Source: Thermoproteota archaeon (GTDB taxonomy: Archaea; Korarchaeota; Korarchaeia; Korarchaeales; Korarchaeaceae). Taken from it: 41,439 nt of DNA. Numbering within the stretch: position 1 is the stretch's first letter; the number at the start of each line of letters is the position of its first letter. Below are positions 1 through 41,439 of the stretch, in pieces. The position numbers were made by a program, and so were the translations under genes. The notes beneath the pieces are model-generated. The model saw only the letters and a list, made by a program, of their open reading frames with translations. It did no database searches and had not been told where the DNA came from. Location: NCBI GenBank assembly GCA_027491395.1, contig JAOZFI010000023.1, positions 1 to 41,439 on the forward strand, written 5' to 3'.

Positions 1-190
1 CCCTCAGCCCGGTGACTTCTATCTCCTTGGAGCCAAGATTCCTAACGATCAGCCTCAAATCAACGCTCTCCCCTGGAGAAGCCTCTATGTAGGGGGGCTC
101 TATTAGGGCTGTGATGCTCTGAGAAACGAGTTGGGGGAGAGATAGCACGACGACTAACAGGAGGATGACCGCTAGACCATTTGATTTCAT
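1..190 (-). CDS. Secreted protein, N-terminal part (partial at window edge)
   Basis: An ORF reading leftward starts with ATG at 188-190 and stays open to the left edge (63 codons visible). The first about 25 residues (MKSNGLAVILLLVVVLSLPQ) have a Lys followed by a Leu/Val-rich core and look like a Sec signal peptide. The part after it, with an ASPGESVDLRLIVRNLGSKE stretch, matches the opening strands of CARDB/NEW3-type Ig-like beta-sandwich domains found in archaeal cell-surface proteins. A GAGG lies just upstream of the ATG and an AT-rich TTAACTTATT lies about 30 bp upstream. It is probably an S-layer or surface-associated protein. The function is unknown because most of the gene is outside the window. 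Confidence 0.7.
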   Translation of the reverse strand, partial: MKSNGLAVILLLVVVLSLPQLVSQSITALIEPPYIEASPGESVDLRLIVRNLGSKEIEVTGLR

Positions 191-261
191 ACGCCTCAGG
201 GTCACCGGTTCAGTAATAAGTTAACTTGTTCGCTTCTAAATCTCTTATTATAGATAGAGAT

Positions 262-822
262 CTAAGGGGTACAGATAACCCTCACATCAATCCCAAGCGC
301 TCCGCAGGCAAGACGTCTCTCCGGGGGCTCTTGACCTACGTGGTGTGCCTGTATACGGGACATATCCATATTCCCTAATCTAGGTAATCTTCTCCCCTGT
401 CAACGTACTCCTTCGCCTCTCTGAACAGCTCGGCATGTATTTCCTCAGCCTCTAAGGCCCATTTAAAGCTTGTGACAGCTCGCCTCTCTCCCTGAAGCTC
501 TGCCACTGATATATAGGTGGGATAAATCTCCTTAATCTCGTATTCCTCCCCCATAATCGCGAGCTCCAAGTTCTTGGAGGTACTCCCGGGACCGAAGGCA
601 CTCCGGCGACTACCTTCAAATCTCCTTTGAGCTCTGGCAGTGCGTCGAAGTGATTGTTTGCATGGACTCTCTCAGCATAGGCGATCGCCCTGAACAATCT
701 GGCGACGTTAGGAAAACCCTCCTTATTCGCCTTCTCGGCGAAGAGGACGTAGAGCATGTGGGCCATGGACTCTCCCCCGAAGGAGGAGGCCAGGGCTCCA
801 AAGTCATGGGCCTGACCAACAT
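262..822 (-). pseudogene. Rubrerythrin, decayed full-length pseudogene
   Basis: Rubrerythrin is a non-haem diiron peroxidase with a C-terminal rubredoxin domain. Reading leftward from ATG 822, pieces in shifted frames reconstruct the whole family in order: start segment MLVRPMTLE; first helix pair with GGESMAHMLYVLFAEKANKE and AYAERVHANNHF (about 795-590); second ferritin-like half with MGEEYEIKEIYPTYISVAEL and EAEEIHAELFREAKEY (582-380); and a rubredoxin remnant starting WICPV. Joining needs one missing base near 796, one at 585-590 (CCCGGG) and one near 330. Stops TAG occur at 375-377 and 336-338. Two of the four rubredoxin cysteines are gone (Tyr codon at 351-353, Arg codon at 313-315). 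The total of 187 codons equals a normal rubrerythrin. A TATA-like box at 848-856 sits about 26 bp before the old start, so ATG 822 was probably the original start. The gene is very likely inactive. Confidence 0.88.
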
Positions 823-847
823 CCCACCGGGGGATATAACCCCGTGA

Positions 848-856
848 TAATATAAG
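848..856 (-). promoter_or_regulatory. TATA-like box of the rubrerythrin pseudogene
   Basis: On the minus strand CTTATATTA is centred about 26-30 bp upstream of the ancestral ATG at 822, which would give a near-leaderless transcript. An imperfect inverted repeat GGGG-N6-CCCC (about 830-843) lies between the box and the start and could be an old operator. This is inferred from spacing only. Confidence 0.45.
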
Positions 857-868
857 TTTAACGAATGT

Positions 869-2176
869 TCATACGTAGAACTCTCTGGTAGCGCACCTCG
901 CTCCTCCGCCCCCGGCCTCTACCTGGGGTATGTCCACCTCGATCAGGTCGAGGCCCCACTCTCGCTCCAGATACTTGTTAGCATCCCTGTTAAAGGAGTC
1001 CACCACTATCTTCCCGTCTCCCAAGTTCAGACCGTTCACCATGGTGATCTCGCTGCCCACAGCTGGTATCTCGTCCACCGTGATACCCAAGTCCCTGAAC
1101 ACTTGGCCCAACTCCAATATCTCGAGGGACTCGCCGTACTTCACAAGTGAGTAGAACCCCATCCTGCCCGGGCTCACGAACGTCACGGGACCTGCGTGCA
1201 TCATCACAACATCGAGATGGACGGCCCCCGTCCGCCAATCTCTTATGTAGCCGGGTAGGGGAATTCCGTACATCTCGATATTCAGGCCTTGCGAGATGAG
1301 GAACTCTTGGAGTAATTTAAGAGTGGCTACATTACTCCCTCTAACTCCTATTCCGGTGAACAGAGCCTGTTTCCCTCCATCCCCCTCGATCAGTATGAAG
1401 TTCCCTCCCTCGGCCTTGGCCATGACGAGTAATTTGCCGTTACGCCACCACCTAGGCCTAAACACCGGAGTCAAGCCCTCCTTCTGAAAGAAGGATCTAG
1501 TGACCTCTTCCTCGCCCCTCCTTATGTCCAGCGCCATGTTCATCAGAATGGGCTGCTCGGACCACGCTACGCTGGGATCTCTGGGGTAGCCCAGCTTGGG
1601 CAGGGTCTTCTCGATGCTTACCCTGACGACCTCGTATCCCATCTCCTCCAGCACCTTGCCGGACTCGCCGGCCATGAAGACGGCCCTCGCCCCCTCCCCT
1701 CTTATGGCATCTGCCAATGCGGTCAGGTCCCTGACCCATCCGTCGAAGTCAGGAGCTGGATTTCCATCGTAGGCGGTTCTCTTCCACACCCATTTGGTCC
1801 ACTTTCCCTTAACCTCCTCCAAGTGGCGCCTCTCCGGCAGGGCCAGCGCCACATTGCTCTTCTTCGAGTCCTCAGCCCTCAATCTTACCTTCCTAGATAG
1901 TTCTCTAAGAAGAGATTCGGCACCAGATTTGACCTCATCAGGGGAGGAAGCTCCGGTAAGGGAGACCACGAGATCGACTGCAACGAATAGGTCCGAGTCC
2001 CGCAGATCTTCTACCCTTATTATCTCCATAGATGGTTGAGGTGGAATATCTTCACCATGGAAAACCTGAGAGTAGCTTCTCCTTATCACAGGGGGATCCG
2101 AAACCTCCTCTATGGCCGTACGTATAGATGCATCATCTTCGCTTACTAGTCGCTCTAATAGAGAACGAAAATTCAT
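869..2176 (-). CDS. Arginine deiminase/amidinotransferase superfamily protein
   Basis: The C-terminal 240 residues of this 435-residue protein carry the guanidino-group-modifying fold. YPRDPSV (Asp200), AEGGNF (Glu256), HLDVV (His320, Asp322) and GGGGARCAT (Cys428) correspond to the conserved acid, His and nucleophilic Cys of arginine deiminases, dimethylarginine hydrolases and glycine amidinotransferases. It probably hydrolyses or transfers an amidino group from arginine or a related compound. The first about 150 residues have no match I recognise and are longer than in DDAH-type enzymes. No carbamate kinase or ornithine transcarbamylase gene lies nearby, so a classical arginine deiminase pathway is not supported. 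A TATA-like CCTAAAACT at about 2211-2219 fits a short leader. The substrate is unknown. Confidence 0.8.
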   Translation of the reverse strand: MNFRSLLERLVSEDDASIRTAIEEVSDPPVIRRSYSQVFHGEDIPPQPSMEIIRVEDLRDSDLFVAVDLVVSLTGASSPDEVKSGAESLLRELSRKVRLRAEDSKKSNVALALPERRHLEEVKGKWTKWVWKRTAYDGNPAPDFDGWVRDLTALADAIRGEGARAVFMAGESGKVLEEMGYEVVRVSIEKTLPKLGYPRDPSVAWSEQPILMNMALDIRRGEEEVTRSFFQKEGLTPVFRPRWWRNGKLLVMAKAEGGNFILIEGDGGKQALFTGIGVRGSNVATLKLLQEFLISQGLNIEMYGIPLPGYIRDWRTGAVHLDVVMMHAGPVTFVSPGRMGFYSLVKYGESLEILELGQVFRDLGITVDEIPAVGSEITMVNGLNLGDGKIVVDSFNRDANKYLEREWGLDLIEVDIPQVEAGGGGARCATREFYV

Positions 2177-2297
2177 AAGAAGCCGCAGAGGGTGATACTG
2201 AAAAGGATTGAGTTTTAGGTTCCCTAGCTCGGTAAAACGTTGGAGTGTCTCTATCTATAGACAGGGGTGTTAATTAGCTCGTATCTTGAGACCACTA

Positions 2298-2459
2298 CTA
2301 GACGCAGAGGTCGGTCATGGTTTGGGGGATATTGCCATCTTCATCTTCCCACCAAATCTGGGATCGCCTAATGACCTCGCTTAGTTCCAAGGGCGCTGCG
2401 AGAACCGCTGGACCATTAGTGGTTAACTTTAATATAAAAGAACTTGCTTTCTTTACCAT
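2298..2459 (-). CDS. Possible small protein, 53 aa, unknown
   Basis: An ORF of 53 codons starts with ATG at 2457-2459 and ends with TAG at 2298-2300, filling most of the gap between the amidinotransferase-fold gene and the AbiE-like pair. The product begins MVKKASSF and contains a Trp/acid-rich stretch IRRSQIWWEDEDGN. Its ATG faces the start of the regulator gene inside the palindrome CATATATG (2457-2464). No well-placed ribosome binding site is visible; a GGAGG is about 18 bases upstream. The probable promoter of the divergent regulator lies inside it. It may be a chance ORF, and I recognise no family. Confidence 0.27.
   Translation of the reverse strand: MVKKASSFILKLTTNGPAVLAAPLELSEVIRRSQIWWEDEDGNIPQTMTDLCV
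2428..2440 (+). promoter_or_regulatory. TATA box for the AbiEi-like gene
   Basis: TTTAATATAAAAG is centred about 26 bp upstream of ATG 2462. This predicts a transcript starting at or next to the ATG (leaderless) and argues against the upstream TTG at 2444 as the start. Confidence 0.6.
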
Positions 2460-2461
2460 AT

Positions 2462-3103
2462 ATGGGAATAGATGAGTCCTCCCTCTTCCTCATATGGCTC
2501 GCCCTTAGGGGACCCCTGACCCCTTCTAGAGCTGCTATTGAGGCGTCTTTACCTAAAACTACTGTCTATAGAAAGATAAAGGAGCTTGAGAATAGGGGAT
2601 GGCTCAGAAAAGAGGAAAATGCCTATATCTCCACCGAAAGGGCCGAGATTCTGGGCAGAATGGAGGTCAAGGATATACTGGGTGTCTTTCATGTAGAGAA
2701 ACTGTTTGAGAAGGCCGTTCGTCTCCAGACTGGTAGCTGGAAGAGATCAATGGAGCTCCTCAAGGAGAAGAGCAGGGGAGGCGATTTCGTGCTGTGCTAC
2801 GAAACAGCTGCTTATATCAGGACCGGGTTCCAGACACCATCCGCAGCCTTCGCTTATGTTAGAGAGTCCGACATGGAGAGATGGACCTCTCTAGGAAGGA
2901 AGGCTAGCAAGCTGGCTGATCTCGTCCTCATACCGGTCCGGGAACTACCGACTAGTGAAATTATATCAGGTTGGCCCGTGGTAACGGAGGAAAGGCTGAA
3001 GCTTGAGCTTATCACATGGTTAGGGAGGGGAGTACTGGATCTGGCGGCACTCGGAGGGGAGATCCCCACGGTCGTGGAGGAGATGACTGATGTCATCTAT
3101 TGA
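2462..3103 (+). CDS. Winged-helix regulator, AbiEi antitoxin-like
   Basis: This 213-residue protein has an N-terminal winged helix (about residues 10-65; recognition segment ASLPKTTVYRKIKELENRGW) and a C-terminal alpha/beta region ending in LELITWLGRGVLDLAALGGE. That arrangement resembles AbiEi-type antitoxins of the type IV AbiE family, which repress their own operon. ATG 2462 is preferred because the TATA box at 2428-2440 gives a leaderless start; an upstream TTG (2444) would lie before the predicted transcription start. It overlaps the next gene, a nucleotidyltransferase, by 14 bp, so the two are translationally coupled. The HTH is clear. The AbiEi assignment rests on domain order and the partner gene and is moderate. 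Confidence 0.72.
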   Translation: MGIDESSLFLIWLALRGPLTPSRAAIEASLPKTTVYRKIKELENRGWLRKEENAYISTERAEILGRMEVKDILGVFHVEKLFEKAVRLQTGSWKRSMELLKEKSRGGDFVLCYETAAYIRTGFQTPSAAFAYVRESDMERWTSLGRKASKLADLVLIPVRELPTSEIISGWPVVTEERLKLELITWLGRGVLDLAALGGEIPTVVEEMTDVIY

Positions 3104-3674
3104 TGATTTCCTGTCCGTGGCGGAGGAAAGGAGGGTCAGATACGCCCTAATGGGTGCCCTAGCGATATCAGCCATAAGAACCTTCAGGACCACTCATGAT
3201 GTGGATGTGGCTGTGCACCCGGCAGATCTCTGGAAGCTCAAGCGGGGTTTATCGAGCTTGGGCTACGTGTTGGTGGAGAACCCTCGCCTCGGAAAGCTCG
3301 AATTTAAGCACAGGGTGAAAGGGGATATAGATGTATACGTGGACAAGATCTCCGGTTTGAGTGTGAAGCAGCTTCTCAATAGAGCTGTGGAAGCAGAGAT
3401 TGATGGAAGGAGGGTGTGGGTCATATCACCTGAGGATGCCCTCCTGCTTAAGGCCCTAGCCCGCAGAGAGAGGGACCTCGCTGACATAGCGGTCATACTC
3501 ATCGAGGTCGGGGACAGGATCGACTGGGAGTATGTGAAAACTCTGAGCAGCGAGCTGAATCTTGACCTGAAGGAAGTTCTGAGGAGGAGCATTGAGAGAC
3601 TGCCCGTCTCGGTGGACAATCCGCCCAAGGTCAGGAAAATTCTTAGGAGATTGGTAGATAATATGTTAAGGTGA
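3090..3674 (+). CDS. Nucleotidyltransferase, AbiEii/DUF6036-like toxin candidate
   Basis: A 194-residue minimal nucleotidyltransferase of the Pol-beta fold. MGALAISAIRTFRTTHDVDV supplies the conserved Gly and the paired Asp residues (Asp37, Asp39), with a further acidic strand GDIDVYVDK (about 79-85) for metal binding. The later SPEDALLLKALARRERDLAD motif is typical of AbiEii/DUF6036 proteins. Members of this family act as toxins that add nucleotides to RNA, often tRNA. An excellent Shine-Dalgarno GGAGGAG (3076-3082) inside the preceding gene precedes ATG 3090 by 7 bases. With the regulator it forms a two-gene operon resembling a type IV toxin-antitoxin module. It could instead be a housekeeping nucleotidyltransferase pair. 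Confidence 0.75.
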   Translation: MSSIDDFLSVAEERRVRYALMGALAISAIRTFRTTHDVDVAVHPADLWKLKRGLSSLGYVLVENPRLGKLEFKHRVKGDIDVYVDKISGLSVKQLLNRAVEAEIDGRRVWVISPEDALLLKALARRERDLADIAVILIEVGDRIDWEYVKTLSSELNLDLKEVLRRSIERLPVSVDNPPKVRKILRRLVDNMLR

Positions 3675-3804
3675 TTTACAGTTTCCCATGCTCGAAGAAT
3701 TTAGACGGGCGAGTGTAGTATTTTTCAGCGTTAAATGAGATGAGGAAGGTTTGATCCAGTGGTGAACGCGTAGATCGGCAAGAAGAAAAGAAAGTAAGGA
3801 AGAT
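3675..3804. other. Intergenic region, no gene seen
   Basis: A 130-bp tail-to-tail gap between the nucleotidyltransferase and the leftward aminotransferase. It contains a short T-run (TATTTTT, about 3719-3725) that could help termination of the rightward transcript and an A/G-rich stretch (about 3780-3804) whose complement is T/C-rich on the leftward strand. No coding or RNA signal was seen. Confidence 0.4.
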
Positions 3805-5166
3805 TTAGGCGGGTCTCATGAACTTGGCGGCCTCTTTGAAGGCTTCTATGGCCCTCTCTATGTCCTCCTTGGTGTGAACCACGCTGACGGTCCACTCGTC
3901 GTCACTTACCACGGGCTCTATGAACACCCCCCTGTTCATCATCGCTATCCAATAGCGCCACCAAGCAGCATCGTCCTGCTGGTAGAATGTTGGCAGGTCC
4001 ACCACCGGTTCTGTCGCACCCGGGTATATGTGACCGTTCGGACCTATCCACTGGACCACTGCGGGTATCCTGTAGTCGTCCACTATGTCTTGGAATGCCC
4101 TGCTGAGCTCGTCGCAGAGCCTGTGAGCCCTCGGGTAGGCATCAATGGTCAGGACCTTCGTGAGGGTCGCCAGAGCTGCGGCCATCACCAGCCTATTGGC
4201 GTTGAACGTGCCAGCATGAACGGCGTTGTGCGGACCCACGACGGACATGATCTCCTCCTTCCCCATGATCGCCGATACAGGGAAGCCACCGCCTATGCTC
4301 TTCGCCGTCACCGCCAGATCTGGCTTTATGCCGAAGAACTCCGCCGCCCCACCGGGCGCGAGTTTAACACCGGTCTTCACCTCATCGAAAATCAGGAGGG
4401 CCCCGTACTCCTCGGTGAGCTTCCTTAACCCTTCGAGGAAGCCCGGCTTAGGGGGCACGACACCAATGTTCATGGCCACAGGCTCCACTATGACGGCAGC
4501 TATCTCCTCCTCATGCATCTTGAACAGCCTCTCCACGGAGTTTAGGTCATTGTATCTAGCTATCAGGACTGACTCCAGAGTGGTGCCTGGTATCCCCGGA
4601 CCTACGGGTATCCTCCTCGGGAACTTCCTGCCCATCTGACCGGGAGGCGACTTTATGCTCACCAAGACGTAGTCGTGAGCCCCGTGATAGTTCCCCTCGA
4701 ACTTCACTATCTTGTCCTTGCCGGTGTACGCCCTAGCTATCCTTATGGCGTGCATCGTCGCCTCAGCTCCCGAGTTGCTGAACCTCACCTTATCAAGACC
4801 CCATCTCCTAGCCAGCTCCTTCGCGACGAGTCTGGCCTCTGGCACATCCGTCCCGAAGGCAGTTCCTTCTTGTATCACCTCCTGAACCGCCTCAACCACC
4901 GCTGGATGGCTGTGGCCCGAGAACACCGCACCCATGGCGAGGTTGAGGTCCACGTACTCGTTGCCGTCAACATCCCAGACCTTTCCACCCTTACCCTTGG
5001 CTATATAGATAGGATAGGGCTCGAAGAACCTCATATTGCTGTTTACACCATGAGGTACGTACTTTCGAGCCTCTCTAAAGATCTGTTCGGACCTACGGGT
5101 CCTCTCCGTGTACCTACCGAGTTCCTCGGAGAAGAAGTCGGGGACTTCCCCTAACCAGCCAGCCAA
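3805..5166 (-). CDS. Class III aminotransferase, GSA-aminomutase-like
   Basis: A PLP enzyme of 453 residues. SNSGAEATMHAIRIARAYTG and KFEGNYHGAHD bind the cofactor phosphate and ring, LLIFDEVKTG gives the pyridine-N Asp261, and TAKSIGGGFPVSA supplies Lys289 for the Schiff base. The sequence is closest to glutamate-1-semialdehyde 2,1-aminomutase (HemL), but no haem-pathway gene is nearby. It is divergent from a tungsten aldehyde oxidoreductase and close to a polyamine-type importer, so I infer that it moves an amino group on an imported amine or amino acid, perhaps producing a semialdehyde. Relatives also include beta-amino-acid transaminases. The start is TTG 5164-5166, with GGTGGT just upstream. 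Confidence 0.85.
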   Translation of the reverse strand: MAGWLGEVPDFFSEELGRYTERTRRSEQIFREARKYVPHGVNSNMRFFEPYPIYIAKGKGGKVWDVDGNEYVDLNLAMGAVFSGHSHPAVVEAVQEVIQEGTAFGTDVPEARLVAKELARRWGLDKVRFSNSGAEATMHAIRIARAYTGKDKIVKFEGNYHGAHDYVLVSIKSPPGQMGRKFPRRIPVGPGIPGTTLESVLIARYNDLNSVERLFKMHEEEIAAVIVEPVAMNIGVVPPKPGFLEGLRKLTEEYGALLIFDEVKTGVKLAPGGAAEFFGIKPDLAVTAKSIGGGFPVSAIMGKEEIMSVVGPHNAVHAGTFNANRLVMAAALATLTKVLTIDAYPRAHRLCDELSRAFQDIVDDYRIPAVVQWIGPNGHIYPGATEPVVDLPTFYQQDDAAWWRYWIAMMNRGVFIEPVVSDDEWTVSVVHTKEDIERAIEAFKEAAKFMRPA

Positions 5167-5196
5167 AGTACCACCAACGCTAGGCCCACCAGATCC

Positions 5197-5204
5197 TTAT
5201 AAAA
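5197..5204. promoter_or_regulatory. Possible shared TATA box of divergent aminotransferase/AOR genes
   Basis: CTTATAAA(A) is the main TATA-like element in the 87-bp divergent region. Rightward it gives a start of transcription near 5225-5229 and a leader with a GAGGT Shine-Dalgarno. Leftward (TTTTATAAG) it lies about 33 bp from TTG 5166. It may serve both directions. A second AT-rich stretch GTTTATTAG (5218-5226) is an alternative for the rightward gene. Confidence 0.45.
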
Positions 5205-5253
5205 CCTAGCCTCAGAGTTTATTAGAGAGCGATACGCCATGAGGTAGGTGAAC

Positions 5254-7062
5254 ATGGTAGCCCCGTATGCAGGAAAGGTTTTGAGGGTAGACCTATCCGA
5301 GAATAAAATAGTTGTTGAGAACACAAGGAGGGATTGGGCCGCTCTCTACCTTGGAGGAAGGGGTTTGGGAATAAGGTATCTTTATGAGGAAGTTCCGCCG
5401 TCCACAGGAGCCCTCTGGCCTGAAAACAAGATTATAATTGCTACTGGGCCGCTGACCGGGACCGTGGCCCCTCTCACCGGAAGGTTCACAGTAGTTACCA
5501 AATCACCGAAAACGGGAACGTTGAATGACAGTTATGTGGGAGGCGCCTTCGGTCCCGAGCTCAAGTACGCGGGATACGACCTTATGATAGTTCAGGGGAA
5601 GGCGGAGAAACCCGTCTACATATCTGTTAAAGATGGAGAGGTAGAGATAAGGGATGCTAGCCATCTCTGGGGGAAAGCAATACCGGAAGCCACCGAGGAG
5701 TTGAAGAATGATCACGGCAGGTTGGCTAGGACACTGGTGATAGGACCTGCAGGGGAGAACCTCAGCTACATGGCCTCCGCGGTGGTCGATGAGCACTTCA
5801 TTGCGGGCAGGGGAGGTGTGGGTGCTGTATTCGGATCTAAGAAGCTCAAGGGAATAGTGGTAGAGGCGAGCGAGAGGAGCATAGACTTCCCCAATCCCGC
5901 GAGGTTCAGGGAGACCGTAGCTAGGTTGATGAAGGAGAGCGTGCTCACCGAGACGAACCTCTGGGCTAGGACCGATGGAACCCCCGTCATAGTGGATCTC
6001 AGCAATAATGTGGGTGCTCTGCCACACCTCAATTTCAGGGAGGGCTACTATGAGTACGCGAACTACATAAATACTGATGTGGTGAAGGCCAAGCTCGACA
6101 GCAGGTTCGCCTGTCACTCGTGCCCGCTCGCCTGCAAGAGAAAGATTAAGACGAGGAGAGGGGTGATAAAGGCCCCCGAGTACGAGACGATAGGGATGAT
6201 GGGGTCGAACCTCTCCCTCAAGGACATGGATGAACTGGCCCACCTTGGAGAGCTCGCCGATCAGTTAGGCCTAGACACCATAAGTCTCGGAGCCACCCTG
6301 AGCTTCCTACTCGAGATAAGGGAGAGGGGAATAATTACGGATGAGGAGATAGGGTTCCATGTGGACTGGGGCGAGCCTGAGGCCTTGGCCAAGCTGGTGA
6401 GGATGATAGCTTACAGGGAGGGCATCGGCAATACCTTGGCTGATGGGGTGAAGAGGGCCGCCGAGAGGATAGGGAAAGACAGCGAGAGATACGCAATGCA
6501 CATAAAGGGATCTGAGATCCCCGCCTATGATCCTAGATCGAGCTGGGGAATGGCCTTAGCCTACGCCACCTCAGATAGGGGGGCCTGCCACCTCAGGGCT
6601 TGGACCATAGCGAGCGAGGCCTTCGGAGACATACCGCCCCTCACCTTCGAGGGTAAGGCCAAGCTTACCAAGGACCTGCAGGACCTGAACAGCGTAAAGT
6701 GGAGCCTGATCATCTGCGACTTCTGGATCGTCGGGTACAGGGAAATGGCGGATCTGCTCAGCGCCACGCTGGATGTGGACTTCAAGGAATCCTACCTGCA
6801 GGAAGTGGGGGAGAGGATCTGGAACCTCTCCAGGATGTATAACGTGCGAGCCGGTTTCAAGAGGCAGGACGACTATCCACCCGACAGGTTCTTCGAGGAA
6901 GCGCACACCAAGGGCCCGATAAAGGGGGTCAAGCTCTCGAGGGAGGAGTACGAGAAGGCCCTTGACGAGTACTACCAGCTCAGAGGATGGGACAGGGAGG
7001 GTGTGCCTCTCAGAGAAACCCTCGACAGGCTGGAACTCTCGAGAGATCTCGGGCTCTCTTGA
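5254..7062 (+). CDS. aor: Tungsten aldehyde:ferredoxin oxidoreductase
   Basis: The family oxidises aldehydes to carboxylic acids and passes two electrons to ferredoxin, using a tungsten bis-pyranopterin and one [4Fe-4S] cluster. The 602-residue protein has the expected length. The cluster ligands appear as FACHSCPLACKR (Cys287, Cys290, Cys294) and IICDFW (Cys488), close to Cys288/291/295/494 of the Pyrococcus enzyme. The N-terminal domain with LGGRGLGIRYLYEEVP and GPLTGT, and the GPAGE segment, are typical pterin-binding parts. ATG 5254 is chosen because GAGGT (5241-5245) is 8 bases upstream; an in-frame GTG at 5248 is too close to that site. It is divergent from the aminotransferase, suggesting oxidation of a semialdehyde made by that enzyme. 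Substrate specificity cannot be read from sequence. Confidence 0.93.
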   Translation: MVAPYAGKVLRVDLSENKIVVENTRRDWAALYLGGRGLGIRYLYEEVPPSTGALWPENKIIIATGPLTGTVAPLTGRFTVVTKSPKTGTLNDSYVGGAFGPELKYAGYDLMIVQGKAEKPVYISVKDGEVEIRDASHLWGKAIPEATEELKNDHGRLARTLVIGPAGENLSYMASAVVDEHFIAGRGGVGAVFGSKKLKGIVVEASERSIDFPNPARFRETVARLMKESVLTETNLWARTDGTPVIVDLSNNVGALPHLNFREGYYEYANYINTDVVKAKLDSRFACHSCPLACKRKIKTRRGVIKAPEYETIGMMGSNLSLKDMDELAHLGELADQLGLDTISLGATLSFLLEIRERGIITDEEIGFHVDWGEPEALAKLVRMIAYREGIGNTLADGVKRAAERIGKDSERYAMHIKGSEIPAYDPRSSWGMALAYATSDRGACHLRAWTIASEAFGDIPPLTFEGKAKLTKDLQDLNSVKWSLIICDFWIVGYREMADLLSATLDVDFKESYLQEVGERIWNLSRMYNVRAGFKRQDDYPPDRFFEEAHTKGPIKGVKLSREEYEKALDEYYQLRGWDREGVPLRETLDRLELSRDLGLS

Positions 7063-7172
7063 GTTCCCTCACTGAACCTTCCAACCTCCCAAATTTTTGC
7101 GGTGATCTAGCTTCGGACCTATCTGTCAATTCTTTTTCCTGAAGGTACAGGGCCTCAGACATCCGAAAAATC

Positions 7173-7182
7173 AAAATATAAG
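7173..7182 (+). promoter_or_regulatory. TATA box of the potABC operon
   Basis: AAAATATAAG is centred about 24 bp upstream of ATG 7202, predicting a leaderless mRNA for the first gene of the transporter operon. It also shows that the operon is transcribed separately from the AOR gene. Confidence 0.62.
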
Positions 7183-7201
7183 CCCCTGTTGGGACTCTGA
7201 G

Positions 7202-8311
7202 ATGGAGATGATGGAGAAGGCTGAATATATCACCTCCGAAGTCGAGGATATGGTCGTTCTCCGTAACATCGTTAAGCGGTTCGGGAAAGTTGTGGCATCA
7301 GATCACGTCAACATAGAGATAAAGAGAAATGAATTCTTCTCCCTACTCGGTCCCAGCGGCTCAGGGAAGACGACCCTCCTCAGGATAATCGCTGGTCTCG
7401 AGAAGCCTGATGAAGGCGTAGTCATCCTCGAGGGGAAGGACGTCACGAACCTTCCACCCTACAAGAGGAACATAGGGATGGTCTTCCAGCACCTCGCCCT
7501 CTTCCCCCACATGACTGTCTTCGAGAACATAGCTTACGGTTTGAGGCTCAGAAAGTTCCCTGAAGATGAAATAAAGAAGAGGGTATACGATGCCCTCGAA
7601 CTGGTCAAGATGCCTCCCGAGGTTTTCGCGGGGAGGAAGCCAAGCCAGCTCTCAGGCGGTCAGCAGCAAAGGGTTGCCATAGCCAGGGCTTTAGTGACTC
7701 AGCCAGCCGTGCTACTCTTGGACGAGCCGTTGGGTGCCCTCGACCTGAAGATAAGGCAGCACATGATGCTGGAGCTCAAGAGGATTCAGAGGACCGTTGG
7801 CACGACGTTCGTCTACGTCACCCACGATCAGGGGGAGGCCCTCGTCATGTCTGACAGGATAGCGGTCATCCATGAGGGAAGGGTCGAGCAGGTGGGCACT
7901 CCCTACGAGGTTTACGAGAAGCCGAGGACCAAGTTCGTCGCCAACTTCATTGGGGAGTCCAATTTCTTCGAGGGCATTCTAAGGAACGGTGCTGTTGAGA
8001 CGAGCTTCGGACTCATCAAGGTAATCTCGGACATCCAGAGCGGTAAGAAGGTCGTGATAAGCCTTCGACCCGAGAGGATAAAGGTTGGTAAGGCAGCCGG
8101 GGACGCTGAGAACAGGTTCGAGGGTAAGATAAAGGAGATAGTGTACAAGGGAGATGTCCTGATAGTCATGGTCGCGCTGGATGACGTCGAGGTCAAGGTT
8201 AATGTCCCAACCACCCATCCAGAGGCAAGGAAGCTCGAGGAGGGAGAGATAATCGCAGTGGGCTGGAATGCCGGAGACGAAGCTGGGGTCTTCGAGCTGG
8301 AGGCCGAGTAA
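7202..8311 (+). CDS. potA: Polyamine-type ABC transporter ATPase (PotA)
   Basis: A 369-residue ATPase that energises import. Walker A GPSGSGKTT (50-58), Q-loop VFQHLALFPHMTVFEN (94-109), signature LSGGQQQR (150-157), Walker B LLLDEPLGALD (171-181) and the H-loop YVTHDQGEA are intact, followed by a C-terminal TOBE domain (about 245-365) typical of the CUT1/POT group. The first about 17 residues form a short extension before the VVLRNIVKRFG core. The gene is leaderless at ATG 7202. Two permease genes follow directly, and the binding protein gene lies 2.5 kb downstream on the other strand. Closest families are spermidine/putrescine (PotA) and iron/thiosulfate importers; the adjacent permeases and PotD-like protein favour an amine substrate. 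Confidence 0.92.
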   Translation: MEMMEKAEYITSEVEDMVVLRNIVKRFGKVVASDHVNIEIKRNEFFSLLGPSGSGKTTLLRIIAGLEKPDEGVVILEGKDVTNLPPYKRNIGMVFQHLALFPHMTVFENIAYGLRLRKFPEDEIKKRVYDALELVKMPPEVFAGRKPSQLSGGQQQRVAIARALVTQPAVLLLDEPLGALDLKIRQHMMLELKRIQRTVGTTFVYVTHDQGEALVMSDRIAVIHEGRVEQVGTPYEVYEKPRTKFVANFIGESNFFEGILRNGAVETSFGLIKVISDIQSGKKVVISLRPERIKVGKAAGDAENRFEGKIKEIVYKGDVLIVMVALDDVEVKVNVPTTHPEARKLEEGEIIAVGWNAGDEAGVFELEAE

Positions 8312-8312
8312 C

Positions 8313-9140
8313 ATGTCGTGGATGGAATCACTCATAGACTTCGTGAGAAAGTACAGGCTCCTCGTGGCCCTGCTGGTACTCGGCCCTCCGCTCATCTATC
8401 TGGCCATTTACTTCTTCGCCCCTTTCTTAATCACCATACTATACAGCTTCGGCTTCATAGGAAGGAGAGGGGTGATCACCTGGGAGTTCACCATCAAGTA
8501 CTACCAACAGGCCCTGAGATGGGTCTATCTAAAGGTCTTCTACAACTCGGTGGTCCTAGCGGCCATAACTACTGTGGGAAGCATACTGATGGCCTATCCC
8601 GTGGCCTACTTCATAGCGGTCAAGGCGCCAAAGAAGTGGAAGAACCTCCTAGTGGTCAGCGTGATGGTCCCGTACTGGGTCGACTTCCTGCTCAGGACCT
8701 ATGCTTTGATGAATATCTTCACAATGCTCAAGATGATGTTTACTTATGAGGCGGTTATTATAGGCATGATATATGACTACCTCCCCTTCATGGTGCTGCC
8801 TCTCTACGCTAACCTAGAGAAGCTAGACAAGTCCCTGCTGGAGGCATCCTACACCTTGGGAGCCACGCCGTTAAAGACGTTCCTCAAGGTGACCCTACCG
8901 CTTTCTAAGCCGGGAATAGCCTCCGGAACAATTCTCGTGTTCGTTCCAGCCATAGGGGAGTTCATAGTTCCCTCCATGCTCGGCGGCGTGAGTGTCACGA
9001 CCATAGGAACCCTGACGTGGGATCTGTTTCTGAAGTTCCACAACTGGTGGCGGGGTGCGGCGCTCTCGATACTCTACATAGCAGTGGTCCTAGTCACCCT
9101 GATCATCTACATGAGGAAGGTAGGTGAGTTGGAGATATGA
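8313..9140 (+). CDS. potB: Polyamine-type ABC permease (PotB)
   Basis: A 275-residue inner permease with about six hydrophobic segments, beginning with RKYRLLVALLVLGPPLIYLA. The EAA cytoplasmic loop that docks on the ATPase is visible as LLEASYTLGATPLKTFLKVTLP near the last third. The start is ATG 8313, preceded by GGAGG (8299-8303) inside the end of potA; the ORF is open upstream to 8268 only in the overlap with potA. One base separates it from the potA stop, and it shares an ATGA overlap with potC. It forms the membrane channel with PotC. Its order after potA matches bacterial potABCD operons. Confidence 0.9.
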   Translation: MSWMESLIDFVRKYRLLVALLVLGPPLIYLAIYFFAPFLITILYSFGFIGRRGVITWEFTIKYYQQALRWVYLKVFYNSVVLAAITTVGSILMAYPVAYFIAVKAPKKWKNLLVVSVMVPYWVDFLLRTYALMNIFTMLKMMFTYEAVIIGMIYDYLPFMVLPLYANLEKLDKSLLEASYTLGATPLKTFLKVTLPLSKPGIASGTILVFVPAIGEFIVPSMLGGVSVTTIGTLTWDLFLKFHNWWRGAALSILYIAVVLVTLIIYMRKVGELEI

Positions 9141-9913
9141 GCATAAGGGATAAGGTAATGGGCCTCTATTCGGCCTTCGTGTACGCCTTCCTCTACGTAC
9201 CGATACTGATAGTCATAGTCTTCTCCTTCAACGAATCAAGAACCCTAGGCCATTTCACGGGCTTCTCCCTTAAGTGGTATCAGGTTCTGCTCGAGGACAA
9301 GGTCGTGTGGGTGGCCTTCTACAACAGCCTCAACGTGGCTGTGATAACCACTCTAGTCTCCCTGTTACTAGGGACTCTCTCAGCCTACGGCATGATTAGG
9401 CTCGATATAGGAGGTAAAGGGGCTATAGACAGCCTGCTATATGTTCCTATAATAATTCCGGAGATAGCGGAGGCCCTCTCCCTTCTGCTCTTCTACAAAT
9501 TCTCAGGCTACGATCTGGGTTGGCTAACCGTCCTCTTGGGACACATAGCCTTCGACATATCTTTCGTTTACGTTGTAGTGAGGGCTAGGCTGGCCGGCTT
9601 CGACAGATCGCTTGAGGAGGCTTCTCTCACCCTAGGAGCGAATGAGGTTCAGACGTTCCTCAAGATAACCCTGCCGCTTTCCATGCCCGGCATCATAGCG
9701 GCAGCTCTTATAGCGTTCACCCTCTCCTTTGACGACTTCATAAAAACCGCGTTCACCACAGGCCCCGGCTTCCAGACGCTGCCCCTCATAATATGGTCTC
9801 AATCGGCTAGAGGGGGCGTTGGTCCTGAGCTCAACGCTCTGACCACTGTTATCATGGCTATCTCCATGACGATCGCCTATATTTATGCGAGGCTGACCAT
9901 GGAGAAGCAATAA
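9137..9913 (+). CDS. potC: Polyamine-type ABC permease (PotC)
   Basis: A 258-residue permease, the second membrane subunit of the importer. About six membrane spans are seen, with the EAA loop SLEEASLTLGANEVQTFLKI before the last two. The segment VIVFSFNESRTLGHFTGFSL near the N terminus is typical of PotC. It starts with ATG 9137 overlapping the potB stop by 4 bp (ATGA), so translation is coupled. A T-rich tract follows its stop and probably ends the operon. The gene for the binding protein is not in the operon but reads toward it from 12635. Confidence 0.9.
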   Translation: MSIRDKVMGLYSAFVYAFLYVPILIVIVFSFNESRTLGHFTGFSLKWYQVLLEDKVVWVAFYNSLNVAVITTLVSLLLGTLSAYGMIRLDIGGKGAIDSLLYVPIIIPEIAEALSLLLFYKFSGYDLGWLTVLLGHIAFDISFVYVVVRARLAGFDRSLEEASLTLGANEVQTFLKITLPLSMPGIIAAALIAFTLSFDDFIKTAFTTGPGFQTLPLIIWSQSARGGVGPELNALTTVIMAISMTIAYIYARLTMEKQ

Positions 9914-9945
9914 TTTTTCTCCCTCCTTTCCGGCCTTTTTGGTAA
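9913..9945 (+). terminator. T-rich terminator after potC
   Basis: Two pyrimidine tracts (TTTTTCT and CCTTTTT) lie directly after the potC stop, the form expected of archaeal intrinsic termination on U-rich RNA. No stem is needed or clear here. Confidence 0.5.
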
Positions 9946-9976
9946 ATATAGTTGAGAATGAAATGGGACATTATAG

Positions 9977-9994
9977 ATCCGATTTTTGTCGGAT
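9977..9994. repeat. Perfect inverted repeat, 6-bp arms
   Basis: ATCCGA and TCGGAT are separated by TTTTTG. In RNA it would form a six-pair stem with a six-base loop; in DNA it could be a dimeric regulator site. It sits 64 bp after potC. Confidence 0.55.
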
Positions 9995-10170
9995 AAGATC
10001 TCTTCCCCCTAGGGGAGGCTTGAGGGGATCCCCCACCGTTTGGCTACAATCTTAATAGATCGAACCATGTAGAACTAATTTATTTATGTAGGACCGAGTT
10101 CACAAAGATAGTTACTTTTATTGCCAATGTTAATAAAATAACTAGACATTCACGGCCCTTTATTCGAAGG

Positions 10171-10180
10171 GTTTTTATAT
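10171..10180 (+). promoter_or_regulatory. TATA box of the saccharopine-dehydrogenase-like gene
   Basis: GTTTTTATAT is centred about 27 bp upstream of GTG 10204, consistent with a leaderless GTG start. The alternative TTG at 10213 has a GGGGTG Shine-Dalgarno six bases upstream, so the true start remains open between the two. Confidence 0.5.
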
Positions 10181-10203
10181 TTCTCCCTCCTTCCTCCTTC
10201 GGG

Positions 10204-11412
10204 GTGAATCGATTGGTTCGCGTTGTAGTTTTGGGAGCTGGGGTCGTAGCTCCAGCGATAGTCTACGATCTTGCAGATGATGAGGTAAGCCCTCATGTGG
10301 ATGAGATATTGGTGGCTGACCTCTATGAGGAGAGAGCGAAGGCCGTTGTAGAAGATGCAAAGAGGTTCACTACCAGAAAGAAGCTCGAATATGCCAGAGT
10401 CGATGTGAGAAACGTTGAAGAGACTGCTAAACTCCTCGAGGGAGCAGACGTCGTGGTCAACGGAATAATCTACTATTTCATACCACAGGTTATGCGAGCG
10501 GCCCTCAAGGCTGGCGTGCACTATACTGATCTGGGTAGCGAGGTCCCCATACTGAAGAAGCAGCTAGAAATGGACGAGGACTACAGGAAAGCAGGCCTAC
10601 TGGCCATTCCGGGCATGGGCGGATGTCCTGGGATGATAAACGTGGAGGCGAGATACGCGGTCGAGCTACTCGACAAGGTCGAGAAAATCCTACTCAGGGA
10701 GGGATGGATAGACTTCAACGACTACGACAAGCTCGGGATACCACTTCCCGTTCCTTACTCTCTAGACTGCATATTCGACGAGTTCATGGACCCGGTGGAG
10801 GTGTGGGAGGACGGAGAAATCAGGCTGGTGGAGCCAGTCAGGGACTACGAGGTCATGGACTTCCCCGAGCCAGTGGGGAGGCAAAAGATGTACTACATCG
10901 AGCACCCCGAAGTCTGGACCGTGGGAGAGGTGTTCAAGCACAAGGGCCTGAAGTTCGTGGATTACAGGATATCATTCCCCGACGACCTGTTCCTCAAGTA
11001 CAAGCTGCTCACGGATCTGGGACTCACCAAGAAGACTCCCGTTAAGGTAGGCGACATTGAAATCGTGCCTAGGGATCTGGTGAGGAAGCTGGTTATGGAA
11101 ACTCTAGAGGGCAAGGAGATACCACCTAACGACTACGACGTTATGAGGGTCATAGCGGAGGGCGAGAAGGGAGGCAAGAGAGTCAGGATAACAGTGGATA
11201 TACATACCGAGTGGCACAAGAAGTGGAACCTGAGCGCGCAGGCCGTGACCGTCGGAACGCCGACCTCTATAACGGTACAATGGATGGCCACTGGCAGGAT
11301 AAAGGCCGTGGGCGTGAAGCACCCAGAGGAGGTAATAGAACCCCTGCCATTCTTCGAGGAACTGAAAAAGAGGGGAATGAAGATATTCGTTGAGGAAGAG
11401 AGGCTCCTCTAA
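10204..11412 (+). CDS. Saccharopine/lysine-6-dehydrogenase-like oxidoreductase
   Basis: A 402-residue NAD(P)-dependent enzyme of the saccharopine dehydrogenase family. The N-terminal Rossmann fold begins VVVLGAGVVAPAIV and is followed by ADLYEERAKAV with an acidic end to the second strand. GMGGCPGMINV and the central VPYSLDCIFDEFMDPVEVW segment are family hallmarks of lysine 6-dehydrogenase and carboxynorspermidine-dehydrogenase-like proteins. Such enzymes form or reduce imines on amino acids or polyamines. Its place between potABC and potD suggests work on the imported compound. The start is GTG 10204 (leaderless) or TTG 10213 (good Shine-Dalgarno). Its stop overlaps the convergent potD stop by 4 bp. 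The exact substrate is unknown. Confidence 0.82.
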   Translation: MNRLVRVVVLGAGVVAPAIVYDLADDEVSPHVDEILVADLYEERAKAVVEDAKRFTTRKKLEYARVDVRNVEETAKLLEGADVVVNGIIYYFIPQVMRAALKAGVHYTDLGSEVPILKKQLEMDEDYRKAGLLAIPGMGGCPGMINVEARYAVELLDKVEKILLREGWIDFNDYDKLGIPLPVPYSLDCIFDEFMDPVEVWEDGEIRLVEPVRDYEVMDFPEPVGRQKMYYIEHPEVWTVGEVFKHKGLKFVDYRISFPDDLFLKYKLLTDLGLTKKTPVKVGDIEIVPRDLVRKLVMETLEGKEIPPNDYDVMRVIAEGEKGGKRVRITVDIHTEWHKKWNLSAQAVTVGTPTSITVQWMATGRIKAVGVKHPEEVIEPLPFFEELKKRGMKIFVEEERLL

Positions 11413-12635
11413 GCCGCCTGGACCTCCTCCCACACCTCATTTAATTTGGCCTTCTGTTCATCGGTGAGTACTGGTACGAACCACAGCCTCTTTTGAACAT
11501 CCTCAGGCGGATATACTATCGGATCCTTGAGCACATCCTCCTCCATGAGAGGCTGAGATGCCTTCACGGGGTTCGCGTATTTTATGTAGTTAGAGTTCAC
11601 AGCCGCAACTGCTGGGTCGAGCAGGAAGTTTATGAACAGGTGAGCGGCGATAGGATGCGGAGCGTCCTTGGGTATCAAGAGGTTATCGGTCCACTTGGTT
11701 CCTCCCTCCTCCGGTATGCCGTAGCTGACCTTGTCAGCCAGCTCTGGATGCTCCTCTTCCTTGAAGACAGCTATATCACCGTTGTAGGCGTGAGCCACAT
11801 ATATGCTCCCGTTGGCCAGTCCTTGGAAGTACTCGCTCGTACCAGCGTAGGCAGCAAGGTAGGGCTTCTGTTTTATTAGGACCTCCTTCACCTCCTCCAT
11901 CGTCTTGTCGCTCCAGTCGTTGGGATCCTTGCCGAGATAGGCCTTGGCCGAGAGCACGACCTCTATAGCCTCCTCGAGCATAGTTATCTTCTTCTTGTAC
12001 TTCTCGAGGAATCCATAATTGGGATCGAATATCTGCTTCACCGTAGTAACTCCCTCAGGACAGAGATCGTTCCTCCAAGAGTAGCCTGTGGTGCCCCACA
12101 TGTACACAAAGCTGTACTTGTTGCCGGGGTCGAATGGTGGGTTCAGAAAGTTCGGATCCATGAACTTGGCGTTAGGTATGAGGGATTTGTCCAGCTCCCT
12201 TACGTACCCCCTCCTTATGGCGAGGGCCGCGTCGTTGTCAGGAAGGACTATCACGTCGTAGCCGCTACCGCCAGCCTCGAGTTTGGCGAAGGGCTCGGCC
12301 GGATCCTCGAACACATCGTAAACTATCTTATCTCTAGGTATGCCGGTCTCCTGGGAGAATATGTCGAGAAGGGCCTCTTGGATGTAGTATGACCAGTTAT
12401 ACACGTGGAGGGCGCCCTCATGCTTGGGCATCGCTGATACCGTTTTTGTCACAGTAGTGGTCACCACACCCTTCTCAGCGAGCTGCTTCCTGAGCTTCTC
12501 TATCTCCTTCTCATACTCAGCTATCTTCTCAGGACTTACTCCCGGTCCTCTAAGCGACCAGCCGGCTGCTCCGCCGACAACGAGGCCGGCAACACCGGCT
12601 ATCGCTATCTTCAAAAATTCCCTTCGGCTCGTCAT
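11409..12635 (-). CDS. potD: Polyamine-type extracellular solute-binding protein (PotD), Tat-exported
   Basis: A 408-residue binding protein that captures substrate for PotABC outside the membrane. The N terminus carries a twin-arginine signal, SRREFLK followed by a hydrophobic helix (residues 3-27), so it is exported folded through Tat. A short coiled linker (about 33-55) and a threonine-rich stretch precede the mature fold, which opens with LHVYNWSYYIQEALLDIFSQ, the classic PotD beginning. Later segments (GGSGYDVIVLPDNDAALAIR; APHPIAAHLFINFLLDPAVA) also match family 1 polyamine binders. It is convergent with the dehydrogenase gene and has its own promoter (GGGTTAAAAG, about 12666-12675). 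Separate control of the receptor from its channel is unusual for pot operons. Confidence 0.9.
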   Translation of the reverse strand: MTSRREFLKIAIAGVAGLVVGGAAGWSLRGPGVSPEKIAEYEKEIEKLRKQLAEKGVVTTTVTKTVSAMPKHEGALHVYNWSYYIQEALLDIFSQETGIPRDKIVYDVFEDPAEPFAKLEAGGSGYDVIVLPDNDAALAIRRGYVRELDKSLIPNAKFMDPNFLNPPFDPGNKYSFVYMWGTTGYSWRNDLCPEGVTTVKQIFDPNYGFLEKYKKKITMLEEAIEVVLSAKAYLGKDPNDWSDKTMEEVKEVLIKQKPYLAAYAGTSEYFQGLANGSIYVAHAYNGDIAVFKEEEHPELADKVSYGIPEEGGTKWTDNLLIPKDAPHPIAAHLFINFLLDPAVAAVNSNYIKYANPVKASQPLMEEDVLKDPIVYPPEDVQKRLWFVPVLTDEQKAKLNEVWEEVQAA

Positions 12636-12665
12636 GATGAACCCTAAGCTGGCCTAATTCGGCTT

Positions 12666-12675
12666 GCTTTTAACC
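12666..12675 (-). promoter_or_regulatory. TATA-like box of potD
   Basis: GGGTTAAAAG on the minus strand is centred about 35 bp upstream of ATG 12635, giving a leader of about 10 bases. Confidence 0.45.
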
Positions 12676-12731
12676 CTTGCCTCTGATCGAACTTCACCGC
12701 TAGGTTAGGATTTTTCTTTAACTGAACGGGG

Positions 12732-12744
12732 GTCCCTCAGGGAC
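12732..12744. repeat. Short hairpin between DUF5678 gene and potD
   Basis: GTCCC-TCA-GGGAC can form a five-pair stem with a three-base loop. It lies downstream of the DUF5678 stop (leftward) in a 186-bp gap with no gene. It may be part of a terminator or an operator for potD; neither is proven. Confidence 0.35.
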
Positions 12745-12821
12745 TACCCTGTATGGTGATCTGTTCAAGCTTATTGGTGATCGAGGTGATATAGTGGACC
12801 TCAAACAGCTGGGAAGCGGCC

Positions 12822-13037
12822 TCAGTCTACGAAATGAATTATAACAGGTCCAGGATAGAGTCCCCTAGACCAAAGCCTCTGGAGGAGGCTGTACCTGTCC
12901 TCGTCGCTGTCCACGACCCTGTTCCCGAGTACCGCCACATACTTACCTCTATAACTCATTCTGAGCAGAGAAGCGTTCCTCTCCAGCCAGTTCCTACCTC
13001 TCCTGTACTCCACGAGGTCGTCTATCAGGGTGGCCAT
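12822..13037 (-). CDS. Small DUF5678-like protein
   Basis: A 71-residue protein. NWLERNASLLRMSYRGKYVA followed by VLGNRVVDSDEDRYSLLQRL matches the pattern of DUF5678 proteins, small alpha/beta proteins common in archaea whose function is not established. A TATA box on the minus strand (13061-13067) lies about 27 bp before ATG 13037, predicting a leaderless transcript separate from the upstream protease gene. It ends with a single beta-strand-like PGPVIIHFVD. The family assignment is from pattern memory and is moderate. Confidence 0.68.
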   Translation of the reverse strand: MATLIDDLVEYRRGRNWLERNASLLRMSYRGKYVAVLGNRVVDSDEDRYSLLQRLWSRGLYPGPVIIHFVD

Positions 13038-13094
13038 CAGGGTGTCCCGGATGCTGAAGGGATAAAATGGGTGATAGGAAGATGTAATGCGCCC

Positions 13095-15050
13095 CTATCG
13101 CTTCCCTAGCAAGTAACCGGCGAGGAGCCCTATGAGGAGGGCCCCGAGAAGCAGGACCATCTGGGAAGTGGGGGTGACCATCGTCTTTGGGTTCGATGTC
13201 ACGGTCCGTGGTACCGTGACAGTCACTGTGGTGGGCGTTTTGGTGGGGATCTCTGGTCCGGTTGCGGTAGGAGTCGTGGAAGGGGTCTGCTTGAGCTGGC
13301 TTCCCGCCAAGGTTAGCAGGGACAGCATATGGGCGTGAGCCGAGCTCAGCTCGAAGTATACTATAGAATCGAACTGGCTCCCCGACTTCTCATAGACCTT
13401 GGCAGTCTCCGCATAGCTCAATGCCAAGACGGGGATTATACCCTTTCGAAGGAGTTCGTTTATCGAGGAGTAGCTCATCTTCCTGAGGGCGTCCTGGACG
13501 GCCTTGGGATCGCTGGTGAACCACTGGTGTATCGATGCTGTTGCCTTCGCCAAGGCGCTGGTGGTCATTCCCAAGCTCCCGTACAGGTCTCCCGAAGAGA
13601 ACGCGGCTCCGGCCCTATCGAGATCATCGGAGGCCTCGTTGAGCAGATCAGAGGTGGCTCCAACGTCCTGTAGCAGGCTGACCGCGTATGATACTACGCT
13701 CTCCGCCTCATATAGCATGACCGAAGCCACTTTCCTCAAACGTGATTCCGGCACTATCTTCCCCTTGCCCACCCCGAAGAGCCATGTCCAAGTCTCAGCC
13801 GTCTCTGCCCTCCAGTACGCGTAGGACAGCCAGTGGAGGGCGCCCCAGTCCGTGGAGTCGAAGTAAACCTTCTTGGACGCAAGCAGAGTCGCTCTGGAGA
13901 GCGCGTCCCTCGCCATATAGTAACGGGTCTTGGCAGCTATCAACGCCTCCAAAGAGCTCAGGCTGCTCGGTTTCGTCCCATTCAGCTTACTTCCGACCGA
14001 ATTTATCTTATCACTTGCCCTCTCGGCTATCAGATCGATAGATTTGGGACCAGAGACGGCGAAGTAGACGAGGGACCTCGCGTACTCGGCCTCGAAGGTC
14101 GACTGGAAGGCGAAACTCGAGGCCGTATAATACAGCCCGCTGGCCAACTCCTTCTTGGCCTTGTTCGATAGCTCCTCCGATAATGCCAGAACCTTCTCGA
14201 CCGCGTTCCTGGCCATGTAGCTGAGCTTGCTGAGGTTCGCCTCCACCCACTTCCTTATGGACTCACTTTCCTTCAGGTAGTGATCTACCCACCTCTCTAT
14301 CACCCCTTTGAGTTCCTTCGGGAGGTTCGGTTCCTTAGCTGTTGGGCGCTCCAGCTCTATGCCGATCATGTACCGCGCAGCGTCAGCGATTGTGCTCACC
14401 TCCTTGACTTCCACTCCCAGTTTCTTCCCTAGCTCGACGAGGTCCACCTTCTCCTTCTCCACGGTGGTCATTATGAGGGGCCCTATCTTCACCTGCTTGG
14501 GCACGGTCCTCTCGACCACCCTCTGACCAGCGGGAACCAAGAACACCTTGGCTCCACCCTTAGCGGCAGCTTCCAGCTTCTCCGGTATACCCCCCACCGG
14601 CCCTACCGTTCCATCTGGATTCACCATTCCCGTCATCACAACATCCTGCTTGACCTCCTTTCCTAGAAGAGCAGCTATCGTAGCCACTGTCATGGCCGCC
14701 CCGGCGCTAGGTCCACCTATTATCATGCTATCGGACTCCAAACGATAATAGAAGTTGTAGGAGAGGGGATCCTTGCCCAGAGTGTAGCTAGCGACAAGGG
14801 CGGCAGTTCTGGCTGCCCCTTGAGTATCGATCTGGGTTAAAGGATCGGCGGAGAAGTAAACATAGCCCTCTCCAGGCTCGACCTCGACGGTCAGGTTTCC
14901 CAGTGAACCCATCGATATTCCTTCCGGTGTCTGATATACTGCCGGAACTCTGGTGAATGCTCTGCTCCTGTTAGAGGCCTCAGAGGTTATAGGCGCCAGT
15001 AATGTGAGTATAAGAAGGACAGTTACTGCAATCTTAACCATTCTATGCAT
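13095..15050 (-). CDS. Membrane-anchored extracytoplasmic S16 (Lon-type) serine protease
   Basis: The 651-residue product begins with a signal peptide (MHRMVKIAVTVLLILTLLAP), followed by a Lon-type proteolytic domain (about 45-250). GGPSAGAAMTVATIAALLGK holds the nucleophile Ser115, and GPVGGIPEKLEAA holds Lys158, the Ser-Lys dyad. No AAA+ ATPase domain is present. About 330 residues of mostly helical sequence follow, then a Thr/Pro-rich linker and a C-terminal membrane helix (VLLLGALLIGLLAGYLLGKR). This matches the predicted archaeal serine proteases of COG1750. It probably degrades or processes proteins outside the cytoplasmic membrane without ATP. ATG 15050 is chosen because GGTGA (15056-15060) and a TATA-like box (15081-15090) are correctly placed; the ORF is open to 15104. 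Confidence 0.85.
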   Translation of the reverse strand: MHRMVKIAVTVLLILTLLAPITSEASNRSRAFTRVPAVYQTPEGISMGSLGNLTVEVEPGEGYVYFSADPLTQIDTQGAARTAALVASYTLGKDPLSYNFYYRLESDSMIIGGPSAGAAMTVATIAALLGKEVKQDVVMTGMVNPDGTVGPVGGIPEKLEAAAKGGAKVFLVPAGQRVVERTVPKQVKIGPLIMTTVEKEKVDLVELGKKLGVEVKEVSTIADAARYMIGIELERPTAKEPNLPKELKGVIERWVDHYLKESESIRKWVEANLSKLSYMARNAVEKVLALSEELSNKAKKELASGLYYTASSFAFQSTFEAEYARSLVYFAVSGPKSIDLIAERASDKINSVGSKLNGTKPSSLSSLEALIAAKTRYYMARDALSRATLLASKKVYFDSTDWGALHWLSYAYWRAETAETWTWLFGVGKGKIVPESRLRKVASVMLYEAESVVSYAVSLLQDVGATSDLLNEASDDLDRAGAAFSSGDLYGSLGMTTSALAKATASIHQWFTSDPKAVQDALRKMSYSSINELLRKGIIPVLALSYAETAKVYEKSGSQFDSIVYFELSSAHAHMLSLLTLAGSQLKQTPSTTPTATGPEIPTKTPTTVTVTVPRTVTSNPKTMVTPTSQMVLLLGALLIGLLAGYLLGKR

Positions 15051-15080
15051 TCGAGTCACCGTATTCAAGTCGTTACTGGG

Positions 15081-15090
15081 GAAAATTAAC
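15081..15090 (-). promoter_or_regulatory. TATA box of the S16 protease gene
   Basis: GTTAATTTTC on the minus strand is about 36 bp upstream of ATG 15050 and leaves a short leader containing the GGTGA Shine-Dalgarno. Confidence 0.5.
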
Positions 15091-15200
15091 TGTTTGTGCG
15101 TCAATTGATTATTCCAAGCGGGAGGGGAGTTCGTCGAGAGGAAGACTATCGGATATGAAAGAAGAGCCCGCAGCTCTCGGAACGGACAAGGTGCGGTGAT

Positions 15201-15208
15201 GTTTAAAG
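15201..15208 (+). promoter_or_regulatory. TATA box of the CBS gene
   Basis: GTTTAAAG lies about 37 bp upstream of ATG 15241. The predicted short leader carries AGGTGAT (15231-15237), a good ribosome binding site. Confidence 0.5.
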
Positions 15209-15240
15209 CTATTGCCTATTCAAGCTGATCAGGTGATAGC

Positions 15241-15678
15241 ATGTCCCCTGCATGGAAACCTAAGAGGAAGGTCCCCCTCCGAGTCGAGGACATAATGAGT
15301 AAACCTCCGATCACACTCCCAGTTACCGCGACAGTTGATGATGCCATCAAGACCATGTGGGAGAACCAAGTTGGGAGTGTACTCATAGTGGATGAGGATG
15401 GTAAGCTCGTTGGAATCGTCACTCAGAGGGATATATTGTATACGGGATATAGGGGCCTTTGCGGTAAGGGGATACCGGTCAGGGATGTGATGACCGAGAA
15501 CCCGATCACCATCAAGCCTGAGGAGCCCGTTGAAGAGGCCACTAGGAAGATGAAGGATGCCGACATATCGCACCTACCCGTGGTGGATGAGGAGGGCAAG
15601 CCCGTCGGCGTCCTCTCGATGAGGGACGTCATGGACGCCTCGATGCTGTTGCTTAGGGTCCTGCTAGGAGCCGAGTGA
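15241..15678 (+). CDS. CBS-domain pair protein
   Basis: A 145-residue stand-alone Bateman module: two CBS domains (about residues 15-70 and 80-140). Each has the hallmark run: VEDIMSKPPITLPVTATVDD with LVGIVTQRDI, and VRDVMTENPITIKPEEPVEE with PVGVLSMRDVMD. Such modules bind adenosyl ligands (AMP, ATP, SAM) or NAD(P)H and regulate partner proteins. It overlaps the following polyferredoxin gene by 4 bp if that gene begins at GTG 15675, which suggests the redox protein as the regulated partner. A T6 run just after its stop (15695-15700) could also terminate some transcripts. Confidence 0.9.
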   Translation: MSPAWKPKRKVPLRVEDIMSKPPITLPVTATVDDAIKTMWENQVGSVLIVDEDGKLVGIVTQRDILYTGYRGLCGKGIPVRDVMTENPITIKPEEPVEEATRKMKDADISHLPVVDEEGKPVGVLSMRDVMDASMLLLRVLLGAE

Positions 15679-16988
15679 TCGGCGCCCCTCTACCTTTTTT
15701 GGATGTTAGATCTCGATGGAGGGTGCTCCTTTTGTCTAAGGAGGTCGAGTTGATAGAGGTACATGAGGAGCCCGATGAGGAATCTTTAGCCCTAGAAATT
15801 GCTCAGAAGTTAGACGAAGGAACCTCCGTGGTGCTGAAGGGTCCTCCCGAGAGGGTCAAGGTAATTATAGAGCTGATCAGGAGGTATGGAGCCAACTGGC
15901 TCCGAGTGGTTTACTCGCCACCGTGGGAGGATCCAGCAAAGTACGTGGAGTACGCCAGGTACTTGAGATCAGAAGCTCCGTACAGGTTGCTGGGTGAGAA
16001 GCCCCTCAAGAGGAGGATACTCATCAGGAGAATGGCCAAGGCCTCCTTCGACTACATGGATGCTCCCCTCGTAGATAGCAGATGCGCGAGTCTCGACCAC
16101 TGCTACCTATGCATCGACAGCTGCCCTGAGAATGCCATAATTAGGGAGAAACCGGTCAAAATAGACCTGAGTAGGTGCACGGAGTGCGGAGCGTGCGTAA
16201 ATGCCTGCCCCGTCGGCTATCTGACACCCCCTAGTTTCACGCTCATCGGTTTCAGGAGGTTCGCGAGGGAGTCCGATATCATTCACGCAGTTCCCCTATC
16301 GAAGCTTGAGGAAGTGGGGGATGGGAGCATCATTAGATCCCAAGAGGGATCCTTCCCGCTCGTTGCCGTACTGCTCTCCAAGGTGATGGGGGTTGAATTC
16401 AGGGGCGTCGGGCTTGACCTCTTGGATCCGTACTTGAAGGAGCTCAGTAATCTGCCAAGAGGAGAGAGGAGGTCCGTTCGAATAGAGAGGTTCAACGAGC
16501 ATGCATCGCTGGAAGCAACCCTGATTGCATCCGAGCTGGAGGACAGGGATGAATGGATTAACTTGAAGCACCTAAACTTCTTCAGAGTGTCGGTTTCCTC
16601 CGACGAATGCACGCTTTGCGGCGTCTGTCCAAAGGTGTGTCCGACGAAGGCCCTCAGAATCACTAGGGAGGGGGATACACTGAAGCTCGAGTTCTCCCAT
16701 CAGCTGTGCATAGGATGCGGAGCATGTGAGGAATCCTGCCCAGAGAGCGCCATAGAGCTGAGCAGGGAGATAAATCCGCACCTGCTCATCACCGGAAATT
16801 TCGTGGAGGAGGTCGAGGACGAGATAGCTAGGTGCAGGGGATGCGGCGCCCCACTTGATGGGACGGTAAAGATGATCCAAAAGCTCGAGCAGAGGATAAG
16901 AGAGAAGGGTGACGAGAGATACGCGGAACTCGTGTGGTACTGTCCCACCTGTAAGGAGAAGAAGATGTTCGAGGAGCTACTTGGGTAG
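15675..16988 (+). CDS. Four-cluster ferredoxin-domain protein with zinc-ribbon-like tail
   Basis: The 437-residue protein has an N-terminal about 130-residue domain of unknown fold, then two groups of paired [4Fe-4S] sites: Cys137/143/146/150 with Cys168/171/174/178, and Cys312/315/318/322 with Cys345/348/351/355. A Cys387-x2-Cys390 and Cys423-x2-Cys426 pair near the end looks like a zinc ribbon. A 130-residue insert separates the two ferredoxin pairs. It should carry electrons between soluble redox partners; no catalytic domain is recognised. The start is uncertain: GTG 15675 overlaps the CBS stop, TTG 15699 is possible, and TTG 15732 has a strong GGAGGGTG site seven bases upstream. Confidence 0.82.
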   Translation: MIGAPLPFLDVRSRWRVLLLSKEVELIEVHEEPDEESLALEIAQKLDEGTSVVLKGPPERVKVIIELIRRYGANWLRVVYSPPWEDPAKYVEYARYLRSEAPYRLLGEKPLKRRILIRRMAKASFDYMDAPLVDSRCASLDHCYLCIDSCPENAIIREKPVKIDLSRCTECGACVNACPVGYLTPPSFTLIGFRRFARESDIIHAVPLSKLEEVGDGSIIRSQEGSFPLVAVLLSKVMGVEFRGVGLDLLDPYLKELSNLPRGERRSVRIERFNEHASLEATLIASELEDRDEWINLKHLNFFRVSVSSDECTLCGVCPKVCPTKALRITREGDTLKLEFSHQLCIGCGACEESCPESAIELSREINPHLLITGNFVEEVEDEIARCRGCGAPLDGTVKMIQKLEQRIREKGDERYAELVWYCPTCKEKKMFEELLG

Positions 16989-16999
16989 GCTAGTCCGGT

Positions 17000-18085
17000 T
17001 TAATTCAGGAGCCTACCCTTCCACTCTATTTCAGCGCCTAGGGATGCTCTCACCATGGCCGCGGACAGCAAGATGAGACCGACAGGCGCCAGAGTGAGGG
17101 ACAATGGACTTGTATCCACTTCCTTTAAAGAGATGCTCGCATATCCAAAGATGGATCCCAAGTAGATAATCGAAATTATCGGATTCGTGTAACCCAAAAT
17201 CGCTGTTATTGGGACCAGATAGGAGGCTAGCGACACGTAAATGAGTATTGAAGCCACCAAAAGAGCTGATAACGGCCTTGGCGCCCTAGCGGTCAGTATC
17301 CTCGTGAGAGTGAGCAGGCCCTCGTGCCAGGAGGAGATCCAAGAGCTTTCCGCTATTTCACCCGTGAAAAAAGCTATCCTCATTCCCTTCTCCACAGCCT
17401 CCCTACCCAGTTCCGCGTCCTCCACTGGACTGTCCTTAACGGACTCGTGAGTCCCCACGATCTCGTAGGATTGCCTCTTCCACCACATGAAGGCACCGGC
17501 AAGCCAGCCTTTCCCATAAGTCATGTTCCAGTAAGGGTAAGTGAGCCTGAGCAGCGAGGTGAAGGCCATCTCTATGGAGCCGCAGGCCAGTGAGTCGCAC
17601 TTTATCTTTGGAACCTGAGACAGTGCGTCGTACTCATTGAGCAAACTGCATATCCCCTTCAATCTCTCCTTGACGATAACATCCGCGTCCATGAAGAGAA
17701 GGATGTCGCCGCGGGAGTGCAGATAACCCTGATAACACGCCCAGGGCTTCCCATTCCACCCGTCAGGCTTCTCTAGAACCTTTATCAGGACGCACCTCTC
17801 GTCGCAGTGGTCCACTGCCTCGGAGAAGGTGTTATCCGAGCTGGCATCGTCCACCACCAGAACCTCGTCGTCCGGGCCCAACTTATCCAAGATTGAGGTC
17901 AATGCCTTTCCTATCCTCCCCTCCTCGTTCCTCACAGGAATTATAACAGAGATCTTGCTGCAGTAAGAGGTCTCATCTGGTCTCGGTAATCTTCTGAAGC
18001 CTCTCAAGTTTTCTATGATATTGTAGAGCATGTAAGCTGATATAATTGCGATGCTGAGATTCAGGAGGAGAGATGCTGCTTCCAT
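17000..18085 (-). CDS. Membrane glycosyltransferase, family 2
   Basis: This 361-residue GT-A fold enzyme is framed by membrane segments. An N-terminal helix (about 5-23) is followed by the catalytic domain: SVIIPVRNEEGRIGKAL, VLVVDDASSDNT (Asp79/Asp80), LLFMDADV (Asp133 and Asp135, the DxD-type metal site) and SPVEDAELGREAVEKG (catalytic ED). Three or so hydrophobic helices end the protein. Enzymes of this layout transfer a sugar from a nucleotide donor to a lipid or carotenoid acceptor at the membrane. It is convergent with the ferredoxin gene and divergent from the aldolase-family gene. The acceptor is unknown. Confidence 0.85.
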   Translation of the reverse strand: MEAASLLLNLSIAIISAYMLYNIIENLRGFRRLPRPDETSYCSKISVIIPVRNEEGRIGKALTSILDKLGPDDEVLVVDDASSDNTFSEAVDHCDERCVLIKVLEKPDGWNGKPWACYQGYLHSRGDILLFMDADVIVKERLKGICSLLNEYDALSQVPKIKCDSLACGSIEMAFTSLLRLTYPYWNMTYGKGWLAGAFMWWKRQSYEIVGTHESVKDSPVEDAELGREAVEKGMRIAFFTGEIAESSWISSWHEGLLTLTRILTARAPRPLSALLVASILIYVSLASYLVPITAILGYTNPIISIIYLGSIFGYASISLKEVDTSPLSLTLAPVGLILLSAAMVRASLGAEIEWKGRLLN

Positions 18086-18110
18086 ATCTACAGCTTCTGC
18101 TGCAGGGACC

Positions 18111-18118
18111 CTTATAAT
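18111..18118 (+). promoter_or_regulatory. TATA box of the shikimate genes
   Basis: CTTATAAT is about 32 bp upstream of ATG 18147, predicting a leader of only a few bases for the ADH synthase gene. It lies in the 61-bp divergent gap with the glycosyltransferase. Confidence 0.55.
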
Positions 18119-18146
18119 TCATCTCCCAGTCCTGTGATCGATCGCC

Positions 18147-18926
18147 ATGTGGGGCAAGGAAGTGAGGTTATATAGGATAATGAGGGATGGCAAGATCCTC
18201 TGTGTTCCAATGGATCATGGTTTGACCGATGGACCCATAAGAGGCATAGAGAATGTGGAGAAGGCTGTGGAGAGGGTTTCCTCTGGTGGGGCCACGTGCG
18301 TCGTCCTCCATAAGGGGATGATAAAGGCCCTGAGGAGGGCCCACCTACCAGTGCTGATGCACCTCTCAGCCAGCACATCCCTCGGTCCCGAGCCCAACAG
18401 GAAGGTCAGAGTGGGGGATGTCGTAGAAGCGGTCAGGCTCGGTGCTGACGGTGTTAGCGTTCACGTGAACGTTGGAGGGGAGCCTAGTGAACCGGACATG
18501 CTCATCAAGCTGGGGGAAGTGGCGTCAGAGGCGGACGAGCTAGGCATGCCCCTGCTCGCGATGATGTATGCTAGGGGCCCCAATGTCAAAAATAAGTACG
18601 ATCCGAATCACATCGCCCATGTGGCTAGGGTTGGGGCCGAGTTAGGCGCCGACATCGTAAAGGTTCCCTACACCGGAGATCCTGACACATTCAAGATCGT
18701 CACGGAGGGGGTTAACGTTCCGGTCATAATAGCTGGCGGGCCTAAGATGAAGGACGACTTGGATGTGCTGAAAATGGTAGCCGGCGCCATGGAGGCGGGA
18801 GCCGCTGGCGTAGCCTTCGGGAGGAACGTGTTCCAGCACGAGAATCCGGAGAAGATGGTGAGGGCCATAGCATCAATAATCTTCGAGGGATACGATCCCG
18901 AGGAGGCAGCGGTGCACCTGAAATGA
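18147..18926 (+). CDS. 2-amino-3,7-dideoxy-D-threo-hept-6-ulosonate synthase (ADH synthase)
   Basis: A class I aldolase-fold enzyme of 259 residues. CVPMDHGLTDGP (Asp23), MMYARGP (Tyr141) and ADIVKVPYTGD (Schiff-base Lys172) match the catalytic residues of the methanogen ADH synthase and the related archaeal fructose-bisphosphate aldolases. The phosphate-binding GG and FGRNVFQ segments are present. It overlaps aroD by 4 bp, which favours the first step of the alternative archaeal route to 3-dehydroquinate (ADH synthase plus dehydroquinate synthase II) over a glycolytic aldolase. The partner dehydroquinate synthase II gene is not in the window. Confidence 0.82.
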   Translation: MWGKEVRLYRIMRDGKILCVPMDHGLTDGPIRGIENVEKAVERVSSGGATCVVLHKGMIKALRRAHLPVLMHLSASTSLGPEPNRKVRVGDVVEAVRLGADGVSVHVNVGGEPSEPDMLIKLGEVASEADELGMPLLAMMYARGPNVKNKYDPNHIAHVARVGAELGADIVKVPYTGDPDTFKIVTEGVNVPVIIAGGPKMKDDLDVLKMVAGAMEAGAAGVAFGRNVFQHENPEKMVRAIASIIFEGYDPEEAAVHLK

Positions 18927-19561
18927 TGATCGTCACCTCCGTCGGTGGAAGCCCGGAGGAGGCTAGGAAGGAAGCTAAGCAGGCCCTGTTGATGGGAAGC
19001 GATATCGTAGAACTCAGGATGGACCTAATCTGGGATTCCCCTCCAGATCTCGAGAGAGCTAGGGATCTGATAGGGGGGATGGAGGGGAGAACTCTGCTCA
19101 CGTGGAGGACTGAGAAGCATGGGGGAAGGGGATCTGAGCCCTCCCCCCAGTACCTAGAGTCCCTAGCGAGGATCTCGAGGTTAGTGGATGTGGAGTTCGA
19201 GCTCGCTATGAGAGGCCTTAGGATAGCTAACGCCCTCTACTCCTGGCACGACCCTAGTGGTACGCCGGACATGGATGTCCTGTTGCGGGTATCCAATCAG
19301 CTTCTCGGTGCTGGCGGGCTGGCCAAAGTGGTTACATTAGCGAGGGACGAGCTCGAGGCGTACCGCGTCCTGAACCTCTACAAGAGGGTGGATCACCGGG
19401 GAAGGCTGGTTGCCTTCTCCATGGGTGAGAGGGCCTCGTTCAGTAGGAGAATGGCTGCTCTCCTAGGATCACCTCTTATTTACTCCTTCTTGGGGGAAGC
19501 AGTTGCACCCGGTCAGCTTACCTTGAGAGAGGCTCTCCTTATCAAGAAATTACTTTCTTGA
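18923..19561 (+). CDS. aroD: Type I 3-dehydroquinate dehydratase
   Basis: It removes water from 3-dehydroquinate to give 3-dehydroshikimate through a Schiff base. The 212-residue length fits archaeal AroD. VELRMDL (Glu30, Arg32), YSWHD (catalytic His109), AKVVTLARDE (Schiff-base Lys135), VAFSMGE with SRR (about 164-176) and VAPGQL near the end are all in place. ATG 18923 overlaps the ADH synthase stop (ATGA). Its last 20 bases overlap the convergent unknown gene that ends at 19542. Confidence 0.92.
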   Translation: MMIVTSVGGSPEEARKEAKQALLMGSDIVELRMDLIWDSPPDLERARDLIGGMEGRTLLTWRTEKHGGRGSEPSPQYLESLARISRLVDVEFELAMRGLRIANALYSWHDPSGTPDMDVLLRVSNQLLGAGGLAKVVTLARDELEAYRVLNLYKRVDHRGRLVAFSMGERASFSRRMAALLGSPLIYSFLGEAVAPGQLTLREALLIKKLLS

Positions 19562-20147
19562 GGAGGCCAGGCCTGTCCCTCAACTTATCCACGATCTTGG
19601 AGGGATTCACCTTTCGTAGCTCCTTCAGCGCCATTACCAAGTATTTATCGACGACATCCGATTTACTGAGCACCTTTCCCAAGGACAGCTCTATGTCTTC
19701 CGGCACATACCTGGCGTACCACGCCCAGCTCAATAGGAAGAGATCTCGCCGCTCTAGGGAATCTAAGTAGGATGTGCTCCACAGCCCCAGCACGGGATAA
19801 ACCCATCTCGCTAGAATCATCCTGCCCCCGCAGTCAAGTCCTTTCAGCGATGAGAACACTTCCTCCGGGCAGATCATGGCCAACCTACTCAATACAACAG
19901 CTAGAACCGTTCTAACCTCGTCGTCCAATTCACACCAACATCCCTTCATCGGACTGATGTCCTCTGCGCGGGCTCTCCTACCCATAGCGTCCCCAAGCGA
20001 TATTAGCACGTATCTTGGGACGACCCCTCTCGTGGGAGTCTTACAATCCTCTGTCAACGCATTGAGTAGGTTCCTGAAAGAATCGCATCCCATCCTAATG
20101 GATTTGAGGAGCTCTTCGGCGACCTGCTCCGGATCAGGACAGGGCAT
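19542..20147 (-). CDS. Unknown protein, last gene of uppS operon
   Basis: A 201-residue, mostly helical soluble protein that I do not recognise. It has several cysteines for an archaeal cytoplasmic protein (for example GCWCELDD and KGLDCGGR) and Leu/Arg-rich helices such as VRTVLAVVLSRLAM and VVDKYLVMALKELR, which could be HEAT-like. It begins with ATG 20147, overlapping the upstream UROD-like gene by 14 bp, and its end overlaps aroD on the other strand by 20 bp. The overlaps indicate translation from the uppS operon mRNA. Confidence 0.72.
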   Translation of the reverse strand: MPCPDPEQVAEELLKSIRMGCDSFRNLLNALTEDCKTPTRGVVPRYVLISLGDAMGRRARAEDISPMKGCWCELDDEVRTVLAVVLSRLAMICPEEVFSSLKGLDCGGRMILARWVYPVLGLWSTSYLDSLERRDLFLLSWAWYARYVPEDIELSLGKVLSKSDVVDKYLVMALKELRKVNPSKIVDKLRDRPGLLKKVIS

Positions 20148-20859
20148 CCCTGATCATCCCCACTAACTTCCTCACATTCAATCCGCTCAGGGGTGGATGG
20201 AAGTTAGAGAGCATTATATCTCCTACATCCAATTTGAGGAGTTCCTTTGCTGCCCTAACGATTAATTCCTCGCTGCCTAGCTCGAAAGCTATACCCGTGG
20301 CGATCGTGCTACCTATTTTCGATCTGATCCTAGCTGCTGCTCTTAACCAGCTCATATAGTCCGTGAGGTCGCCCCTAGGATGTATGTCGAGCGGATGTAT
20401 GAGGTCCCATATTCTCCCAATCTCTCTGAAGTAGGGTCCGTAGTCTCCGTCAGCGTGCAAGAAGGCTGCAGCGCCAGCGGACCTTATCTCCTCAGCCAGG
20501 AACTCGTGAGAGCCCAAGTAAACTTCCTCAATGTACCACCTAGGCAGGAGAGGCCCCTCATAGGAGGCGCAGTCATCTGCCACCAGCACGAAATCTGGAA
20601 CGGGATTTAAGGATCTGATGAAGCTTAAGATGCTATCTAGGGCCTCTTCGTGGATTCTCTTGAGTGTATCCCTCTCCCACACCGATAGCCTAGCTAGAGT
20701 CCTCAGTCCCATCTTCCTCAGGAGGAGTTCTGTGGGACCGGTTACGGAGACGCCCCACCTCTTTTCGGTGAGGGGGCCCTTGGATAGAACGTAATCCCCC
20801 AGCTTTCCAAGACTTTCATCCACTCCCACTAGGAAGATCTCGGGGGGATCACCCGCCAT
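20134..20859 (-). CDS. Uroporphyrinogen decarboxylase-fold protein, short
   Basis: This 241-residue protein resembles the C-terminal two-thirds of the UROD/cobalamin methyltransferase family. FVLVADDCASYEGPLLPRWY (Asp95, Asp96), FLAEEIRSAGAAAFLHADGD (His135) and IHPLDIHPRGDLTDY keep the family order of acidic strand, helix, His strand and product-pocket loop. Family members are usually about 340 residues, so the N-terminal part of the barrel is reduced. Haem synthesis is unlikely here, as no hem genes are adjacent. A methyl-transfer or decarboxylation role on another molecule is possible. It overlaps both neighbours (11 and 14 bp) and is co-transcribed with uppS. Confidence 0.65.
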   Translation of the reverse strand: MAGDPPEIFLVGVDESLGKLGDYVLSKGPLTEKRWGVSVTGPTELLLRKMGLRTLARLSVWERDTLKRIHEEALDSILSFIRSLNPVPDFVLVADDCASYEGPLLPRWYIEEVYLGSHEFLAEEIRSAGAAAFLHADGDYGPYFREIGRIWDLIHPLDIHPRGDLTDYMSWLRAAARIRSKIGSTIATGIAFELGSEELIVRAAKELLKLDVGDIMLSNFHPPLSGLNVRKLVGMIRDALS

Positions 20860-21739
20860 ACCTCATCAGCTGCCTCCTCAGGTTCTTGGCCTCCCTCATC
20901 AGGATCTCTATCTGCCAAGGATCGAAGACCGGTTGCTCTAGGAGGAACATTATGTCCTCCAAGATCGATCTGAGGTAATTCAAATCTGGTTGGATCCTCT
21001 CCCTCAGACCTGAAACATCTATGCCCGGGGGGTAATCCCTGAGCAGCCTGCAGAAGGTGATTTCATCCATCACCGATCCCAGCTCGACCACCTTTCCATG
21101 CCTAAGCAGACCTATATCCATGCCATATGCGACAAGAGCTCCTCTGCTGTCCCTGCTCCCGAGCAAAGCGGGAGCGAGGAATATCGAATCCACGCCAAGG
21201 GAGTTGGCCTCGTCCCCCAAGATGTTCACATCATCCCTACTCAGGGGCCCCAGAAAAAGGATGACCCTCAACCTTCCTCCTTTCTCCCTGATACTGGATT
21301 CTAAGTCCTCCACTCTCTCCTTGCTGATAGGAGTGGCCACTATTGCGACGACGTCGGAGAGGTCCCTGAGATCGTCTAAAAGTGGTATATCCAGTCCCAT
21401 CTTTCTTACCAGGTTCTCAGCAGCCACTATCCTGCCGAACCTCTGGAGGGTGAATCTGCTCACTATCCTTTTGAGGAGGGAAGAGTTCTCCGAAAGGAGG
21501 ATCTCGAGCGATTCTCCCGCTATGTGCGGATGGGATACGTACCTCAGGATGTGAGGAGTCTCCAATAGGTACACGTTGAAGTCAGGAATCATCACTTTCA
21601 TGAGCCTAGTGAGTCGCCCATCCAGCCCCTCAACCTTCACCTGATGGGTTAGATCCGTTCTTATGCCATACTCATCCCTGAGCACGTTCAAGTCCAGTAT
21701 AGCGCCCCCTATATCTATCTTGGGTTCTCTATCCTCCAA
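20849..21739 (-). CDS. Unknown conserved-looking protein in uppS operon
   Basis: A 296-residue protein without a family I can name. It reads as an alpha/beta fold: LSDVVAIVATPISKERVEDL, a GGRLRVILFLGPLSRDDVNI strand-turn and SIFLAPALLGSRDSRGALV look like Rossmann-type strands, followed by a helical C-terminal third (about 230-296). The N-terminal quarter is rich in beta strands. No nucleotide-binding glycine motif or catalytic signature is evident. ATG 21739 lies inside the 3' end of uppS (11-bp overlap), and its end overlaps the UROD-like gene by 11 bp, so the three products are probably made together. Confidence 0.75.
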   Translation of the reverse strand: MEDREPKIDIGGAILDLNVLRDEYGIRTDLTHQVKVEGLDGRLTRLMKVMIPDFNVYLLETPHILRYVSHPHIAGESLEILLSENSSLLKRIVSRFTLQRFGRIVAAENLVRKMGLDIPLLDDLRDLSDVVAIVATPISKERVEDLESSIREKGGRLRVILFLGPLSRDDVNILGDEANSLGVDSIFLAPALLGSRDSRGALVAYGMDIGLLRHGKVVELGSVMDEITFCRLLRDYPPGIDVSGLRERIQPDLNYLRSILEDIMFLLEQPVFDPWQIEILMREAKNLRRQLMRYGG

Positions 21740-22529
21740 ATCTCCTCTTCCTCCTTTGATAGTCTCTTATTGCCCTTAAGATATCTATCTTCCTCAACTC
21801 CGGTAGATAGACCTCGCAGAAGTACAGCTCTGAATAGGCGGATTGCCACAATAGGAAGTTGCTCAGCCTCTCCTCTCCTGATGTCCTGATTATGAGGTCC
21901 GGGTCGGGAAGATCCGGGGCATAGAGGTGGGACCTTATGACATTCTCATCTATTTCCTCCGGTGCAAGCTTACCCTCCGCCACTTCTCTGGCTATCTTCC
22001 TGACGGCATCCACTATCTCCGCTCTACCACCGTAGGCCACCGCTAGATTCAGGGTCTTACTTCCGAAGTCATTGGTCATGGTCTCCAGCTCCTCAGCGAG
22101 TTCCCTGATGCGGTTGGGGAGAAGCTCCCTCTTTCCCACTATCCTGAATCTTACCCCATTCCTCCTCAATTTCTCTTTTCTCTCCATGAGATCCCTCAGC
22201 TTCTCCTCTATCACTTTGAAAACAGCCTCCACTTGTTCTTTGGGTCTAGAGAAGTTCTCGGTTGAGAAGGCGTAGAGTGTGACGTGGTCAACTCCCAGCT
22301 CAAGTAACCAGTCGAGTAATTCCTCAGTTCTGCTAGCCCCCATCCTGTAGGCGCTAAGGTAATCGAGTCCGAGTTTCTGAGCGAACCTCCTATTTCCATC
22401 AAGTATGAGGGCTACATGCTTGGGAATTTCCCCTTCCCTCACTTTCAACTCCAAGTATCTCTTGTAGAGGGGCATCTCCAGCAGGCTAGCCAATCTGTAG
22501 AGTAGGTCCAGTAGCCCCAATCGAGGCAC
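21729..22529 (-). CDS. uppS: cis-Prenyltransferase (polyprenyl diphosphate synthase)
   Basis: It condenses isopentenyl diphosphate in cis to make the long polyprenyl carrier used for glycan assembly. The 266-residue length fits. HVALILDGNRRFAQKLGL holds the catalytic Asp and phosphate-binding residues, DHVTLYAFSTENFSRPKEQV the substrate wall, AVAYGGRAEI the central strand, and DLIIRTSGEERLSNFLLWQS the Arg/Ser diphosphate site. The start GTG 22527-22529 follows a TATA-like TTTAAATTCC (22556-22565 on the minus strand). It leads a four-gene overlapping operon whose other members are not usual partners of uppS. The membrane glycosyltransferase at 17000-18085 could use its product. Confidence 0.93.
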   Translation of the reverse strand: MPRLGLLDLLYRLASLLEMPLYKRYLELKVREGEIPKHVALILDGNRRFAQKLGLDYLSAYRMGASRTEELLDWLLELGVDHVTLYAFSTENFSRPKEQVEAVFKVIEEKLRDLMERKEKLRRNGVRFRIVGKRELLPNRIRELAEELETMTNDFGSKTLNLAVAYGGRAEIVDAVRKIAREVAEGKLAPEEIDENVIRSHLYAPDLPDPDLIIRTSGEERLSNFLLWQSAYSELYFCEVYLPELRKIDILRAIRDYQRRKRRFGG

Positions 22530-22538
22530 CTTTCTCAG

Positions 22539-22565
22539 CTCTTTATTACTCTCTGGAATTTAAAC
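22539..22565. promoter_or_regulatory. Overlapping divergent promoters of uppS and Nudix genes
   Basis: The 48-bp divergent gap holds TTTAAATTCC on the minus strand (22556-22565), about 30 bp before the uppS GTG, and CTTTATTAC on the plus strand (about 22541-22549), about 30 bp before the Nudix ATG. The two elements lie side by side, so the promoters must share the space. Confidence 0.42.
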
Positions 22566-22577
22566 TATTGATGGCTC

Positions 22578-23102
22578 ATGAATTGCGATGCGGCGGTGGG
22601 GATACTCCTCGAGGACTGCAGGGTCCTGATGATTAGGAGGAAACCCGATCCTAGGGATCCGTTCTCATGGAATGTCAGCTTTCCGGGAGGGAGTGTAGAG
22701 CCAGGGGATGAGAGCTGCTTGGATACAGCCATTAGGGAGGTGAGGGAGGAAGTCAATCTCTCACTGGATCCCAATTCCCTGACGGCGAGGATGCCCGTTA
22801 TATCTCCTTTGAGCAGGAAGATGCGAGTCCTACCCTTCGTCTTCAGGGTGAGTCAGGTTAGTCCGAAGGTGGGGGAGGAAGTTGAGGGCTTCTTCTGGAT
22901 GGATCTAAGGGATATGAGAGAAGGTTTTGCGTTCATTCCAAGGAGGAATATTCTAGTCAGAGCTATCTCCTGCTGCGGTTACGTTGTCTGGGGTATGTCC
23001 TACAGACTTCTCAAACTCTTGGCAGCTGTGGTGAGGTGCGATGATCGTATTCAACAGTCACGAGGAGCTGATCAATTTAGACAAATTAATTACTTATCAT
23101 AA
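22578..23102 (+). CDS. Nudix hydrolase, CoA-pyrophosphatase-like
   Basis: The 174-residue protein carries a Nudix box of the CoA diphosphatase type. FPGGSVEPGDESCLDTAIRE continues into VREEVNL, with one more residue between Gly and Glu than in the MutT box, as in NudL/Nudt7 proteins. It probably splits CoA or a related dinucleoside-type diphosphate to limit its pool. The C-terminal quarter (about 130-174) has a hydrophobic segment and a polar tail. The start is ATG 22578; an in-frame TGA lies three codons upstream. The likely promoter of the next gene lies in its last codons. Confidence 0.82.
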   Translation: MNCDAAVGILLEDCRVLMIRRKPDPRDPFSWNVSFPGGSVEPGDESCLDTAIREVREEVNLSLDPNSLTARMPVISPLSRKMRVLPFVFRVSQVSPKVGEEVEGFFWMDLRDMREGFAFIPRRNILVRAISCCGYVVWGMSYRLLKLLAAVVRCDDRIQQSRGADQFRQINYLS

Positions 23103-23122
23103 CTCTATTCCCGGGGAGCCTG

Positions 23123-23533
23123 TTGCTGGATGAGATGGACCGTAAGATACTGGAGATGCTAATTAAGGATGCGAGGACTCCCTATACTGAAATTGCGAAG
23201 AAATTGAACGTTAGCGAGGCGACCATCAGGAAGAGAGTCAGCAAGCTGGTTAAGAGCGGTGTTATTAAGAGGTTCACAGTCGAGATTGGCGAATCTGGAA
23301 TGAAGGCAATAGTTCTCGTGAAGGTGAGGCCTGGACACAACATTCCTGAGATCGCTAAGACCATCTCCGATCTGGGAGATGTCGTCAAGGCATGTGAAGT
23401 GACTGGGGAGTATGATATAGTTGTGGAGATAGCCAGTCCCGACACTATAAGCCTCAATCAGACGATCGAGAGGATCAGGAGCATGAAGGGGGTCAGCGGG
23501 ACTCTTAGTATGGTAGTGCTCGCAGTTTGGTGA
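23123..23533 (+). CDS. Lrp/AsnC family transcriptional regulator
   Basis: A 136-residue regulator with an N-terminal HTH (DRKILEMLIKDARTPYTEIA, recognition helix VSEATIRKRVSKLV) and a C-terminal RAM/AsnC ligand-binding domain (VLVKVRPGHNIPEIA, then VTGEYDIVVEI). Family members respond to amino acids and form octamers or larger. The start is TTG 23123, with GGGGAGCC just upstream and a TATA-like CTTATCATAAC (about 23092-23102) in the end of the Nudix gene that would give a nearly leaderless transcript. Target genes are unknown; the amine island or the adjacent surface locus are possible but untested. Confidence 0.92.
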   Translation: MLDEMDRKILEMLIKDARTPYTEIAKKLNVSEATIRKRVSKLVKSGVIKRFTVEIGESGMKAIVLVKVRPGHNIPEIAKTISDLGDVVKACEVTGEYDIVVEIASPDTISLNQTIERIRSMKGVSGTLSMVVLAVW

Positions 23534-23591
23534 TACTTTTCCCTTTCAATTGACCTTGTTATCCTCCTTTACGAGATAGCCCCCTTCCAGT

Positions 23592-26156
23592 GTGATGAAG
23601 CTCCAGTATAATTTGGTTCCATTCCTCTTGATGTTGATAGTGCTCCTCCCCACTTCGATCCAGAGAAGGGCTCTCGCGTTGGACGATTGCAGTATAGAGA
23701 TAACTAGAACCTCCCCGAGCAGACTCCCCCAAGCGACCAAGCCGGGCGAGATCATCGTAAAATTCTGGTTTGATTTGACGACAAGCGATCCTCAGAACAC
23801 TCAACTGAGTGTGGAGGCCTCCGGAAGCAACATAGATGTTCTTTCTAAGACGATTTCCATGAGTACGAGGAGCGGAAGCGTCAGGATTTACGTGCACACG
23901 AAAGCCGGGGAGCGGGCTAGCCTTATCATAAAGGTGACCTGCAGGGTTAATGGAGTCACCGACACTGACAGCAAGGATATGGGGAACTCTTACATCGTAT
24001 ACATACCCCCCTCATGGTCTCCATCCATAACTCCTAGGGAGATCAGCAAGAGGGATGAGATCGCCCTAAAGGTTGACCGGCTGAACGATGTGGACGATGG
24101 TGTGGGCGAGTTATTCGTCACAGCCAAGCTGGGATCGTCTACCTACAGGCTCAGGAGGGTATCTAGGGGACTCTACAGGTCGGAAGTGGGTGTTAACTTT
24201 GTGGACTCGCCCTCCGGTACTAGGGAGATCACCTTCACCGTCACCAAATCCTATAGTGGGGTCACTGCCGTGTCTAGGAAGGACTCCACAGTGAGAGTGC
24301 TAGGTGAGCCACCCTCCGTAAACTTCACCCCACCAACACAAGTCTACAGGGGAGATGTGCTCAGGGTGGTTGTTTCCGAGAATGATGGAGACTCTCTGAC
24401 GGGCGCTCTAACCGCATTCGGGAGAGAGTATACGCTGGAAAGGGGAGAGAACCTGATAGAGGTTCCCAGGGACATCGAAGCCGGTCAGCATCAGATGGAG
24501 GCTACCGTGGAGGACGTGGACGGGAGCAGCTCCGGTAGTTGGACCTTAGAGATCTTGAATGTGCCTCCTCAGGTTGAGATATCGCTGGATAGGGATATGG
24601 CGATTCCCGGGGATACTGTAAACGTTCAAGTCTCGGTGGAGGATGATTCTCCAGGCACGAATGTTCGATTGATAGTGACGGGAGAGGGGCTCAGGAACGA
24701 GTTCGAGATGGGTGAGAATGGAGGTTCCCTAGAGTTTAGGATCCCTGAAGGATTCTCTGGAGAGCTCACATTCACCGCCAACGCGGTCGATAGGGACGGT
24801 GAATCTTCAACCTCAACTGAAAGTATCACTGTGGGAGTACCTCCCTCGATATCGGGGGAAATTCCCAGTACGGTTCACAGGGGTGAGGAGTATACCGTGG
24901 ATGTTCAGGGGGATGATGTCGGTGGTTATCTGGATTTCATGGGGGAGAGGATCTCGATAAACGGAGCAGGGGTTTACAGGTTAGTTATTCCAAGAGATGT
25001 GAGGGCTGGCGATTATGTGGTATCTGCATACGTGACTAGTCCATTTGGGGGGGTCTCCGAGAGATGGAATGTGTTGCTGGAGAACAGGCCCCCCACAGTG
25101 GATATCGACGTAAATCCAAGCGAGGCGTCTCCCGGGGAGACTGTAGTCGTTAGCGCGAGCTACTCGGATGATGCTCCGGGACTCAGAACGACCCTTTACA
25201 TCGATGGGAGAGCCATTCAATTGCCTGGGTCAAGTTCGGCTGAGGATGTTGAGTTCACAGTACCTGAGGGGAAGGATTCTATCGAGATCTCCATCGAGGC
25301 AGTAGATATGGATGGGGCGGTGGCTAGGGACTCTGCGGTTTTGGTGGTCAGTAATGTGGGTCAAGATGGAGGCAGTGGGTCTGATGAGGACGGTAACGGA
25401 ACAGGTGATGGGTCAAGCGACTCCATGAATACTACTACGGGGAGCAGCGATACGGGGGGATCCGGACATGATGGAGAGGGAGTTAACGATATCCAAGAGG
25501 TAGATGATGTCAGGGACCAGTCTGGAGATTTCATCAGTAATGTCGAATCTAGGACCGAGAAATCTCAGGAATCAACCGAAGAACTGCCTGAAGCATCTCA
25601 ACTTCACTCTAACGTGGGAAACTCGGGATCCGAAAATGGTACGTCAAATATCACGGGCCATAAGGGGACCTTCTCCGTTACTGTAGTGCCGAGCAATCCG
25701 GAGGTGGGAGATGACGTGAGCGTTACCGCGACACCTCACGGAGTTAGGGGGAGTGTATGGATTGTGGATCCCAGTGGCACCACTGTGAAGGAGGTTCCAG
25801 TCAGAAATAGAACGACCTTTCACTTCACCGTTCGTAAGGAAGGCATCTGGCATGTGAGATGGGCTTACTTGGCTGGAGGTGAGACCCTATTCGGCCATAT
25901 GGAGTTAAATGTCACGGCTCCTAGGGAAGGCAACATACTTCATCGAACAAACATGTATCGCGAACTTCCGTCCAGCGAAAATGTATCTAGATTAACCGAT
26001 CATGTTAGAAACAATAGGGGAGAGATAAACCCATTCAGACCTTCATGCCGTGTTCTGAGGAGAGATCGCTCGAGATCTTGGGATATAGAGATTGTGATCG
26101 CGATAATGGCAGTCTCCCTAGCTGGGATGCTGGTAATCAGGAGGAGGATATCTTGA
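23592..26156 (+). CDS. Large surface protein with Ig-like repeats and C-terminal anchor
   Basis: An 854-residue secreted protein. A signal peptide (about 1-29, hydrophobic core LVPFLLMLIVLLP) is followed by about five Ig/cadherin-like beta domains (about 30-590). These show a repeated pattern of PPSV or PPQVEI opening, GDTVNVQVSVEDDSPG-type strand and AVDRDGESSTSTE-type strand. A Gly/Ser/Asp/Asn linker follows (about 592-690), then one more beta domain (about 690-780), and a single membrane helix IVIAIMAVSLAGMLVI before a short RRRIS tail. It is likely an extended cell-surface or adhesive protein. The start is GTG 23592 or ATG 23595. Its stop overlaps the next gene by 4 bp, tying it to the secretion ATPase operon. 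Confidence 0.82.
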   Translation: MMKLQYNLVPFLLMLIVLLPTSIQRRALALDDCSIEITRTSPSRLPQATKPGEIIVKFWFDLTTSDPQNTQLSVEASGSNIDVLSKTISMSTRSGSVRIYVHTKAGERASLIIKVTCRVNGVTDTDSKDMGNSYIVYIPPSWSPSITPREISKRDEIALKVDRLNDVDDGVGELFVTAKLGSSTYRLRRVSRGLYRSEVGVNFVDSPSGTREITFTVTKSYSGVTAVSRKDSTVRVLGEPPSVNFTPPTQVYRGDVLRVVVSENDGDSLTGALTAFGREYTLERGENLIEVPRDIEAGQHQMEATVEDVDGSSSGSWTLEILNVPPQVEISLDRDMAIPGDTVNVQVSVEDDSPGTNVRLIVTGEGLRNEFEMGENGGSLEFRIPEGFSGELTFTANAVDRDGESSTSTESITVGVPPSISGEIPSTVHRGEEYTVDVQGDDVGGYLDFMGERISINGAGVYRLVIPRDVRAGDYVVSAYVTSPFGGVSERWNVLLENRPPTVDIDVNPSEASPGETVVVSASYSDDAPGLRTTLYIDGRAIQLPGSSSAEDVEFTVPEGKDSIEISIEAVDMDGAVARDSAVLVVSNVGQDGGSGSDEDGNGTGDGSSDSMNTTTGSSDTGGSGHDGEGVNDIQEVDDVRDQSGDFISNVESRTEKSQESTEELPEASQLHSNVGNSGSENGTSNITGHKGTFSVTVVPSNPEVGDDVSVTATPHGVRGSVWIVDPSGTTVKEVPVRNRTTFHFTVRKEGIWHVRWAYLAGGETLFGHMELNVTAPREGNILHRTNMYRELPSSENVSRLTDHVRNNRGEINPFRPSCRVLRRDRSRSWDIEIVIAIMAVSLAGMLVIRRRIS

Positions 26157-26839
26157 GATTCGCCGCAGTCCTTCCCCTCTTCTTATTGATTTCGGGGGCA
26201 GTTCTCCTAGTTTACAGTCTGATCCCCAGGGAGAACCTAGCGGGTGACTTGGTATTAGAGAATGGGACGTACGAGATGGTCAGGTGTCAGGGCACGATGA
26301 TCCTCCAAGTCAACGGGAGCTTATGCGTGGATGTCAGAGATATGGAGCTTAGAGAGATTGCAAGAGGGAGTTCCGTTAACGAGCTGGTTTCGTTTCCACT
26401 GCTGAAAGTGAGAGGGAGTAGGCTTGAGCTGACAGTGAGTAATTATGACGCTGTGTGGAGGAGGAGTTACGACTTCTCTGACGGTGGATCCCTAATACCG
26501 ATGGAAAGAGGTGAATGGAACCTTTCAGCCTCCTCTGATGGTCAAATTACGCTGTACGGGATAGAAAGATACAATCCAGCTAGAGGAGACCTAGTCAGGA
26601 GCGATGATTCGGTAAAGGTCGCGTGTGGCAGCATCATCAATGAAACATACCTAATCCTCTATAACCCCTCTCAGGAGTCCATAAGGGTCCGTGTGCTCAC
26701 AGGTCACGACATCGACGTTTATTCCCTCTCCATATCGATCGGACTCGTTCTAGCGGCTCTCCTAGTGAGGAGGTATTCTCATGCTATTGGGAGTGGGGGA
26801 GGAGCGCTCACTGGAGCTGGCCTCTATCCTAATAGCTAG
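26153..26839 (+). CDS. Small bitopic membrane protein of the secretion locus
   Basis: A 228-residue protein with a membrane helix at each end: FAAVLPLFLLISGAVLLVYS (about 3-22) and VYSLSISIGLVLAALLV (about 190-206). About 165 residues of beta-rich, partly N-glycosylatable sequence lie between them and are probably outside the cell. I do not recognise a family. The start is TTG 26153, overlapping the previous stop (TTGA); the frame is open further upstream to 26045, but that part overlaps the preceding gene. The next gene, the secretion ATPase, begins 59 bp before its end. It may be a pseudopilin-like or assembly component. Confidence 0.72.
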   Translation: MRFAAVLPLFLLISGAVLLVYSLIPRENLAGDLVLENGTYEMVRCQGTMILQVNGSLCVDVRDMELREIARGSSVNELVSFPLLKVRGSRLELTVSNYDAVWRRSYDFSDGGSLIPMERGEWNLSASSDGQITLYGIERYNPARGDLVRSDDSVKVACGSIINETYLILYNPSQESIRVRVLTGHDIDVYSLSISIGLVLAALLVRRYSHAIGSGGGALTGAGLYPNS

Positions 26840-28154
26840 GTGCGGCAAGCACGCTCTAAAAGCATCTCTCGGCATGAAACTGAGTTTCTCCCAAAAGATG
26901 CTCAGGAGGAAATGCAGACCCATTGAAGTCTTAGGACAGCCCATATCTTGGGATATATCCTTCCTTGGAGGATCGCTCGAGATTAGGGGCAGGAAGGCCG
27001 TGGCTCATCCGCTAACATCACGTACCGGTAGACAGGTGGCTTCCATAATTCTCTCTATGATGGTGAGGGGAATATACTCCCATGACTACAGATCCCAAGG
27101 AGATCTGATATGGAAGTCCCTCCAGCTCAGAGTGGACAGGGCTAATGAGATCTTAAAGGAGTTGAATTTGGAGGACGAGGAATTAGCATTGGAGTCTTCC
27201 GTTAGATCCACGAAGCTTTGGCCATTTCTGGCCATAGCCATGACGCCTGATGTCACTGAGGCATACGCTCACTTCAATGGTCCTCTGTACTTGGACCACG
27301 TAGAACTGGGAAGGATAGTAGTGGGGAACTACTTGATGGACCAAGAGGAGGTTAGCAGAATGATGACATTTGTAGAGGCTGATGTGAACGCCGGTGTGGA
27401 TTTCAGCTCTCCTCTCAACGAAGTCGATCTCACATTGGGCGAGTATCACTTCAGGATGGCCTTGGACTTCCCTCCAGCATCGATGGGGGCTGTGGATGTG
27501 AGGAATCTGAGCGCCATGTCGCGGCTGAGCTTACCCCGTCTCATTTCTCTGGGATCCCTGACCGGGTACGAGGCGGCCCTCATGCTGGACTCGCTTGACA
27601 ATGGCGATCCGGTATTGATCTTCGGCAGGACGGGGGTCGGTAAGACTACACTATCTAACGCCTTGCTTGCGAGCCTTCCTAGGCACTGGAGGATAGTGAG
27701 CGTCGAAGAGGTGAGGGAGATAGAGGACCTTACGAGGTATGGGATGCATCACACTCCATATGAGATAACATCAAGTAAGCTGGATTTCATCAAGTTCCTC
27801 CTCCACAGGAATCCGGATCTGGTGTTTCTGGGAGAAATTTTGGGAAGAGAGCATGCTGAGGCCCTAGATCTCACCTCTTTCAGTGGATTGAAGGTGATGG
27901 CGACCACCCACGCTAAGGATTATCGGGGTCTCATCCAGAAATGGTCCTCTTGGGGAGTGAGCCTTCCTGAAGGGACCTTGGCGGTGAAGATGGAAGAGAA
28001 GAGGGTCGTTGAGATGAGACGATGGGTAGATGGGGGGTGGGATGATCCCGGGGGTCCATCGACTGATTGGTTAATGCATGTGAAGAGGTTGGAGGGCGCC
28101 GAGACCAATGAAGAGGTCTATAGGAGGATTAAGGGATTACTTGAGGAGAGCTGA
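26781..28154 (+). CDS. Type II/IV secretion system ATPase (TadA/GspE-like)
   Basis: The motor that powers pilus or archaellum-type assembly, in the GspE/PilT/FlaI group. The 457-residue protein has a divergent N-terminal domain (1-245) and a RecA-like core: Walker A FGRTGVGKTTLSN (about 281-292), aspartate-box equivalent IVSVEEVREIEDL, Walker B LVFLGEILGREHAEAL (348-361) and His box TTHAKD (375-380). ATG 26781 follows GAGGAGG (about 26767-26773) inside the upstream gene. It overlaps the downstream platform-protein ORF. Such an ATPase with a TadC-like partner is the core of archaeal type IV pilus systems. Confidence 0.88.
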   Translation: MLLGVGEERSLELASILIARCGKHALKASLGMKLSFSQKMLRRKCRPIEVLGQPISWDISFLGGSLEIRGRKAVAHPLTSRTGRQVASIILSMMVRGIYSHDYRSQGDLIWKSLQLRVDRANEILKELNLEDEELALESSVRSTKLWPFLAIAMTPDVTEAYAHFNGPLYLDHVELGRIVVGNYLMDQEEVSRMMTFVEADVNAGVDFSSPLNEVDLTLGEYHFRMALDFPPASMGAVDVRNLSAMSRLSLPRLISLGSLTGYEAALMLDSLDNGDPVLIFGRTGVGKTTLSNALLASLPRHWRIVSVEEVREIEDLTRYGMHHTPYEITSSKLDFIKFLLHRNPDLVFLGEILGREHAEALDLTSFSGLKVMATTHAKDYRGLIQKWSSWGVSLPEGTLAVKMEEKRVVEMRRWVDGGWDDPGGPSTDWLMHVKRLEGAETNEEVYRRIKGLLEES

Positions 28155-29049
28155 CTTGGTGCAGAGGCTGGTCTTGGGTTGGAGCGCCTCTCCTGCCCTA
28201 GGACTTAGGGCTATCTCGGCGTATGAGGAGGTGGCTGTAGAGGGTGAGAGGGCTGGCAGTGCGCTAGCTAAGAAGATGGACGAGGCTGAATCTTTACTGT
28301 CTGGGATTGAGGAGGGTGGGGATAAAGATGAATCGCTCAAATCCTCACTCACTCTCATTTCCCAGCTCTTGGAAGCAGATGCTCAAGCGCGAGAGAGATG
28401 GATGTACCTCTCTTTGACCTTGGGGATGGCACTCTCGGTGGGGATAGCGGTAGCCCTCTCGCTGGGAGGAATTAGGATAGAGCCCTTCCATCTCATCCCC
28501 TTAGCCTTGGTGTACCCATTAATCCCAAGGCTTTCCCTCGAAAGGCTATCTGATGACCCGGCAGCGGCGGACTACATAGCATCGACCCTAGAGAAGGGCG
28601 GTGGCAGGATTTACGCCCTGAGGCACCTAGGTCTTTATGAACCTCTTGTAATGGATGTCGATATCAATGATGTGGAGCTACCTCCTTGGGCGAATGTACT
28701 GCGGGAGATGTCCGATAGGAGGATCCTAGCTAAGGTAATGAGAAGGACCTCTACCATGTTGAGGGAGTTCAAGCGCATAACATCGGCTTGGAGATCTCGC
28801 ATAAGGTCTATGAAGACGATATCTCTAGTGATCTCCTCCGCCATCGGTCTGTCTAACGTGGTCCTGATGAGGGTCGTCACTTCCCCCCTGCTGTACCCGA
28901 TGCAGATCCCCGAGGATCTACCCCTGACCCTCCTATTAGCTGGGCTGATCTCCACGCTAATCTCCGCTAAGCCCTTGGACGCCTCCATTGAGTCGGGTGT
29001 TGCTTACCTTTCCGCCTTCTCACTCGCATACGCACTGATTCCCCCGTAA
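28108..29049 (+). CDS. TadC/GspF-like platform membrane protein
   Basis: A 313-residue membrane protein with at least four hydrophobic segments (about 105-123, 127-140, 238-258 and 270-310) and two Arg/Glu-rich helical cytoplasmic parts, the arrangement of the TadB/TadC and GspF/PilC platform. It follows the secretion ATPase, its usual partner, so the role is inferred as much from context as from sequence. The start is uncertain: ATG 28108 lies 47 bp inside the ATPase gene, while TTG 28156 or GTG 28159, just after the ATPase stop, have GAGGAG (28143-28148) at suitable spacing. Confidence 0.7.
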   Translation: MKRSIGGLRDYLRRADLVQRLVLGWSASPALGLRAISAYEEVAVEGERAGSALAKKMDEAESLLSGIEEGGDKDESLKSSLTLISQLLEADAQARERWMYLSLTLGMALSVGIAVALSLGGIRIEPFHLIPLALVYPLIPRLSLERLSDDPAAADYIASTLEKGGGRIYALRHLGLYEPLVMDVDINDVELPPWANVLREMSDRRILAKVMRRTSTMLREFKRITSAWRSRIRSMKTISLVISSAIGLSNVVLMRVVTSPLLYPMQIPEDLPLTLLLAGLISTLISAKPLDASIESGVAYLSAFSLAYALIPP

Positions 29050-29050
29050 A

Positions 29051-29059
29051 GGTTAAATT
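29051..29059 (+). promoter_or_regulatory. TATA-like box of the SMC operon
   Basis: GGTTAAATT is centred about 28 bp upstream of ATG 29083, suggesting a leaderless start and a promoter separate from the secretion locus. Confidence 0.5.
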
Positions 29060-29082
29060 CCTGACCTCTAAGACGCTGATGA

Positions 29083-31389
29083 ATGAAAGCAGCTGTCGAC
29101 GGCATCCACATGGTTAACTTCAAGTCGTTTCGAAGGGCTACGATACCTTTACCCACCGGTCTAGTGGCCATCACGGGTCCCAATGGCTCGGGTAAAAGCA
29201 ACATATTGGACGCCATAGCTTTCGTTATGGGATGGAGGGCTAGGAGGCTTAGGGCTTCCAAGATAGAGAACCTAGTCAGGAAGGGGTCTAACGCGGCGCA
29301 GGTTGGCCTATTCATAAGGAATTCCTCCGAGAAGATAAGCTTGAGCAGGGAAATCAGACCCAATGGAGAGAGCGTCTACAGGGTGAACGGGAGGAGGAGA
29401 AGCGCCACGGAGGTCATGGATCTGCTCGCGGACATGGGTTTCGTCGTCGACAGGTACACATTCGTGACTCAGGGGGACATCACTTCCATAGTGGAGATGT
29501 CTCCCAAGGAGAGGGCCAAGCTCCTAGAGGAGATAAGCGGAGTGGCTGAGTACGATGAGAAGAGGGGAAAGGCCTTAGAAGAGCTGAGAGAGGTCGATCA
29601 GTCCCTGAGAGAGATGGAGTTGCTGTTAAAGGAGAGGGAAAGGGAGTTGAGAAGAGCTGAGAAAGAGGTAAAGGTTCTTCAGGAGAGGAAAGAGTTGGAG
29701 GAGAGGTTAAGGAGGGTGAAGAAGTACCTGCTGATAGTCCAACTAGAGGAGGTCCAAGAGAAACTGGAATCCCTAGACAAGGCGTACATGGAGGAAGATT
29801 TCTCCGATATAGATTCCCTGAGGACCCAGCTCGAGGAGAGGGAGAGGGAACTTAGAAGAATTGAGGAGCTAGTGAAAGACTCCCCGGTCAGGAGGAGGAA
29901 GCATATTGAGGCGGAATTGAGGGCCCTGTCTCACCAAATAGAGACATTGGAGAGGGCTTTAGAGGCCCAAAGGGAAGCCTTAAACGCCCTAGCAAGGGTG
30001 AGAGATGTACCGGAGGTCGTCAGAGACGATCCCTCCTTTCTCGGCGTTGTATCCCAGCTGGTGACCCCCATGGAGGGCTATGAAATCCCCTATCTAGCTG
30101 TTGGGGGAGGTAGGTTGGGAGACATCGTCGTCAAAGATCTAGAGGGGGCCAAGAGGATAGCTAAGGCCTTAAGGAACGTCAAAGGCCGATTCAGGATAAT
30201 TCCTTTGGATGTCATCAGGGTAAGAGACTCACCAGAGGTAGAGGGCACCTTGGGTCCCCTTTACCGCTACCTCCGATACGATGAGGAGTTTGAGACCGTC
30301 GCTAAATTGGTCTTCAACGCGATCCTCGTGGAGGACTTGGATATCATCACTAAGGATCTCATTGGCAGGGCTAGATTCGTGACACTGAAGGGGGAGATCG
30401 TGGAGAGAGAGGGGAGCCTCCTAGCTGGGAAGCCGGAGAGGGACATTGAGAGGGTTAACAAGCTGAGGGAAGAGGTGGAGAGGATCGAAGAGGAGTTAAA
30501 GAATCTCAAGAAGGATGCCGCCAGTAAGAGGGAGGAGTTGGAGGGTCTACCTAAAGAGGATCCCAATCTGGAGGTCTTAGAGGACCTCAGGAGGGAGGTG
30601 TCAATGCTCAGGAGGGCCTACCAAGAGGCTCTCAACAGGAGACAGATTTACCTCTCCAAGCTGGAAGAGATAAGCGAGGAGAAGGGTAGGCTCAAGGAGA
30701 AGATGAAGGTACTTGAATCCGAGTTGATGAAATTAGCTCAAGTGGAACCGCTCTCTGTCCCTGATCCGTTCTCCGAAGTGGCCTCCATACAAACTAGGCT
30801 GAGGCTCATGGGACCCGTGAATCCCAAGGCACAAGAAGATTACGAGATTCGGAGGAGGGCTTTCGATGAAATCAGGGCGAAGTATCATGAGTTCGCCGAG
30901 AGGAAGAGGGACATAGAAGAGCTCATCGAGAGACTTGACAGGGAAAGGAAAGGCATTATAGAAGAGACGCTTCGGAGGTTGTCGGAGGCTTTCGATGAGC
31001 AGATAAAGCTGCTCTTCGAGGGAGGTGGTGGGGAGCTCAGGCTCACGGAGAAGGGACTTGAGATGAGGGTAAGTCTTCCCAACAAGAAGCCGGTCACTAT
31101 AGATTCCCTTTCCGGAGGGGAGAAATCTCTCAGCGCTTTGGCATTCATTCTCGCAGCCCAAAAGCTCAGACCTTCCTCCCTCTACGTGTTCGATGAGGCT
31201 GATGCTATGCTGGATGGTGTGAACTGTAAGAGGTATGCTAGAGCTCTCAAGGACCTGTCTAAAAGGGCTCAAGTCATAGCGATCTCCCTGAAGAAAGAGA
31301 CACTGGAGGAGGCCGATCACCTGATAGGGGTGACCATGAGGAACGGTGAGTCGAAGATCGTGACTGTAACAAAGGAGGCTGCCTCATGA
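29083..31389 (+). CDS. smc: Short-armed SMC chromosome-condensation ATPase
   Basis: SMC proteins with ScpA and ScpB fold and segregate chromosomes. All catalytic parts are here: Walker A TGPNGSGKSNILDAI (31-45), Q-loop VTQGDI (Gln130), signature DSLSGGEKSLSALAF (675-688), Walker B YVFDEADAML (701-710) and a hinge (about 315-450, with YLAVGGGRLGDIVV). The coiled-coil arms are only about 150 (160-310) and 170 residues (452-620), roughly half the usual length, making the protein 768 residues compared with about 1,150-1,200. The frame is intact throughout, and coils pair on both sides of the hinge, so this is a genuine short form and not a truncation. Its stop overlaps the scpA ATG (ATGA). Confidence 0.92.
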   Translation: MKAAVDGIHMVNFKSFRRATIPLPTGLVAITGPNGSGKSNILDAIAFVMGWRARRLRASKIENLVRKGSNAAQVGLFIRNSSEKISLSREIRPNGESVYRVNGRRRSATEVMDLLADMGFVVDRYTFVTQGDITSIVEMSPKERAKLLEEISGVAEYDEKRGKALEELREVDQSLREMELLLKERERELRRAEKEVKVLQERKELEERLRRVKKYLLIVQLEEVQEKLESLDKAYMEEDFSDIDSLRTQLEERERELRRIEELVKDSPVRRRKHIEAELRALSHQIETLERALEAQREALNALARVRDVPEVVRDDPSFLGVVSQLVTPMEGYEIPYLAVGGGRLGDIVVKDLEGAKRIAKALRNVKGRFRIIPLDVIRVRDSPEVEGTLGPLYRYLRYDEEFETVAKLVFNAILVEDLDIITKDLIGRARFVTLKGEIVEREGSLLAGKPERDIERVNKLREEVERIEEELKNLKKDAASKREELEGLPKEDPNLEVLEDLRREVSMLRRAYQEALNRRQIYLSKLEEISEEKGRLKEKMKVLESELMKLAQVEPLSVPDPFSEVASIQTRLRLMGPVNPKAQEDYEIRRRAFDEIRAKYHEFAERKRDIEELIERLDRERKGIIEETLRRLSEAFDEQIKLLFEGGGGELRLTEKGLEMRVSLPNKKPVTIDSLSGGEKSLSALAFILAAQKLRPSSLYVFDEADAMLDGVNCKRYARALKDLSKRAQVIAISLKKETLEEADHLIGVTMRNGESKIVTVTKEAAS

Positions 31390-31910
31390 GGCCAGAAGAA
31401 GTATGGAAGGAGTTTTTAGAGACGAGAGACATAGCTAGAGCGGGTAGGAGGATCTTCCATCTCGCCAAGGAACTCAGGGAGGATGTGATAGGGTACCTCA
31501 GGCCACCCGAGGAGAGCGCCGAGAGGATTTACAAGCCGAGAAGGTTGGAGAGGGGAGTGATAGTGCCTAAAACTTGGAGGGCTCCTAAGAGGTATCCCAT
31601 CAAGGGGGAAATACTCGAGGCCTTCAGATGGGTCGAGAGGAAGATAAGAAGAATGGCCAGTTCCCTTAGCCTCTCCCTGATCACGAAGTGGGATTTAGTT
31701 AGTGAAATCAAAAAGTTGAAGGAGAGGATAATTTCCCTGAGGAGAGGGGGTAAAAAGGTGGTCCCCCTAGGGATGCTCGTTAACTCCTCAGAGGAGCTGG
31801 TCCCAACGCTCATATCGTTACTCTTCATGGAAAAGGACGGAGAAGTGGAGCTCGTTCAGGAGAGGCCCTTCGATGAGATCTACGTGGTGCTGTCAAATGA
31901 AAGGACCTGA
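31386..31910 (+). CDS. scpA: ScpA-like kleisin
   Basis: A 174-residue protein that should bridge the two SMC heads. The C-terminal winged helix ends with VPTLISLLFMEKDGEVELVQ and ERPFDEIYV, a close match to the ScpA motif for binding the SMC head. The N-terminal half is helical, but the usual long linker is shorter than in bacterial ScpA (about 230-250 residues). It sits directly between smc and scpB, overlapping smc by 4 bp and scpB by 14 bp. The short form fits the short SMC arms. Confidence 0.82.
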   Translation: MRPEEVWKEFLETRDIARAGRRIFHLAKELREDVIGYLRPPEESAERIYKPRRLERGVIVPKTWRAPKRYPIKGEILEAFRWVERKIRRMASSLSLSLITKWDLVSEIKKLKERIISLRRGGKKVVPLGMLVNSSEELVPTLISLLFMEKDGEVELVQERPFDEIYVVLSNERT

Positions 31911-32400
31911 ATCGTGGGAGAGGGCGAAGAAGCTACTGGAGGCGGCTCTATTCGCATCAGGGGATGTGATATCAGAGGGTGAGATAAAGAGGCTGACGGG
32001 CCTGTCCGGACCAGCTGTTGAGAAGGCTATCGCGGAGATCAATGAGGAACTGAAGGATCACCCATTCTGGGTGGAGAGAGTGGAGGGAGGTTGGATAATG
32101 ATCCTCAGGAGGGAATACGAGGAACATGTAGCTCACCTCTTCCCTCAGAGACTGCTCTCCAAATCTGAAATGAGGACCTTGGCTCTGATAGCTGCCAACG
32201 AACCGGTGAGCCTGAGCGAGGTGGTGCGCGTCAGGGGAAGAAATGCTAGGGATCACTTGAGGAGGCTCATCCAGCTGGGCCTGATAAAGGAGGCTAAGGA
32301 AGGCAGGAAGAGGACCTACCGCACCACTAAAAAGTTCTCCCTCCTCTTCAGGCTGGAGAGGTCGGATAAGGGTGGAAGTAAGCGGGCTGCTGGAGACTGA
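31897..32400 (+). CDS. scpB: ScpB, condensin winged-helix subunit
   Basis: A 167-residue protein with two winged-helix domains. The first (about 1-80) contains LLEAALFASGDVISEGEIKR and the second (about 90-160) SKSEMRTLALIAANEPVSLS with LGLIKEAKEGRKRTYRTTKK, both typical of ScpB/MukE-like proteins that dimerise on ScpA. ATG 31897 is preferred because GTGGTG lies seven bases upstream; the ORF is open to 31873 within scpA. It overlaps pyrD by 29 bp. Confidence 0.85.
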   Translation: MKGPESWERAKKLLEAALFASGDVISEGEIKRLTGLSGPAVEKAIAEINEELKDHPFWVERVEGGWIMILRREYEEHVAHLFPQRLLSKSEMRTLALIAANEPVSLSEVVRVRGRNARDHLRRLIQLGLIKEAKEGRKRTYRTTKKFSLLFRLERSDKGGSKRAAGD

Positions 32401-33286
32401 GGTGGCTGGCCTCAGGCTGAGGAATCCGCTGATCCTTGCATCTGGTGTGCTGGGAAATGCAGCCTCCCTGCTCAGGAGGGCGGAAGAGGCAGGTGCTGGC
32501 GCCGTGACGACCAAGACCATCCTGCCAGAGCCTACGAGAGGTTACGACAATCCCGTGGTCGTTGAGCTTCCTTTCGGGTTAATTAACGCTATGGGACTCC
32601 CAAATCCTGGAGTTGACGAGTTCGAGAGGGAGCTGAGGGAGGCCAAGTCCCACCTGACCATTCCCGTCATCGCGAGCGCCGGCGGGGGGAGTCCCGAGGA
32701 GGTAGCTCACGTCGCTGGGAGGCTCCAAGATGCTGGGGCCGATGCTATAGAGATAAACGCCTCCTGTCCTCACGTTAGAGAGCACGGGTTGGAAATTGGT
32801 TCCTCCCCAGAGCTCATTGAGGAGCTGGTGAGGGAGGTCAGGAGAGGTGTGAAGATCCCCCTCTTGGTGAAGCTCACCCCCATGGTTCCGGACATAGCCT
32901 CCCTCGCTAAGGCAGCCATCAATGCTGGGGCTGATGGGCTCACCGCCATCAACACCGTGAGAGCCACGTACATAGATGTGGAGGCCATGTCTCCAGTACT
33001 CTCTAACAGGGTGGGGGGGCTGAGCGGGCCGGCGATAAGGCCCATCGCAGTCCGAGCCGTGTACGAGATAGCTCACCTAGGAGATGTGATAGGTACTGGA
33101 GGGGTTGAGACTTGGAGGGATGCGGCTGAGATGTTGCTGGCAGGTGCGAAGGCTGTAGGAGTGGGTACTGCCGTGATGACCAAGGGATTGGAGGTCTTCA
33201 GAGAGATAAGTGAGGGCCTCTCATCATACCTCAGCAGGAAGGGGATGACGGTCAAGGAGCTCATAGGGAGGGGACGCGATTGTTAA
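32372..33286 (+). CDS. pyrD: Dihydroorotate dehydrogenase, class 1B type
   Basis: It oxidises dihydroorotate to orotate in pyrimidine synthesis using FMN. The 304-residue protein has LRLRNPLILASGV at the start, GLINAMGLPNPG, the catalytic Cys132 in EINASCPHV (Cys as base marks class 1B, which uses NAD or another acceptor through PyrK), LLVKLTPMVPDI (FMN Lys) and VIGTGGVETWRDAAEMLLAG for phosphate. The start is GTG 32372 within scpB. No pyrK gene is adjacent. It overlaps the following hydrolase gene by 7 bp. Confidence 0.93.
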   Translation: MEVSGLLETEVAGLRLRNPLILASGVLGNAASLLRRAEEAGAGAVTTKTILPEPTRGYDNPVVVELPFGLINAMGLPNPGVDEFERELREAKSHLTIPVIASAGGGSPEEVAHVAGRLQDAGADAIEINASCPHVREHGLEIGSSPELIEELVREVRRGVKIPLLVKLTPMVPDIASLAKAAINAGADGLTAINTVRATYIDVEAMSPVLSNRVGGLSGPAIRPIAVRAVYEIAHLGDVIGTGGVETWRDAAEMLLAGAKAVGVGTAVMTKGLEVFREISEGLSSYLSRKGMTVKELIGRGRDC

Positions 33287-34131
33287 GCTTCAGATTGATC
33301 GCGTTCGACAGCATGGGAGTCAGGAGCATGGCCACAGTCGTGGAGACCAAGGATGTGAAGATTTTCATAGACCCCAGCGTGGCCCTCGCCCCTAGGAGGT
33401 TCGGCCTACCCCCTCACGACAGGGAAGTGGAGAGGATGTATGAGCTAGCTAAGGTAATAGAGGAAGAGGCGTTGGATTCCGATGTCATCGTCGTTACCCA
33501 CTACCACTACGACCACTTCGATCTGGGTCACAAGGTCTCCCTGAAGGTTTACGAAGGGAAGGATGTGCTGATCAAACATCCAAAAGAGAACATCAACAGG
33601 AGCCAGCGGGTGGAGAGGGCCCCTCTCTTCCTCAAGAGCATAGAGGGGCTTCCCAACAAGATAGAGTTCGCTGATGGGAGGGAGTTCAGGTTCGGATCCA
33701 CGACCATCAGGTTCTCCGAGGCGGTTCCCCACGGTACTAACACCAAATTGGGGTACGTTATAGAGTTCCTCGTGGAGAGCGAGGGCGAGAGGTTCCTCTT
33801 CTCCTCTGACGTGGAGGGTCCCTCCTTGGATGAGCAGGTGAAGTTCATGGAGGAGGCTGATCCTCATGTCGCCGTGATCGACGGGCCGATGACCTACATG
33901 CTCGGCTTCAGGTACTCCCAGGAGAGCCTCAGAGCTTCGGAGGAGAACCTGAGGAGAATACTAGATCTCCCATCCTTGGAGCTGCTGGTACTGGATCACC
34001 ACCTCTGCAGGGAGCTAGAGTTCAGGGAGAGATTGCCCTCGATATCTAACATGTTTAAGACAGCAGCGGAGGCCTCGGGCGGGAGGAACGAATTGCTAGA
34101 GGCTATGAGAAGGGAGCTCTACGGGAGGTAA
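33280..34131 (+). CDS. UPF0282 metallo-beta-lactamase-fold hydrolase
   Basis: A 283-residue protein of the metallo-beta-lactamase superfamily. VVTHYHYDHFD gives the HxHxDH metal motif (His74, His76, Asp78, His79), VPHGTN a further His, FLFSSDVEGPS the bridging Asp, and VLDHHLCR the final His. The overall pattern and length match the archaeal UPF0282 family, whose substrate is not established. The start is TTG 33280, overlapping pyrD by 7 bp. GGGAGGT at its own 3' end serves as the ribosome binding site of tmcA. Confidence 0.88.
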   Translation: MLSFRLIAFDSMGVRSMATVVETKDVKIFIDPSVALAPRRFGLPPHDREVERMYELAKVIEEEALDSDVIVVTHYHYDHFDLGHKVSLKVYEGKDVLIKHPKENINRSQRVERAPLFLKSIEGLPNKIEFADGREFRFGSTTIRFSEAVPHGTNTKLGYVIEFLVESEGERFLFSSDVEGPSLDEQVKFMEEADPHVAVIDGPMTYMLGFRYSQESLRASEENLRRILDLPSLELLVLDHHLCRELEFRERLPSISNMFKTAAEASGGRNELLEAMRRELYGR

Positions 34132-34135
34132 GCAG

Positions 34136-36334
34136 GTGGTCGATCCCGCTAGTATAGTGGAGGAAGCAATCACCACTAGTGAGAGGAGACTTATAACGAT
34201 CTCCGGGGAGGATTCCTTGGAGAAAGCCTCAGAGATAGCTAAGGAGTGGCTCTCCAAGCGTGGTGGGGGGAAGATCCTCCTAGCTACACACAGGGGCATT
34301 GGTGCTGAGAGGGTGGATCTGGATGAGGGGAGTCTCACCTCCATAGATTTCGATCAGACGGGCGACGTATTGGGAGGGACTTGGGATGTCCTGATAGCCG
34401 ATTTCTCCAAGCAGTTTCGGGCTAACGATTTGGGAAGACTGGTGGAGGTTGTCAGGGGAGGGGGGCTTGTACTGTTCGCCATCCCTCCGGCTGAGGAATG
34501 GCTCTCAACTCTTACGGAGTTCCAGAAGAGGTTTATAGTTCCTCCCTTCGAGGAGAAGGGTGTGAGACAGCTCTTCAAGGCCAGATTCCTCTCCTTTCTG
34601 GGGAGACCTGGTACCTTCCTGCTAGGTGAGGAGGTGCGGGGGCGGCTCGTTGGTAAGGTCTCTCGGAACAGGAAACCTCCGGAGAGAACGGGCGATCCCG
34701 TGATGGATCTTTGCGCTACTCTAGACCAGCAGAGAGTCTTTTCTTCCTTGATACAGGCTGTCAATGAGAGAAAGAGGGCGTTCATACTGACAGCCAACAG
34801 GGGAAGGGGCAAGTCCGCCGTTATAGGGATCGCGCTCGCCCACATACTCACGAAGACGAAGATCAAGAGGGCAGTAGTGACTTCCCCGAGTCTGGAGGGT
34901 ATTCAGACGCTCTTCGAGTTCCTGATGAAGGGCTTGGACAACTTGGGGGTCAAGTACGAGCCCTTGGTCAGAAACGGACATGTCATAGATGTGAAGTTCG
35001 GGGGACGAAACGTCTTCTTCCTCACCCCTGACAGCGCCGCCGAGGTCTCAGTCAAGTTGAAGGTGGTGGACGAGGCCGCTGCCATTCCCATATCTACCCT
35101 CTTCAGGGTCCTCCACACCAGCAGATTCGCAATCTTCTCGAGCACGGTGCACGGTTACGAGGGGGCTGGGAGGGGATTCACCTTGAGGTTTCTCAAGAGA
35201 GTGAGGAACTCCAATCTGCCGTACGCGGAGGAGAGGATGGAGGAACCCATAAGGTACCCACCTGGTGATCCGGTCGAGGCGTGGCTATACGACTTCCTCC
35301 TCCTCAATGCGGAGCCAGGTGACCCTCCAAGTGGTTCCCCTGAGGAAGCCATTTACGAGGGATTGGACCTGTCGAAGGCGGGTGAGGACTTCCTCCGGAA
35401 GTTCTACGGGATTTACGTGCTGGCTCACTACAGGAACAGGCCCAACGACCTCGCGACACTCTTGGACGCCCCTCATCACTTCGCCCGGGTCCTTAAGCTT
35501 GGGGGAGAACCCATCGTCAGCCTGCACATAGCGGAGGAGGGTGGTTTGCCCAACAGCGTCTTGGAGGAGATGATGAGGGGTCAGAGGGATATACCGGGCC
35601 ACATGATCCCGTCTAGGGTTGTGCTTCACTACGACTTCAAGTCCTTCGGCAGGTTGAGGGGCTGGAGGATTGTGAGGATAGCCACCCATCCGGACCTCCA
35701 AGGGATGGGGTTCGGGACCCGGGCCTTAGAGGAGGTGGAATCAGAGGCTGAGATCAAGGGGATCGACTGGGTGGGGGCTGGTTTCGGAGCCACGGACGAT
35801 TTGCTGAGGTTCTGGGTGAGGAACGGCTACATGCCCGTCCACATAAGTCCTAGAAGGAATCATGTCACTGGAGAGTATAGTGTACTAGTGGTGAAGCCTC
35901 TGAGCGGGAAGGCGAAGAACTTGCTTGGGGAGGTGGTTAAGGAGTTCAAGAGGCGCCTGCTCAACAGCCTCCACGACGTTTACTTCCCCCTCAATCCGCT
36001 AGTTGCAAGGCACCTCCTCAAAACCCCTATAAGGTCTGGAAAATTGAAGCTCAGTCAGTCCCAGAGGAGCAGGCTTCTTGGCTTCGTGAAAGGGACTTAC
36101 ATCTACGAGTTAGCGTCTGATGCGATATACGAGGTGGCCAAGTACTATTTCTGGCTCGGGAAGGAATGCTTAACCCCGTTGGAGGATTCAGTGCTCATCG
36201 CTAAGGTCCTTCAGGGGAAGGGATGGGAGATGGTCAAGTCAAGGTTCGGCCTAAAGGTGGACCCATACGAGCTGTTCAGGGAGCTGATTAGGAACCTTCT
36301 AACCTGTCTGAATGGCCTTAGCGACCAAACTTAG
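34136..36334 (+). CDS. tmcA: tRNA(Met) cytidine acetyltransferase
   Basis: It makes N4-acetylcytidine in tRNA and, in thermophilic archaea, widely in other RNA. The 732-residue protein has the TmcA domain order: an N-terminal DUF1726-like part (about 1-190); a RecA-like helicase core with Walker A TANRGRGKSAV (219-229) and KVVDEAAAIPIST as motif II; the GNAT domain with IATHPDLQGMGFGTRALEEV (about 522-541) for acetyl-CoA; and a C-terminal tRNA-binding part (about 620-732). The start is GTG 34136 with GGGAGGT six bases upstream. Its last 36 bases overlap the convergent methyltransferase gene. Confidence 0.95.
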   Translation: MVDPASIVEEAITTSERRLITISGEDSLEKASEIAKEWLSKRGGGKILLATHRGIGAERVDLDEGSLTSIDFDQTGDVLGGTWDVLIADFSKQFRANDLGRLVEVVRGGGLVLFAIPPAEEWLSTLTEFQKRFIVPPFEEKGVRQLFKARFLSFLGRPGTFLLGEEVRGRLVGKVSRNRKPPERTGDPVMDLCATLDQQRVFSSLIQAVNERKRAFILTANRGRGKSAVIGIALAHILTKTKIKRAVVTSPSLEGIQTLFEFLMKGLDNLGVKYEPLVRNGHVIDVKFGGRNVFFLTPDSAAEVSVKLKVVDEAAAIPISTLFRVLHTSRFAIFSSTVHGYEGAGRGFTLRFLKRVRNSNLPYAEERMEEPIRYPPGDPVEAWLYDFLLLNAEPGDPPSGSPEEAIYEGLDLSKAGEDFLRKFYGIYVLAHYRNRPNDLATLLDAPHHFARVLKLGGEPIVSLHIAEEGGLPNSVLEEMMRGQRDIPGHMIPSRVVLHYDFKSFGRLRGWRIVRIATHPDLQGMGFGTRALEEVESEAEIKGIDWVGAGFGATDDLLRFWVRNGYMPVHISPRRNHVTGEYSVLVVKPLSGKAKNLLGEVVKEFKRRLLNSLHDVYFPLNPLVARHLLKTPIRSGKLKLSQSQRSRLLGFVKGTYIYELASDAIYEVAKYYFWLGKECLTPLEDSVLIAKVLQGKGWEMVKSRFGLKVDPYELFRELIRNLLTCLNGLSDQT

Positions 36335-37117
36335 GTGGGTACATGGGGGGATGAACTTTTCCATCCTCCTTATGTCTCCGTATATCGAGTCGACACCCCA
36401 GCCAGCCCTCTTGAGTATCTCAGCTAGCTCCGTGGGCGTGTAGACCCTCATCTCCGTGTTGACCTCAAGCTCCTTGGTTAGGTTGCCCTCTCCGTCGTCC
36501 CTCAGGATTATCCACTTGGACGTAAGTCTAGACCACAGCGGGTCGAACTTCCTCTCTTCCATGAGAACGAGGGATCCGTACCTCTGGAACGTCTTGTTAC
36601 AGTACCTCCAGTCTGGGGTCTCCCTGTGAAGGGTGTTTGCTATTATCAGGGTGGCTCCATCCTTCGCTAGGGATCTGAGCTTCCTCAATATCTCCTCGTC
36701 GGTTGTGCCGTCGTAGTAGCCCAGCGACGTGGAAACTATTATGACGGCGTCGAACTCCTCGCCCTTCAATACCTCGTCGATCATCCTAGCATCGGAGACA
36801 ACGAACCTGGTCCTCTCGGAGACCCTGTATCTCTCAGCCTTCTGCTTGGCGTCCTCTATGAAGGGGAGGGAGATATCAACCCCCACAACCTCGTAACCCT
36901 CCATGGCTAGGGGGATGGCCACCCTTCCGTTACCACAGAAGGCATCTAGGACCTTTCCGGAGTCCAAGCCGTTCTCCCTGAGGATTCTGGCTATTGACTT
37001 CGCTATCTGCTCTCCCTCAGACCAGGTCCCATTCATGACCTCGATGTAGAGATCGGCCCTCTCCACGAAAACTCTCTGTACCCAGCTCAGTCTGGCCACC
37101 CATCTTACTGGGGGCAT
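36299..37117 (-). CDS. Class I SAM-dependent methyltransferase
   Basis: A 272-residue Rossmann methyltransferase. VLDAFCGNGRVAIPLAMEGY (motif I, about 56-75), VVGVDISLPFIEDAKQ (motif II), RFVVSDARM (motif III) and FDAVIIVSTSLGYYD (motif IV) form the SAM site; the sequence resembles UbiE/Cfr-like small-molecule methyltransferases. The substrate is unknown. The start ATG 37117 follows the cyclodeaminase-family gene by 15 bp without a good Shine-Dalgarno, so it is probably translated from a shared mRNA. It is convergent with tmcA and overlaps it by 36 bp. Confidence 0.85.
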   Translation of the reverse strand: MPPVRWVARLSWVQRVFVERADLYIEVMNGTWSEGEQIAKSIARILRENGLDSGKVLDAFCGNGRVAIPLAMEGYEVVGVDISLPFIEDAKQKAERYRVSERTRFVVSDARMIDEVLKGEEFDAVIIVSTSLGYYDGTTDEEILRKLRSLAKDGATLIIANTLHRETPDWRYCNKTFQRYGSLVLMEERKFDPLWSRLTSKWIILRDDGEGNLTKELEVNTEMRVYTPTELAEILKRAGWGVDSIYGDIRRMEKFIPPCTHLSLVAKAIQTG

Positions 37118-37132
37118 GAAGCTAATAAATGG

Positions 37133-38098
37133 TTAAGGGGAGAGGTCCACCTCCCTACCCAGCCTCAACTCCTCAGCCCTCTTGTACACGAAGAACGCGG
37201 CCGCCACATCCAGTGCTGAGGTCCCTACCGATTTGTACAAGGTTATCTCATTAGATGAGGCTCTCCCGATCTTCAAGCCTGCTAGCACCTCACCCAGTTC
37301 CCCGACCACCCTGCTCCTCGGGATCAGTCCTCTCTCCAAGGGTATCTTGAGGTCACCAGCCTGGAGGGCGTCGGCCGTATCGACGACGATCCTATCGAAG
37401 GAGGTTATCGCCGTATCGTCAAGCTCCCTAGCGTCAGGCGTGTACGCACCGACCGCGCAGACATGGGTACCCCTAGCCAAGTCCCTACCGAGCAATACCG
37501 GCTTCTTCGACGTGGTGACCGTGGCTATTATGTCCGCATGCCTGTTCTCAGTGACAGCTTTCGCGTCCAGCCCTCTCTTCCTCAACCAGTCCGCTAGGGA
37601 CTCGGCTCTCGCCCTGTCGACATCCCTCACGAATACTCTTTTGATAGGCCTCACCTCCGGTATGAGGCGTGAGTGGGACCTGCCCTGCGTTCCGGCTCCG
37701 ATGATCAGGAGCGTCTCTGAATCCTCCCTTGCCATCACATCAGCGGAGAGGGCGCTGGCACCTCCGGTCCTGTACTCCGTGATCACGGTCCCATCCATCA
37801 GGGAGAGAGGGATTCCTGTCTCCGCATCTATCAGCAGGACGGAAGCTGGCACTGTAGGTAACCCTTTGCTCGGATTCTCGGGGAAGACGCCGACTATCTT
37901 CACCGCCACCGCGCCTAACTCCTCGGAGTACGCCGGCATGAAGCCTATCCATCCCCTAGGGAGATTGGTGGACGGCCTAGAGGGATACCATCCCTTGCCC
38001 GAGGATTTCTCAACGAGGGCTCTCTTGAGAGTGTACAGAAAACCCCTGATGTCGCTCTCTATAGCTTCCCTCACATCATCAGGTCGCAGGAGGAGCAT
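37133..38098 (-). CDS. Ornithine cyclodeaminase / alanine dehydrogenase family protein
   Basis: A 321-residue member of the mu-crystallin family. LLIIGAGTQGRSHSRL is the NAD-binding Gly motif, VFVRDVDRARAESLA the second strand, ADIIATVTTSKKPVL and GTHVCAVGAYTPDARELD the conserved nicotinamide loop, and the N-terminal MLLLRPDDVREAIE and ASVLLIDAETGIPLSLMDG are typical. Members include ornithine cyclodeaminase, archaeal alanine dehydrogenase and imine reductases. It could act on amino-acid products of the amine island, but the distance of 25 kb gives no real link. The start is ATG 38098, divergent from the CoA-transferase gene. Confidence 0.85.
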   Translation of the reverse strand: MLLLRPDDVREAIESDIRGFLYTLKRALVEKSSGKGWYPSRPSTNLPRGWIGFMPAYSEELGAVAVKIVGVFPENPSKGLPTVPASVLLIDAETGIPLSLMDGTVITEYRTGGASALSADVMAREDSETLLIIGAGTQGRSHSRLIPEVRPIKRVFVRDVDRARAESLADWLRKRGLDAKAVTENRHADIIATVTTSKKPVLLGRDLARGTHVCAVGAYTPDARELDDTAITSFDRIVVDTADALQAGDLKIPLERGLIPRSRVVGELGEVLAGLKIGRASSNEITLYKSVGTSALDVAAAFFVYKRAEELRLGREVDLSP

Positions 38099-38193
38099 GG
38101 AAGACCCCTGATTTTAGGGCCGTCTCACTTATCCCGGTTCCCCTTCCGGTAGCGATTTAATCTTTGAACATACAATATTACAATGGTGTTTAG
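38099..38193. promoter_or_regulatory. Divergent promoter region, cyclodeaminase family / CoA-transferase
   Basis: The 95-bp gap has GATTTAATC (38154-38162) in a position to act rightward, with a GGTG (38185-38188) ahead of ATG 38194. On the minus strand the same AT-rich stretch could serve the leftward gene with a longer leader. No other structure was seen. Confidence 0.4.
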
Positions 38194-39828
38194 ATGTCGT
38201 TACCCTACAACAAGTTCGTCAGCGTTGAGGAGGCCCTCTCTCACGTCCCGGATGGATCGGTGGTAGCTATATCCGGTTTCAACATGGCCACAACTCCGGA
38301 ATACCTGATAATGAAGCTGTGGGAGAGATACAGGGACACGGGCCATCCCAAGGACCTCTTCATAATATCTGACACGCTCCCGGCCACCCCCAACAGGGCC
38401 CTCGACTTCGTGGCCAAGAGGGTTTACGAGGAGGAGGGTCAGGAGTTCATCAGGGGGATGCTCCTCCCATTCACTGGATGGGCACCCTATGTTCAGAAGT
38501 TGGCCATGGAGAACAGGGTAGAGCTCTATTCATGGTCCATAGGGATGGCCGCCTACTGGTTCAGGGAGGTGGCCTCGGGTAGGCCAGGTCTCCTGACTTC
38601 CATAGGCAGAGGGACCTTCCTCGATCCCAGGCAGGACGGTGGTGCGATGAACGATCTGGCTCGGGAGAGAAGGACCTGCCGCGTTTCCCTCATAGAGATA
38701 GATGGTGAGGAGTACCTGTTCTACGAAGCTCCAAAGCCTAACGTTTCCATGATCAGGGGAACTACGGCTGATGAGATGGGAAACATAACAATGGAGAAGG
38801 AGGGCATATTTGGGACCGTGCTGGCCATCGCTCAAGCTGCGAAGGCCCAGCCGAACCCGGGGATAGTGATCGCCCAAGTCGAGAGGGAGGCGAGGTTCGG
38901 CTCCCTGAACCCGAAGGATGTCCACATACCGGGACCCTTGGTGGACTTCTTGGTCGTGGCTCCTCCCCAGTACCACTGGCAGAGCGGGACCATCATGTAC
39001 GATCCCCGAATAAGCGGGACCATCATCCCACCGATAACTCCCAACCTGCTTCCAAAGATGGAGCTGAATGAGAGGAAGGTCGTCGCGAGAAGGATAGCTT
39101 TGGAGATGGTAAAGCTCGTGAACAAGAAAGGTGGCCCGATCCTCGTGAACCTGGGTATAGGCATCCCGGCCATGGTCACCAACGTCGCTGCTGAGGAGGG
39201 GATCTCAGATTACATCGTGACTACCATAGAGTCCGGACCTTGGGGCGGGCTGGCCCTGATGGGGGAGGACTTCGGTGTCTCCATAGGTCCCTTCGCCATA
39301 ATACCGATGCCAGACATGTTCACCAACTATGAGGGCGGAATAATAGACGCTGCTTCTCTGGGATTCATGCAGATAGACAAGGAGGGAAACGTCAACCCGT
39401 CTATGCTCCCCAACAGAATGCCCGGCCCGGGTGGTTTTACAGTGATAGCCGCCGGATCCCCGAGGGTTTTCTTCGGCGGAGGATTCACGGCCGGTAAGAA
39501 GAAGCTGAAGGTTGAGGAGGGGAAGCTTCGCATAGAGATGGACGGTAATGTGATCAAATTCGTTGATAACGTCTACAAGATAGTCTTCAACGGGAAGGTT
39601 GCCTTGGAGGAGGGCAAGGAGGTGCTCTACATAACGGAGAGAGCGGTGTTCAGGCTGACCGATAGAGGGCTGGTGCTCGAGGAGGTGGCGCCCGGCATTG
39701 ACTTGGATAGGGATCTGCTATCCAAGATGGAGTTCAAACCGGTAATAGCAGGCGATCTCAGGGAGATGGATCCGAGAATATTCAGGGAGGGTAAGATAGG
39801 GCTGAAAGACGAAATAAAGAGGGGATGA
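38194..39828 (+). CDS. Class I CoA-transferase, fused alpha-beta (YdiF/PCT-like)
   Basis: It swaps CoA between short-chain acyl-CoA and a free acid. The 544-residue chain joins both subunits: the alpha-like half (1-290, with DGSVVAISGFNMATTPEYLI near the start) and the beta-like half (295-530, with LVNLGIGIPAMVTN and catalytic Glu346 in TTIESGPWGG). This matches the fused acetate/propionate CoA-transferases such as YdiF (catalytic Glu near 333). Candidate substrates are acetate, propionate or a fermentation acid; none can be fixed from sequence. It is divergent from the cyclodeaminase-family gene and convergent with the surface protein gene. Confidence 0.9.
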   Translation: MSLPYNKFVSVEEALSHVPDGSVVAISGFNMATTPEYLIMKLWERYRDTGHPKDLFIISDTLPATPNRALDFVAKRVYEEEGQEFIRGMLLPFTGWAPYVQKLAMENRVELYSWSIGMAAYWFREVASGRPGLLTSIGRGTFLDPRQDGGAMNDLARERRTCRVSLIEIDGEEYLFYEAPKPNVSMIRGTTADEMGNITMEKEGIFGTVLAIAQAAKAQPNPGIVIAQVEREARFGSLNPKDVHIPGPLVDFLVVAPPQYHWQSGTIMYDPRISGTIIPPITPNLLPKMELNERKVVARRIALEMVKLVNKKGGPILVNLGIGIPAMVTNVAAEEGISDYIVTTIESGPWGGLALMGEDFGVSIGPFAIIPMPDMFTNYEGGIIDAASLGFMQIDKEGNVNPSMLPNRMPGPGGFTVIAAGSPRVFFGGGFTAGKKKLKVEEGKLRIEMDGNVIKFVDNVYKIVFNGKVALEEGKEVLYITERAVFRLTDRGLVLEEVAPGIDLDRDLLSKMEFKPVIAGDLREMDPRIFREGKIGLKDEIKRG

Positions 39829-39837
39829 GTGGATGGT

Positions 39838-41439
39838 TTAAGGGAGCTCCCTCTTTAGCACTGGTGGGGGGGCTTCCCTTATCAACCTCGCGTCGAAACC
39901 TCTCCTTTTGAGTTCCTTAAGCAGCCCCTCCCTGCCAGTGTATATCGGTATGTCCTCCCTGTCCGCTAGACCCAAAGCGGCCGAAAGCTCCTCATCAGCT
40001 CCCTTCACGACTATCTTTCTCTTAGGGGCTTTCTCGACCTTTATAGCCCTGTCAACTATGAGCTTCTCTATAGAAGACATAAGGGCTTGGTCCTTGCTTA
40101 GCTTATTGAAGGTCTCCATGGGTATCAGTATCTCGTGGTCTTGGACTAGGTCGTCGAGTACACCCCTCCTCACTGCCCACTTCAGCGCCTCGTAATCCAT
40201 CACTATCCTCTTGACCCTTTCCCTCCTTCTCACCGCCAGCAGGAAGGGGATCAGTGCAAAGGGGATTAGTATCACCCACCACGGGATTGACGGGAGGGAC
40301 GGCAGTTCTATGCTGAAGGTGGGTGGTGGAGCAACCCCTCTCTGGGCGGGACTGAACTTCACCTCCACCTTGACGCTCTTCCCGTACTTGGGCAGGGAGA
40401 CCAGCACGCTACCGCTGGTAGACTCCTCATCAGCCGGCGATACCTCAAACATTACGGTGGCCGTGCCGCCCTTTGAAATTGAGACCTGCCATTCCAGCAC
40501 GTTTCCACTCACTTTGGGGGGTGAGGCCATTCCCCCTATTCTAGAGCTTCCCTGCACGTATCTGAGCGATGGGTCCAAATTCACCAGTATCTTGACGGAC
40601 CTCGCCCCGGTCGGGCTTGATACAGTTACCCTTATGCGGCTGTTACCTCCAGAGTTGCTAGCGGATGCCCTAAGGTCGACCACCTCGGGCGGCGGGGCCG
40701 GCGGTTTCGGTTGGGCGGGTTTAGACTTGGGCTTCACCGATATCAATACGCTATCAGATGAGGAGTCGGCCCTAGCTACCACGTTGAAGCTGCCGGATGT
40801 AGCCAGCAATTCAGCCCTGAAGCTGACCTCGACGGCCTTACCCGGATCCAAGGCCCCAATCTCCCACGTTAGCCTGTTATTCTCGTTATCTGGCTCCCTT
40901 CGGAGACCTCCGACCATGGAGGTGCCTTTCACGTAGTCCAAGCCGCTTGTGAGGTCTACTGTGAGGGAGAGATCCTTGGATGGACCATCCCCTATGTTGC
41001 TCACCCTGGCCACGAACGTGATGGGCGTTCCTGTCTCAGCTGATGTCGGTGTGGCCATCAGCTCGACCACCACCAAGGGAGGACTGGTTACCCCAGCCAC
41101 TCCAGATACCCCGTTTTCGCTCCCGCTCTGCGAAGTGGGGGTATTCCCTCTGGATCCTGATCCCGTTTCGGAGCTACCCTGCCCTCTATAAGAGTAGGAG
41201 ATTCCTTGGGATCCTAATGACACAAAGACTATTGGAGGGCTGGTTAGCCTGTAGTTATGCGTTTCTTCCCCATTACTCTGGGGGGCTTGGTCCTCTACGT
41301 CATTGTTCGGGGGTATCCAGCCGCACGGTGGCGGAGTTCTCCTGCGGGTAGACCCACCGATGTTACCACCACTGTCGGGAGGCGGTGGAGGCGGTGGGTC
41401 TCTCACGAGCACGGAGGCAGATGCCATGAAGGAATCGTT
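39838..41439 (-). CDS. Surface protein with DUF11-like repeats, one membrane helix and cytoplasmic PIN-like domain (partial)
   Basis: The frame is open through the right edge (534 codons visible), so the N terminus and probable signal peptide lie outside the window; the ATG at 41427 is probably internal. Outside part: a Pro/Gly/Ser-rich stretch and two DUF11-like beta domains, each with the mark DYVKGTSMVGG or RYVQGSSRIGG and a following LTWEIGALDPG or LEWQVSISKGG strand. A Pro-rich hinge leads to the membrane helix WWVILIPFALIPFLLA, then a basic RRRERVKR stop. The last about 120 residues resemble a PIN nuclease fold: VMDYEAL, ILIPMETFNKL, GADEELSAALGLAD and IPIYTGREGLLKEL. The fourth acidic site appears to be lost (TGRE in place of TxD). 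Confidence 0.72.
   Translation of the reverse strand, partial: NDSFMASASVLVRDPPPPPPPDSGGNIGGSTRRRTPPPCGWIPPNNDVEDQAPQSNGEETHNYRLTSPPIVFVSLGSQGISYSYRGQGSSETGSGSRGNTPTSQSGSENGVSGVAGVTSPPLVVVELMATPTSAETGTPITFVARVSNIGDGPSKDLSLTVDLTSGLDYVKGTSMVGGLRREPDNENNRLTWEIGALDPGKAVEVSFRAELLATSGSFNVVARADSSSDSVLISVKPKSKPAQPKPPAPPPEVVDLRASASNSGGNSRIRVTVSSPTGARSVKILVNLDPSLRYVQGSSRIGGMASPPKVSGNVLEWQVSISKGGTATVMFEVSPADEESTSGSVLVSLPKYGKSVKVEVKFSPAQRGVAPPPTFSIELPSLPSIPWWVILIPFALIPFLLAVRRRERVKRIVMDYEALKWAVRRGVLDDLVQDHEILIPMETFNKLSKDQALMSSIEKLIVDRAIKVEKAPKRKIVVKGADEELSAALGLADREDIPIYTGREGLLKELKRRGFDARLIREAPPPVLKRELP

Follow-up and report, generated by a model that had tools for sequence, protein, structure and literature searches.

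To our knowledge, little has been established about how the surface proteins of archaea connect to the cell interior, and most of these proteins stop a few residues past their membrane helix. Among PIN-fold structures, 3ix7 is presumably a membrane PIN-TRAM protein of the YacL/TTHA0540 type, the PIN domain of which we take to contain the canonical acids. Of the four canonical acids, one lies in the middle of alpha3 and the others begin helices alpha1, alpha5 and alpha6 (PMC5895043). Utp23 (PMC5895043) and SMG5 (PMC8233366) are known cases of PIN domains that have lost catalysis and serve other functions.

The window analysed here is an entire contig of 41,439 nucleotides (G000:C62) from the genome of a korarchaeote, the end of which interrupts a minus-strand open frame (Table 1). 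From the letters of the DNA, the original prediction had read this frame as a surface protein with DUF11-like ectodomain, a single helix with a basic stop and a PIN-like domain carrying TGRE at its last acidic site. The DUF11 match and the helix, with the basic residues that follow it, bear out the first two elements, CARDB being also matched in the Pfam search; the TGRE reading is correct for the window tail, and the PIN-like domain agrees with both the predicted topology and the structural matches described below. The architecture as a whole is considered near certain. Another surface protein of the window, with 854 aa (23592-26156, + strand), stops directly past its membrane helix (RRRIS), which means that the PIN tail is not general among the surface proteins of this organism.

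Table 1. Coordinates of the window gene, its parts and neighbour, and of tailed surface proteins elsewhere (positions preceded by L refer to the named locus, all others to the window).
Feature	Coordinates	Strand	Basis or remark
Type I membrane surface protein, C-terminal 533 residues plus stop, lacking the 5' end	39838..41439	-	full-length orthologues 1258-1320 aa
End of preceding DUF11-type domain and Pro/Ser/Gly-rich linker; lowest conservation in the protein	41068..41439	-	orthologue comparison
DUF11 domain, Pfam PF01345, residues 125-229	40753..41067	-	E=6e-11
Final diverged DUF11-like domain, about residues 250-365 (probable)	40345..40692	-	alignment; position and pattern
Lone transmembrane helix WWVILIPFALIPFLLAV, residues about 387-403, followed by RRRERVK	40231..40281	-	hydropathy
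Cytoplasmic putative pseudo-PIN tail, 130 residues, up to the stop codon	39841..40230	-	AF2, Foldseek, hhalign, profile searches
Canonical PIN D1 position, Asp (VMDY), 14/14 orthologues	40195..40197	-	alignment
Canonical E2 position, Lys in mid alpha3 (ETFNKL), invariant in 14/14	40102..40104	-	hhalign and alignment
Canonical D4 position, Arg (TGRE); R/E/N/D in orthologues	39931..39933	-	alignment
Convergent downstream neighbour, 544-aa CoA-transferase-like gene, beside 13/14 orthologues	38194..39828	+	product named from sequence, without family search
Giant Korarchaeota surface proteins sharing the putative pseudo-PIN tail, 2546-3264 aa	L073:1125-10898	-	
	L042:8924-18715	-	
	L081:646-8283	+	
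	L078:1198-9207	-	
	L082:870-9464	-	
Tailed surface proteins of the second phylum	L169:1-1842	+	
	L173:1495-3321	-	
	L176:1-1830	+	
	L156:137-1993	-	
	L166-L168; L172; L175		

Orthologues of the gene with 36-93% identity were found in the source bin and in 12 further congeneric genomes, and 14 sequences were compared. Their full-length frames add a signal peptide, a Beta_helix/NosD region (E=3e-23) and two further DUF11 domains, so that the complete layout consists of signal peptide, beta-helix, four DUF11-type domains (three significant copies and one diverged in L003), the Pro/Ser/Gly linker, the transmembrane helix and the tail, with an ectodomain of about 1180 aa and nothing after the PIN fold. 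A gene boundary between the helix and the C-terminal domain, which would speak against a fusion, is absent from every orthologue, the tail being in frame with the helix in all 14 sequences. Moreover, N-glycosylation sequons number 23-36 per full-length ectodomain and 0 or 1 per tail, in agreement with an outside/inside topology. The gene order is likewise conserved: in 12 of the 14 cases the upstream neighbour is a topoisomerase-like gene in divergent orientation, and in 13 the downstream one is the convergent CoA-transferase-like gene; no partner gene or operon was found when the 14 neighbourhoods were compared, and the conserved order indicates a vertically inherited single-gene unit.

A second copy, which includes the 5' part, lies on contig C34 of the source bin (L003) and is 89% identical; at the DNA level the two versions of the locus (window positions 38695-41439) share 90% identity. 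Its interpretation as a paralogue was rejected, since C34 carries the CoA-transferase gene in the same overlapping place and matches genome G008 with 95.5% identity along 6 kb. The bin thus holds two strains, and the copy represents this locus in the second of them. The recovery of the missing N terminus, suggested with the original prediction, was achieved through the full-length orthologues and not for the window allele itself, for which the search of its own genome gave only C34.

As regards the fold of the tail, an AlphaFold2 (AF2) model built with 18 homologues (mean pLDDT 81, about 90 in the core) has the order of secondary-structure elements b-a-a-b-a-a-b-a-b-a-b, which is the PIN topology. 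The comparison of this model with PIN proteins, also proposed at the outset, pointed to PIN and not to an unrelated fold: in Foldseek searches of the PDB almost all of the first 28 ranks were PIN domains, with TM scores of about 0.5-0.61, including SSO1118, 3ix7, VapC-like proteins from Pyrococcus and Pyrobaculum and PIN domains of the SSU processome. Furthermore, hhalign of the pooled tails with the canonical PINs of Korarchaeota gave E=4e-6 to 6e-6 and a probability of 85-87%, with less than 1% for reversed PIN profiles as control, and tail profiles run on 394 archaeal genomes retrieved, from outside the Korarchaeota, stand-alone DUF3368, NOB1-like and VapC-like PIN proteins, the DUF3368 ones being among the best matches. 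On the predicted topology and the profile homology, the tail is assigned to the PIN-fold superfamily.

When the window protein was scanned with Pfam and NCBIfam, nothing significant came up in the last 130 residues, and the same was true when the tail was compared with Pfam and with PDB sequences. Neither the protein nor the tail gave a hit to Pfam PIN (PF01850) above its gathering threshold, the best relative having E=0.18. Matches to methionine aminopeptidase (E=0.14) and, in one paralogue, to TbsP_N (E=0.001, below its cut-off) were set aside as chance or generic alpha/beta similarity. The C-terminal extension of DUF3368 proteins is absent from the window tail. The arrangement is not that of VapBC, the tail being fused to a surface protein with no small gene conserved alongside, and the window protein does not have the YacL-type layout, in which TRAM follows PIN and there is no ectodomain.

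The original suspicion that the PIN might be inactive probably holds well beyond the TGRE site, as three of the four canonical acids are lost. In the window tail D1 alone is kept, E2, D3 and D4 being replaced by K, L and R, and across the 14 orthologous tails the Asp at D1 and the Lys at E2 are accompanied by Leu, Ile or Val at D3 (14/14) and by variable residues at D4. Other acids are conserved nearby, namely D47 (14/14), D/E79 (14/14) and E101 (13/14), and sit one turn or one residue off the canonical positions; they leave room for a rearranged metal site, which would be unlikely. In 10 of 11 pairs the tail has a dN/dS of 0.04-0.22, the eleventh pair, a very close one, having 0.42, and this indicates purifying selection rather than decay. 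By its sequence, then, the tail is to be regarded as a putative pseudo-PIN under purifying selection.

The search for the same fusion in other archaea, which had been recommended as a check, revealed it in many surface proteins of two phyla. Across the Korarchaeota (29 genomes in the collection searched), the transmembrane helix, basic stop and PIN-like tail end giant surface proteins of 862-3328 aa, such as those of 3258 aa in the source genome itself (G000:C61), 2546 aa in G010, 3206 aa in G018, 2670 aa in G026 and 2865 aa in G016. Several paralogue tails have just 95-104 aa and apparently stop after beta4, without the last PIN helix and strand; even so, the Thr...Asp motif of alpha3 is preserved in them, and D1-Tyr as well. 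Tails of this kind would make an unlikely nuclease and fit a non-catalytic role. As a separate observation on this group, the PF01850 search gave 36 PIN-family matches in the source genome, compared with 4-6 in certain similarly sized congeners, and the VapC load would appear to vary strongly within the genus.

In the second phylum, that of genomes G040 and G344, at least 10 surface proteins carry the helix, an RKKK motif and a PIN-like tail. The AF2 model of one such tail has a pLDDT of 91, and its first six Foldseek matches are PIN domains, with non-PIN alpha/beta folds close behind. Some of these tails may be active nucleases: L176 has two in tandem and keeps D1, E2 and D3, while those of L169 and L173 keep D1, D3 and D4. 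Among the genomes searched, tail-profile matches in long frames are almost confined to the two phyla; in other phyla the matches are mostly frames of 120-210 aa, and the ones inspected are stand-alone PINs. The fusion arose once or twice, both being compatible with the data. The ectodomains of L166-L168 are Cys-rich, with repeats of the type CSDGvkNqeEtDVDCGGpC, a repeat that received no Pfam name in the two second-phylum members scanned (L157 and L162).

The explanation that accounts best for the whole, and to which we give about an even chance, is that of a single-pass surface protein with a non-catalytic cytoplasmic PIN-fold module that anchors or organises it. A nuclease domain would have been reused as a non-catalytic module, in which the Asp at D1 probably lies opposite the invariant Lys at E2, a salt bridge taking the place of the metal site. 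Because PIN domains commonly dimerise, the tail would most likely dimerise or dock on a cytoplasmic partner and, in so doing, could anchor, cluster or position the tall surface protein. It counts against this explanation that the gene is isolated between divergent and convergent neighbours and that its context points to no partner; the acids conserved beside the canonical positions, and the second-phylum tails that retain three of the four, likewise weigh against it. With a confidence slightly short of even, the same can be extended to a general archaeal class of PIN-tailed surface proteins, in which a nuclease fold would have been recruited as cytoplasmic tail of surface-layer-like proteins in at least two phyla. 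At one end of the class would stand those tails of the second phylum, some of them tandem, that retain three catalytic acids out of four, and at the other the fully dead tails of the Korarchaeota; the class would link the envelope to a cytoplasmic partner or to RNA.

Several other explanations were weighed against this one. That assembly or gene calling wrongly merged a surface gene with an adjacent PIN gene could be suspected, given a MAG contig that breaks off within the gene and a bin with two strains, but is refuted, since the fusion is also present in 13 other genomes, including the one-contig, 99%-complete G010, and in a second phylum. It is very improbable that the tail has remained a nuclease, with D12, D47, D/E79 and E101 forming a rearranged active site: the invariant Lys at E2, the hydrophobic residue at D3, the variable D4 and the Korarchaeota paralogue tails apparently devoid of the last helix and strand all oppose it, although the four acids are conserved near the canonical positions in 13-14 of the 14 sequences and three canonical acids persist in L176, L169 and L173 of the second phylum.

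In another reading the tail would bind RNA or ribosomes but not cut, and would hold the mRNA or the translation complex of very long secreted proteins at the membrane, a role suited to an RNA-handling fold with a net charge of +4 to +11 in the tail, and for which Utp23, a degenerate PIN that works with snoRNA (PMC5895043), would be a model. This reading is held to be unlikely; the positive charge may merely reflect the positive-inside rule near the membrane. It is also doubtful that the protein is a transmembrane receptor, in which a ligand at the beta-helix or the DUF11 stalk alters the PIN-like tail and, through it, a cytoplasmic effector. The conservation of the tail in a protein that crosses the membrane once, and its presence behind several different ectodomains, would be in keeping with such a role, but no known signalling partner is encoded nearby, DUF11 stalks are usually structural and there is no catalytic output; no evidence supports the part of sensor assigned in the original prediction.

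The non-catalytic PIN-fold module remains the preferred reading, and its interest is twofold. A folded, conserved cytoplasmic domain common to many otherwise different giant surface proteins offers a handle on their cytoplasmic partner, and a nuclease fold that is common in toxins has apparently become a component of the cell envelope. The original prediction of a new architecture stands insofar as no description of PIN-tailed surface proteins was met in the literature searched, which did not extend to the main PIN classification and the Korarchaeum genome papers, so that a prior mention is possible; it does not stand as a feature of this gene alone, given its recurrence in two phyla.

When compared with known systems, the protein shares with archaeal DUF11/beta-helix surface proteins the signal peptide, beta-helix, DUF11 stalk and C-terminal membrane helix, but these usually stop shortly past the helix, as does the 854-aa protein of the window, whereas here a folded tail of 130 aa follows. 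With the PIN superfamily (VapC/PF01850, DUF3368 PINs, NOB1/PF17146) the tail has in common the fold, the order of elements, the D1 closing strand 1 and the profile homology, and it differs in the loss of three of the four catalytic positions, in remaining below the Pfam threshold, in its fusion to a surface protein and in having no antitoxin. The YacL/TTHA0540-type proteins, with 3ix7 among the best Foldseek matches, are also membrane proteins with a PIN domain that faces the cytoplasm, but they have no large extracellular region and possess the TRAM domain that the window protein lacks. Finally, SMG5 and Utp23 of eukaryotes resemble it as functional PIN folds without catalytic residues and differ in being soluble factors of RNA decay or ribosome assembly, not membrane proteins. 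In sum, the tail varies a known fold, and it is the setting that is new.
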